A stretch of 46,238 nucleotides of DNA from contig CALGGB010000093.1 in assembly GCA_937880925.1 (NCBI GenBank), forward strand, positions 1 through 46,238, given 5' to 3'. The stretch comes from an uncultured Rhodospirillaceae bacterium. Lineage in GTDB: Bacteria > Pseudomonadota > Alphaproteobacteria > SP197. The position numbers and the translations under genes are program-made. Below are positions 1 to 46,238 of this stretch, piece by piece. A model generated the notes under the pieces. It was not told the origin of the DNA. It searched no databases and saw nothing but the letters and a program-made list of their open reading frames with translations. Each line of letters opens with the position of its first letter. The stretch's first letter is position 1.

Positions 1-2
1 TC

Positions 3-965
3 CTCGCCTTCATCCTCGCCATGGCGCTCTGCGCCGCGGTGCTTACCAACGATGTCGCCGCCGCCATCGGCACGCCCATTGCCTTGCTGCTCGCCCGCGC
101 CAGGGGCTGGCGGCCAGTCGTGCCGCTGCTGGGCCTGTGCGCGGCGGTAACGGTCGGCAGCATGGCCACGCCGGTCGGCAATCCCCAGAACATTCTGATC
201 GCAACCGCCGGAGCACTATCCTCGCCCGTCACCACCTTTGCCCTGTGGCTGGGTGTGCCAGCCCTGCTGTCGCTGGCTTTCGTCTATCTCTGGCTGCGCC
301 GCCTTCTGGCTGAGGCGGATCGTGAGCCCGATGACGCCGCCACCCTGGCCCTGCCGCACGACCTCCCTCGCACCTGGCCGGCCTGGCTCGCCACGGCCCT
401 GCTGGTCAACCTGGTCTGCGCCGACAGCCTGGGCGGATTGCTCGCAACCGGCGTCCGCATCCCGCTGGGGCTGGCCAGCCTGATTGCCTGCCTGCCCGTC
501 TATCTGTTCGGCAGGCGCCGGCGCCGGAACTTTCTGGAGCTGGGCTGGCCGACGCTTGCCTTCTTCGTCGCCATGTTCGTCGTCACCGGCGCCCTGCTGC
601 AATCGGGCGCGCTTCAGGCCATGCTCGGGAACCACCGAGCACAGCTCGGGGAGCACGGTGTCACGGCGGGAATTGCCTTCTGGGCCAGCCAGGTCTTTTC
701 CAACGTGCCGCTGGTACAGATCTATCTGGAGCTTCTGGCCGAAAGGCAGGTGCCCAACCTGATGATGCTGGCGGGCATCTCGACGCTGGCGGGCAACCTC
801 TTCATCATCAGCGCGGCCAGCAATGTCATTGTCGTGCAGGAAGCCGAACGGTTCGGCAGGCAGCCGTTCCATTTCTGGCAATTCGCCTGGATCATGCTGC
901 CGGTTACGGTTGTTTCGGTCGTCCTCACCTGGGCCTGGGTCACCTGGCTCGCCACCCTTCTCTGA
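3..965 (+). CDS. ArsB/SLC13-type anion permease (5' truncated)
   Basis: The reading frame is open to the left edge, so the N-terminal part lies outside the window. The visible 300-odd residues are almost entirely hydrophobic helices. They carry the ion-transporter (IT) superfamily signatures: TNDVAAA, TPVGNPQN, SNVPL and a second AGNL...SN motif near the C terminus, matching the paired half-repeats of ArsB/NhaD/SLC13 permeases. It should be an inner-membrane transporter of an anion or carboxylate; the substrate cannot be read from sequence. The M81 peptidase gene starts 13 bp after its stop, so the two are probably cotranscribed, which may hint at uptake of an organic acid or peptide-derived compound. 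An arsenite-pump role is possible, but no other ars gene is nearby. Confidence 0.8.
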   Translation, partial: LAFILAMALCAAVLTNDVAAAIGTPIALLLARARGWRPVVPLLGLCAAVTVGSMATPVGNPQNILIATAGALSSPVTTFALWLGVPALLSLAFVYLWLRRLLAEADREPDDAATLALPHDLPRTWPAWLATALLVNLVCADSLGGLLATGVRIPLGLASLIACLPVYLFGRRRRRNFLELGWPTLAFFVAMFVVTGALLQSGALQAMLGNHRAQLGEHGVTAGIAFWASQVFSNVPLVQIYLELLAERQVPNLMMLAGISTLAGNLFIISAASNVIVVQEAERFGRQPFHFWQFAWIMLPVTVVSVVLTWAWVTWLATLL

Positions 966-978
966 CAGCGGGTTCGCC

Positions 979-2451
979 ATGCGCCTCTTCGTCGCCGGTC
1001 TGGGCACCGAGACCAACACCTTCGCCCCGTTCCCGACCGCCGAGCAGGGTTTCCGCGAGGGCGAGTGGTTTCCCGCCGGCAGCCATCCCGAATACCCCAC
1101 CTTCGCCGGCGCACCCCTGGTTGCGGCCCGCCAACGCGCCGCACAGGGCAACCACGAACTGGTCGAAGGCCTGTGCACCATGGCCGAGCCGGCAGGCATC
1201 ACCACGCGCCAGGCTTACGAGAGCCTGCGCGACGGGATTCTGGACCAGCTGCGCGCCGCCATGCCGGTCGACGTCGCGGCCTTCTACATGCACGGCGCCA
1301 TGATTGCCGAGGGCTACGACGACTGCGAGGGCGACATGCTGGCCCGCGCCCGCGCGATCGTCGGTCCGGATGTGGCGCTGGGCGCCGAACTCGATCTGCA
1401 CTGCCATCTCACGCCGCTCATGATCGAGGCCGCCGATGTCCTGGTCGCCTACAAGGAATATCCCCATACCGATATCCTGGAGCGCGCAGAGGAACTGATC
1501 GACCTGCTGATGGCGACGGCCCGCGGCGATATCCGCCCGGAAATGACCCTGGTCGATACGGGCATTCTGGTCATGATGCACACCAACCTGGATGAGGTGC
1601 GCGCCCTGGTAGACCGCATGAGCGCGCTGGAAGGCAGGGACGGGGTTCTCTCGGTCTCCCTGGGTCATGGCTTTCCCTATGGCGACGTCGCCGACATCGG
1701 CACCCGCGTGCTGGTGGTAACCGACAACCGGCCAGAGCACGGCCGCGTCCTGGCCACCACCCTTGCCGGCGAGGTCGCCGCCCTGCGCGGACGCACGGAA
1801 GCGCCCTACGTCTCGATCGACGCAGCCTTCGACCAGGCGCTGGCCATGGAACACGGCCCCGTCGTTCTGGCCGACAAGTCCGACAACGCCGGCGGCGGCG
1901 CGCCCGGCGATTCCACCTGGATGATCGCGCGCGCCCTGGAACGCGGTATCGGCAACCTGGCGGTCGGCCCGCTATGGGACCCGATCGCCGTGCGGACCTG
2001 CATGGATGCCGGGCTGGGCGCCACCCTGCCCCTGCGCTTCGGCGGCAAGATGTGCCCTCTGTCGGGCCAGCCGTTGGATCTGGAGGTCACGGTCACAGGC
2101 CTGGCCAGGGACGCCCAGCAGAGCCTGGGGACAGCGCAATCGGGCCTGGGAGATTGCGTGGCGATTCACGGCAGCGGCATCGACGTGGTTCTCACCACCG
2201 CGCGCACCCAGGCCTATTCACCTCATCTGTTCCGCAATGTCGGTATCGAGCCCACTGAACGCCACATCGTGATCGTCAAGTCGACCCAGCATTTCCAGGC
2301 CGGTTTCGCCCCTATCGCCAATGCCATCATCCATGTCGCCGCGCCCGGCGTGGTTGCGCCCGACTTCGGAAATCTGGTCTTCCACAAGATGGCGCGTCCA
2401 CGCTGGCCTTTCGATCAGGGCGAGCCGGAAATTCGCCTGATTGCCGGTTGA
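979..2451 (+). CDS. M81 family metallopeptidase (MlrC-like)
   Basis: A 490-residue protein of the M81 family, whose best-known member is microcystinase C (MlrC), a zinc hydrolase that cleaves linear peptides and Adda-type products. The ATG at 979 is chosen because the family N terminus (MRLFVAGLGTETNTF) begins there; the frame is open further upstream. The putative zinc ligands are D139-x-H141 and H163. The spacing of 2 and 22 residues is the same as recalled for characterised MlrC. The HGAM motif at 105-108 and the KSDNAGGG segment are also family hallmarks. It follows the permease by 13 bp and precedes three CocE-type hydrolases, suggesting a catabolic locus for peptide-like or ester substrates. 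The real substrate is unknown; most M81 members occur in bacteria that do not degrade microcystin. Confidence 0.88.
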   Translation: MRLFVAGLGTETNTFAPFPTAEQGFREGEWFPAGSHPEYPTFAGAPLVAARQRAAQGNHELVEGLCTMAEPAGITTRQAYESLRDGILDQLRAAMPVDVAAFYMHGAMIAEGYDDCEGDMLARARAIVGPDVALGAELDLHCHLTPLMIEAADVLVAYKEYPHTDILERAEELIDLLMATARGDIRPEMTLVDTGILVMMHTNLDEVRALVDRMSALEGRDGVLSVSLGHGFPYGDVADIGTRVLVVTDNRPEHGRVLATTLAGEVAALRGRTEAPYVSIDAAFDQALAMEHGPVVLADKSDNAGGGAPGDSTWMIARALERGIGNLAVGPLWDPIAVRTCMDAGLGATLPLRFGGKMCPLSGQPLDLEVTVTGLARDAQQSLGTAQSGLGDCVAIHGSGIDVVLTTARTQAYSPHLFRNVGIEPTERHIVIVKSTQHFQAGFAPIANAIIHVAAPGVVAPDFGNLVFHKMARPRWPFDQGEPEIRLIAG

Positions 2452-2523
2452 AATCAGGCCAGACGGTCGCCTCACCGGGCCCTTTCCTGCTAGGTTGGAG
2501 CACCTGCCTCGAGAGTCCTTTTC

Positions 2524-4542
2524 ATGCACAGCATTGTTGCGAACCCGCGTAGCGTGCGCGAGATCGAACATCTCTGGATTCCCCTGGCCGACGGCACCCG
2601 CCTTGCCGCGCGCATGTGGCTGCCCGAGGACGCCGAGGCCGATCCGGTTCCCGCGATCCTGGAATACATCCCCTACCGCAAGCGCGATGCCTGCCGCAGC
2701 AGCGACCGCCTGATGCACCAGCCCGTCGCCGAGGCCGGATACGCCTGCCTGCGCGTCGATATCCGCGGCAGCGGCGACAGCGAGGGCATCCTCACCGACG
2801 AATACACCGCCCAGGAACAGGCCGATGGCCTCGAGATTCTCGCCTGGATCGCCGCGCAACCCTGGTGCAGCGGTGCCGTGGGCATGATCGGCATCAGCTG
2901 GGGCGGCTTCAACGGCCTGCAGCTTGCCGCCCTGCGCCCGCGCGCCCTGAAGGCGGTGATCTCCGTCGGCTCCACCGACGACCGCTACGCCACCGACGTC
3001 CACTACTACGGCGGCGGCCTGACCAAGGACAACATCGATTGGTCGGCCGTCATGTTCTCCCACAACGCCCTGCCGCCCGACCCGGAAATCGTCGGCGAGA
3101 ACTGGCGCGCCATGTGGCTGGAGCGCCTGGAGGCCAACCGCCCCTGGGCGATCGGCTGGATGGCCCACCAGCGGCGCGATGCCTACTGGCGCCACGGCAG
3201 CGTGTGCGAGGACATCGGCGCCATCGAGATTCCCGTCATGGCGGTCAACGGTTGGGCCGACAACTACGCCGAGACGGTGCCGCGCCTGATGGCCACCCTG
3301 AAGGGTCCGCGCAAGGGGCTCGTCGGCCCCTGGGCGCACGACTATCCCAACACCGGGCTGCCCGGTCCCCAGATCGGCTTCCTGCAGGAATGCGTGCGCT
3401 GGTGGGACCGCTGGCTCAAGGGCATCGACAACGCCGTCATGGACGAACCCATGTACCGCGTGTGGATGCAGGAGCATGTGCCGCCGCGCGGCGAGTACAC
3501 CGAGCGTCCGGGCCGCTGGGTCGCCGAGCAGTCCTGGCCCAGCCCGCGCATCCAATGGCGGCATCTCGCCATGAACCCCGGCAGGCTGGAGGAAACCCCC
3601 GGCCCGGAAACGCCACTTGCGATCTGTTCCATGCTCTCCACCGGGCGCAGCCAGGGCGAACTGGGCCGCTACGGCAGCGGCGGCGAATGGCCCGGCGACC
3701 AGCGCGAGGACGATGGCGCCAGCCTTATCTTCCTTTCCGGTCCCCTGCCCGAGCGGACCGAGATTCTGGGCGCTCCCGTGGTGGAGCTGGTGATTTCTAG
3801 CGACCGTCCCGTGGCCCTTGCCGCCGTGCGCCTCAACGACGTTGCGCCCTCTGGCGCCTCGACCCGTGTGCAGCACGGCCTGCTCAACCTCACCCAGCGC
3901 GACGACCGCGAGCACATCGCGCCCCTGGTGCCCGGAGAGCGCTACCGCGTGCGCATCGAACTCGACGACATCGCCCATGCCTTCCCCGCCGGACACCGCA
4001 TCGCGGTCTCGGTGAGTTCGGCATACTGGCCCATGGTCTGGCCCTCGCCGGAGATGGCGACGCTCACGGTGGTCGCCGGCGCCAGCCGCCTGGAGCTGCC
4101 GGTGCGCCCGGCCGATCCCGCCGATGCGGAGCTGCGCGCCTTCGACCCGCCGGTCAGCGGCCCCGGTACGCCGATGACCACCCTGCGCGAACCCCGCCTC
4201 AACAACATCCTGATCACCCGCGACACCGCCCGTCAGGCGGTGACGGTGCAGATCGTGCGCGACCGCGGCCACCATCGCTTCGACGACATCGGCAGCGAAC
4301 TGGGCGAAAGCGGCGATGTCTTCTACCGCATCGCCGAGGACGATCCGCTCTCGGCGGAGGCCTGGACGGCGTTCGAAACGCTCTATGCACGCGGCGGCAT
4401 CGCCCTGCGCATCCTCACCCGCCAGCGCATGACCTGCACCGTCGACAGCTTCCGCCTGGAGGCCCAGATCGAGGCCTTCGAGAACGACACACCGGTGTTC
4501 ACGCGCACCTGGGACGAGAGCTTCCCGCGCGAGGGCATCTGA
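2524..4542 (+). CDS. CocE/NonD family serine hydrolase, copy 1
   Basis: A 672-residue alpha/beta hydrolase of the peptidase S15 type (cocaine esterase, X-Pro dipeptidyl-peptidase and glutaryl-7-ACA acylase relatives). The N-terminal half holds the catalytic domain: oxyanion tyrosine Y51 in PYRKRD, nucleophile S125 in GISWGG, D246 in GWADNY and H272 in GPWAHDY. The C-terminal half carries the PepX_C-type jelly roll, recognised by NDVAPSGASTRV and the HAFPAGHRIAVSVSS segment. No signal peptide is seen, so it is probably cytoplasmic. It is the first of three tandem paralogues. The start has only a weak GAGAG ribosome site. The protein is longer than CocE (574 residues), with about 100 extra residues at the C terminus. 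Substrate is unknown; ester or amide hydrolysis is inferred from family. Confidence 0.9.
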   Translation: MHSIVANPRSVREIEHLWIPLADGTRLAARMWLPEDAEADPVPAILEYIPYRKRDACRSSDRLMHQPVAEAGYACLRVDIRGSGDSEGILTDEYTAQEQADGLEILAWIAAQPWCSGAVGMIGISWGGFNGLQLAALRPRALKAVISVGSTDDRYATDVHYYGGGLTKDNIDWSAVMFSHNALPPDPEIVGENWRAMWLERLEANRPWAIGWMAHQRRDAYWRHGSVCEDIGAIEIPVMAVNGWADNYAETVPRLMATLKGPRKGLVGPWAHDYPNTGLPGPQIGFLQECVRWWDRWLKGIDNAVMDEPMYRVWMQEHVPPRGEYTERPGRWVAEQSWPSPRIQWRHLAMNPGRLEETPGPETPLAICSMLSTGRSQGELGRYGSGGEWPGDQREDDGASLIFLSGPLPERTEILGAPVVELVISSDRPVALAAVRLNDVAPSGASTRVQHGLLNLTQRDDREHIAPLVPGERYRVRIELDDIAHAFPAGHRIAVSVSSAYWPMVWPSPEMATLTVVAGASRLELPVRPADPADAELRAFDPPVSGPGTPMTTLREPRLNNILITRDTARQAVTVQIVRDRGHHRFDDIGSELGESGDVFYRIAEDDPLSAEAWTAFETLYARGGIALRILTRQRMTCTVDSFRLEAQIEAFENDTPVFTRTWDESFPREGI

Positions 4543-4591
4543 AGAAAAGCTGGAACGGCCGTCAGAGCCGGGGCGCAACAAGGAGAAGACC

Positions 4592-6610
4592 ATGGCCAGC
4601 ATCGTCGCAGTGCCGATGACCCTGCGGGACGTCGAGCATTTCTGGATCCCCCTGCCCGATGGCACCCGTCTGGCCGCGCGCATGTGGCTGCCAGAGGGTT
4701 CGCAGGACACGCCCGTACCCGCGATCCTGGAGTACATCCCCTACCGCAAGCGCGACGGCACCCGGGGCCGCGACGAAAACCTGCATGTCCCCATCGCCGA
4801 GGCCGGTTATGCCGTGCTGCGCGTCGACCTGCGTGGCACCGGCGACAGCGAGGGCGTCTGTCACGACGAATACCTGCCCCAGGAACTGCAGGACGGCTGC
4901 GACGTCATCGCATGGATCGCCGAACAGACTTGGTGCAACGGCAAGGTGGGCATCATCGGCAAGTCCTGGGGCGGCTTCAACGGCCTGCAGCTTGCCGCCC
5001 TGCGCCCGCCGGCCCTGAAGGCGATCATCTCCGTGGGCTCCACCGACGACCGCTACGCCACCGACGTCCACTACTACGGCGGGTGCCTGACCAAGGACAA
5101 TCTGGACTGGTCGGCCTACATGTTCGCGCTCAACGGCATGCCGCCCGATCCCGAACTCGTCGGGGAGGACTGGCGCGCCATGTGGCTGGACCGCCTGGAA
5201 GCCAACCAGCCCTGGGCGATCCCCTGGATGGAGCACCAGCGGCGCGACAACTACTGGCGCCACGGCAGCGTCTGCGAGGATTTCTCCCTGATCGAGACGC
5301 CCTGTTTCCTGGTCAACGGCTGGGGCGACAACTACAGCGAGGCGATCCCACGCATGCTGGCCGGGCTTTCCTGCCCGCGGAAAGGTCTGATCGGCCCCTG
5401 GGCGCATGTCTATCCCCACGACGGCGGCCCCGGCCCGGAGATCGGCTTCCTGCAGGAATGTCTGCGCTGGTGGGACCATTGGCTGAAAGACATCGACACC
5501 GGGATCATGGACGAACCCATGCTGCGCGCCTGGATGTGCGACGGCCGCCCGCCGCGCACCGAATACACCACCCTGCCCGGCCGCTGGGTCGCCGAGGCGA
5601 CCTGGCCCAGCCCGCGCACCCAGTGGCGCGAGCTTGCCCTCAACCCCGGCCGCCTCGATGACGTGGCCGGGCCGGAAACGCCCTTGCCGATCTGCTCCAT
5701 GCAGACCACCGGCCTCACCCAGGGCGAACTCGGCCGCTACGGCAGCGGCGGCGAATGGCCCAGCGACCAGCGCGAGGATGACGGCGCCAGCCTGGTCTTT
5801 GTCACCGAGCCCCTGACCGAAGAAGTGGAAATCCTGGGCGCCCCGCTGGTCGATCTGGTGATTGCCTCGGACAAGCCCGTCGCCTTCGTCGCCGTGCGTC
5901 TCAACGACGTTGCGCCCTCGGGCGCCTCGACCCGCGTCCACCACGGCATCCTCAATCTCACCCGGCGCGACGGCATGGACCGCACCGATCCGCTGGAGCC
6001 GGGCAAACCCTGTTCCGTCACCGTGGAGATCGACGACATCGCGCACCGTTTCGCTCCCGGCCATCGCATCGCGCTCTCGATCTCGTCGACCAACTGGCCG
6101 CTGGTCTGGCCCAGCCCAGAGGTCGTGACGCTAACCATCCACGCGGGCGCCAGCCGCCTGCGCCTGCCGGTGCGCCCGGCCGATCCCGCCGACGCCGACC
6201 TCCCCGACTACGGCCCGCCCCTTGGCGGCGAAGCCGGCCCGGTAACGACCCTGCGCGAAGGCCCGCCCAACACCCGCGACATCCACCGCGATGCCTATAC
6301 GGGCGAGACCATCGTGCGCCTGCCGCGCAAGGATGGCGCCTACCGCATCGAGGACATCAACATGGAGACCCACGGTGACGGCTCCATCTGGCACCGCATC
6401 GTCGAGGGCGACCCCACATCGGCCACCCAGTGGTCAGCCTTCACCATGGGCCGGCGGCGCGGCGACTGGCACGTCGAATCCCGGACAACCCAACGCCTGT
6501 CCTGCACGGAGAGTGCTTTCCGGCTGGAAGCCAGCATCGAGGTCGACGACAACGGCGAGCGCATCTTTGAGCGCAGCTGGGATCTGACCATCCCGCGCGA
6601 CGGCATCTGA
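4592..6610 (+). CDS. CocE/NonD family serine hydrolase, copy 2
   Basis: The second paralogue, also 672 residues and alignable end to end with copy 1 without obvious gaps through the catalytic domain. The triad is intact: Y51 (PYRKRD), S125 in GKSWGG, D246 in GWGDNY and H272 in GPWAHVY. The residue before the nucleophile is Lys124 instead of Ile as in copies 1 and 3, which could alter the pocket next to the active serine. A strong AAGGAG ribosome site precedes the ATG. It starts 49 bp after copy 1 and ends 15 bp before copy 3, so the three are almost certainly one transcript. The PepX_C-like jelly-roll domain is present. It has no signal peptide. Confidence 0.9.
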   Translation: MASIVAVPMTLRDVEHFWIPLPDGTRLAARMWLPEGSQDTPVPAILEYIPYRKRDGTRGRDENLHVPIAEAGYAVLRVDLRGTGDSEGVCHDEYLPQELQDGCDVIAWIAEQTWCNGKVGIIGKSWGGFNGLQLAALRPPALKAIISVGSTDDRYATDVHYYGGCLTKDNLDWSAYMFALNGMPPDPELVGEDWRAMWLDRLEANQPWAIPWMEHQRRDNYWRHGSVCEDFSLIETPCFLVNGWGDNYSEAIPRMLAGLSCPRKGLIGPWAHVYPHDGGPGPEIGFLQECLRWWDHWLKDIDTGIMDEPMLRAWMCDGRPPRTEYTTLPGRWVAEATWPSPRTQWRELALNPGRLDDVAGPETPLPICSMQTTGLTQGELGRYGSGGEWPSDQREDDGASLVFVTEPLTEEVEILGAPLVDLVIASDKPVAFVAVRLNDVAPSGASTRVHHGILNLTRRDGMDRTDPLEPGKPCSVTVEIDDIAHRFAPGHRIALSISSTNWPLVWPSPEVVTLTIHAGASRLRLPVRPADPADADLPDYGPPLGGEAGPVTTLREGPPNTRDIHRDAYTGETIVRLPRKDGAYRIEDINMETHGDGSIWHRIVEGDPTSATQWSAFTMGRRRGDWHVESRTTQRLSCTESAFRLEASIEVDDNGERIFERSWDLTIPRDGI

Positions 6611-6625
6611 GAAGAAAGCACAACA

Positions 6626-8647
6626 ATGACCGACAGCCTGGTTGCCAACCCACGCGCGATCCACGAGATCGAACACTGCTGGATTCCCTTGCCCGACGGC
6701 ACGCGCCTGGCGGCCAAGATCTGGCTGCCGATTGATGCCGAGGAGGAGCCTGTTCCCGCGATCCTGGAATACCTGCCCTACCGCAAGCGCGACGGCACCC
6801 GCGGCCGTGATCGCACCAACCACCCGCCGGTCGCGGAAGCCGGCTACGCCTGCATCCGCGTCGACATCCGCGGCACCGGCGACAGCGAGGGCGTCTATCA
6901 CGACGAGTACACCGTGCAGGAGCAGCTCGACGGCTGCGATGTCATCGCCTGGATCGCCGAGCAGCCCTGGTGCACCGGCGCGGTCGGCATCATCGGCATC
7001 AGCTGGGGCGGCTTCAACGGCCTGCAGATCGCCGCGCGCCGCCCCCCGGCGCTGAAGGCCATCATCACCATCGGCTCCACCGACGACCGCTACGCCACCG
7101 ACGTCCACTACTACGGTGGCTGCCTGATCAAGGACAATATCGGCTGGGGCGGCGTCATGTTCGGCATCAACGCCCTGCCGCCCGATCCCGAGCTGGTAGG
7201 CGAGGACTGGCGCGACATGTGGATGGCGCGCCTGGAAGCCGATACGCCCTGGACCCTGGAATGGCTGCGCCACCAGCGTCGCGACGCCTACTGGCAGCAG
7301 GGCAGCGTCAACCAGGACTTCTCGAAGATCGCATGCGCGGTCTATGCCGTCTCCGGCTGGGCCGACAACTACAACGAGGCCGTGCCGCGCCTGCTCGCCG
7401 GCCTCTCCTGCCCGCGCAAGGGTCTCTCGGGCCCCTGGGCGCACCAGTACCCCAACAAGGGTCACCCCGGCCCGGCCATCGACTTCCTGGGCGAGACCGT
7501 GCGCTGGTGGGACCACTGGCTGAAGGGTATCGACACCGGAATCATGGACGAACCCATGTACCGCGCCTGGATCCAGGACAGCGCTCCGCCCGCCACCGTC
7601 TATCCCGAGCGGCCCGGCCGCTGGGTGGGCGAACCGTCCTGGCCCAGCCCCAACATCGAGACCCGCGTCTTCGCCATGAACCCCGGTCGCCTTGATGAAA
7701 AGCCGGGCGACGAGACGCCGCTCGTGCTCTGCTCCCTGCAGGCCACCGGTACCCATCAGGCCATGCTCTGCCATCACGGTGAGCCCGGCACCTTCTCCTC
7801 CGACCAGCGCGGCGACGATGCTGCGAGCCTCGTCTTCGTCTCCGAACCCCTGGCCGAGCCCGCCGAGATCCTGGGCGCGCCCATCGTGGAACTCACGCTC
7901 GCAAGCGACCGGCCCAACGCCTTCGTCGCCGTGCGCCTCAACGATGTCGCCCCCTCGGGCGCTTCGACCCGCGTCCACCACGGCGTGCTCAACCTCAACC
8001 GCCGCAGGGGCATGGACCGCAGCGATCCCCTGGTACCGGGCGAACCGGTTACCGTGCGGGTCGAGATCGACGACATCGGCCATGCCTTCCCGGCCGGGCA
8101 CCGCATCGCCGTATCGGTTTCCTCGACCTACTTCCCCCTCGTCTGGCCCTCGCCCAAGGCGGTGACGCTGACCTTGCTCGCCGGACGCTGCCATCTGGAA
8201 CTGCCGGTGCGCCGCCCCGACGCGCCCGACGGGACCTTCGCCCCCTTCGGCGCGCCGGTGAACGGTCCGGGCAGTGCGATGACTCCCGTCGCCAAGGGCC
8301 AGGGCCTGCGCCGCGAGGTGCTGCGTGACATTGCCAGCAGCACCACCATGACCCATCAGGTCCAGGACAGTGGCCTCAACCGGCACGACGACACCGGCGA
8401 GATCGAGGGCGAACGCGGCGAAAACTGGCACAGCATCGTCGAGGGCGATCCCGCCACCGCCCGCTCGCGCACCGAACGCGTCGACACCTGGCAGAAGGAT
8501 GGCATCGCCATCGAGATCCGCACCCGCCAGGAGCTCTGGGCCGACGCTGCCGACTTTCACTTCAGCGCCGAGCTGGAGGCCTTCGAGAACGGCGCCAGCG
8601 TCTTCTCGCGCTCCTGGAGCGAGACGGTACCGCGCGACGGCAACTGA
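6626..8647 (+). CDS. CocE/NonD family serine hydrolase, copy 3
   Basis: The third paralogue (673 residues, one residue longer at the N terminus). The catalytic set is Y52, S126 in GISWGG, D247 in GWADNY and H273 in GPWAHQY, all retained. It starts 15 bp after copy 2 with a GAGAAG ribosome site. In the middle region it differs most from the other two: GIGWGGVMFGIN replaces the DWSA...MFS/AL segment, and the LCHHGEPGTFSSDQR stretch replaces LGRYGSGGEWP(G/S)DQR. This suggests a divergent substrate pocket in one copy. The C-terminal 110 residues are also more diverged. All three copies look functional; none shows a frameshift or a lost catalytic residue. Confidence 0.9.
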   Translation: MTDSLVANPRAIHEIEHCWIPLPDGTRLAAKIWLPIDAEEEPVPAILEYLPYRKRDGTRGRDRTNHPPVAEAGYACIRVDIRGTGDSEGVYHDEYTVQEQLDGCDVIAWIAEQPWCTGAVGIIGISWGGFNGLQIAARRPPALKAIITIGSTDDRYATDVHYYGGCLIKDNIGWGGVMFGINALPPDPELVGEDWRDMWMARLEADTPWTLEWLRHQRRDAYWQQGSVNQDFSKIACAVYAVSGWADNYNEAVPRLLAGLSCPRKGLSGPWAHQYPNKGHPGPAIDFLGETVRWWDHWLKGIDTGIMDEPMYRAWIQDSAPPATVYPERPGRWVGEPSWPSPNIETRVFAMNPGRLDEKPGDETPLVLCSLQATGTHQAMLCHHGEPGTFSSDQRGDDAASLVFVSEPLAEPAEILGAPIVELTLASDRPNAFVAVRLNDVAPSGASTRVHHGVLNLNRRRGMDRSDPLVPGEPVTVRVEIDDIGHAFPAGHRIAVSVSSTYFPLVWPSPKAVTLTLLAGRCHLELPVRRPDAPDGTFAPFGAPVNGPGSAMTPVAKGQGLRREVLRDIASSTTMTHQVQDSGLNRHDDTGEIEGERGENWHSIVEGDPATARSRTERVDTWQKDGIAIEIRTRQELWADAADFHFSAELEAFENGASVFSRSWSETVPRDGN

Positions 8648-8747
8648 GCCATCCACCGGCAAACTGCGCTCGCGGCGCTCCGCGGGGTAGAAGCCGGCGC
8701 GATATCGGGCGAGGTTGAGGCTTGTCGATTCGCGTTGGGAACGCCAC

Positions 8748-9386
8748 ATGCGCACCGTTTTGGTCGCCAACATCAAGGGTGGCTGCGGCAAGACGACGCT
8801 GGCCACCAATCTCGCCGTCGCCTTTGCCGTTGCCGGCAAGGCCGTGGCGCTGGCCGATGCCGACCGCCAGAAGAGCAGCCTGCAGTGGTGCCAGATGCGC
8901 CCCGAGGGCGTTCCCGTCGTGCAGGGCCTCAACTGGACCAAGCGCCAGGGCGAGGTGCCCAAGGGCATCGACCGCCTCGTGATCGACGCTCCCGCCGCCA
9001 TGACCCCGGCGCAGTCGGAGGCCCTGGTCGATCTCGCCGACGTCGTGCTGGTACCCGTGCTGCCCTCCGTCTTTGACGAAAGCGCCACGCGTCGCTTCCT
9101 GGCCCGCATCGAGGAGATCAAGGCGATCCGCAAGCAGCGCAAGGGCCTGGCGCTGGTCGCCAACCGGGTACGCGCCCATACCCGTGCCGCCGACCGCCTG
9201 GAGGCCTTCCTTGCCGAAGTCGGCCACGAGGCCGCCGGGCGCATCGCCGACCGCGCGATCTACGGCGAACTCGCCGTCCAGGGCCTGAGCCTCTTCGACG
9301 TCAACACCCGTCCCGCGATCGAAACCGCCGTCCACTGGCTGCCCCTGCTGGGTTTCATCGAGGACAGCCTGCGCGGAAAACGCTGA
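8748..9386 (+). CDS. Orphan ParA/MinD-type ATPase
   Basis: A 212-residue deviant-Walker-A ATPase. The signature KGGCGKTT sits at the extreme N terminus, with signature lysine K10 and phosphate-binding K15. The Walker B-like strand is RLVIDAPA, and a PSVFD segment follows. Such proteins dimerise on ATP and bind nucleoid DNA to segregate or position plasmids, chromosomes, chemoreceptor clusters or granules. The ATG at 8748 is chosen because the family begins MRTVLVANIKGG; an in-frame upstream start would add 11 residues with no conserved role. No parB, parS-like repeat or replication gene is nearby, so it is an orphan. It lies 100 bp after the hydrolase cluster and is convergent with the crotonase gene, only 4 bp apart. 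Confidence 0.87.
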   Translation: MRTVLVANIKGGCGKTTLATNLAVAFAVAGKAVALADADRQKSSLQWCQMRPEGVPVVQGLNWTKRQGEVPKGIDRLVIDAPAAMTPAQSEALVDLADVVLVPVLPSVFDESATRRFLARIEEIKAIRKQRKGLALVANRVRAHTRAADRLEAFLAEVGHEAAGRIADRAIYGELAVQGLSLFDVNTRPAIETAVHWLPLLGFIEDSLRGKR

Positions 9387-9390
9387 AGTC

Positions 9391-10170
9391 CTAGTCTTCC
9401 CGCCGGGGTCGCCGGTGGCCACGGCGCGCCAGCGCTTCCTGCAGCTTGCTGCGCGGCTCGTCGCTGCCGTGGGCTTCGCGGAACGCCGTGATTCCCTCCG
9501 CGATCGCCGCATCCTCGCGCCCGCCTTCCCAGCGCCGCATCAGCGCCTTCTGCGCCCGGATCGCACGCGGTCCTGCAGCACAGATCGCTTCGGTCCATTC
9601 GGCCACCACGCCATCAAGCGCATCCGGCTCGGCCAGCCGTTCGATGAGCCCGGCCTGCAGCGCCTCGCGTGCATCGATCACGCGCCCGGTCAGCAGCAGT
9701 TCCGCGGCCCTGCCCCAGCCCATCAGGCGCGGCAGCAGGGCAGCCTCGATCACGGAGGGAATACCGATCTGCACCTCGGGCATGGCGAAGGTGGAGCGCA
9801 CCGACGCCGCCCGCAGATCACAGGATGCCGCCAGTTCCAGCGCACCGCCCAGACAGGCGCCGTCGATCCGCGCGATGACCGGCACCGGGCAATCTCGCAC
9901 CGCGCGACAGGCGCCATGCAGGCGCGTGATGAAGGTCTCAGCGGTTGCGGCGGTCACCGCCCCCAGTTCGGAGACATCAGCGCCCGCCGAGAATGCCGTT
10001 CCCGCGCCGGTCAGCACGACGCAGCGCAGGTCGTCCTCGCGTGAAAGACCGGCCATCGTCTGTGTCAGCCCGTCGATCAGGGCGCCCGAGAGCGCGTTGC
10101 GTTTCTCCGCGCGGGTCAGCACGACCCGTGCGACGTCGCCGGCGCGCACGACTTCTATCAGCGATGTCAT
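9391..10170 (-). CDS. Enoyl-CoA hydratase/isomerase family protein
   Basis: A 259-residue crotonase-fold protein. The oxyanion-hole segments are AFSAGADV near residue 60 and GACLGGALELA at 104-114. Two acidic residues match the catalytic glutamates of enoyl-CoA hydratase: E112 in LELA and E132 in MPEVQIG. The protein therefore probably hydrates or isomerises an acyl-CoA, although the usual glycine after the second glutamate (GxxPG) is replaced by GIPSV. It is divergent from the PhaB-like reductase across 70 bp, so the two may share a control region. A role in fatty acid or ketone-body/PHA-type metabolism fits the neighbour but is inferred. Confidence 0.88.
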   Translation of the reverse strand: MTSLIEVVRAGDVARVVLTRAEKRNALSGALIDGLTQTMAGLSREDDLRCVVLTGAGTAFSAGADVSELGAVTAATAETFITRLHGACRAVRDCPVPVIARIDGACLGGALELAASCDLRAASVRSTFAMPEVQIGIPSVIEAALLPRLMGWGRAAELLLTGRVIDAREALQAGLIERLAEPDALDGVVAEWTEAICAAGPRAIRAQKALMRRWEGGREDAAIAEGITAFREAHGSDEPRSKLQEALARRGHRRPRRED

Positions 10171-10240
10171 GGCTTTCCCTCGCCCCGTTCCTGCCTAGAA
10201 TGCCGACAACCTAACAATTGAACCAGCAGGAGTGGCATTC

Positions 10241-10966
10241 ATGGGACGTGTAGCATTGGTATCGGGAGCCTCGCGGGGCATCGGGCGGGGCATCGCCAAG
10301 GCGCTGGCAGAGGCCGGCTACACGGTCGCCGCGAACTACCGCAGCGATGACGGGGCGGCCGCCTCGCTTGCCGCAGAAAGCGGCGTGAAGACCTACAAGT
10401 GGGATGTCTCGGACTACGACGCCTGCGTCGCGGGCGTCGAGAAGGTCGTTGCCGATCTCGGCCCCGTGGAGGTGCTGGTCAACAACGCCGGCATCTCGCC
10501 CGACAAGTTCCTGCACAAGATGGACGCCGCCCTCTGGCACAAGGTCATCGCGACCAACCTCGACAGCTTCTTCAACATGACCCACCAGGTGATCAACCCG
10601 ATGCGCCAGACAGGCTTCGGCCGCATCATTAACATCGCCTCGCTTTCCGCCTTTGCGCCGAGCTACGGCGAGACCAGCTACGGCGCGGCCAAGGGTGCCA
10701 TGGTCTCCTTCACCAAGGCGCTGGCCAAGGAAAGCGCCGCCAAGGGCATCACGGTCAACGCCGTCGCGCCGGGATACGTCGATACCGACATGGTGCGCGT
10801 CGCGCCCCAGGAGTGGATCGACAATCTGGTCAAGGACCACATCCTCGTTGGGCGCATCGGCAAGGTCGAGGACGTCGCCCGTTGCGTCCTGTTCCTGGCC
10901 GCCGATGAGGCCGACTTCATCACCGGCGCCACGATCGACGTCAACGGCGGCCACCTCATGCGGTGA
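10241..10966 (+). CDS. SDR, acetoacetyl-CoA reductase-like (PhaB-type)
   Basis: A 241-residue short-chain dehydrogenase. It carries the cofactor motif SGASRGIG, the NNAG motif, and the catalytic Ser...YGAAK set. The stretches NNAGISPDKFLHKM, GFGRIINIAS, TVNAVAPGYVDTDMV and the C-terminal NGGH follow the order and spacing of NADPH-dependent acetoacetyl-CoA reductase PhaB, and the length is right for it. Expected reaction: 3-ketoacyl-CoA to (R)-3-hydroxyacyl-CoA. The ATG at 10241 is set by a GGAG site 8 bp upstream; a GTG at 10232 lies inside that ribosome site. Its stop overlaps the next gene's GTG by 4 bp. No phaA or phaC is in the window, so FabG-like roles remain possible. Confidence 0.88.
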   Translation: MGRVALVSGASRGIGRGIAKALAEAGYTVAANYRSDDGAAASLAAESGVKTYKWDVSDYDACVAGVEKVVADLGPVEVLVNNAGISPDKFLHKMDAALWHKVIATNLDSFFNMTHQVINPMRQTGFGRIINIASLSAFAPSYGETSYGAAKGAMVSFTKALAKESAAKGITVNAVAPGYVDTDMVRVAPQEWIDNLVKDHILVGRIGKVEDVARCVLFLAADEADFITGATIDVNGGHLMR

Positions 10967-12633
10967 CGACACCCTCCGCCACCGCCGCACCCGGCACCAT
11001 GACCGCACGGCCGGTCATGGTCCTGGGCGCGACCGGCGTCTTCGGCAGCCGGGCCTGCCGCCTGCTGGTGCGCCATGGCGCGCGCGTCCTTGCCGTGGCG
11101 CGCAATGCGGAGCGTCTGGCCGCTCTCGCGGCTGAAACGGGCGTGGAAACCGCTGCGGCGCAACTGCCCGCCGGCCTCGATGCCCTGCTCGCCAATCACC
11201 GCCCCGCTGCGGTGATCGATACCTGCGGCCCCTTCCAGCAGCGCGACTATGCCATGCCGCGCGCCTGCATCGCCGCCGGCGTGCCCTATATCGACATTTC
11301 GGACGCCCGGGAGGACGTGGCCGCCATCGGCACCCTGGACCGCGCCGCCCGTGAGGCGGGCGTGGCGGTGATCGCCGGGGCGAGTTCGGTGCCCGGCCTT
11401 TCCTCCAGCGTGATCGATCACCTCGCCCGGCGGTTCTCCCGTCTGGAAGCGGTCGAGATCGCCATCGCGCCGGGAAACGACGCACCACGGGGCCGTGCCG
11501 TCATCGCCTCCATTCTCTCCTATATCGGCCGGCCGATAGCGCGCTGGCAGGATGGCGACTGGCGCGAGGTGACGGGCTGGCAGGACAGCCGCCGTATCGC
11601 CATCGGCACCCTGGGGAAACGCCGGGTCGCGGCCTGCGACGTGCCCGATCTGGTGCTTCTGCCCAATCGCTATCCCAGTCTGCGCAGCGTCAGCTTCCAT
11701 GCCGGTCTGGAACTGGCCCTGCATCATTGGGGCCTGTGGCTGCTTTCCTGGCCGGTGCGCTGGGGCTGGCTCGAACGTCCCGAATGCCTGACCGGACTTC
11801 TGCTGTTCCTTGCGCAATGCACACGCCGTCTGGGCAGCGACAGCGGCGGCATGCGCGTCGCGCTTTCCGGGCTGGGCCAGGATGGCCGTCCGCGTCATGT
11901 GGTCTGGACCCTGGAAGCCCTCCGGGGCGATGGACCGATGGTGCCTGTGCTGCCCGCGGTCGCTCTGGCGCTGGCGATCCTGGCCGGCCGTGGGCCCGGT
12001 CCTGGCGCACGGCCCTGCATGGCCGAGGTGCCGCTCGCGGCAATCACCGATCTCTTCGAGGACCTGGCGATCGAAGCCATGCTGGAGGACACAGCCCCGC
12101 CCTCGCTCTTCCGCCGTATCCTCGGCGAAGCACTCGATACCGTTCCTCCCGCGATCCGCGCCCTGCATGAGCTCAGCCACACGACCACAGCCGCGGGCAT
12201 CGGCACCGTGGAGCATGGCGATAACCTGATCGCCAAGATCGCCGCACGCCTGCGCCTGCTGCCCGCGGCGGGCGAAACGCTGCCCATCGCCGTCACCTTC
12301 GCCATCTCGTCTGAAGAGGAAACCTGGCGCCGCAACTTCGATGGCCATCACGAAACCTCGCGCCTGGCTTATGGCGCGCCTGGCTGTGTCATCGAGCGGT
12401 TCGGGGCCCTGACCGTCGAGATGGCCGTGACCGCCGGTGCGCAGGGCATCGACTATGTCGCGGGCCGCAACCGCCTGTTCGGGCTGCCTCTGCCGGGCTG
12501 GCTCGGCCTGAAGGCGAGCGGCCGCGAGCGGCTTGATCCGGCGGGAAGGTTCGGCTTCGACGTCACCATCGACCTGCCCGCCGGGCTGCGCCTCATCCGC
12601 TACCGCGGCTGGCTCGCTCTGCCCGGCGCCTGA
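10963..12633 (+). CDS. Saccharopine dehydrogenase-like NAD(P)-binding / DUF4166 protein
   Basis: About 556 residues in two parts. The N-terminal domain is a Rossmann fold of the saccharopine-dehydrogenase/trans-acting enoyl reductase type (VMVLGATGVFGSRACRLL, then DTCGPFQ, CIAAGVPYIDISD and GASSVPGLSS). The C-terminal 140 residues resemble DUF4166: WRRNFDGH, ERFGAL, LPLPGWLGL, GRFGFDVTIDLP and RYRGWL. A hydrophobic, tryptophan-rich middle segment lies between them. The GTG at 10963 overlaps the preceding stop in a GTGA arrangement, implying translational coupling to the PhaB-like reductase. A later ATG at 10999 would also give a full Rossmann domain. The reaction is unknown; a reductase acting on a lipid-like substrate is a guess. 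Confidence 0.82.
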   Translation: MTTPSATAAPGTMTARPVMVLGATGVFGSRACRLLVRHGARVLAVARNAERLAALAAETGVETAAAQLPAGLDALLANHRPAAVIDTCGPFQQRDYAMPRACIAAGVPYIDISDAREDVAAIGTLDRAAREAGVAVIAGASSVPGLSSSVIDHLARRFSRLEAVEIAIAPGNDAPRGRAVIASILSYIGRPIARWQDGDWREVTGWQDSRRIAIGTLGKRRVAACDVPDLVLLPNRYPSLRSVSFHAGLELALHHWGLWLLSWPVRWGWLERPECLTGLLLFLAQCTRRLGSDSGGMRVALSGLGQDGRPRHVVWTLEALRGDGPMVPVLPAVALALAILAGRGPGPGARPCMAEVPLAAITDLFEDLAIEAMLEDTAPPSLFRRILGEALDTVPPAIRALHELSHTTTAAGIGTVEHGDNLIAKIAARLRLLPAAGETLPIAVTFAISSEEETWRRNFDGHHETSRLAYGAPGCVIERFGALTVEMAVTAGAQGIDYVAGRNRLFGLPLPGWLGLKASGRERLDPAGRFGFDVTIDLPAGLRLIRYRGWLALPGA

Positions 12634-12652
12634 CCGGCCTGACGCAGCAGGC

Positions 12653-13471
12653 CTACATCCCGAGCTCGGCAGCCAGCGGCACACGGTCAGGCAGAACCGG
12701 CCAGCCTTGCGCAGCGACCAGGGCCTCAAGCCGCTCCTCACGCACATCCAGGTGGGGATGGCTTGCCAGCATGACCGGCGGCTCGCCCTCGGCTTCGGCC
12801 ATGGGACGCAGGGCGTCCAGCGCATCGCGATAGCCGCCGACGTGGCCGTAGAGTGAAAGCAGCGCGGGCAGTCCCGCGGCGTCGGCGGCCTCTTCGCGCT
12901 GCCTGCTGAAGTGCAGGGCGCCCACCATGCCGCCGCTGCCGACCACCAGATCTCCGATGCCGCTGTCCCCCGCAACCACCGCGCCGAGCAGACCGAGCAG
13001 CATTCCCGTACTGGCCCCGCGCATGTGGTCGCGGTGACGCACATGAGCGATCTCGTGGGCAAGGACCCAGGCCAGGGCATTCTCATTCGGCAGGGCGCCG
13101 ATCATGGCTGTTGTCACGAAGACATGGCCGCCGAGCGTCGCAAAGGCATTCACCGTATCGAGATCGAGCAGGTGAAATTCAATCTCCATACCGTCGGGCA
13201 GGTCCATTGCCGCGGCGACGCGCTGCCCCAGCGCCGCGAGTGCCACCTTCTGACGTCCCTCAGGGACCCGGTGCGGGTCGTCACTGCCCGCCAGAGCCCG
13301 CTCCCAGGAGAACGGCACCGAAGGGCCCAGAAGCTGGGCAAGCACCAGGAACAGCACGACGGTCAGACCAAGCAGCGCCCCCACGCCGCCGCCCAGGACC
13401 GCCAGGTCGCGCAGCGGCCTGCGCCTGCCCGAATTGATGCCTTCGGGTATCCTGGGGTTCTCGAAGATCAC
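12653..13471 (-). CDS. Membrane-anchored M48 family metalloprotease
   Basis: A 272-residue M48-type zinc protease. One membrane helix spans about residues 24-46, preceded by a short basic segment (RRRP), so the catalytic domain should face the periplasm. The zinc motif is H139-E140-x-x-H143 in VLAHEIAH. The third ligand is likely E193 in the REEAAD stretch. NAFATLGGHVFVT is the usual M48 substrate-edge strand. It starts with GTG at 13471, overlapping the stop of the YbjQ-type gene in a GTGA arrangement, so it is the last gene of a three-gene operon. It is shorter than BepA, with no TPR repeats. A membrane or envelope quality-control role is inferred. It is convergent with the upstream gene, 19 bp apart. 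Confidence 0.88.
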   Translation of the reverse strand: MIFENPRIPEGINSGRRRPLRDLAVLGGGVGALLGLTVVLFLVLAQLLGPSVPFSWERALAGSDDPHRVPEGRQKVALAALGQRVAAAMDLPDGMEIEFHLLDLDTVNAFATLGGHVFVTTAMIGALPNENALAWVLAHEIAHVRHRDHMRGASTGMLLGLLGAVVAGDSGIGDLVVGSGGMVGALHFSRQREEAADAAGLPALLSLYGHVGGYRDALDALRPMAEAEGEPPVMLASHPHLDVREERLEALVAAQGWPVLPDRVPLAAELGM

Positions 13472-13917
13472 ACCTGGTCGGCAGCCCGGATCGCCGTGCC
13501 ATAAGCCAGGACCTCGACCGATCCCGTGCTGCGGCGACGATCGTCGTAGAACACGCGGGAGGTCTCCAGCTTGACGTTGACGATGTGGGTCGCCCCCCGG
13601 GTCAACGCATCGCTCTTCATGCGCAGGATCGCCTCGCGCCGGGCGCGCTCGACCAGCGATTCATAAGCGTCGAGCTGACCGCCCACGAGCTGGCGCAGGC
13701 CGGTGATGAAGCGCTTGAAATAGTCGATCGAGACGACCGTGTTGCCCATGACCAGCCAACCCTCATGGGTTTCGGGCATGTCGCGGGAGGCAAACAGCAT
13801 CAGCCCGCGCATCTCCTCCTCGCGGCGGCGGATGGAGGCATAGTGGCGCCGTTCGTTGAACGCGCCGATGGCGTAGCCGCCCACCAGCAGGGCCACGAAG
13901 ATGATGAGTTGCGTCAT
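13468..13917 (-). CDS. YbjQ/UPF0145 family protein with N-terminal membrane anchor
   Basis: A 149-residue protein. Residues 4-20 form a hydrophobic helix (IIFVALLVGGYAIGAF), followed by a basic linker and then a YbjQ-like domain: YFKRFITGLRQLVGGQLDAYE, ARREAILRMK, GATHIVNVKLETS and EVLAYGTAI. This matches the UPF0145 pattern of GLRDxxGGR...Y and GANAVxxVRxxxS. The ATG at 13917 sits 1 bp after the stop of the upstream YbjQ-type gene and gives a good anchor; an earlier in-frame start would only overlap that gene. The domain is known to form pentamers in other bacteria, and its function is unsettled. Membrane anchoring places it beside the M48 protease encoded next. Confidence 0.82.
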   Translation of the reverse strand: MTQLIIFVALLVGGYAIGAFNERRHYASIRRREEEMRGLMLFASRDMPETHEGWLVMGNTVVSIDYFKRFITGLRQLVGGQLDAYESLVERARREAILRMKSDALTRGATHIVNVKLETSRVFYDDRRRSTGSVEVLAYGTAIRAADQV

Positions 13918-13918
13918 C

Positions 13919-14242
13919 TCAGGCCTCGTCTTCGAGCACCACCGCGGTGCCATAGGCCATCAGCTCGGCTGCACCCTGGCTGATCGTGGATGTCGAGAAG
14001 CGCACGTTGAGCACGGCATTGGCGCCCAGTGCCTGTGCCTCCTGGATCATCCGCTCCATCGCGGTATTGCGCGATTCGGTCAGCAGTTCGGTGTAGCCCT
14101 TCAGTTCGCCGCCCACGAGGTTCTTGAAGCCCGCCATGATGTCGCGTCCGACATGTTTGGCTCTCACCGTGTTGCCGTTGACCAGCCCCAGGTGCCGCGT
14201 CACGCGCTTGCCCGGAACCTGCTCGATGTTCGTCACGATCAT
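13919..14242 (-). CDS. YbjQ/UPF0145 family protein
   Basis: A 107-residue protein of standard YbjQ length. It starts MIVTNIEQVPGK and contains GLVNGNTVRAKHVGRDI, GFKNLVGGELKGYTELL, AMERMIQEAQALGANAVLNVRFSTS and ELMAYGTAVVL. The ATG at 14242 fits the family start; an in-frame extension would add 15 poorly conserved residues. It is the first gene of an operon with a membrane-anchored YbjQ paralogue (1 bp apart) and an M48 protease. The family is often annotated as heavy-metal-binding, but no Cys/His metal site is visible here. Its function is not established. Confidence 0.87.
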   Translation of the reverse strand: MIVTNIEQVPGKRVTRHLGLVNGNTVRAKHVGRDIMAGFKNLVGGELKGYTELLTESRNTAMERMIQEAQALGANAVLNVRFSTSTISQGAAELMAYGTAVVLEDEA

Positions 14243-14335
14243 CCCGCACCCCTTCTGATTGACACGGGCAGCAGCATAGTCAAACACCGGTTGCTTTCGT
14301 AGCCCGAAAACGGCCGGTAGTCAGCGGGAGCAGGC

Positions 14336-16183
14336 TCAGGCGTCCGCGGTATCCGATTGCGCCGCCAGGGCCTCGCGGCCCGCGTCGAACTGCAGTTCGG
14401 CAAGGCGCGCGTAGAGGCCGCCCTCGGCAACCAGTTCCTGATGTGTGCCGCTGGCGACGATGCGTCCGCCGTCGACCACGACGATGCGGTCGGCCTTCAG
14501 CACGGTCGCCAGGCGATGGGCAATGACCAGGGTCGTGCGCCCGGTCATCAGCACGTCCAGCGCCTTCTGCACCATCTGCTCGCTCTCGGCGTCGAGCGCG
14601 CTGGTCGCCTCATCCAGCAGCAGGATCGGAGAATCACGCAGGATCGCGCGTGCAATGGCGATGCGCTGGCGCTGGCCTGTGGAAAGTCGGATGCCGCGCT
14701 CGCCCACGAAGGTGGCAAAACCATCGGGCAGCTTCTCGATGAACTCCAGTGCGAAGGCCGCCTCGGCCGCCGCACGCACCTCGCCGTCGCTGGCTTCCGG
14801 GCGGCCGTAGCGGATGTTGTCGGCGACACTGGTGCCGAACATCACCGGCTCCTGGGGTACCAGCGCCAGACGGCCGCGCAGGGCATCGACGCGGGCACGC
14901 CGCACATCGACGCCGTCGACGCTGACCGTACCCTGCTCGGGGTCGTAAAGCCGCAGCAGCAGGCGGAAGACCGTACTCTTGCCCGCGCCCGAGGGACCGA
15001 CCAGCGCCACCGTCTCGCCCGGGGCGACCTGCAGTTCGAAATCGTCGAGGATCGCCGTCTCGGGGTGCGCGGGGTAGGCGAAACGCACCTTGGCCATCGC
15101 CACCGCGCCGGGCGCCGGCCCCGGCAGTTCCACCGGATCGGCGGGTGCAGCGATGGCGGGCTGGGCGTTGAGCAGTTCGACCAGGCGCTCGGCGGCACCC
15201 GCCGCCCGCTGCAGGTCGCCATAAACCTCGCTGATCGCGCCCACCGAACCGGCAACGACCACGGCATAAAAGACGAAGGCGGCAAGGTCGCCGCCGCTGA
15301 TGCGCCCGGAAAGCACATCGTGACCGCCCATCCAGAGCACGCCGGAGATGCCGCCGAAGACCAGCAGGATGACCGTGCCCGTCAGCATGGCGCGCGCCCG
15401 GATACGCTGTACGGCGACCTCGAAGGCATCCTCAACCGCACCCGCGAAGCGTTTGCTTTCGGCCTGCTCCTGGGCGAAGGCCTGGACGGTCGCCATGCCG
15501 TTCAGCGTCTCGTCGATGCGGTGGCCGACATCGGCAATGCGGTCCTGCGACAGGCGCGACATGCGCCGCACCCGGCGCCCGAAGACGATGATGGGCACCA
15601 TCACCACCGGCACCAGCAGGAAGACGATGCCGGTGAGCTTCGGGCTGGTCACCGCCAGCATCACCGTACCGCCGATCAGCAGCAGCACGTTGCGCAACGC
15701 CATGGACAGGCTGGAGCCGACCACGGTCTGCAGAACGGAGGTATCGGTGGTCAGGCGCGAAAGCACCTCTCCGGTGCGCACCGTCTCGAAAAAGGCCGGC
15801 GGCTGAACCAGGACGCGGGAGAAGACATCGCGTCGCAGGTCCGCCACGACTCGCTCGCCGATCCAGGAGACCAGAAAGAATCGGCCGTAGCTGGCGCAGG
15901 CGAGCAGGACCACGATGCCCAGAAGCGCGATCAGCGCATGGTCGAGCAGGGTGGTGTCACCCTGGGAGAGTCCCTCATCGACCAGGGCACGCAGGCCGGC
16001 GCCCAGGCCCAGCACGGTGCCGGCGGCCACCACCAGGGCGACCAGCGCCCCGGCGACCTGCAGTTTGTAGGGGCTGAGATAACGGGCGAGCTGGCGCAGA
16101 TCGGCAAAGTTGCGGCTTTTGGGCCGTTCGTTCGCGTCTTTGGAACCGTTGCCGGTATCGGGATTTCGTCGCGGGGTCAGCAC
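14336..16183 (-). CDS. ABC exporter, fused permease/ATPase (ABCB/MsbA type)
   Basis: About 615 residues: an exporter transmembrane domain (six helices) followed by a nucleotide-binding domain. Walker A is GPSGAGKST (about 396-404), the Q loop is VPQEPVMF, the signature is LSTGQRQR (about 500-507), Walker B is LLLDE (about 521-525) and the H loop is VIAHR. The signature reads LSTGQ instead of the usual LSGGQ. It should work as a homodimer exporting lipid or drug-like substrates across the inner membrane. The start is uncertain: a GTG at 16183 preceded by GGGG is favoured over a TTG at 16219. It is divergent from rpmE. Confidence 0.85.
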
Positions 16184-16264
16184 GTTGGCCCCTATATCAG
16201 GGGGTCCCGCCCGCGCCAAGCGCGGCGGCCGTTCAAGGCTGCAAAGATCGCCCTTCCTGCGGGC

Positions 16265-16293
16265 TTGCTCTCGGCCCGGCGCGGGCCTATAAG
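16265..16293 (+). promoter_or_regulatory. Sigma-70-type promoter of rpmE
   Basis: TTGCTC (16265-16270) and TATAAG (16288-16293) are separated by 17 bp, a near-consensus housekeeping promoter. Transcription would begin about 20 bp before the ATG at 16321, and a GGAGG ribosome site lies in between. Confidence 0.6.
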
Positions 16294-16320
16294 GCGCGCC
16301 TTGTTTGCGGAGGCCGCGCT

Positions 16321-16545
16321 ATGAAAAGCGACATCCATCCTGACTACCACGAAATCAATATCGTCATGACCGACGGTACCAAGTTCACCACGCGCTCGAC
16401 CTGGGGCAAGGCTGGGGACACGATGACGCTCGACATCGATCCCAAGTCCCACCCGGCCTGGACTGGCGGCTCGGCACGCATGCTCGACGCCGAAGGCCAG
16501 GTGGCACGCTTCAACAAGCGTTTCGCCAATCTGGGTATCGGCTGA
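16321..16545 (+). CDS. rpmE: 50S ribosomal protein L31
   Basis: A 74-residue L31 of the large ribosomal subunit: [12 protein letters not shown], then [18 protein letters not shown] and [10 protein letters not shown] are diagnostic. It lacks the CxxC zinc-ribbon cysteines of the zinc-dependent form, as is usual in alphaproteobacteria. It has its own promoter (16265-16293), a GGAGG ribosome site, and a strong terminator 26 bp after the stop, so it is monocistronic. Confidence 0.96.
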
Positions 16546-16571
16546 ACCTGATTTCGGTCCTGTTGCGTCAG

Positions 16572-16599
16572 CGGCGGCCTTGGGCCGCCGTTTTCGTTT
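16572..16599 (+). terminator. Rho-independent terminator after rpmE
   Basis: A perfect 8-bp GC stem (16572-16579 with 16583-16590) with a TTG loop is followed by TTTTCGTTT. It separates rpmE from the convergent acetylpolyamine amidohydrolase gene. Confidence 0.85.
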
Positions 16600-16612
16600 C
16601 TGGATCAGGTAG

Positions 16613-17653
16613 TTAACCCCGTCCTGTCTCGAACCCCGCCAGCGCCGCCGCCAGGTTGCGGCCCAGGTTGTCGCAGAGATAGCCGCCCTCCTGCACCAGC
16701 ACGGTCGGCAGGTCGCGCTCCCGGGCGAACGCGCCCAGCGCCTCGCCCGCGCGGGCAAAGCCGTCGGTGGTGACGCGGAATCCCCCCACCGGATCACCCT
16801 CCTGGGCATCCAGTCCCAGCGAGACCAGCAGCACACCGGGCGCGAATCGGCCGATCAGGTCCAGAGCGGTATCCAGCGTTTCCAGCCACAAACTGTCCTG
16901 CGTGCCCAGCGGCAGGGGCAGATTGACGTTGAAACCGGTGCCCTGGCCGGCGCCACGCTGGCCGGCATCGCCCCAGAACCAGGGGTAGAAGTCCGCCGGA
17001 TCGGCATGGATGGAGACGAACAGCACGTCGTCGCGTTCCCAGAACACCGCCTGGGTGCCGTTGCCGTGGTGGATGTCGATATCAAGTACCGCAGCGCGTG
17101 CCACCGCCGGCAGCATGTGCTCGGCGGCGATCGCCACGTTGTTGAGGAAGCAGAACCCCGCGGCCATGTCGCGGAAGGCGTGATGGCCGGGCGGCCGGCA
17201 CAGGGCATAGGCCACCTTCTGCCCTTCCAGCACCAGATCGGCCGCCGTCAGGGCCACCTCGCTTGAGGCCAGCGCGCCCTGCCAGGTCTCGCGCCCCAGC
17301 GGACAGGCGCCGTCGCCCAGATGGTAACCCGCCTGGCCCACGATATGACGCGGCCGCAGCGCGCCGGGGCGACCGGGAAAGGCGTTGGCCATCACCTCCT
17401 CGCCCGCGCCGGGCAGCGCCGACCAGCGGGCATGGGCGGTTTCAAGGAAGCTCAAATAGTCCGGGCTATGGACGCGGCCCCGCGCACTGCCGTCATGGGC
17501 CCGCGCATCGACGATGGCATGGCCCTGGCCCGACACGGCCTCGAGCAGCACCCTGGCACGTTCGGGGACCTCCGAGGCCGGGCCGATGCGGCCCCGCACC
17601 ATGAAACTCTTGGGGTCGTGGCGGGCGTGATCGGCGCTGTAAACGATCTGCAT
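16613..17653 (-). CDS. Acetylpolyamine amidohydrolase / class II histone deacetylase-like
   Basis: A 346-residue zinc deacetylase of the HDAC superfamily. The zinc ligands are D193 and H195 (DIDIHHGNGTQ) and D282 (LDAQEGDP). The tandem histidines are H157-H158 in RPPGHHA, and the transition-state tyrosine is Y325 in EGGYL. Length and residue numbers lie within two positions of those recalled for Mycoplana acetylpolyamine amidohydrolase. Expected reaction: removal of acetyl groups from acetylputrescine, acetylcadaverine or related amines in the cytoplasm. The ATG at 17653 has a GGAGAG ribosome site and starts MQIVYSADH as in the family. It is divergent from the AsmA gene. Other small amide substrates are possible. 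Confidence 0.9.
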   Translation of the reverse strand: MQIVYSADHARHDPKSFMVRGRIGPASEVPERARVLLEAVSGQGHAIVDARAHDGSARGRVHSPDYLSFLETAHARWSALPGAGEEVMANAFPGRPGALRPRHIVGQAGYHLGDGACPLGRETWQGALASSEVALTAADLVLEGQKVAYALCRPPGHHAFRDMAAGFCFLNNVAIAAEHMLPAVARAAVLDIDIHHGNGTQAVFWERDDVLFVSIHADPADFYPWFWGDAGQRGAGQGTGFNVNLPLPLGTQDSLWLETLDTALDLIGRFAPGVLLVSLGLDAQEGDPVGGFRVTTDGFARAGEALGAFARERDLPTVLVQEGGYLCDNLGRNLAAALAGFETGRG

Positions 17654-17793
17654 GGCCGGCTTCTCTCCTGTCCTGCTCCTGCCTGATGCCCCATCCTGCA
17701 CCGCCCGCCAACGCGCGGGAACGATTGGGGCCTGTAGTCCCAGGCGGGTTTCGCGGCATAGACTACACGGGGCGAAAGGGAGAAACAGGTAGC

Positions 17794-20700
17794 GTGAAAC
17801 GAACCATGCGTTGGTGCGCCTGGACGGCGGCAGGCATCGTCGGCCTGGCGCTGGCGGCCGTTCTCGCCCTCGTCGTGCTGGGCGCCGATGCCCTGCGCCC
17901 GACGATCGCCGATGCCCTGAGCGAAGCCCTGGACCGGCAGGTCGTCATCGAGGGGCGCCTGACCCTGGGCTGGAAGGGCGGGCCCGCGCTGGCAGCCGAG
18001 GGCGTGACCATCGCCGGTGAGCCAGGCGGCCCATCGCTGGCAGAGGCCGGACGCTTCGTGGTGCGGCTGGACCCGCGCGCCCTGCTGGGCGGCCAGGTTG
18101 TGCTTTCCTACATCGGCATGCGCGACGTGGTCGTCCGGCCCGATGCCATCGGCGACACCCAGGAGGATGGCCTTCCGGCCGCCCAGGAGCAGGCCGCGCC
18201 CGCGGCTCAGGCCGTCGCCCCGGCCGACCTCTCCATGCTCGCAGGTGATTTCGGCGTCCGTATACAAAACCTCACCATCGAAAGCGGCCAGCAAAGCCTG
18301 CCCGTGACGATCGAGACCCTGAGCCTGGAGACAGAGCGAGACGGCATCACACGCCTGGACGCCGGCCTTTCCTATCGCAACGCGGTCTTTGCCCTGAGCG
18401 CGACCGGCGCCGGACTGGAAACCCTGCTGGCCGGCAGTTCCTGGCCGGTGGAGATCACGCTGACCCAGAGCAACAACACGGCCAGCGCCAGCGGCGTCCT
18501 CAAGGGAATGACCACCGCCCCGTCGGCCAACCTCGCGCTCCATGCCAACGGCAGCGACCTCAACAGCCTGCTCGAGCCCCTGGGGCTGGCCAATGGCATC
18601 GACGCCCCCTTTTCCCTCTCTGCCCATCTTGATGCCGGCCTTGATCGGATCGCGGTGTCGGAACTGCAACTGACCGCCGGCAGCTTCGAGGCGATGGGTG
18701 ACCTCCAGGCCAATCTGGCCTCCAGCCCCCTCTCGGTCAGCGGCTGCCTGCATCTCACCAGTCTGCCGGACCTTGGCGGGGGCGATGCCGTCAACTTCGG
18801 CGAACTGCTTGCGATCCCGGTGCCCTACGGCGTCCTGGAGAGCATGGACCTCGACATTGCGCTCGCAATCGCTCGCCACGATCTGGGCGGTCTCGTCCTC
18901 AGCGAGATCGAGGTACCGGTGCAACTGAAGGACGGTGAACTGGCGATCGACCCGCTGATAGCCCTGATCGATGGCGAACGGCTGGAGGGGAGCCTGCGGG
19001 CCAGCGCAGGCGACAACAGCGTCGCGGCGAGCCTTCATGCCGACCGCCTGCCCCTGGCAAACCTGCTGCGCCGAGTGCGTCCCGACCTTGCGCTGTTCGG
19101 TGAGGCCGGCGGTGGCATGGATCTGGATGCCCAGGCCGGGGGCGCCACGCTGCGCGATCTGCTGGCAAGTCTGAGACTCGATCTCGCAGCCCGCGATGTC
19201 CAGTTTTCGGCGCGCTGGCTGGACGGCAGCGCGACCCGCGCCGAACTGGAAACCTTCACCATTGCCGCCGGCACCGAGCGTTATCTGACGGCCCAGGCCC
19301 AGGGCACGATCGACGGCAATGACGCAAGCCTGTTCCTCACCACAGGGCAGTTGCGTGAGCTCGTCTCGGGAAGCGACGGCTGGCCGCTGGAGCTTCACGT
19401 GGGTAACGAAGCGATCGGTATCGATCTGGTGGGTGTCATCATGCATCCCGACACGGCAAGCGGTCTGCGCCTGGAGGGCCTGCTGCGCGCCACCAGCTTT
19501 GCGCCGATCAACAGCCTGCTCGATATCGACGTGCCCGTGGACGGCCGCATCGAAAGTTACTTCCATCTCTCCGACATCGACGCAGGTTTCCGGCTCGACT
19601 GGATCGATGCCAGCGTCGGCGAAAGCAGCCTGGAAGGCACCCTGGATATCGTCGACAGCCCGGACGAGACATCGATCTCGGGCTCCCTTTCGGGGCCGCG
19701 CCTCATCCTTGCACTTGGAGGCGGCGACGAAACGGAAACCGATATCGACGCGCTGATCCTGGAACAGGGTGATCTCGATGGCGTCGCGCTGGACATCGCC
19801 CTCGACGTCGAGCGTCTGGTCGTCGCACCTGTCACGTTCGACGCTGTTGCGGCGCGACTTCTGCTGAACCAGGGTGTGCTTTCGCTGGCGGACGGGCAAA
19901 CCACGGTGATGGGCTCGCGCGCCGACATTGCCATCGCCATCGATGCCTCGCAGACCAGACCGGCGCTAACCGCAAGTCTTGTCGCCAGCGATGTCGATCC
20001 CCACGACATCGGCAGCAACATGGGCCTTCAGAACCTGCTGACCGGGCATGTCGACCGCGTCGCGCTGGCGTTCGATTCCCACGGCACCACGCTGCGCGAA
20101 TATGCAGAGGAGGCAACGGCGCAATTGGGTCTTGATGGCGGAAACCTGAAGATCGGCAAGGATGCCAAAGCCCTGGAGTTTCACCGCCTGGAACTCAACG
20201 CCGCCCCCGACACACCGATTTCGGGCACCGAGGAGATCGTGCTCGGCGGCATTCCTATCACCCTGGCGCTCAGTTTCGTGCCGCTGGTCGATCTCATCGC
20301 CACGCCATCACCCTGGAACCTGGACGCGCACGGCACCCTGCTGGGCCTGGACTTCGAGATTGCCCGCAGCATTACGCCGTCGCTGGCGGTCTATGCCCGT
20401 CCCGTGACCATGCGGCTGAAGTCAGACGACATCCGCACCGCGCTCGCCGAGTTCGGCATGACCATGCCGCAGCCCCTGCCGCTGACCACACAGGGCACGG
20501 TTCAGGTCTTTTCCGACCATGTCGCCTTCCAGCTCGACGAAACACAGCTTGCCGGCTCCGACCTGCAGGGTTCGCTCAATCTATCGCTTGATGCGGCGCC
20601 ACAGCAGGTGACGGCGCGTTTTGTCTCCCGGGTCGTCACCGTCGATGACTTCCTCGCCCCGGACGATGCGACCGGTACCACGCCGCAAGCAGAGGAGCGC

Positions 20701-21525
20701 AGCCTCAAGGACATCCTCGCCAGCAGCCTGCCGGTCTGGACCATGCCCGATCTGGCGCTCGACCTGCGCATTGATGCCAACGAGATCCACTGGTCCGACA
20801 ACGTCCTGGAAAACGTCGGCACGCGCATCACCATCGCCGGCGACACGCTGCACATCGACGATCTGCAGGCCGATGTTTTCGGCGGCAGCGTCGCAGGTAC
20901 GATCACGCTCCAGCCCCGGGACGCACAGACACGCCTGACGACCCAGGTTGTGATCAATCACATCGATTCCGACAAGCTGCTGCGCGAGGCAGGCATCGCC
21001 GAAGCTGCTTCAGGCGAAGTGGCGCTCAACCTCGACATCAATACCCAAGGCGCCACGCCGGGCGAGATGCTGTCTGACCTCTACGGTCATGTTGCGCTCA
21101 GGCGCGGGGACGGCTGGGTCAAGTCAGGCGCGGTCGCGGTGCTGACCAAGAACATCCTCTCTGCCCTGCTTTCCTCACTGTTCAATCCGGCAGAGGAGAC
21201 GACAATCCGCTGCATCGTCGTCAACGTCGATTTCGAACACGGCATCGGCACGCTGCAGCAATCCGCGGTCGCCCTGGACAATGTTGTCATCGTCACCGAC
21301 GGCAGCTTCGACCTTGGCAAGCAGACCATCGACGTCCAGCTCGATCCCAAGGCGGTCGACCGGTCGTTCCTGCGCCTGCTCACTCCGGTTTACATTGTCG
21401 GCGATCTTCTGGATCCCAAGGTCAGCCCGCATTCGGGCGAGGTTCTGGCAGGCCTGGGCGCGGCCCTGTTCGGGGCCGGACCGATCTACGATGGCGATCT
21501 CGACGTTCTCTGCGCGGGCCTCTGA
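17794..21525 (+). CDS. AsmA family protein
   Basis: A 1243-residue protein with one N-terminal membrane helix (about residues 10-30), then ALSEALDRQVVIEGRLTLGWKGGPALAAEGVTI, the classic AsmA N-terminal domain. A long beta-rich region follows. The C-terminal part (GEMLSDLYGHVALRRGDG, then RCIVVNVDFEHGIG and the VQLDPKAVDRS segment) matches the AsmA_2 domain. Proteins of this group form long periplasmic grooves for phospholipid or glycolipid transport between membranes. A GTG at 17794 with an AAGGGAG site 11 bp upstream is preferred; an ATG at 17806 is the alternative. It is convergent with the next gene, 14 bp apart. Its exact lipid cargo is not inferable. Confidence 0.88.
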   Translation: MKRTMRWCAWTAAGIVGLALAAVLALVVLGADALRPTIADALSEALDRQVVIEGRLTLGWKGGPALAAEGVTIAGEPGGPSLAEAGRFVVRLDPRALLGGQVVLSYIGMRDVVVRPDAIGDTQEDGLPAAQEQAAPAAQAVAPADLSMLAGDFGVRIQNLTIESGQQSLPVTIETLSLETERDGITRLDAGLSYRNAVFALSATGAGLETLLAGSSWPVEITLTQSNNTASASGVLKGMTTAPSANLALHANGSDLNSLLEPLGLANGIDAPFSLSAHLDAGLDRIAVSELQLTAGSFEAMGDLQANLASSPLSVSGCLHLTSLPDLGGGDAVNFGELLAIPVPYGVLESMDLDIALAIARHDLGGLVLSEIEVPVQLKDGELAIDPLIALIDGERLEGSLRASAGDNSVAASLHADRLPLANLLRRVRPDLALFGEAGGGMDLDAQAGGATLRDLLASLRLDLAARDVQFSARWLDGSATRAELETFTIAAGTERYLTAQAQGTIDGNDASLFLTTGQLRELVSGSDGWPLELHVGNEAIGIDLVGVIMHPDTASGLRLEGLLRATSFAPINSLLDIDVPVDGRIESYFHLSDIDAGFRLDWIDASVGESSLEGTLDIVDSPDETSISGSLSGPRLILALGGGDETETDIDALILEQGDLDGVALDIALDVERLVVAPVTFDAVAARLLLNQGVLSLADGQTTVMGSRADIAIAIDASQTRPALTASLVASDVDPHDIGSNMGLQNLLTGHVDRVALAFDSHGTTLREYAEEATAQLGLDGGNLKIGKDAKALEFHRLELNAAPDTPISGTEEIVLGGIPITLALSFVPLVDLIATPSPWNLDAHGTLLGLDFEIARSITPSLAVYARPVTMRLKSDDIRTALAEFGMTMPQPLPLTTQGTVQVFSDHVAFQLDETQLAGSDLQGSLNLSLDAAPQQVTARFVSRVVTVDDFLAPDDATGTTPQAEERSLKDILASSLPVWTMPDLALDLRIDANEIHWSDNVLENVGTRITIAGDTLHIDDLQADVFGGSVAGTITLQPRDAQTRLTTQVVINHIDSDKLLREAGIAEAASGEVALNLDINTQGATPGEMLSDLYGHVALRRGDGWVKSGAVAVLTKNILSALLSSLFNPAEETTIRCIVVNVDFEHGIGTLQQSAVALDNVVIVTDGSFDLGKQTIDVQLDPKAVDRSFLRLLTPVYIVGDLLDPKVSPHSGEVLAGLGAALFGAGPIYDGDLDVLCAGL

Positions 21526-21539
21526 AGCGGGGCGCCGGA

Positions 21540-22931
21540 TCAGGCGAGAAAAACTGCGGTCGCCGCGGCCAACAGCCCAAGACAACACAGCGCCGCATCG
21601 CCAAGACGACCCGCTGATGTTCTACCGGGCAGCAGCAAGAACAGCAGCATCACGCCCAGAAGCGCGCCGCACAGGCCGACCATGTCGCCACGACCCCCGC
21701 CCAGGGCCAGCAGGGCCAGCGCCACGAACAGCACGACAAGCCAGAACGCAGCAGCCATCCGCGAGCGAGCCGAGAAGGCCAGGCCGGCAAAGGCGGTGCC
21801 GGCCCCAAGCAGCCCAGCCAGGGTAAGGGCATCGACAACAGGCAGACCAATGCCGGGCACCGCCATTGCCCCGGCGCCATAGAGGCAGACAGCACAGAGC
21901 GCCCCGATAGCCAACCGCAAGGCCCGGCCCGGCCCGGCGTTGGCGCCAGGCAGGGTCGATGCTGCGATCAGCCCTCCGGCCAGGGTGACGGCAAGCAGCG
22001 ACCCAAGCCCCGCCAGATAGGCCAGCGCCAACCCGCAGACAGCGACGATTCCGAGTTCACCGGTGGCTGCATCCCCCGCCGCACCGGAGCGGCGCGCCTG
22101 CCAGCCCCTGGCCAGCACCAGGCTTGCACCCAGGGCGCCTAGAAGTCCGAGCGGAGCGTAGATCGCGGGCGGCAGCATGATACCGGGCACGGCGTCGAGC
22201 GCGGCACCATGGACCAGAAAGCCCCAGGTCAGGCAGGCCGAACCCGCAAGCAGCCAGGGCCAGGCTGTTCCGCGCAGAGCCGCCGCGATCAGCCTTCTTG
22301 CTTCAGCGCCGCCCAGCAGAACCCAGCCCAGCAGGCAGAAGGCCAGAAGCGGCAGGCTGTCCAGTGCCTCCCGTCGGGCATGGCTGATGCCGAAGACCAG
22401 GGCGCCACGCACCGCGCCACCCACCGCATCCAGCAGCCAGGCATGGGCCATGTCGTAATGCGCCACGGCGGCGGTCAGCAGCGCAGAACAGAACGCCAGC
22501 AACAGGACCCGGGAAATCCGCGCCCGTGTCAGCCGGGCGGCAGGCAGGGCCATGACGGCGACACAGACCGGCGTCAGCCACATCAGCGCGCCGGTCGGCA
22601 GATTCGTGAACGCCTCAACCAGCGGCGCGGGCCAGGTGCCGACCAGCAGCAGAGCGGCCAGGCCCAGCGCCAGGCTCGACGGGATGACAAGAATGGTACG
22701 CGCGGCCAGCGCCAGCAGCAGGCCCAGCGCCATCGGCCGCGCCAGCGCCGCCAGCAGCGCCAGCGCGGCGTCATCGACCCGGGGCTGAGCCAGGATCGCG
22801 CCGCCGGGCAGGGCCCAGAGCTCGATCAGCAGGCCCAGCGCCGCCGCGCAAACCAGCAGCAGCATGGCCTCCGACACACTCTCGGGCGGCCAGGTTGGCA
22901 GCAGGGCGCGGCGCAGGCGGTCCTTACTCAC
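21540..22931 (-). CDS. Unrecognised polytopic membrane protein
   Basis: A 463-residue protein made almost wholly of hydrophobic helices, roughly 12-14 by eye, with short loops. The only polar islands are the N-terminal MSKDRLRR, a LTRAR loop, HARREALDSLP in the middle and ARGWQARRSGAAGDAATG around residue 280. I recognise no transporter or enzyme signature: no UbiA aspartate motifs, no glycosyltransferase loop and no ABC permease EAA motif. It begins with GTG 5 bp after the SDR stop, so it is likely translated from the same transcript. Alanine, leucine and glycine make up most of the protein. Function is unknown. Confidence 0.75.
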   Translation of the reverse strand: MSKDRLRRALLPTWPPESVSEAMLLLVCAAALGLLIELWALPGGAILAQPRVDDAALALLAALARPMALGLLLALAARTILVIPSSLALGLAALLLVGTWPAPLVEAFTNLPTGALMWLTPVCVAVMALPAARLTRARISRVLLLAFCSALLTAAVAHYDMAHAWLLDAVGGAVRGALVFGISHARREALDSLPLLAFCLLGWVLLGGAEARRLIAAALRGTAWPWLLAGSACLTWGFLVHGAALDAVPGIMLPPAIYAPLGLLGALGASLVLARGWQARRSGAAGDAATGELGIVAVCGLALAYLAGLGSLLAVTLAGGLIAASTLPGANAGPGRALRLAIGALCAVCLYGAGAMAVPGIGLPVVDALTLAGLLGAGTAFAGLAFSARSRMAAAFWLVVLFVALALLALGGGRGDMVGLCGALLGVMLLFLLLPGRTSAGRLGDAALCCLGLLAAATAVFLA

Positions 22932-22936
22932 CGGCG

Positions 22937-23674
22937 TCAGGCCATGACTTCGCCGCCGCTGGCGACAACGGTTTCACCCGTCATGAAACGGTTTGCCGCC
23001 GAAGCGAGGAACGCGACGACCTCGGCGATGTCGTCGGGTTCTGCGACGCGGCCCAGCGGAATGCGCGGGATGCATCGGTCGAGCCAGCCGTCGCGGTGGG
23101 CGCGCTCGACGGCGATCGCGCCGGGACTGACGCCATTGACCAGTGTGCCGCCGGGCGCCATTTCCAGGGCGAAGGTCTGCACCAGGCTGCGTACCGCCGC
23201 CTTCGATGCGGCGTAGTGGGGATAAAGCGGCTTGGGGATGTAGGAATCGGTCGAGGCAATCATCACCACCCTGCCCTGCCTGCTCCCGGCAAGATCATCC
23301 ATGAAGGCGCGCACGGTGAGGAAGGTGCCCCGGCAGTTGACATTGAACATGCGGTCCCAGCCCGCCACGGTGATCTCGCGCGTGCCTTCGAAGGGATAGA
23401 TTCCCGCGCAGGTGACCAGAGCGTCGATACCGCCGGACCGCGCGATCACGCTATCACGCCATGCCAGGATCGAGTCTTCCTCGGTGACATCAAGCGGTGC
23501 AGGCACAAAGGCCTCGCCCAGCGCCGCGGCGGTCGCCGCCAGCGCCCTTGCATCAAGATCTCCGCCATAGACCCGCGCGCCACGCGCGATCAGCATGCGC
23601 GCCACCGCCGCGCCCAGGCCCTGGGCCGCTCCGCTCACGGCAACCGCGCAACCGTCGAATCGTGCTTCGTCCAT
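22937..23674 (-). CDS. SDR family oxidoreductase
   Basis: A 245-residue classical short-chain dehydrogenase. It carries the cofactor motif SGAAQGLG, an acidic residue ending beta-2 (GGDLDA) that suggests NAD(H) preference, a TCAG motif in place of NNAG, and the catalytic S...HYAASK set. A strong AGGAG ribosome site fixes the ATG at 23674. The polytopic membrane protein follows 5 bp later. It is divergent from the BKACE gene across 113 bp, so the two transcripts could share regulation. It may oxidise a beta-hydroxy acid to the keto acid used by BKACE; this rests only on context. Confidence 0.85.
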   Translation of the reverse strand: MDEARFDGCAVAVSGAAQGLGAAVARMLIARGARVYGGDLDARALAATAAALGEAFVPAPLDVTEEDSILAWRDSVIARSGGIDALVTCAGIYPFEGTREITVAGWDRMFNVNCRGTFLTVRAFMDDLAGSRQGRVVMIASTDSYIPKPLYPHYAASKAAVRSLVQTFALEMAPGGTLVNGVSPGAIAVERAHRDGWLDRCIPRIPLGRVAEPDDIAEVVAFLASAANRFMTGETVVASGGEVMA

Positions 23675-23787
23675 GGTCGGCTCCTCAATTGCGGGCGCAC
23701 CATAAGCTGCCCATACGAGGCTGTACCACAGGCCAGGAAAGGCTAGGATCGGCCCCGAACCAGGGAATCGAAAAACGGAGGCCTTCC

Positions 23788-24669
23788 ATGTCGCGACCGG
23801 TCATCATCACCTGCGCCGTCACTGGCGGCGGCGACACCACGGGCAAGAGCGACAAGGTTCCGGTCACGCCCGAGCAGATCGCCAATGCCGCCATCGACGC
23901 CGGCAAGGCCGGCGCCACGATCTGTCACATCCATGTGCGCGATCCCAAGACCGGCAAGCCTTCCATGGAGAAGGATCTCTATGCCGAGGTGGTCAAGCGC
24001 ATCCGCGACAGCGAGAGCAACATCGTCATCAACCTGACCACGGGACCGGGCGGCGGCTTCATGCCGTCCGACAACGATCCCATGGCCAACGGCATGGTCG
24101 GCGCCCTGCGCAAGCCCGAGGAGCGCACCGCCCATGTCGAGGAACTGCTGCCCGAGGTCTGCAGCCTGGACGTCGCCACGATGAACTTCGGCGAACGCGC
24201 CTTCGTCAACGTGCCCCAGCATCTGGAGGTCATGGCCAAGCGCATCAACGCGGTGGGCACCAAACCCGAGCTCGAGGTCTTCGATGCCGGCCACGCCCGT
24301 CTCGCCAGCAAGATGGTGGCCGACGGCCTGATCGCCGCCCCGCCGATGTTCCAGCTTTGCCTGGGCGTGCCATGGGGCGCGCCGGCGACGCCGGAATCGC
24401 TCGCCTACATGAAGGGCCTGCTGCCCGAGGGTGCGCTGTGGGCCGGCTTCGGCATCTCGCGGGCGCAGATGCCCATGGTCGCCGAAATCGTCAACCTGGG
24501 CGGCCATGTCCGCGTGGGCCTGGAGGACAACCTCTACCTGGAGAAGGGCGTGCTCGCGACCAACGCCCAGCTCGTGGAAAAGGCCGTCAGCATCATCAAC
24601 CTTCTGGGCGCCCGGCCCGCCGAGCCCGACGAGGCGCGCAAAATGCTGAGTCTGCGAGGCACCCAGTGA
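23788..24669 (+). CDS. Beta-keto acid cleavage enzyme (BKACE, DUF849)
   Basis: A 293-residue TIM-barrel enzyme of the BKACE family, founded by 3-keto-5-aminohexanoate cleavage enzyme (Kce). These enzymes condense a beta-keto acid with acetyl-CoA, giving acetoacetate and a new acyl-CoA. The zinc ligands are visible: H47 and H49 in CHIHVRD and E246 in VGLEDN. The N-terminal TCAVTGGGDTTGKSDKVPVTP resembles the subgroup that includes dehydrocarnitine cleavage enzymes, and no lysine-fermentation genes accompany it. The ribosome site is CGGAGG. The stop overlaps the next SDR start (GTGA), so a dehydrogenase is translationally coupled to it. The physiological keto acid is unknown. Confidence 0.9.
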   Translation: MSRPVIITCAVTGGGDTTGKSDKVPVTPEQIANAAIDAGKAGATICHIHVRDPKTGKPSMEKDLYAEVVKRIRDSESNIVINLTTGPGGGFMPSDNDPMANGMVGALRKPEERTAHVEELLPEVCSLDVATMNFGERAFVNVPQHLEVMAKRINAVGTKPELEVFDAGHARLASKMVADGLIAAPPMFQLCLGVPWGAPATPESLAYMKGLLPEGALWAGFGISRAQMPMVAEIVNLGGHVRVGLEDNLYLEKGVLATNAQLVEKAVSIINLLGARPAEPDEARKMLSLRGTQ

Positions 24670-25427
24670 TCAAGGCCGATCTGGCCGGCAAGCGCACGCT
24701 GGTTACGGGTGCTGCTTCCGGCATCGGCCTTGCCACCGTTGAACTCTTCGCCCGCTGCGGTGCGAAGGTTGCGCTCAACGACCTGCCCTCCAATCCCAAT
24801 CTGGAGAAGCAGGTCGCGCGCCTGCAGGGCGAGGGCCTGGATGTCATCGCCGCGGCCGGCAACGTCGGCGATCCCCAGGATTGCCGGCGCATGGTGAGCC
24901 AGGCAATCGCCGCACTCGGCGGCCTTGACCACCTCATCAACAACGCCGGCACGCCCGCAACCAGGCAGCCGGTTGCGGCCTCCGATCTCGACGGCATCGA
25001 CGAGGGTTTCTGGGACCGTGTGCTCTCGGTCAATCTGGTCGGCCCTTACCGCTGCGTGCAGTCGGCCGCCGATGCGCTGAAGGCCTCCAGGGGCGCGGTG
25101 GTCAACACCGCCTCGGTCGCCGGAATCACCGGCACGGGCAGTTCCACCGCCTATGCCGCGACCAAGGCCGCGCTCATCAACATGACCAAGGCGCTCGCCA
25201 AGGGCCTCGCCCCTGACGTGCGCGTCAACGCCATTGCTCCCGGCGTCACCGACAGCCCCTGGGAATGCCGCTGGCCCGACGACCTGATGCCCGACCGTAT
25301 CGCCCGCATCCCGCTGCAACGCCCGGGCGTTCCCGCCGACTATGCCGAAGCCATCCTGTTTCTCGCCGCCGGCGCCGCCTACATCACCGGCCACACCCTG
25401 GTCGTGGATGGCGGCGTGACGCTCTGA
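24666..25427 (+). CDS. SDR family oxidoreductase coupled to BKACE
   Basis: A 253-residue short-chain dehydrogenase: TGAASGIG cofactor motif, LNDLPS at the end of beta-2 (Asp suggests NAD), NNAG, the catalytic S and YAATK, and a C-terminal DGGVTL. The GTG at 24666 overlaps the BKACE stop by 4 bp; starts further upstream would lie inside BKACE. The coupling implies the two enzymes act in one pathway, most simply with this SDR making the beta-keto acid from a beta-hydroxy acid. A carnitine-dehydrogenase role would be non-homologous, since known carnitine dehydrogenases belong to the 3-hydroxyacyl-CoA dehydrogenase family. Confidence 0.87.
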   Translation: MIKADLAGKRTLVTGAASGIGLATVELFARCGAKVALNDLPSNPNLEKQVARLQGEGLDVIAAAGNVGDPQDCRRMVSQAIAALGGLDHLINNAGTPATRQPVAASDLDGIDEGFWDRVLSVNLVGPYRCVQSAADALKASRGAVVNTASVAGITGTGSSTAYAATKAALINMTKALAKGLAPDVRVNAIAPGVTDSPWECRWPDDLMPDRIARIPLQRPGVPADYAEAILFLAAGAAYITGHTLVVDGGVTL

Positions 25428-25437
25428 TTTTTCCCTG

Positions 25438-25462
25438 CCCCTCTCCCCTTGTGGGAGAGGGG
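25438..25462. repeat. Hairpin between convergent genes (REP-like or terminator)
   Basis: A perfect 10-bp inverted repeat (25438-25447 with 25453-25462) and a 5-base loop, pyrimidine-rich on one arm and purine-rich on the other. It lies 10 bp after the SDR stop and 7 bp before the stop of the facing reductase gene. No T-run follows on either strand, so it may be a dispersed intergenic element or a weak bidirectional terminator. Confidence 0.6.
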
Positions 25463-25469
25463 AATGCTC

Positions 25470-26426
25470 TCAGAGGTCTAGCGTCAGCAGGGGCGACTTC
25501 GCCCGGCTGCAGCAGACCATGATGAATTCGCCGCGGGCTTTCTCCTCGTCGTCGAGCACGAAGTCGCGGTGGTCGGCCTCGCCATCGAGCATGACGGTGG
25601 CGCAGGTGCCGCAGATGCCTTCCTCGCACATCGTCTCGACATCGAAGCCGTTGGCGCGCAGCACGTCGACGATGGACTTGTCGGCGGGCACGTCGAAGAC
25701 CTGGCCGGTCGAGGCGATCTTGATCTGGAAGGCCTCGTCGGCATCATGGGTCACGGTCGGATCGACCGAGAAGTACTCGCAATGCACCGTGCCCTTGGGC
25801 CAGTGCGCGCTTGCCTGCTCGCAGGCATGCATGAAACCCGTCGGACCGCAGTAGTAGATATGCGCGCCCTCGCGCACGTTCTTCAGCAGACCGGCAATGT
25901 CCAGGCCGTCGGCCGGATTGCCGTTGTCGTGGTGGAACTGCACCTTGTCGGCGAACGCCGAGCCCTTGATCTCGTCAAGGAAGGCCGTCTTGGCGGGCGA
26001 GCGCGTGCAGTAATGCATCTCGAAGCTCTCGCCGCGGGTGGCAAGCTCCCGCGCCATGGCCAGCATGGGCGTCATGCCGATGCCGCCGGCCAGCAGGATG
26101 TGGTGCTTGGCGCCATCGTGCAGGGGGAAGTTGTTGCGCGGCGTGCCGATGGTCAGCGTGTCGCCTTCCTTCACGTTGTCGTGGAGGTAGGCCGAGCCGC
26201 CGCGGCCGGCCGTCTCGCGCAGCACGGCAATGACATACCGGTCGACATCACGCGGATCGTTCGACAGCGAATACTGCCGGGCGATGCCGTTGGGCAGTTC
26301 CATGTCGATGTGGCCGCCGGCCGTGAACATCGGCAGCAGCCGCCCATCGGGATCGACCAGTTCGAACGAGCGGATGTCTTCCGCTTCCTGGGTGATCTTG
26401 TTGACCTTGACCGTCAGCTTCGTCAT
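25470..26426 (-). CDS. VanB/phthalate dioxygenase-type FMN/[2Fe-2S] reductase
   Basis: A 318-residue electron-transfer protein in the order FMN domain, NAD domain, plant-type ferredoxin. RQYSLSND (about 50-57) binds flavin, LLAGGIGMTPM (about 111-121) and YCGP bind NAD, and the iron-sulfur cysteines are C267, C272, C275 and C305 or C306. Such reductases pass electrons from NAD(P)H to a terminal oxygenase (vanillate, phthalate or carnitine oxygenases). The ribosome site TAGGAG fixes the start. No Rieske or other known oxygenase is encoded in the window; the upstream same-strand neighbour is the unrecognised His-rich protein. A carnitine monooxygenase reductase role is an alternative, given the nearby BKACE. 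Confidence 0.92.
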   Translation of the reverse strand: MTKLTVKVNKITQEAEDIRSFELVDPDGRLLPMFTAGGHIDMELPNGIARQYSLSNDPRDVDRYVIAVLRETAGRGGSAYLHDNVKEGDTLTIGTPRNNFPLHDGAKHHILLAGGIGMTPMLAMARELATRGESFEMHYCTRSPAKTAFLDEIKGSAFADKVQFHHDNGNPADGLDIAGLLKNVREGAHIYYCGPTGFMHACEQASAHWPKGTVHCEYFSVDPTVTHDADEAFQIKIASTGQVFDVPADKSIVDVLRANGFDVETMCEEGICGTCATVMLDGEADHRDFVLDDEEKARGEFIMVCCSRAKSPLLTLDL

Positions 26427-26526
26427 CGACAGCTCCTAGAACCCGGTTGTCACGGCCCGAAGCGGCGGCGGCACGCCAGGCAGCAAAACCCGGAATCGGT
26501 GGCGGGGATGGCGCTCATATAGGACA

Positions 26527-26546
26527 GCTCGCACGAGATTGCGAGC
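26527..26546. promoter_or_regulatory. 20-bp dyad upstream of the reductase gene
   Basis: GCTCGCA (26527-26533) and TGCGAGC (26540-26546) form perfect 7-bp arms around a 6-bp spacer, 100 bp upstream of the reductase start and about 35 bp past the stop of the His-rich gene. It has no T-run, so a regulator-binding site is somewhat more likely than a terminator. A TATATG on the minus strand just downstream could be a -10 element. Confidence 0.45.
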
Positions 26547-26579
26547 CGGAGACGGCCCCAAGCGCCAGTTCTTGCGAAT

Positions 26580-28088
26580 TCAGGCGGCGAGCCGCTGTGC
26601 GATCTCGGGCCAGACCCGATGCGGCCCGGTGGGTGCTGCCACCGCGACCTGTTTGACCGCCGAAACCGCATGCACCCAGTTGTGCGGCGCACGGCAGGCC
26701 CGGTACTCCTCGTAGGCGGCCTGCTGCAGCTTGTAGGCGTGCATCTCGCTCGCGTCCTCGCGGCAGACCAGGCGGCCGGTGAGGGCAAACAGCGCCTGCG
26801 GGTCATAGCCTGCCCGGACATAGGATTCCGCCAGGCGCACGGCCTCGCGCACGCCGTCCTTGGCGACCAGTTCGTTGATCCCGACTTCCAGCCGGGTGAC
26901 GTCGTAACCCTCGATGCCCAGCACACAGGTTTCGATCGCTTCCAGCAGCGCGGGGGCCGAGGCCTCCTCCAGCGCGCCATGGCCTTCCTGCCAGTCCCAC
27001 GAGAGCGTCGCGTCGAGGTAGCGCACCTCATAGGTCCAGGGCCAGCCCAGCAGGCTCATCACCTTGTTGGTGAACGAAACCTCCTCGAAGCCGATCAGAT
27101 AACGCCGCGCGGCAGCGCCGGTGTGGATGTGGACATCGAACGGATTGTTGGAATGGGAGCGCAGGAAGATGCGCCCGCCACCGATGGAGATGCCCTCGAT
27201 CGTGCCTTCCAGCGACAGGCCGTTGCCCATGGCGCGCGCGATGGCCTCGGGCAGGTCGGCGATGATCTTGGTGCGGCCGATCTCGTCGGCAAGCGCGGTA
27301 ATGGCGGCTTCCTCGTGCGGCCCGGTCTTTTGCGGCACGCGCTGCGGCGTCAGACCGTAGGCTGCCACCAGCGCTTCCAGTTCGTGATGGCGGTCGTAGA
27401 AGACGATGCCCTCCTCGACCATCTCGCGGGTGAACTCGCCGTAGGCGTCGAATGAGTGGTGACGCGACAGGTAGCGCACCGCGGGGCGCAGCAGGATCGG
27501 GGCGTATTCCCAGCCGATCGCATCGAGCGCACGCATGGCGTAGATGCAGTAGAGGAAGTAGTGGTCATCGAGCGAGTTGCGTTTGATTGCCTCGGGCAGC
27601 AGCGTCTCCAGAATCTGACCGCGGCTCGCCTTGGCACATGCCACCGTCACGGCGCGCTCGGCAAGCCGCGGCTCGTGATCGTGGATGGCCGCCGCCAGAC
27701 GCTTGAGCGCACGTTCACCATCGACATCCATCTTCAGGTCGTCGAAGGCAACCATGGCGGCCGGACCCATCGACGGCAGGTTGGTGTGCTTGTTGGCGAG
27801 AGCCACGCACTGCAGCACGGGGAAGTTCCCGGCCGCGTCTGCAAGACGTGCGGTCAGGCCCATCACGGCATGGATGCCGGCGACCGGATGGATCGGACCA
27901 CCGTGGTGGTCGGCGGGAAGCTCGCAGGAGCGCGAGACCGCCAGTGCGGCCGCCGCGATCAGGTCGCGTGGGTCCTCGCCTGCTTCCAGGCGGGCGATCG
28001 TGCGTTCCACGATCTCGGCGCGCGGCGTTTCCTCGATGAAACGCACGCGTTCCTCGACGGCGGCTTCGAAGCTGACCAGACGGACCAT
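26580..28088 (-). CDS. Unrecognised histidine-rich protein (502 aa)
   Basis: I do not firmly recognise this family. The protein is soluble, lacks a signal peptide and is rich in histidine (21), many in clusters: DHHGGPIHPVAGIH (60-73), NKHTNLP (99-105), H136/H138, H176, H210-H211, H234-H235, SHSNNPFDVHIHTG (311-324) and HNWVHAV (469-475). The first cluster recalls the His-rich N-terminal domain seen in some Rieske-domain proteins, but no Cys-x-His...Cys-x-x-His Rieske motif is present. The start at 28088 has AAGGAG 6 bp upstream; a further ATG at 28103 abuts that site. A LysR gene is divergent, and the reductase follows 153 bp downstream on the same strand. A metal-dependent oxygenase or hydrolase role is inference. 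Confidence 0.7.
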   Translation of the reverse strand: MVRLVSFEAAVEERVRFIEETPRAEIVERTIARLEAGEDPRDLIAAAALAVSRSCELPADHHGGPIHPVAGIHAVMGLTARLADAAGNFPVLQCVALANKHTNLPSMGPAAMVAFDDLKMDVDGERALKRLAAAIHDHEPRLAERAVTVACAKASRGQILETLLPEAIKRNSLDDHYFLYCIYAMRALDAIGWEYAPILLRPAVRYLSRHHSFDAYGEFTREMVEEGIVFYDRHHELEALVAAYGLTPQRVPQKTGPHEEAAITALADEIGRTKIIADLPEAIARAMGNGLSLEGTIEGISIGGGRIFLRSHSNNPFDVHIHTGAAARRYLIGFEEVSFTNKVMSLLGWPWTYEVRYLDATLSWDWQEGHGALEEASAPALLEAIETCVLGIEGYDVTRLEVGINELVAKDGVREAVRLAESYVRAGYDPQALFALTGRLVCREDASEMHAYKLQQAAYEEYRACRAPHNWVHAVSAVKQVAVAAPTGPHRVWPEIAQRLAA

Positions 28089-28094
28089 GACGAA

Positions 28095-28100
28095 CTCCTT
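28095..28100 (-). promoter_or_regulatory. Ribosome-binding site that fixes the His-rich gene start
   Basis: AAGGAG on the minus strand, 6 bp before the ATG at 28088. It overlaps codons 2-3 of the alternative start at 28103, so the longer form is unlikely. Confidence 0.75.
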
Positions 28101-28169
28101 CATCTCGAACGCAAGGTGACTCTAGCCCAGAATTCGCGCGAAGTTGATTGCCTTCTGCACAGGCAGTCT

Positions 28170-28185
28170 ATATCCGAATTGATAT
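28170..28185. promoter_or_regulatory. Dyad overlapping the LysR gene start
   Basis: ATATC (28170-28174) and GATAT (28181-28185) are perfect inverted arms with a 6-bp spacer, in an AT-rich patch. The right arm covers the first two bases of the LysR start codon. It lies in the divergent region with the His-rich gene, where a LysR-type autoregulator would bind. Confidence 0.4.
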
Positions 28186-29107
28186 GATACGCCGTCGCTG
28201 GATTCCCTCGACCAGCGCGCTTCTCGCCTTCGAGAGCGCGGCGCGGTTCTGCAACTTCAGCCGGGCGGCCGACGAACTTGCCACATCCCAGTCGGCGATC
28301 AGCCGCCATATAGCGACCCTGGAATCGCGTCTGGGCTGTCGCCTCTTCGACCGCAGCGAGAAGCGTCTGCGCCTGACCGGCGAGGGCGAGCAGTTCCATC
28401 GTGCCGTAATCACCGGGCTGGAGGGTATCCAGTCGGCCGCCATGGCGATCGCCGGCGGCGGGGCCGACGACCACCTGACCCTGGCCTGCACCCACGAGAT
28501 CTCCCACCTTTACCTGATGCCCCGCTTCGAGGCCCTACAGGAGGCTCTGGGCGGCCAGACCGGTATCCATGTCATGACCGCCGATTACGACTTGATCGAT
28601 GCCGTGCCCGACGCGGGGATCGATCTGGTTCTGGCCTATGAGGCTGGCGAAGGCCCGGCCGAGGACCGCGTTGTGGCGCTGCCCGAAGCGGTTGCCCCGG
28701 TCTGCGCCCCGGCCTGGGCAGAACGCCATCGCGCCATGCTCGACGGGCCGGTCACTGGCTGGTCCGATCTCACCCTGCTCGATATGACGCGGCGCAGCCG
28801 CGGCTGGATGACCTGGCAGGACTGGTTCGCCCAGTGCGGCGTGCCCGGGGCACCACCGGCACGGCTGGGATTCGACAACTATGTCTATCTGCTTGAGGCT
28901 GCCGCGGCCGGGCGCGGCCTGGCCCTGGGCTGGCGCGGTCTGATCGACCGCTACCTGGCCAACGGCAACCTGGTGGTCGCCACTGAACGCTGGGCCCTCA
29001 GCCCGCACCCGCTCTATGCCCGCCTGACCCGGCGCGGCCGCGGACGGCCCGCCGCAAGGGCCTGCCTGGCCCATCTGGGCCGCCTTGCCGGGGAAGGACG
29101 CCCATGA
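28184..29107 (+). CDS. LysR family transcriptional regulator (GcvA-like)
   Basis: A 307-residue LysR protein. The N-terminal winged helix reads ALLAFESAARFCNFSRAADELATSQSAISRHI with a LFDR end, and the substrate-binding domain follows. It resembles GcvA/AmpR-type regulators in the WIPSTSALLAFE start. It probably controls the divergent His-rich gene and possibly the reductase beyond it. An inverted repeat overlaps its start, consistent with autoregulation. There is no clear ribosome site before the ATG at 28184, which may mean weak translation. Its stop overlaps the RNA methyltransferase start (ATGA), an unusual coupling of a regulator with an RNA modification enzyme. The effector is unknown. 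Confidence 0.87.
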   Translation: MIRRRWIPSTSALLAFESAARFCNFSRAADELATSQSAISRHIATLESRLGCRLFDRSEKRLRLTGEGEQFHRAVITGLEGIQSAAMAIAGGGADDHLTLACTHEISHLYLMPRFEALQEALGGQTGIHVMTADYDLIDAVPDAGIDLVLAYEAGEGPAEDRVVALPEAVAPVCAPAWAERHRAMLDGPVTGWSDLTLLDMTRRSRGWMTWQDWFAQCGVPGAPPARLGFDNYVYLLEAAAAGRGLALGWRGLIDRYLANGNLVVATERWALSPHPLYARLTRRGRGRPAARACLAHLGRLAGEGRP

Positions 29108-30366
29108 GCCGCAAGCAGGCAACCGTCGCGGTCGATGTCGGCGCGCTGGGAGCGCGCGGCGACGGCATCGCCCATTGGGAGGGCCAGCCCCTGTTCGTCG
29201 CCGGTGCCTTGCCCGGCGAACGCGTGCTGGTGCGCCCCGGCAAGCCCCGTGGGGAAGGCCGCGAGGCCGTTCTCGTTGAGATTCTCGAGGCAGCACCGCA
29301 GCGTTTCGCTCCGCCCTGCGCCCATTTCGGCGTCTGCGGCGGCTGCGCCGTGCAGCATCTGGAGCCTGCGGCCTATGCCGCCTGGAAACACGACCAGTTG
29401 CTCGAAACCCTGCGCCGGCGCGGCTTTGCCGATCCGCCGCTGCTGCCACTGGAAAGCGCCCCTCCGGGGGCACGCCGCCGGGCGCGGTTCGCCCTGGCTC
29501 CCGCCCGCACGGGCCTGGCGCCTGCCTTCCGCGCCGCGCGCAGCCACGACCTCGTCATTCCCGCCAACTGCCCCGTGCTCGACGCCGAGCTGCTGCCGGC
29601 AGCCCGCGCGCTGGCCGGCGTCCTCTCCGAACGCGGCGTCCTCGAACTGGAGGTCACGCGCACCCTGGCCGGCATCGATGCCATGGTGATCGCGTGCCGC
29701 GCGCCCACGCCCGACGAGAGCTTCGACCTCGCCGACATCGCCGAACGTACCGACCTGGCGCGCATCGCCTGGCGCGAGGAGGGCCGCCCGCCCTACCTGC
29801 TGGCCGACCGCCGCACGCCCCGCCTGAACGCCGGTGCGGTCGAGGTCGCCCTGCCCGCCGGCGCCTTCGTCCAGCCCACGGGTTGGGGCGAAGCAGCCAT
29901 CGGCGCACGCCTGGACGCCATCCTGCCGGCCGCCGGCACGGTCGCCGACCTGTTCGCCGGCTGCGGCCTGCTGGGTTTCGCGCTCGGCCCACAGCGGCGC
30001 GTCGAGGCCTTCGAAAGCGTCGCCGCCATGGTTGCGGCCGCGCGCCAGGCCGCCATGGCAGCCCAGCGGAATACCTTCCGCGCGACCCAGCGCGATCTCG
30101 AACGCTCCCCGCTCGATGCCGCCGAACTCGCCCGCTTCGATGCCGTGGTGCTCGACCCGCCGCGCGCCGGTGCCCGTGCCCAGGCCGAGGCGCTGGCGGT
30201 CTCCGCCGTGCCGACGGTCGCCTATGTCTCCTGCCATCCCGGCAGCTTTGCCCGCGATGCCCGCACGCTGGCCGACGGCGGCTATGAAATGCTTTCCCTT
30301 GCCCCCCTTGACCAGTTCCTGTGGTCTCATCATCTGGAACTGGTCGGTCACTTCGCCCGTCGTTGA
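29104..30366 (+). CDS. TRAM-domain m5U RNA methyltransferase (RlmD/TrmA family)
   Basis: A 420-residue SAM-dependent methyltransferase that makes 5-methyluridine, most likely in 23S rRNA. An N-terminal TRAM domain (about 1-65) is followed by the iron-sulfur cysteines C72, C78, C81 (CAHFGVCGGC) and C156. The SAM motif is ADLFAGCGLLG (about 281-291), the catalytic proline motif is LDPPRAG (350-356), and the nucleophile is C377 in VSCHPGS, where most homologues have SCNP. The ATG overlaps the stop of the LysR gene by 4 bp. A short hairpin follows the stop and separates it from greA. Which uridine it modifies cannot be told from sequence. Confidence 0.92.
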   Translation: MSRKQATVAVDVGALGARGDGIAHWEGQPLFVAGALPGERVLVRPGKPRGEGREAVLVEILEAAPQRFAPPCAHFGVCGGCAVQHLEPAAYAAWKHDQLLETLRRRGFADPPLLPLESAPPGARRRARFALAPARTGLAPAFRAARSHDLVIPANCPVLDAELLPAARALAGVLSERGVLELEVTRTLAGIDAMVIACRAPTPDESFDLADIAERTDLARIAWREEGRPPYLLADRRTPRLNAGAVEVALPAGAFVQPTGWGEAAIGARLDAILPAAGTVADLFAGCGLLGFALGPQRRVEAFESVAAMVAAARQAAMAAQRNTFRATQRDLERSPLDAAELARFDAVVLDPPRAGARAQAEALAVSAVPTVAYVSCHPGSFARDARTLADGGYEMLSLAPLDQFLWSHHLELVGHFARR

Positions 30367-30367
30367 C

Positions 30368-30385
30368 GCATCGCTCCGGCGATGC
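30368..30385 (+). terminator. Short hairpin after the RNA methyltransferase gene
   Basis: GCATCGC (30368-30374) and GCGATGC (30379-30385) form a perfect 7-bp stem with a TCCG loop starting 1 bp after the stop. There is no T-run, so it is a weak terminator or mRNA-stabilising structure at best. Confidence 0.35.
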
Positions 30386-30438
30386 CAATACGGACGCAGG
30401 GACGCATTTGTCATTTCGAGGCAAGCAGGAGAACCAAC

Positions 30439-30906
30439 GTGCCTTCGCCCATCACGCCGGAAGGCTACGAGCGACTCCAGGAGGAGTTGAAGCGGCTCAA
30501 GAACGAGGAGCGGCCCGCGATCGGGCGCGCGCTCGAAGAGGCGCGCGGTCATGGCGACCTTAAGGAAAACGCCGAATATCACGCGGCCAAGGAGCGCCAG
30601 GGCATGACCGAGGCGCGCATCCGCCAGCTCGAGGGGATCATCGGCGATTCCCAGCTTGTCGACATCCGCCGCCAGCCCACCGACCGCGTTGCCTTCGGCG
30701 CGCAGGTCACCGTGGTCGACCTGGAGACCGAGAAGGAAGCGAGCTACCAGATCGTGGGCGAGCACGAATCCGATCTCGACCAGGGCCGCATCTCCATCGT
30801 CAGTCCCCTGGCGCGCGCTCTTATGGGCAAGACCGTGGGCGACGACGTGGTCTTCACCACGCCCAAGGGCGAACGCGAACTCGAAGTCACCGCCATCAGC
30901 TACTAG
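30439..30906 (+). CDS. greA: Transcription elongation factor GreA
   Basis: A 155-residue GreA. The N-terminal coiled coil shows MTPEGY-like PITPEGYERLQEELKRL and the tip motif GDLKENAEYHAAKE, whose acidic residues stimulate RNA cleavage by stalled RNA polymerase. The C-terminal FKBP-like domain ends ISIVSPLARALMGKTVGDDV. The GTG at 30439 is chosen because an AGGAG site lies 8 bp upstream and the family begins a few residues before TPEGY. It is convergent with the GST gene, 4 bp apart. Confidence 0.95.
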   Translation: MPSPITPEGYERLQEELKRLKNEERPAIGRALEEARGHGDLKENAEYHAAKERQGMTEARIRQLEGIIGDSQLVDIRRQPTDRVAFGAQVTVVDLETEKEASYQIVGEHESDLDQGRISIVSPLARALMGKTVGDDVVFTTPKGERELEVTAISY

Positions 30907-30910
30907 AACG

Positions 30911-31606
30911 CTAGAGCCGCATGTCGGCGGCGGTGGTGCCGTTGGCTGATGCGTCGGCGTACTTGGCGTAGGCGGCGATGTGGTAGGCATCGTCCTTCAT
31001 GGTCGCGCGCACGGCGGAGCGCTCCTGCATCGCCGCAAGCCATTCGCGCAGCCTGCCGCATTCCTCGGGCAGTTCGATGCCGCGGTATTCCCGGAGCATG
31101 GCCAGTCGCTCCATGTGCGGGTAGATGGCAAGATCGGCGAGCGTGAGCTGGTCACCCATCCACCACGGGCCTGAGCGCCGTTTCGCCAGTGCCTCGCGCT
31201 CCATGAAACGCAGGCAACCCAGAATGGTCTCCCGGTAGAGTTGCTGTTTCTCGGGTTCATCGCGCGCCAGCAGCACCTTGTAGGTCGCCGGCACGAACTT
31301 GACGTCGTCGTGGGCGATCCAGATTCGCATCGCGGCACGTTCCGCTGCGCTCGAAGGTGTCAGGGGCGGCGCGGGGAAGGCCTCGTCGAGGTATTCGTTG
31401 ATGATGTTGGATTCCCAGACGCGCACATCACCGTGCAGCAGCACCGGCACCTTGCTGTAGGGCGAGACCTCGGCAAACCAGGCGGGTTTGTTGCGCAGGT
31501 CGATCTCGACCATTTCGCAGTCCAGCCCCTTCTCCAGCAGCGCAAGACGCGTGCGTTGCGCATAGGGGCAGACTTCTGCGCTGACCAGCTTCAGATCCGT
31601 CGTCAT
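30911..31606 (-). CDS. Glutathione S-transferase family protein
   Basis: A 231-residue GST. The thioredoxin-like N-terminal domain has the CPYAQRTRLALLEKG start with a candidate active cysteine C13, the cis-proline in SKVPVLL, and the glutathione-binding WESNIINEYLDE. A helical C-terminal domain contains LTLADLAIYPHMERL. The cysteine-first active site is like omega or lambda-type and related bacterial GSTs, which act as thiol transferases or reductases more than as conjugating enzymes. The ATG at 31606 has GGAG 8 bp upstream. It follows the DMT transporter gene by 54 bp on the same strand. Confidence 0.9.
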   Translation of the reverse strand: MTTDLKLVSAEVCPYAQRTRLALLEKGLDCEMVEIDLRNKPAWFAEVSPYSKVPVLLHGDVRVWESNIINEYLDEAFPAPPLTPSSAAERAAMRIWIAHDDVKFVPATYKVLLARDEPEKQQLYRETILGCLRFMEREALAKRRSGPWWMGDQLTLADLAIYPHMERLAMLREYRGIELPEECGRLREWLAAMQERSAVRATMKDDAYHIAAYAKYADASANGTTAADMRL

Positions 31607-31660
31607 AACCCGCACTCCGCCATTGTCTGAGAGCAGTCTAGAGTGACCAGGGGCCCTGTC

Positions 31661-32590
31661 CTACTGATGCACGGGCGGCTGTGGCTCGGGACCGGGCGGC
31701 GGCACCGGGCGCGGATGGCCGCGCCGTATCGTCTCGCGGTGCAGGATGTAGAGACCGGCGCCCACGATCAGCACGATGCCGCCCGCCGCGATCGGATCGG
31801 GCAGGGTGCCGAAAACGACAAAGGCCGTGAAGGTCGTGAAGACGACATGGATGTAGGAAAGCGGCGCCAGCAGCGAGGCCTCGCCCTCCGAATAGGCGCG
31901 GATATGGCTGAAATGGGCCATCAGGCCGAAGATGCTGATCCCCAGCAGAAACAGCCACTGCTCCCCGCTTGGCATCTCCCAGAGCCAGATCATGGGAATG
32001 CCAAAGAGCGTGGCCATGCCGAGCACGCTGTAGAACAGGCTGGTGCTGGTTGAATCGGCGAGGCCGATACGCCGGGTCAGGATGGCGTAGATCGCCGAGA
32101 ACAGGGCATCGCCCAGGGGCAGCAGGTACATCCAGTGGCGCACGCCCATGCCCGGCTGGATGATCAGCAGGGCGCCGGCAAAGCCGATCAGGCAGGCCAT
32201 CCAGCGGCGCCAGCCGACCAGTTCCTTCAGGAAGAAGAAGGCGATCGCCGTCATGAACAGCGGCGAGACGAAGACGATCGCCACCGCATCGCCCAGCGGC
32301 ACTTCCTGCAGCGAGAAGAAGAAACAAAGGCCCGCGCCCATCAGCAGGGCCGAGCGCATCAGTTGCAGCTTCGGGTAATTGGTCCGGGCGATGGCGATGG
32401 GCGAGCGGCGCACCAGCAGGGGCAGCGCCAACACCGTGAACAGGGCACGCAGCCACAGCACCTGGATCGGGTTCATCGACTCGTTGTCGACCAGCTGCTT
32501 GCCGAAAACCTCGACCCCCACGAACAGTACGTTCGCCGCCATCAGCCAGGCAGCGGCGCGCAGGTTCGCGGTCCACACGATAGGCGCCAT
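31661..32590 (-). CDS. DMT superfamily (EamA) transporter
   Basis: A 309-residue inner-membrane protein with about ten hydrophobic helices arranged as two EamA repeats. PLGDAVAIVFVSPLFMTAIAF in the first and EASLLAPLSYIHVVFTT in the second are the usual helix motifs. The C terminus is proline-rich (HPRPVPPPGPEPQPPVHQ) and cytoplasmic. Family members export or import small metabolites; S-adenosylmethionine and amino acid carriers share the LGDAxAixF pattern. It lies between gcrA and a GST gene on the same strand, but the 65-bp gap to gcrA does not prove an operon. Confidence 0.87.
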   Translation of the reverse strand: MAPIVWTANLRAAAWLMAANVLFVGVEVFGKQLVDNESMNPIQVLWLRALFTVLALPLLVRRSPIAIARTNYPKLQLMRSALLMGAGLCFFFSLQEVPLGDAVAIVFVSPLFMTAIAFFFLKELVGWRRWMACLIGFAGALLIIQPGMGVRHWMYLLPLGDALFSAIYAILTRRIGLADSTSTSLFYSVLGMATLFGIPMIWLWEMPSGEQWLFLLGISIFGLMAHFSHIRAYSEGEASLLAPLSYIHVVFTTFTAFVVFGTLPDPIAAGGIVLIVGAGLYILHRETIRRGHPRPVPPPGPEPQPPVHQ

Positions 32591-32655
32591 GGCGGCCCCA
32601 GCCCCGAAACGGCCCGCCCGTCGCTAGGGACAGTCGCGGCCGGTAGCAGATGGAA

Positions 32656-32715
32656 TCAGGAGGAGGCCGACGACGATGCGGTCGAGGAGGATGAGGAAGA
32701 CGACGAAGAGGAGGA
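32656..32715 (-). repeat. Low-complexity serine-codon tract at the gcrA 3' end
   Basis: The coding strand here is a run of TCC, TCT, TCG and TCA codons giving 11 consecutive serines followed by mixed Ser/Thr/Ala. The strict absence of AGC/AGT, common elsewhere in the window, points to growth from a TCC/TCG microsatellite. Confidence 0.7.
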
Positions 32716-33144
32716 ACGGTCGCGCGAGTTCGACTTCGTCACGTAGGCGATCGCGCAGTGTTCCGGGCAATAGGGTTTGCTGGGCGTCACCTGGCGGCCG
32801 CAGAAGTGAAAGTCGTCGTCACCGGGATCGCCAAAGGGCCAGCGGCACATCTGCGGGCCCAGATCGATGATGTCGCCGATCTTCTCGGCCGGCTTGGCCT
32901 TGGCGGGCTTTGCCGCCTTGGGCTTGGTGGGTGCAGCAGCAGCGGCCTTGGCGGCCGGTGCCGCGGTGGTGCTTTCGGCGGATTTGCCCGAAATCGGCGA
33001 GGGCCGGGGCTTGAGCCCCAGACGATGGGACTTGCCGACCACGGCATTCTTGGAGACGCCGAGTTCGCGACCGATCTCGGCCGTCGACAGGCCCTTGGTC
33101 CACAGCTTCTTCAAATCCTCGATTTTTTCGTCGGTCCAGCTCAT
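32656..33144 (-). CDS. gcrA: GcrA-type cell cycle regulator with poly-serine tail
   Basis: A 162-residue GcrA homologue. The N-terminal DNA-binding domain is WTDEKIEDLKKLWTKGLSTAEIG...GVSKNAVVGKSHRLGL. The C-terminal sigma-70-interacting part includes MCRWPFGDP, FHFCG and YCPEHCAIAY. In Caulobacter, GcrA is recruited by CcrM-methylated GANTC sites and promotes cell-division genes. A lysine/alanine/proline linker (about 60-88) joins the two parts. The last 19 residues (144-162) are almost all serine, encoded only by TCN codons, which is unusual. The ATG at 33144 has GGAG 7 bp upstream. Confidence 0.92.
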   Translation of the reverse strand: MSWTDEKIEDLKKLWTKGLSTAEIGRELGVSKNAVVGKSHRLGLKPRPSPISGKSAESTTAAPAAKAAAAAPTKPKAAKPAKAKPAEKIGDIIDLGPQMCRWPFGDPGDDDFHFCGRQVTPSKPYCPEHCAIAYVTKSNSRDRSSSSSSSSSSSTASSSASS

Positions 33145-33224
33145 GACCGCACTCCGTCCGTTTGTTTTGTCTGGGAAGCGATTGCGTGGGCTCGCCTGGC
33201 GCGCACCATCGCGGTAGTGCGTCC

Positions 33225-34151
33225 TCACGTCAATATGGGGTCCCGCTCGCGCGGATCAAACAGCTTGCGCCGCGCAACCAGCCGCGGCGCGACAAAATCG
33301 AGGAAAGCGCGCACGCGAGCGGTATGGCGCAGTTCTTCGTGGGTCAGCAGCCACAGGCCGGTTTCTGCCTCGCCGTCCGCGATGAAAAGGCGCACCAGAG
33401 CCGGTTCGGTATCGGCCAGGAAACAGGGCAGCAGGGCAAGGCCGATGCCGGCACGCGCCGCCGAGGCCATGTGAACCAGGCTCTGGCTGCGATAGACCGT
33501 GCGCGCCCCGGCACCATGCTTCTCCAGCCATAGCGCCGGGCCGATCCGCGCCAGGCTTTCGTCAAAGCCGACCAGTTGATGACCCGAGAGCCCATCCTCG
33601 GGGCCGGCGGGCCGACCATGGCGCGTCAGGTAGGCCGGCGCGCCATAGAGTCCAAAGGCAATGGTTGCGACCCGGCGCCCCACCATGGCGCTGCCCTGCA
33701 GTGGATTGCTGCCCGGTCGGATGGCGATATCGGCTTCCCGCCGCGACAGCGAGAGCAGGGCGTTGGAAACCACGGTCTCGATGACAATGTCGGGAAAACG
33801 GTCGCGGAAGGCGCGCAGATGGCCGGGCATGGCGCCCAGAGCCAGGGTATCGGCCATGGTCAGGCGCAGCGTACCCGAAAGCCTGATGTCGCCGCCGGCC
33901 AGGCTGCGTTGCAGGGCCAATGCGGCTTCTTCCATGGCTTCGGCCTGGGCGAGCACCGCCTGCCCTTCCCCCGTCACCCGATAGATGCCGCCACGACGGT
34001 CGAACAGGCGCGCGTCCAGCCACGCCTCGCAGGCCTTCAGGCGGCGGAACACCGTGCTCGGATCGACACCCAGCAGGCCGGCAGCCCCATCCAGGCGTCC
34101 GGCACGGGCCACGGCGAGCACAAATCGCAGGTCGTCCCAACTCTCTTGCAT
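33225..34151 (-). CDS. LysR family transcriptional regulator
   Basis: A 308-residue LysR protein: DLRFVLAVARAGRLDGAAGLLGVDPSTVFRRLKACE is the winged helix, then LFDR and a substrate-binding domain with DTLALGAMPGHL and ADIAIRPG. It resembles the group that represses or activates a divergent small gene; here that is doxX. The ATG at 34151 is part of a perfect dyad (34144-34161), so the protein probably controls its own start. A TTG at 34172 would add seven residues and is less likely. No strong ribosome site is visible for either. The effector is unknown. Confidence 0.87.
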   Translation of the reverse strand: MQESWDDLRFVLAVARAGRLDGAAGLLGVDPSTVFRRLKACEAWLDARLFDRRGGIYRVTGEGQAVLAQAEAMEEAALALQRSLAGGDIRLSGTLRLTMADTLALGAMPGHLRAFRDRFPDIVIETVVSNALLSLSRREADIAIRPGSNPLQGSAMVGRRVATIAFGLYGAPAYLTRHGRPAGPEDGLSGHQLVGFDESLARIGPALWLEKHGAGARTVYRSQSLVHMASAARAGIGLALLPCFLADTEPALVRLFIADGEAETGLWLLTHEELRHTARVRAFLDFVAPRLVARRKLFDPRERDPILT

Positions 34152-34161
34152 ATTTGCAAGA
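34144..34161. promoter_or_regulatory. LysR-type operator candidate between lysR and doxX
   Basis: TCTTGCA (34144-34150) and TGCAAGA (34155-34161) form perfect 7-bp arms with a TATT spacer, containing a T-N11-A core typical of LysR sites. It covers the LysR start codon and lies 85 bp before doxX. Confidence 0.6.
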
Positions 34162-34246
34162 TCATACTGCAATTCTTGGCTATCGAAATGCGTTTATGCA
34201 CAGGCCATCTCCTCCGCACGCCAACCCTGTCTCGGAGGAACCCACC

Positions 34247-34690
34247 ATGACCAACAACAGCCTTGCCCCCTGGGGCGCCACCCTTCTGCGAGTTTCTCTC
34301 GGCCTCATGTTCCTGGCCCACAGCGTCATCCTGAAGCTCGGCGTCTTCACGCTGGCCGGGACCGCCGCCTATTTCGAATCCCTGGGCCTGCCGGCCTTCA
34401 CCGCCTATCTGGTCTTCGCCGCCGAAGCGCTGGGCGGTCTCCTGCTGGTCCTTGGCGTTCAGGTGCGCTGGGTTTCGCTCGCCCTGATCCCCGTGCTGGC
34501 CGGCGCCTTCTGGGTCCACAGCGGCAACGGCTGGGTCTTTTCTGCAGAAGGCGGTGGCTGGGAGTACCCGCTGTTCCTGATCGTGCTCGCCGCGGTCCAG
34601 GCGATGATCGGCGACGGCGCTTTGGCGCTCTCGCGCTCGATCGACCCGCGCCGCCTGCTGGGCGCCACAACAACGGCAGCCACCCGCTGA
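34247..34690 (+). CDS. DoxX family membrane protein
   Basis: A 147-residue protein with four membrane helices. LLRVSLGLMFLAHSVILKLGVFTLAGTAAYFESLGLPAFTAY is the DoxX/DoxD-like signature, and FVFAAEALGGLLLVLG-type helix 2 follows. Such proteins are often part of quinone- or thiosulfate-linked or detoxification modules; the individual role is usually unknown. A GGAGG site precedes the ATG at 34247. The gene is divergent from a LysR regulator and ends in a strong terminator, so it is a single-gene, regulated transcript. Confidence 0.88.
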   Translation: MTNNSLAPWGATLLRVSLGLMFLAHSVILKLGVFTLAGTAAYFESLGLPAFTAYLVFAAEALGGLLLVLGVQVRWVSLALIPVLAGAFWVHSGNGWVFSAEGGGWEYPLFLIVLAAVQAMIGDGALALSRSIDPRRLLGATTTAATR

Positions 34691-34708
34691 ACCGGCCTGC
34701 CCCACGAC

Positions 34709-34739
34709 AAGCCCGGCGCCCACCAGCGCCGGGCTTTTT
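34709..34739 (+). terminator. Rho-independent terminator after doxX
   Basis: An 11-bp GC-rich stem (34709-34719 with 34726-34736) and a 6-base loop end in a T-run. It lies 18 bp after the doxX stop. Confidence 0.9.
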
Positions 34740-34818
34740 CCTTTCTGCCGCCGCCATGGACGATTGCGGGCCGGCGTCCTAAACAGGGCGCCTGTCATCC
34801 AGAGGCCCCGAGGCAACC

Positions 34819-36357
34819 GTGACCCGTCCCCAGACCATCGACACTTTGCTTGCCACCGGCGCTGCCGACGCGCCCGCCATCGGCGCCCCCGGACGCCCGT
34901 CGCTCAGCTACGGCGGCCTGCGCGATCATGCCGCCGCTACCGTTGCCGCTCTCAACGCCATGGGCATCGGCCGCGGCGACCGCGTCGCCATCGTGCTCGA
35001 CAACGGCCCGGAGATGGCCAGCGCCTTTGTCGCGATCGCCGGCGGCGCGACCACCGCACCACTCAACCCGGCCTATCGCGCAGACGAGTTCCGCTTTTAC
35101 CTGGAGGATCTTGGCGCACGCCTGCTCGTGGTCGAGGCCGGCAGCGCCTCTCCCGCGGTCGCCGTCGCGCGCGAACTGGGCATGGCGATCGCCGAGGTGA
35201 GCGTCGCCGACGGCGCGCCCGCCGGCGCCTTCAGCCTGGCGCTTGCCGACGGCAGCAGCCTTTCGGGCACTCCGAAGACCGGCCCCGTCGCACCCGACGA
35301 CACCGCCCTGGTGCTGCACACCTCCGGCACCACCTCGCGGCCCAAGATCGTTCCGCTCTCCCAGGCAAACATCTGCGCTTCGGCGGCCCATATCGCGGCG
35401 AGCCTCGAACTGGTGCCGGGCGACCGCTGCCTCAACATCATGCCGCTGTTCCACATCCACGGCCTGATCGCCGCGGTGCTTTCGAGCCTGGGTGCCGGCG
35501 CCAGCGTTCACTGCACGCCGGGTTTCAACGCGCTCAAGGTCTTCGGCTGGTTCGACGAGATCAAGCCGACCTGGTACACGGCGGTCCCCACCATGCATCA
35601 GGCGATCCTGGCCCGTGCGCCGCGCAATGAGGCGAGCGTGAAGGCGGCCAGGCTGCGCTTCATCCGCTCCTCCTCCTCCTCCCTGCCGCCCCAGGTGATG
35701 ACCGAGCTGGAGGCGACCTTCGGCTGCCCCGTCATCGAGGCCTACGGGATGACCGAGGCCGCCCACCAGATGGCCTCGAACCCCCTGCCCCCCGCGCCGC
35801 GTTATCCCGGTTCCGTCGGCATTGCGGCGGGCCCGGAGGTCTCCATCATGTCGGAGGACGGCAAGCTGCTGGAGGCTGGCCAGATCGGCGAGATCGTCAT
35901 CCGCGGTCCCAACGTCACCGCCGGCTACGAGGCCAACGACAAGGCCAATGCCGAGGCCTTCACCCACGGCTGGTTCCGCACCGGCGACCAGGGCGTGCTG
36001 GACGAGAGCGGCTACCTGCGCCTGACCGGGCGCCTGAAGGAGATCATCAACCGCGGCGGCGAGAAGATTTCCCCCCGCGAGGTCGACGAGATCCTCATGG
36101 ACCATCCCGCGGTCGCCCAGGTCGTCACCTTCGCCGTGCCCCACCCGAAGCTCGGTGAGGAGGTCGCCGCCGTCGTCGTGCTGAAGGAAGGCGCATCGGC
36201 CGAGGAGAAGGAATTGCGGGCCTTCGCGGCCGAACGCCTGGCCGACTTCAAGGTGCCGCGCACCATCCTGTTCATGGATGAGATTCCCAAGGGCGCCACG
36301 GGCAAGCTGCAGCGTATCGGCCTTGCCCAGAAGCTCGGGCTGGCCCCGGCCTCCTGA
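34819..36357 (+). CDS. Acyl-CoA synthetase, oxalyl-CoA synthetase (AAE3/Pcs60)-like
   Basis: A 512-residue ANL-superfamily adenylating enzyme. The phosphate loop is HTSGTTSRPK (167-176), with VPLSQ after it. RFIRSSSSSLPP, the MTEAAHQMASNPLPP stretch, GPNVTAGYEAN and LKEIINRGGEKISPREVDE match plant and yeast oxalate-CoA ligases (AAE3/Pcs60) segment by segment. The catalytic C-terminal lysine is K496 in GATGKLQR. The likely reaction is oxalate + CoA + ATP to oxalyl-CoA. It starts with GTG at 34819 after a GAGG site. It opens a four-gene operon. No oxalyl-CoA decarboxylase or formyl-CoA transferase is seen here, so another small dicarboxylate is possible. Confidence 0.87.
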   Translation: MTRPQTIDTLLATGAADAPAIGAPGRPSLSYGGLRDHAAATVAALNAMGIGRGDRVAIVLDNGPEMASAFVAIAGGATTAPLNPAYRADEFRFYLEDLGARLLVVEAGSASPAVAVARELGMAIAEVSVADGAPAGAFSLALADGSSLSGTPKTGPVAPDDTALVLHTSGTTSRPKIVPLSQANICASAAHIAASLELVPGDRCLNIMPLFHIHGLIAAVLSSLGAGASVHCTPGFNALKVFGWFDEIKPTWYTAVPTMHQAILARAPRNEASVKAARLRFIRSSSSSLPPQVMTELEATFGCPVIEAYGMTEAAHQMASNPLPPAPRYPGSVGIAAGPEVSIMSEDGKLLEAGQIGEIVIRGPNVTAGYEANDKANAEAFTHGWFRTGDQGVLDESGYLRLTGRLKEIINRGGEKISPREVDEILMDHPAVAQVVTFAVPHPKLGEEVAAVVVLKEGASAEEKELRAFAAERLADFKVPRTILFMDEIPKGATGKLQRIGLAQKLGLAPAS

Positions 36358-36376
36358 CACGAAGGAAGGGTTGACG

Positions 36377-37360
36377 ATGAAGATCGCCATCTACGGTGCC
36401 GGCGCCATCGGCGGTTACCTTGGCGCGCTGCTCGCCGATGCCGGGGCGGAGGTCACCCTGATCGCGCGCGGTCCTCACCTTGCCGCCCTGCGCGACAAGG
36501 GGCTGGCTCTGGAGATAAACGGCGAGACTTCGGTCCGTCAGATCGCCGCCACCGACGATCCCGCCGAGGCCGGGCCTCAGGACCACGTCATCGTCGCGCT
36601 GAAGGCCCATTCGGTGCCCGCGGTGGTCGATGCCATGCAACCCCTGCTCGGCCCCGACACCGCCGTCGTCACCGCGGTCAACGGCGTCCCCTGGTGGTAC
36701 TTCCATGGCCTTGAGGGCCCCTGGAAGGACCAGCGGCTGGAGAGTGTCGACCCCGGCGGGCGCCAGTGGGAGAAGATCGGTCCGCAGCGTGCCATCGGCT
36801 GCGTCGTCTATCCCGCCTGCGACGTGCCCGAACCCGGCGTCATCCGCCACATCGAGGGCGACCGTTTCGTGCTGGGTGAACCTTCTGGCGAGAAGACCGA
36901 ACGCATCCTGGCGCTGGCCGAGATCATGCGCCAGGCCGGCTTCAAGACGCCGGTGAAACCCAACATCCGCGACGAGATCTGGATCAAGCTGTGGGGCAAC
37001 CTCTGCTTCAATCCGGTCTCGGCGCTGACCGGCGCGACCCTGGAGCAGATCGGCACCGATCCCGGCACTCGCGCGGTCTGTCGCGCCATGATGATTGAGG
37101 CCCAGGCCATCGGTCAGAAGCTCGGCGTGCGTTTCGCCATTGATGTCAAGAAGCGCATGGACGGCGCCGTCGCCGTGGGCGCGCACAAGACATCCATGCT
37201 GCAAGACCTTGAGAAGGGCCGGCCGATGGAGATCGACGCCCTGGTCACCGTCGTTGCCGAACTGGGCCGCATCGTCGAGGAACCGACCCCGGCCATCGAC
37301 ATGGTGCTGGCGCTGATCCAGCAGAAGGCGGAACTTGCCGGCCTCTATCGTCGCTCCTGA
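36377..37360 (+). CDS. 2-dehydropantoate 2-reductase family (PanE-like)
   Basis: A 327-residue NADPH-dependent reductase: GAGAIGGYLG (7-16) binds cofactor. The catalytic residues are K204 in IWIKLWGN, with S273 and E285 12 apart as in E. coli PanE (S244/E256). It has about 25 more residues than E. coli PanE, largely an insert with VNGVPWWYFHGLEG near 101-114. That longer form is common in proteobacteria and may act on other 2-keto acids instead of ketopantoate. It follows the acyl-CoA ligase by 19 bp and precedes the desaturase by 13 bp. A single panE is usually unlinked from such genes, supporting a different substrate. Confidence 0.85.
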   Translation: MKIAIYGAGAIGGYLGALLADAGAEVTLIARGPHLAALRDKGLALEINGETSVRQIAATDDPAEAGPQDHVIVALKAHSVPAVVDAMQPLLGPDTAVVTAVNGVPWWYFHGLEGPWKDQRLESVDPGGRQWEKIGPQRAIGCVVYPACDVPEPGVIRHIEGDRFVLGEPSGEKTERILALAEIMRQAGFKTPVKPNIRDEIWIKLWGNLCFNPVSALTGATLEQIGTDPGTRAVCRAMMIEAQAIGQKLGVRFAIDVKKRMDGAVAVGAHKTSMLQDLEKGRPMEIDALVTVVAELGRIVEEPTPAIDMVLALIQQKAELAGLYRRS

Positions 37361-37373
37361 GGCACCGGAAGCC

Positions 37374-38246
37374 ATGAACCAGACCGCATCCACCACACGT
37401 TTCGAGGCCGAGGTCGCCCGGCGGCACACGCCCGACATCGCCTGGCCGACCATCGCGCTGCTCGCCGGCTGCTGGACCCTGTGGCTGGGGGGCAGTGCGC
37501 TGGCGCTGGCCGGTATCGTGCCGATCTGGCTGGGCATGATCTCCAGCACGCTGGCGCTCTACGCCGTCTACACGCCGGTCCACGATGCCTCTCACAGCGC
37601 TGTCGTGCCGCGCAACAAGCGGCTGCGCTGGGTCAACACCGTGGTCGGCACACTGGCCGCATTCCCCATTTTCATGACCTTCCACATCCACCGGAAGTCG
37701 CACTTCATCCACCATGCCAAAACCAACGGCCCGGAGGATCCCGATACCTTCCTGATGGGCAACTTCTGGTCCGTCGTCCTGGTGAAGACCCCCTGGACCC
37801 TGATCAACCAGCTCAACCCGGTGGCGATCTGGCGCAGTTGCCAGCGGCTGAAGCTCACCGCCTCGGAACGGCGCCAGACCCTGATCGCCTGCCTCCTTAC
37901 GGCGGCCGCGCTATTGGGCGCAGTCGCTGCCGGCTACGGCCTGGAACTGCTCCTGCTCTGGCTCGTTCCCTGGTTCGTGGGCGAGCATGTCATGGAGGTG
38001 ACCTTCGGCTGGTTCCCCCATCACGACCACACGCAGACCGGGCGATACAGCGACACGCGCATCAGCCTCTTCCCCGGCGGCGACATCCTCTACCTGCAGC
38101 AGAACCTGCACCTCATCCATCACATGCTGCCGGTGGTGCCGTTCTACCGCTACCGTGCCGTCTTCGACGAACTCCGCCCGACGCTGGTAGAGCACGGCGC
38201 GCGCATCGAGGGCTTCTGGCCGGGCTCACGGCCGACCGCGGCCTGA
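37374..38246 (+). CDS. Membrane fatty acid desaturase/hydroxylase family
   Basis: A 290-residue integral-membrane diiron enzyme. The histidine boxes are HDASH (70-74), HRKSHFIHH (106-114) and HLIHH (246-250), plus an extra HHDH (216-219). About four hydrophobic helices surround them. The set matches the desaturase/carotene-hydroxylase superfamily, which inserts oxygen or a double bond into lipid substrates using electrons from ferredoxin or a reductase. It sits in an operon with a CoA ligase and a ketopantoate-reductase-like protein. A linked desaturase or hydroxylase for a specific CoA-activated acid is possible but unproven. Confidence 0.87.
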   Translation: MNQTASTTRFEAEVARRHTPDIAWPTIALLAGCWTLWLGGSALALAGIVPIWLGMISSTLALYAVYTPVHDASHSAVVPRNKRLRWVNTVVGTLAAFPIFMTFHIHRKSHFIHHAKTNGPEDPDTFLMGNFWSVVLVKTPWTLINQLNPVAIWRSCQRLKLTASERRQTLIACLLTAAALLGAVAAGYGLELLLLWLVPWFVGEHVMEVTFGWFPHHDHTQTGRYSDTRISLFPGGDILYLQQNLHLIHHMLPVVPFYRYRAVFDELRPTLVEHGARIEGFWPGSRPTAA

Positions 38247-38266
38247 ATCGCGCAAGGGAGACGATC

Positions 38267-39634
38267 ATGGCGTCATGGCTGAAAGCCGCGCTCGACTACG
38301 TGCCGGCCTGGATCGAACACCAGATGGCGCTGACCGAGCAGCCCGGCTGCGCCATCGCCATCACCCACAAGGGCAAGGTCGTCCTCGAGCGCGCCTTCGG
38401 CATCGCCAGCGAGAGAACCGGCGAGAAGCTGACCCCGCGCCACCGCTTCCGGATCGCCTCCCACTCCAAGACCTTCACTGCCGCGGCCATCATGCTGCTG
38501 CGCGAGGACGGCCGTCTTTCGCTCGACGACCCCGCCGGCCTCTACGTCGAAGGCCTGCACCCCGATGTCGCCGCGGCGACCCTGGAGCAGTTGCTTTCCC
38601 ACAGTTCCGGGCTCATCCGCGACGGTGGCGACGCCGGCCAGTGGCAGAACGAGCGTCCTTTCCTGGACGAGGCCGACCTGCGCCGCGATCTGGCCGCTGC
38701 ACCCGTGATCGCGGCCAGCACGCGCTTCAAGTACTCCAACCACGCCTTCGGTCTTCTCGGTCTGGTGATCGAGGCTGTCACCGGCGAGACCTATGGCGAC
38801 TTCGTCACGCGCGCGATCCTCAAGCCCCACAGGCTCACCGAGATCACCCCGGACATGCCGCTGCCCGCGGGCACGCCCTTCGTCACCGGCCATGGCCGCA
38901 AGCTGCCGCTGGGCAGGCGCCCCATCGTGCCCGGCGACAACCCGACCCATGCGCTCGCCGCGGCCACCGGTTTTGTCGCCAGCGCCGGTCATCTTGCGCG
39001 TTTCTTCGCCAGCCTCGATCCGGCGGCGGCTTCCTCGCCCCTGACACCCTCCAGCCGGCGCGACATGACGCGGCGCCAGTGGAGCCTGCCCCACATGGCC
39101 GATGCCACCGACTACGGCCTGGGTGTCTCGCGCAGCAAGGTCGGGGACTGGAGCTGGTTCGGTCACGGCGGCGCCTTCCAGAGCGGCCTTTCCACCACCA
39201 TGGTGATCGAGGGCCGCGATCTGGCCGTCTGTGTGCTGACCAACGCCATCGACGGCCCCGCCGCCGAATGGGCCGCCGGCATCGTCCACATCCTGCAGAC
39301 CTTCGAGCAGCGCGGTGCGGCAACCGCGCGCACGCGCGACTGGTCGGGCCGCTGGTGGAGCCTGTGGCACACCGCCGACCTGGTGCCGGTAGCCGATGGC
39401 GTGCTGGTCGCCGATCCCGCCCTGCTTCGGCCGCTTGACCACGCCGCCGAGATCGCCGTCACCGGCCGCGACAAGGGGTTCGTGCGTCTGGCTGGCGGCT
39501 ACGACATTCACGGCGAGGGCGCCGCACTCAGGCGCGACGGCAAGGGAGCGGTCGCCGAGGTCGTGCTGGGCGGCTCCCGCCTGCTGCGCGAGGCCGCCAT
39601 GAAACGTTTCCTGAAGCGTCGTTTCCCGGACTGA
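38267..39634 (+). CDS. Serine hydrolase, class C beta-lactamase/D-peptidase fold
   Basis: A 455-residue penicillin-binding-fold hydrolase. The nucleophile motif is S65-x-x-K68 (SHSK), followed by Y156-S157-N158 (YSN), and GHGGAF replaces the KTG box. The C-terminal 120 residues are an extra domain after the LQTFE segment. No signal peptide is visible, so it may be cytoplasmic, which suggests esterase or amidase action on a small metabolite instead of peptidoglycan. An AAGGGAG ribosome site and a 20-bp gap place it last in the four-gene operon. D-aminopeptidase and esterase EstB-like functions are the alternatives. Confidence 0.85.
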   Translation: MASWLKAALDYVPAWIEHQMALTEQPGCAIAITHKGKVVLERAFGIASERTGEKLTPRHRFRIASHSKTFTAAAIMLLREDGRLSLDDPAGLYVEGLHPDVAAATLEQLLSHSSGLIRDGGDAGQWQNERPFLDEADLRRDLAAAPVIAASTRFKYSNHAFGLLGLVIEAVTGETYGDFVTRAILKPHRLTEITPDMPLPAGTPFVTGHGRKLPLGRRPIVPGDNPTHALAAATGFVASAGHLARFFASLDPAAASSPLTPSSRRDMTRRQWSLPHMADATDYGLGVSRSKVGDWSWFGHGGAFQSGLSTTMVIEGRDLAVCVLTNAIDGPAAEWAAGIVHILQTFEQRGAATARTRDWSGRWWSLWHTADLVPVADGVLVADPALLRPLDHAAEIAVTGRDKGFVRLAGGYDIHGEGAALRRDGKGAVAEVVLGGSRLLREAAMKRFLKRRFPD

Positions 39635-39756
39635 AGGACAGCCCAAGGGGCGACGAAAGGCGAAAAAGCAGGCACGATCGCACCCGTTGGTGTCGGTCGA
39701 CACAGCCGTTTGGCGCCGATCGCCCCACATCTGCTGGGCGGCTTCCGGGAGGGGAC

Positions 39757-40326
39757 ATGCTCGAAGTCATCGTCGTCATCGTACTGATCGTCGTACTGGT
39801 CGGTGTCGCCCTCTGGGCGATCGCCATCTACAACGCCCTGGTCGCACGCCGTCAGCGCACCAGAGAGGCCTGGAGCGGCATCGACGTGCAGTTGAAGCGC
39901 CGCGCCAACCTGGTCCCCAACCTCGTCGAAACGGTCAAGGGTTACGCCGGCCACGAAAAGCAGACCCTGGCCGAGGTGACCGAGATGCGCACCCGCGTGC
40001 GCGATGCCGAGGGCGGCGGCGTCGCCGAGCGCGCCCAGGCCGAAAGCGCCATGTCGGGCGCCCTGATGCGGCTGTTTGCCGTTGCCGAGGCCTATCCCGA
40101 GCTGCGCGCCAACCAGAACTTCCTCGACCTGCAGGACGAACTCTCCTCGCTGGAGGACCAGATCCAGATGGCGCGTCGCTACTACAACGGCGCGGTGCGC
40201 GATCTCAACACCATGATCGAATCCTTCCCCAGCAACCTGGTCGCCAACCGCTTCGGTTTCCGTCAGGCCGAATACTACGAGGTTGAAGGCGCCGCCGACC
40301 GGGCCGTGCCCGAGGTCAGGTTCTGA
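39757..40326 (+). CDS. LemA family protein
   Basis: A 189-residue LemA protein: one N-terminal membrane helix (about 3-24), then YNALVARRQRTREAWSGIDVQLKRRANLVPNLVETVKGYAGHEK and the YPELRANQNF and ARRYYNGAVRDLNTMIESFPSN motifs that define the family. The topology puts the helical domain outside the cytoplasmic membrane or anchored to it. LemA is usually followed by a TPM or DUF2207 protein, as here (9 bp gap). Function is not settled; a role in envelope stress or membrane protein complexes is suspected. The ribosome site is GGGAGGGG. Confidence 0.93.
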   Translation: MLEVIVVIVLIVVLVGVALWAIAIYNALVARRQRTREAWSGIDVQLKRRANLVPNLVETVKGYAGHEKQTLAEVTEMRTRVRDAEGGGVAERAQAESAMSGALMRLFAVAEAYPELRANQNFLDLQDELSSLEDQIQMARRYYNGAVRDLNTMIESFPSNLVANRFGFRQAEYYEVEGAADRAVPEVRF

Positions 40327-40334
40327 ACCCCGCC

Positions 40335-42317
40335 ATGCTGCGCCACGTCCTTGTCGGGCTCATCGCCGCGCTGGTGCTGGCGGCAGCGGCCACCATGCCT
40401 TCGGAAGCCCAGAACCGGGAACGCATCCTTTCCTTCGATTCCGATGTCGTCATCGCGCAAGACGGCAGCATGCTCGTCACGGAGACGATTGCGGTGGTGG
40501 CCGACCATGGGGACATCAACCATGGCATCTACCGCGATTTCCCGACCGACTATGAAGGGCCTCTGGGCCTGCACGACCGCGTCCGTTTCGAGATCGTGGA
40601 AGTGCTGCGCGACGGGCGGGCCGAACCCTGGTCCACCGCATCGATGGACAACGGCGTGCGCATCTACATCGGCGACAGCCAGGCCATGGTCCCACGCGGC
40701 CGCCACGTCTACACCCTGGTCTATCGCACAGACCGCCAGATCGCCTTCCTCGACGATGTCGACGAACTGGCCTGGAACGTCACAGGCAACGGCTGGTCCT
40801 TCACCATCGAGCGCGTGACCGGCACCATCACCCTGCCGCCGGGCGCCCGTGCCATCGATGTCGCCGCCTATACCGGGGACTACGGCGCAACCAAGCGCGA
40901 TGCCGTAATCACGGCCAGCGGCGGAACCGTCAGCTTCCACACGACACGCGCACTGGGGCCATACCAGGGCCTGACCGTTGCCGTCTCCTGGCCCAAGGGC
41001 GTGATTGCCGAACCCGGCGACACGCAGCGCCTGGGTTACCTGATGGCCGACAACATGGGCACGGTCGTCGCCCTTGCCGGGCTGCTGCTCACCACCCTCT
41101 ACTTTCTGGTCGCCTGGTTCCGCGTCGGCCGCGACCCGTCCAAGGGCACGATCATTCCCCACTTCGGCCCGCCCAGGGGTTTCTCCCCCGTCGCCACGGG
41201 CTACATCTGGCACGGCGGTTTCGGTGCGGCCCTCAGCCGGAACGAGGCCTTTGCCGTGGCGATCACCAGCCTGGCGACCAAGGGCTTTCTCGTGATCGAC
41301 GAGGCCGATGACGAATTCACCCTGACCCGCCTGCGCGAGGCCGGCAACGACCTGCCCGTGGGTGAGGCCGCCGTGATGCGCAATCTGCTGGAGACGGGCG
41401 ACCACCGCACCACCCTGGACGGCAAGTACAAGGCCAGCGTGGCGCGTGCGGTCAGCGATCTGGCGACCGGCGTGAAGGCCGAATACGCCGGTCTCTATCG
41501 CAAGGACCACGCCGCCTTCTGGTGGGGTGGCTGCCTGCTGGCGCTGGTCTTTGCGGTCGCCGGGCTCGTGATCGACGCCGGTACCGCCGATGCGATCGTG
41601 CTCGTCCTGTTCTTCGGCGTCTTTGGCCTGGCCTTCGGTGCGGCTTCCCTGGTGCTGCTGCGGGCAGCCATCGTGCCTGCGGCGGCGGTCCTGCGCGGCA
41701 AGGTCTCCAACCTCCCCGCGGCGGTGGCCGCCTTGCTCTTTGCCGGCGTCTTCTGCGCACCCGTGATTTTCGTCGGCGCCCAGATATTCTACGCCACCAG
41801 CCTGCCGCTGTTTGCCACCGTGATCGCCCTCATCGTGGTGACGGTGCTGTTCCTGCAACTGATGAAGGCCCCCACCCTGGCCGGGCGCAGGGTGCTCGAT
41901 CACATCGAGGGTTATCGCGACTATCTTCGCCTCGCCGAATCGGACCGGCTGGAGATGATGGCGGGCGAGCCTGCCATGACACCCGAGCTGTTCGAACGCC
42001 ACCTGCCCTACGCCATGGCGCTGGGCGTGGCGGAAGCCTGGACCGAACGGTTCGAGGCCATGGCAGGGCCCGAGGGCGAAGCCGGACAGTGGTCGCCCTC
42101 CTGGTACCGCAGCAACCGCGACTTCCGGCCTCTGGGCATGTCGCGTTCCGGCGTCTCCGGAGTTGGCGGTCTCGCCCATCTGAGCAGCAGCCTGGGCGGC
42201 ACCATCGCCTCCTCGGCACGCGCACCCAGCAGCCGCTCGTCAGGTGGCAGCAGCTTCTCAAGCGGAGGCGGCTCTTCGGGTGGCGGCGGGGGCGGAGGCG
42301 GCGGTGGCGGCTGGTAG
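40335..42317 (+). CDS. DUF2207 membrane protein
   Basis: A 660-residue protein. A signal peptide (about 1-26, ending SEAQ) is followed by an extracytoplasmic domain typical of DUF2207: DGSMLVTETIAV, GIYRDFPTDY and DVDELAWNVTG. A membrane helix follows near residue 240, then RDPSKGTIIPHFGPPRG, and about four further helices (roughly 395-500). The C terminus is RSSGGSSFSSGGGSSGG with a long glycine tract and a final W, the glycine-rich end common in DUF2207 and TPM proteins. It pairs with lemA in one operon. Function is not known; a membrane-associated complex with LemA is the common inference. Confidence 0.92.
   Translation: MLRHVLVGLIAALVLAAAATMPSEAQNRERILSFDSDVVIAQDGSMLVTETIAVVADHGDINHGIYRDFPTDYEGPLGLHDRVRFEIVEVLRDGRAEPWSTASMDNGVRIYIGDSQAMVPRGRHVYTLVYRTDRQIAFLDDVDELAWNVTGNGWSFTIERVTGTITLPPGARAIDVAAYTGDYGATKRDAVITASGGTVSFHTTRALGPYQGLTVAVSWPKGVIAEPGDTQRLGYLMADNMGTVVALAGLLLTTLYFLVAWFRVGRDPSKGTIIPHFGPPRGFSPVATGYIWHGGFGAALSRNEAFAVAITSLATKGFLVIDEADDEFTLTRLREAGNDLPVGEAAVMRNLLETGDHRTTLDGKYKASVARAVSDLATGVKAEYAGLYRKDHAAFWWGGCLLALVFAVAGLVIDAGTADAIVLVLFFGVFGLAFGAASLVLLRAAIVPAAAVLRGKVSNLPAAVAALLFAGVFCAPVIFVGAQIFYATSLPLFATVIALIVVTVLFLQLMKAPTLAGRRVLDHIEGYRDYLRLAESDRLEMMAGEPAMTPELFERHLPYAMALGVAEAWTERFEAMAGPEGEAGQWSPSWYRSNRDFRPLGMSRSGVSGVGGLAHLSSSLGGTIASSARAPSSRSSGGSSFSSGGGSSGGGGGGGGGGGW
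42223..42314 (+). repeat. Ser/Gly-rich low-complexity tract in the DUF2207 gene
   Basis: Codons for serine, then almost only glycine (GGC, GGT, GGA, GGG), form the last 30 or so codons before the TAG. The glycine run at the end is 11 residues long. Confidence 0.6.
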
Positions 42318-42339
42318 ATCGGGCTCGGGACGCAGACCG

Positions 42340-43158
42340 ATGCTGATCCTGCTTTGCCTCTCCATCCCGTTCGCAGTGGTGGCGATCTTCTGCTTCGTCA
42401 TGGCGAACCGCACCGGCGCCTGGGAGAACCTCGGCTGGGCGATCTACGGTGCGCTTGCCGTTGGCCTCTGGGCGCTCGTCGTGCTGGGCTTTTTCCTCTG
42501 GCTGATGTCGCGGGAGGGATGGCTCGCCTGGCACGGCATACCCTTGGCGCTGATCGTCCTCGCGCTGCTGGCCGCCGCCGTCTGGGGCGGCAGGCTGTGG
42601 TGGCAGGAAATTGCCTGTACGCGTGACGGCGCCTTCTACGAGGCGCTGGCCGCCATGCCGATGGACAAACGCGCCGCCGCGCTCGAGGACACGCCCCGCC
42701 CGCTCGACGACCTCACCTTCTGCGGGCGCGAGATGATCGGGTTGCGCTTTCTCGCCGATCGCTACGAGCCGGCTCCCCCGGATTCGCAGGAAGAAACCGA
42801 CCGGCTGGCAACGCTGGCCCTGCTGCTTGATCACGGCCTGCCGCCCGATGACGCTCTGTTTCGCGAGGCCGTAGCCGCCGCCGACCCCGATGCTGTGCGC
42901 CTGCTGGTCGCCCGCCGCAAGGCTCTCGGCATGGAGGTGGTGCCGCTTGAAATCGCCGAAGCGGCGCTCGGCGACGTCGATCCCGATCCGCAAAGCCCCT
43001 ACCACGATGCCTATGGGCGCTATGTCGCCATGCTGGCCGTGATGGTGGCGGAGGGCCTGGATGTCTGTCAGGAAAGCGGCGGGCGCAGCCTGCACGAGGC
43101 CATGGCCGAACGCGGTGTACCCGAATCCGTCTGGCGCGACGCCCAGGCGCGCTGCTGA
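42340..43158 (+). CDS. Unrecognised membrane protein, C-terminal soluble domain
   Basis: A 272-residue protein with three hydrophobic helices in the first 90 residues and a mostly helical, soluble C-terminal part of about 180 residues. Phrases such as LLDHGLPPDDALFREAVAAADPDAVRLLVARRKALG read like an ankyrin-type repeat pair (LLDxGLPPDD, AAADPDAVRLLVARR). It starts at ATG 42340, 22 bp after the DUF2207 stop, with only a weak GGGA site. It is the third gene of the lemA-DUF2207 transcript. The ankyrin-like reading is tentative. There are five cysteines in the mature part, none in a clear motif. Confidence 0.7.
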   Translation: MLILLCLSIPFAVVAIFCFVMANRTGAWENLGWAIYGALAVGLWALVVLGFFLWLMSREGWLAWHGIPLALIVLALLAAAVWGGRLWWQEIACTRDGAFYEALAAMPMDKRAAALEDTPRPLDDLTFCGREMIGLRFLADRYEPAPPDSQEETDRLATLALLLDHGLPPDDALFREAVAAADPDAVRLLVARRKALGMEVVPLEIAEAALGDVDPDPQSPYHDAYGRYVAMLAVMVAEGLDVCQESGGRSLHEAMAERGVPESVWRDAQARC

Positions 43159-43175
43159 AGCCGCATAACGGGCGA

Positions 43176-43251
43176 TCTGGAGCGGGTGACGGGAATCGAA
43201 CCCGTGTCTAAAGCTTGGGAAGCTTTCGTTCTACCATTGAACTACACCCGC
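43176..43251 (-). tRNA. tRNA-Gly (CCC)
   Basis: The reverse strand folds as a standard tRNA: acceptor GCGGGTG pairs with CACCCGC, the D-arm contains GTTCAATGGTAGAAC, the anticodon loop TTCCCAA gives CCC, the T-loop is TTCGATT, and the 3' CCA is encoded (43176-43178). The total is 76 nt including CCA. It reads GGG codons for glycine. Confidence 0.95.
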
Positions 43252-43261
43252 TTCGCGTTGA

Positions 43262-43291
43262 TCTATACGGCCTGGAATAGCGTAGGATCAA
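43262..43291 (-). promoter_or_regulatory. Promoter of tRNA-Gly
   Basis: On the minus strand, TTGATC (43286-43291) and TATAGA (43262-43267) are separated by 18 bp, with the tRNA 5' end 10 bp further on. Confidence 0.55.
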
Positions 43292-43321
43292 GGCCGCGCG
43301 TTGCGACCCTGGAGGATGACG

Positions 43322-43714
43322 ATGTATCAGGAAATCACCCGTGGCATCCGTGTCAGCGTCAACCCGACCTATCTGGAGGGCCAGTCCGACCCTTCCCAGG
43401 GCCATTATGTCTGGGCCTATCAGGTGACCATCGCCAACGAGGGCCCCGATACCGTGCAGCTTCTGACCCGCCACTGGAAGATCACCGACGGCCGCGGCCA
43501 GCTCCACGAGGTCCAGGGACCGGGCGTCGTCGGCGAGCAGCCGGTGCTGAAACCCGGCGAGAGTTTTGAATACACCAGCGGCACGCCGCTCTCGACGCCC
43601 TCAGGAATCATGGCAGGCAGCTACCAGATGCAGGCCTCCTCGGGTGAGACCTTCGATGCCGTGGTCCCTGCCTTTTCCCTCGACAGCCCGCACGAAGCGC
43701 GCCGCGTCAACTGA
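43322..43714 (+). CDS. apaG: ApaG protein
   Basis: A 130-residue immunoglobulin-like fold protein of the ApaG/DUF525 family: YQEITRGIRVSVNPTYLEGQS, YQVTIANEGPDTVQLLTRHWKITDG, EVQGPGVVGEQPVLKPGESFEYTSG and GSYQM. In E. coli it lies with folA, ksgA and apaH; a cobalt resistance role is reported but the molecular function is unclear. The ATG at 43322 has GGAGG 6 bp upstream; another ATG at 43316 abuts that site. It is followed by a hairpin and then folE. Confidence 0.93.
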   Translation: MYQEITRGIRVSVNPTYLEGQSDPSQGHYVWAYQVTIANEGPDTVQLLTRHWKITDGRGQLHEVQGPGVVGEQPVLKPGESFEYTSGTPLSTPSGIMAGSYQMQASSGETFDAVVPAFSLDSPHEARRVN

Positions 43715-43718
43715 TCCC

Positions 43719-43739
43719 GTGCGGCTGGACCGGCCGCAC
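43719..43739 (+). terminator. Hairpin between apaG and folE
   Basis: GTGCGGC (43719-43725) and GCCGCAC (43733-43739) make a perfect 7-bp stem, 4 bp after the apaG stop. Only a short TTT follows nearby, so the termination is probably partial. Confidence 0.4.
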
Positions 43740-43786
43740 CCCCTGGTTTAAGAGACCCGACCACCCGCGCGAGGAGTTGCGCCACC

Positions 43787-44398
43787 GTGTCCGATCCCAA
43801 GAAAAGCCCCGAGCGCCCCAGCCGCGATGAAGCCGAGGATGCCGTGCGCACCCTGCTGCGCTGGGCCGGCGACGATCCCGAACGCGAGGGCCTGCTCGAC
43901 ACGCCCAAGCGCGTGGTGCGCGCCTACGAGGAGTGGTTCGCGGGCTACGGCACCGACACCGCCGGCATCCTGGGCACCACGTTCGACGAGACCGACGGCT
44001 ACGACGAGATGGTCGCGCTGCGCAACGTGCGCTTCGAGAGCTTCTGCGAACACCACATGGCTCCGATCATCGGGCGCTGCCACATCGCCTATCTGCCGCG
44101 CCAGCGGGTCGTGGGCATCTCCAAGCTCGCGCGCATGGTCGAGGTCTATGCCAAGCGCCTGCAGATCCAGGAGCGTCTGACCGCCCAGATCGCCGACACG
44201 ATCAACGAGATGCTGGAGCCGCGCGGCGTCGGCGTCGTCGTCGAGGCCACCCATCACTGCATGACCACACGCGGCGTCCACAAGACCGGCGTGGTGATGG
44301 TCACCAGCCGCATGCTGGGCGACTTCCGCACCAAGGCGGCCACCCGGCGCGAGTTCCTCGCCCACATCGGCAATCCGGTCAGCGGCGAGCTGTCCTGA
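43787..44398 (+). CDS. folE: GTP cyclohydrolase I
   Basis: A 203-residue FolE, the first enzyme of tetrahydrofolate synthesis (GTP to 7,8-dihydroneopterin triphosphate). The zinc ligands are C87 and H90 (FCEHH) and C158 (THHCM). The spacing of 71 residues is identical to E. coli (C110/C181). Other marks are [14 protein letters not shown] and [13 protein letters not shown]. It starts with GTG at 43787 after a GAGGAG site. The homo-decameric enzyme is cytoplasmic. Confidence 0.95.
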
Positions 44399-44538
44399 CC
44401 CGCCCTCCGGCTGGACAGCACGCCATCGCGTTTCCATGATTGCCTGGCTGGCCCGGCACGCGCCGCAGGTTCGACAAGAGGCCAGATTCGGGCTCTAACG
44501 GTGCGCTCCATGCACGGGCAGGACTGCGGGCACAGCGC

Positions 44539-45990
44539 GTGATCGACCTTCGTCCCATCTTCCAGATCATCGGCATCCTTCTGGCGACGCTTGCGCTCGC
44601 CATGTTCATTCCGATGCTTGCCGACCTGATCGAGGGCAACGACGACTGGAAGGTCTTCCTGGGCGCCGGTTTCCTCACCCTGTTCGTGGGCATGGCCCTG
44701 TTCCTGACCAACCGGACCGGGGCCACGGGCCTCACCGTGCGCCAGGCCTTCCTGCTCACCACGATGTCCTGGGTGGTGTTGTGCGCCTTTGCCGCGCTGC
44801 CCTTCGCCTTTGCCGAGGTCGGCCTGGATTATACCGGCGCCTTCTTCGAGGCGACGGCGGGCCTTACCACCACCGGCGCCACGGTGATGGTCGGCCTGCA
44901 GAACATGCCGGCCGGCATTCTTGTCTGGCGCGGCCTGCTGCAGTGGCTGGGCGGCATCGGTATCATCGTCACGGCCGTGGCCGTCCTTCCCATGCTGCGC
45001 ATCGCCGGCATGCAGCTCTTCCAGACTGAATCGACCGATCAGGAAAAGATGCTGCCCCGCACCGTGCGGATCGCGGTGGTGATCGCCACCATCTACCTGA
45101 TCTTCTCGGTCGCCTGCTTCATGGCCTACTGGGCCGTCGGCATGACCAGCTTCGATGCCATGATCCACGCCATGACGACGGTCTCCACCGCCGGATTCTC
45201 GACCCACGACAGCTCCATCGGCGTCTTCGACAACGTGCAGGTCGAGATCGTCGCCATGATCTTCATGGTCCTGGGCTCCCTTCCCTTCGTGATCTACATG
45301 CAGTTCGTGCGCGGCCGCGTCGTCTATCTCTGGCGCGATACCCAGGTGAAGTGGTTCGCAGGCATTGTCGTCAGCGCCGTTGTTCTGCTGACCCTGTGGC
45401 GCATGCATCTGGGCGCCATGACGGGCGGCTTCTGGGATACCCTGCGCGACACCAGCTTCAACGTCATCGCCATTGCCACGACCACGGGGTACGCCTCGGA
45501 AGACTTTACCGAGTGGGGCGGCTTCGCGGTCGCCATCTTCTTCGTTCTGTTCTTCCTGGGCGGCTGCAGCGGCTCCACCGCCGGCGGCATCAAGATGTTC
45601 CGCGTCCATGTCCTGGTTGCCACGGTCTACATGCAGTTGCGCCGGCTTATGCAGCGCCACGGCGTGTTCGTCGCCCACTACAACAACATGCAGATCACCG
45701 ATCCGGTGGCCCAGGCGGTCAATGCCTACCTGGTGATCCTGATCGGCGCCTTCTTCCTGCTGACCCTGGGTCTTGCCGCCCACGACCTCGACTTCATCAC
45801 CAGCGCCTCGGGCGCCGCGGCTGCCCTGGGCAACATCGGCCCGGGTCTTGGTCCCAGGATCGGACCCGCGGGCAACTACGCCAGCCTGCCCGATACCGCC
45901 AAGTTCCTGCTCTGCCTGGGCATGCTGATGGGCCGCCTTGAGCTCTTTACCGTGCTTGTCCTGTTCACCCCCGCCTTCTGGAGAGAATGA
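44539..45990 (+). CDS. trkH: TrkH family potassium uptake protein
   Basis: A 483-residue membrane subunit of a Trk potassium uptake system, with eight membrane helices around four pore loops. The filter-like segments are TAGLTTTGATV, TTVSTAGFSTHDSS, ATTTGYASEDF and the AALGNIGPGLGP loop. The GTG at 44539 is chosen because homologues begin (M)IDLRPIFQIIG; upstream residues are polar and not conserved. A TrkA-type regulator is not in the window, so it would act with one encoded elsewhere. The stop overlaps the next start (ATGA). Confidence 0.92.
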   Translation: MIDLRPIFQIIGILLATLALAMFIPMLADLIEGNDDWKVFLGAGFLTLFVGMALFLTNRTGATGLTVRQAFLLTTMSWVVLCAFAALPFAFAEVGLDYTGAFFEATAGLTTTGATVMVGLQNMPAGILVWRGLLQWLGGIGIIVTAVAVLPMLRIAGMQLFQTESTDQEKMLPRTVRIAVVIATIYLIFSVACFMAYWAVGMTSFDAMIHAMTTVSTAGFSTHDSSIGVFDNVQVEIVAMIFMVLGSLPFVIYMQFVRGRVVYLWRDTQVKWFAGIVVSAVVLLTLWRMHLGAMTGGFWDTLRDTSFNVIAIATTTGYASEDFTEWGGFAVAIFFVLFFLGGCSGSTAGGIKMFRVHVLVATVYMQLRRLMQRHGVFVAHYNNMQITDPVAQAVNAYLVILIGAFFLLTLGLAAHDLDFITSASGAAAALGNIGPGLGPRIGPAGNYASLPDTAKFLLCLGMLMGRLELFTVLVLFTPAFWRE

Positions 45991-46238
45991 CCGTGCCCGG
46001 CCAGACCATGACCCCGCGAGAGATGATCGACCGCCTGATTGCGTTCGACACCACCAGCCGCAACTCCAATCTGGAACTGATCGCCTGGGTCGCGGACTAC
46101 CTGAAGGGCTGGGGCATCGAAAGTTCGCTCTCCCACGATGACGAGGGACGCAAGGCCAATCTCTTCGCCACCATCGGGGCCAAGGGCGACGGCGGCATCG
46201 TGCTTTCGGGCCATACCGACGTGGTGCCGGTCGACGGC
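45987..46238 (+). CDS. M20 family / acetylornithine deacetylase-like (3' truncated)
   Basis: Only the first 84 residues are seen, running off the right edge. The ATG overlaps the trkH stop by 4 bp and follows a GGAGAG site. TPREMIDRLIAFDTTSRNSNLELIAWVADYLKGWGIE and VLSGHTDVVPVDG are the N terminus and first metal-binding His-x-Asp motif of ArgE-type M20 peptidases. Acetylornithine deacetylase (arginine synthesis) is the best guess; a related deacetylase or dipeptidase cannot be excluded. Confidence 0.8.
   Translation, partial: MTVPGQTMTPREMIDRLIAFDTTSRNSNLELIAWVADYLKGWGIESSLSHDDEGRKANLFATIGAKGDGGIVLSGHTDVVPVDG

Follow-up and report, generated by a model that had tools for sequence, protein, structure and literature searches.

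A trio of tandem CocE/NonD hydrolase genes in an uncultured Rhodospirillaceae bacterium probably arose by local duplication and diverged toward different substrates

The closest described relatives of the proteins considered here are enzymes with an S15 fold, namely the cocaine esterase CocE (PDB 3pui, 1ju3, 3puh), alpha-amino acid ester hydrolase (PDB 1mpx, 2b4k), the X-prolyl dipeptidyl peptidase PepX (PDB 1lns, 6nff), and a thaumarchaeal S15 aminopeptidase (PDB 4pf1). We compared them with three tandem hydrolase genes, hereafter copies 1, 2, and 3, that lie on a 46,238-nucleotide stretch of DNA from an uncultured Rhodospirillaceae bacterium (assembly GCA_937880925.1, contig CALGGB010000093.1, positions 1 to 46,238), which we call the window. 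CocE is the best match of the trio both in fold (TM 0.65-0.67 by query length) and in sequence, and has in common with it the S15 catalytic domain, the PepX_C layout, and the Ser-Asp-His plus Tyr set. However, identity to CocE is about 24%, the trio proteins are about 100 residues longer and carry an extra C-terminal beta domain, and the conserved residues Asp152, Asp158, and His160 are absent from CocE in the alignment. Alpha-amino acid ester hydrolase shares the S15 fold at about 20% identity (E about 1e-33 to 1e-35), and PepX shares the S15 catalytic domain and PepX_C at 13% identity. The thaumarchaeal enzyme is a fold relative from a different subfamily (20% identity); since it was deposited as an aminopeptidase, amide-cleaving members exist nearby in the fold.

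Five genes on the + strand of the window follow one another in the order anion permease, M81/MlrC-like metallopeptidase, copies 1, 2, and 3. The permease gene (21..965; CitMHS/DASS type, PF03600 E 2.6e-27) has its true start outside the window, and the sister genome G001 holds a 416-aa gene at the matching position. The metallopeptidase gene (979..2451; 490 aa, PF07364 and PF07171) begins 13 bp further on, and a spacer of 72 bp (2452..2523) separates it from copy 1 (2524..4542; 672 aa), copy 2 (4592..6610; 672 aa), and copy 3 (6626..8647; 673 aa), all of which have ATG starts. Because neither a promoter-like site nor a + strand terminator-like site was found in a scan of positions 800-9000, it is plausible that the five genes form one operon, co-transcription being suggested by their spacing. 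A ParA-like ATPase gene lies downstream of the trio; it is also present in G001 and was not seen at the corresponding place in genus g2.

The original prediction described three intact colinear paralogues separated by 49 and 15 bp, each with a full Tyr/Ser/Asp/His set, and our analysis bears this out in lengths, frames, and gaps. Pairwise protein identities among the copies are 64.9, 61.0, and 60.4%, and three unbroken 2-kb homologous frames at this level of identity exclude chance. All three proteins match PF02129 (Peptidase_S15, E 3e-64 to 3e-67), PF08530 (PepX_C, E about 1e-42), and TIGR00976 (CocE_NonD, 244-258 bits against a cut-off of 66.3). By contrast, they do not qualify as X-Pro dipeptidyl-peptidases, as their best scores for PepX in NCBIfam are 87-104 bits against 642. 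Every copy has Tyr51, Ser125, Asp246, and His272 (numbered as in copy 2); among 160 relatives the last three are invariant and the tyrosine is found in 159. At the 111 family columns conserved to at least 95%, copies 1 and 3 never depart from the consensus and copy 2 departs once (V238C). No signal peptide is evident in the trio, the hydrolase domain beginning at about residue 16-23.

The local differences noted earlier among the copies are likewise real. Copy 2 has Lys immediately before nucleophile Ser125, where copies 1 and 3 have Ile, and copy 3 differs from the others near residues 165-178 (LIKDNIGWGGVMFG) and 377-392 (QAMLCHHGEPGTFSSDQ). Lys124 is no singularity of copy 2, as it occurs in 13 of the 160 relatives, across more than one orthogroup. 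At the position matching Lys124, the PDB titles of two engineered CocE structures, 7f65 and 9k48, give a V116K substitution.

AF2 models of copies 2 and 3 (pLDDT 95.3 and 94.7) matched, in descending order, cocaine esterase, alpha-amino acid ester hydrolase, the archaeal S15 aminopeptidase, and PepX. The C-terminal part of the copy 2 model is all-beta, with eight strands from residue 551 on. This domain (residues 541-672; 6212..6607 on the + strand in copy 2) is found throughout the subfamily with a mean column occupancy of 0.99, and searches with it found nothing in Pfam and no significant sequence match in the PDB. It is also the most divergent part of the trio: between-copy identity is 70-72% for residues 1-300 and 62-69% for residues 301-540, but only 31-41% for residues 541-672.

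Between copies, dN is 0.28-0.34 and dS 0.52-0.66. Codon mismatch at same-residue sites reaches 69-83% of saturation, and the resulting dN/dS of about 0.5 is thus an upper bound only. With synonymous sites near saturation and a GC3 of 0.89, we rejected this ratio as evidence of positive selection. Comparison with the G001 orthologues gave a dN/dS of about 0.25 for copies 2 and 3, and of 0.20 for the M81 gene. Long exact runs of 44-47 nt shared around the nucleophile first hinted at gene conversion between the copies. This was rejected, as sites that group the paralogues of one genome are scarce (33 vs 283) and unclustered (p 0.38).

These figures bear on a rival account of the trio, in which the three copies do one job as a redundant amplification, persisting by chance or for expression level. 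Identical catalytic residues in the three copies fit such an account, as does a copy number that is labile (3, 2, or 1) among relatives. However, the copies are just 60-65% identical and older than the split between genera, they show no clustered gene conversion, and their orthologues keep copy-specific residues, so that we regard simple dosage as unlikely. Specialised substrates, one of the two proposals made for the trio at the outset, fare better. The G001 orthologues retain the copy-specific residues (Lys124 in that of copy 2, the QA.LCHHGE loop in that of copy 3), and this retention, together with the dN/dS of about 0.25 and the divergence of the C-terminal domain, lends the predicted substrate specialisation of the copies indirect support and makes it likely.

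We traced the history of the copies in a tree of 160 subfamily members and in a careful tree of 17. A clade of 11 with 100/100 support comprises the trio, its relatives in G001 and genus g2, and single copies in G003 and G005. Within it, copy 1 stands alone, copy 2 pairs with its G001 orthologue (81% identity), and copy 3 groups with orthologues in G001 (84%) and in g2 (71-74%), in the latter of which it is the sole copy of the trio clade. Among the relatives collected, none exceeds 65% identity to copy 1, for which no orthologue was found. A triplication confined to the genus was rejected (AU p 2e-6); therefore at least one duplication predates the g1/g2 split, probably followed by the loss of copies. 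As to the order of duplication, the AU test gave p 0.06 for copies 1 and 2 held together and 0.42 for copy 1 held with the copy 3 clade.

Retention of three active copies had been emphasised at the outset. It describes the window genome, where all are intact, but is not general. Copy 1 is missing from the sister species G001, which has the other two, and the four g2 genomes keeping the trio clade have the copy-3 type only. Closely related strains with a single copy and decaying remnants of the others had been named as evidence that would count against the proposal; fewer copies are indeed found in G001 and g2, but the absence is clean, with no decaying copies.

The same distribution weighs on the second proposal, that the three proteins form a hetero-oligomer. 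They are adjacent paralogues of similar length, probably co-transcribed, and cocaine esterase is a dimer according to the title of PDB 3puh. However, an obligate assembly predicts that the three partners are kept together in related genomes, and they are not: G001 lacks copy 1, and in g2 the copy-3 type is the only one of this clade, so that copy 3, at any rate, persists independently of its partners. Most paralogues in family f1, moreover, do not adjoin another copy. Given that G001 keeps two copies and the g2 genomes one, an obligate three-part form is disfavoured, and we consider a hetero-oligomer, obligate or preferred, very unlikely.

In G001, copy 2 directly follows the M81 gene, and its 5′ end departs from the rest of the gene. 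Of the 32 informative sites in its first 144 nt, 25 match copy 1, compared with about 28% in the remainder (Fisher p = 2.4e-8), as expected if unequal crossing-over removed copy 1. By eye, the spacer between the M81 gene and copy 1 in the window also resembles the one between the M81 gene and copy 2 in G001, with CTGCTAGG-TG and TCGAGA in common. An unequal crossing-over between copies 1 and 2 would explain this arrangement most simply.

The trio belongs to a larger set of about 13 paralogues of the subfamily in the window genome, five of them in tandem (the trio and a pair on contig C190), which argues that tandem duplication is common among genes of this family and not peculiar to a single operon. 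A search of the 16 genomes in the window's taxonomic family at E 0.001 gave 7-20 matches per genome; in most of the 25 other sampled families the number was 0-3, and these were mostly weak. The expansion is not unique to the window's family, as other alphaproteobacterial families reach 4-11 matches. Copy number also varies within the family: under a stricter threshold, 14 matches, fragments included, were counted in G003 and five in G006. In a class-wide sample, with counts per genome limited to four, the subfamily was found in 36 of 289 genomes. One genome of another alphaproteobacterial family holds six CocE-like paralogues within 20.5 kb (G100 C7:474599-495132). Two further CocE-like paralogues contain one in-frame stop each, TGA in L127 (G000 C2:2302-4296) and TAG in L143 (G001 C184:272-2233); these are either decaying copies or assembly errors, whereas the trio is intact.

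Neighbouring genes hint at the compounds handled by the family. Many paralogues in the window's family adjoin Opp/Dpp-type permeases, ATPases, or SBP_bac_5 proteins, and some adjoin deacylases, namely FGase (N-formylglutamate amidohydrolase), DoeB-like AstE/AspA, and M20 proteins. In NCBIfam, the AstE/AspA neighbour matches DoeB best, the deacetylase of the ectoine pathway, with a score under the cut-off. Two observations count against a role in handling imported amino-acid- or peptide-like compounds: the deacylase neighbours score under the NCBIfam equivalog cut-offs, and the operon in the window itself has no ABC transporter.

The M81 neighbour raises the question of cyanobacterial peptides. 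Its protein is a clear member of M81 (PF07364 E 2e-79) and aligns over nearly its full length to microcystinase C (7ylq), with E11, D139, H141, and H163 matching all four zinc ligands of MlrC, E39, D167, H169, and H191 (PMC9982164). This alignment, and the lake water origin of some relatives given in contig titles, would fit the trio and the M81 enzyme jointly processing linear microcystin-like or other cyanobacterial peptides. However, the protein scores 439 bits against the NCBIfam exception cut-off of 999 for microcystinase MlrC, and M81 proteins are frequent in these genomes, with 1-8 in the window's family and up to 38 elsewhere; we therefore hold a role in microcystin breakdown to be extremely unlikely. 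Genomes G191 and G286 of family f56 each have 34-38 M81 metallopeptidase matches, several of them in tandem.

Elsewhere, members of the subfamily have a different neighbour. A same-strand ATP-grasp gene adjoins 57 of 77 subfamily genes from Gammaproteobacteria, Actinomycetota, and some Alphaproteobacteria, a figure that does not count independent events because the loci lean to near relatives and densely sequenced genera. The ATP-grasp-linked members, from Halospina, Chromohalobacter, Amycolatopsis, and Streptomyces, resemble the trio in length and C-terminal domain at about 45-52% identity and differ from the loci of the window's family in this adjoining gene, which was found at none of the hydrolase loci scanned in that family. 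In loci such as L033, L046, and L038, a two-gene module pairs a CocE-like hydrolase of 670 aa with an ATP-grasp protein of about 434 aa, the genes often nearly touching or overlapping. In halophilic Gammaproteobacteria, a 556-aa ectoine synthase-ATP-grasp fusion directly follows a CocE-like hydrolase (L019:10109-11779, with counterparts in the L020 and L027 genomes); Halospina and two relatives carry such a fusion. In the open literature searched we found no paper on a CocE-ATP-grasp or EctC-ATP-grasp pair, which may be described elsewhere. A 318-aa neighbour, cl14, considered as a degenerate ATP-grasp protein, was unsupported by profile comparison.

Ectoine synthase-like genes also occur in arrays of their own. 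On G000 C95:26592-32833 (L196:8593-14834), six tandem genes encode proteins of about 270-290 aa with two ectoine-synthase domains (PF06339) each. A GcvT-like gene lies among the six, and the array adjoins three tandem AstE/AspA-like genes, two of which were checked, and an SBP_bac_5 peptide-type ABC transporter operon. Solitary EctC-like gene arrays are also present in G001 C106, G012 C127, and G004 C3. One could imagine that enzymes of the long S15/CocE subfamily hydrolyse what partner ATP-grasp ligases make in halophiles and actinobacteria, namely amide conjugates of amino acids resembling ectoine or diaminobutyrate. In the window's lineage the hydrolases would have lost their link to the ligase and expanded, together with peptide-type importers and DoeB-like deacylases, to consume a range of such compounds. 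We rate this wider scheme as quite unlikely.

On balance we favour a plainer account, in which the trio are cytoplasmic CocE/NonD (S15) hydrolases of a catabolic operon that were locally duplicated and diverged toward different substrates. The proteins would be cytoplasmic serine hydrolases of the long (about 670 aa) CocE/NonD subfamily. By homology to CocE, Ser125 with Asp246 and His272 would attack an ester or amide bond, and Tyr51 would help to stabilise the oxyanion. Given the fold matches together with the ABC transporter, deacylase, and ATP-grasp neighbours, ester or amide hydrolysis of small imported amino-acid-like compounds is the most likely activity, with both activity and bond preference predicted. 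Encoded beside an anion permease and an M81 metallopeptidase in that operon, the three proteins may act on small imported amino-acid- or peptide-like compounds. Local duplication would have preceded the g1/g2 split and been followed by divergence at position 124, in loop 377-392, and in the C-terminal beta domain, such that each copy probably prefers a different substrate; copy number would have changed later among species, in G001 through unequal crossing-over.

The trio thus resembles an adaptable set of tools for cleaving small molecules after import, not a fixed three-part machine. As ordinary, clear tandem paralogues, the three genes have low novelty, whereas that of the subfamily and its ATP-grasp neighbour is moderate. 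They point to a large, little-known subfamily of serine hydrolases with its own C-terminal domain and, in other phyla, a frequent ATP-grasp neighbour. Identification of a substrate would reveal a class of amide- or ester-linked small molecules taken up by aquatic bacteria, and the natural series of 3, 2, and 1 copies, together with the recombinant enzyme of G001, would then test how specificity evolved.
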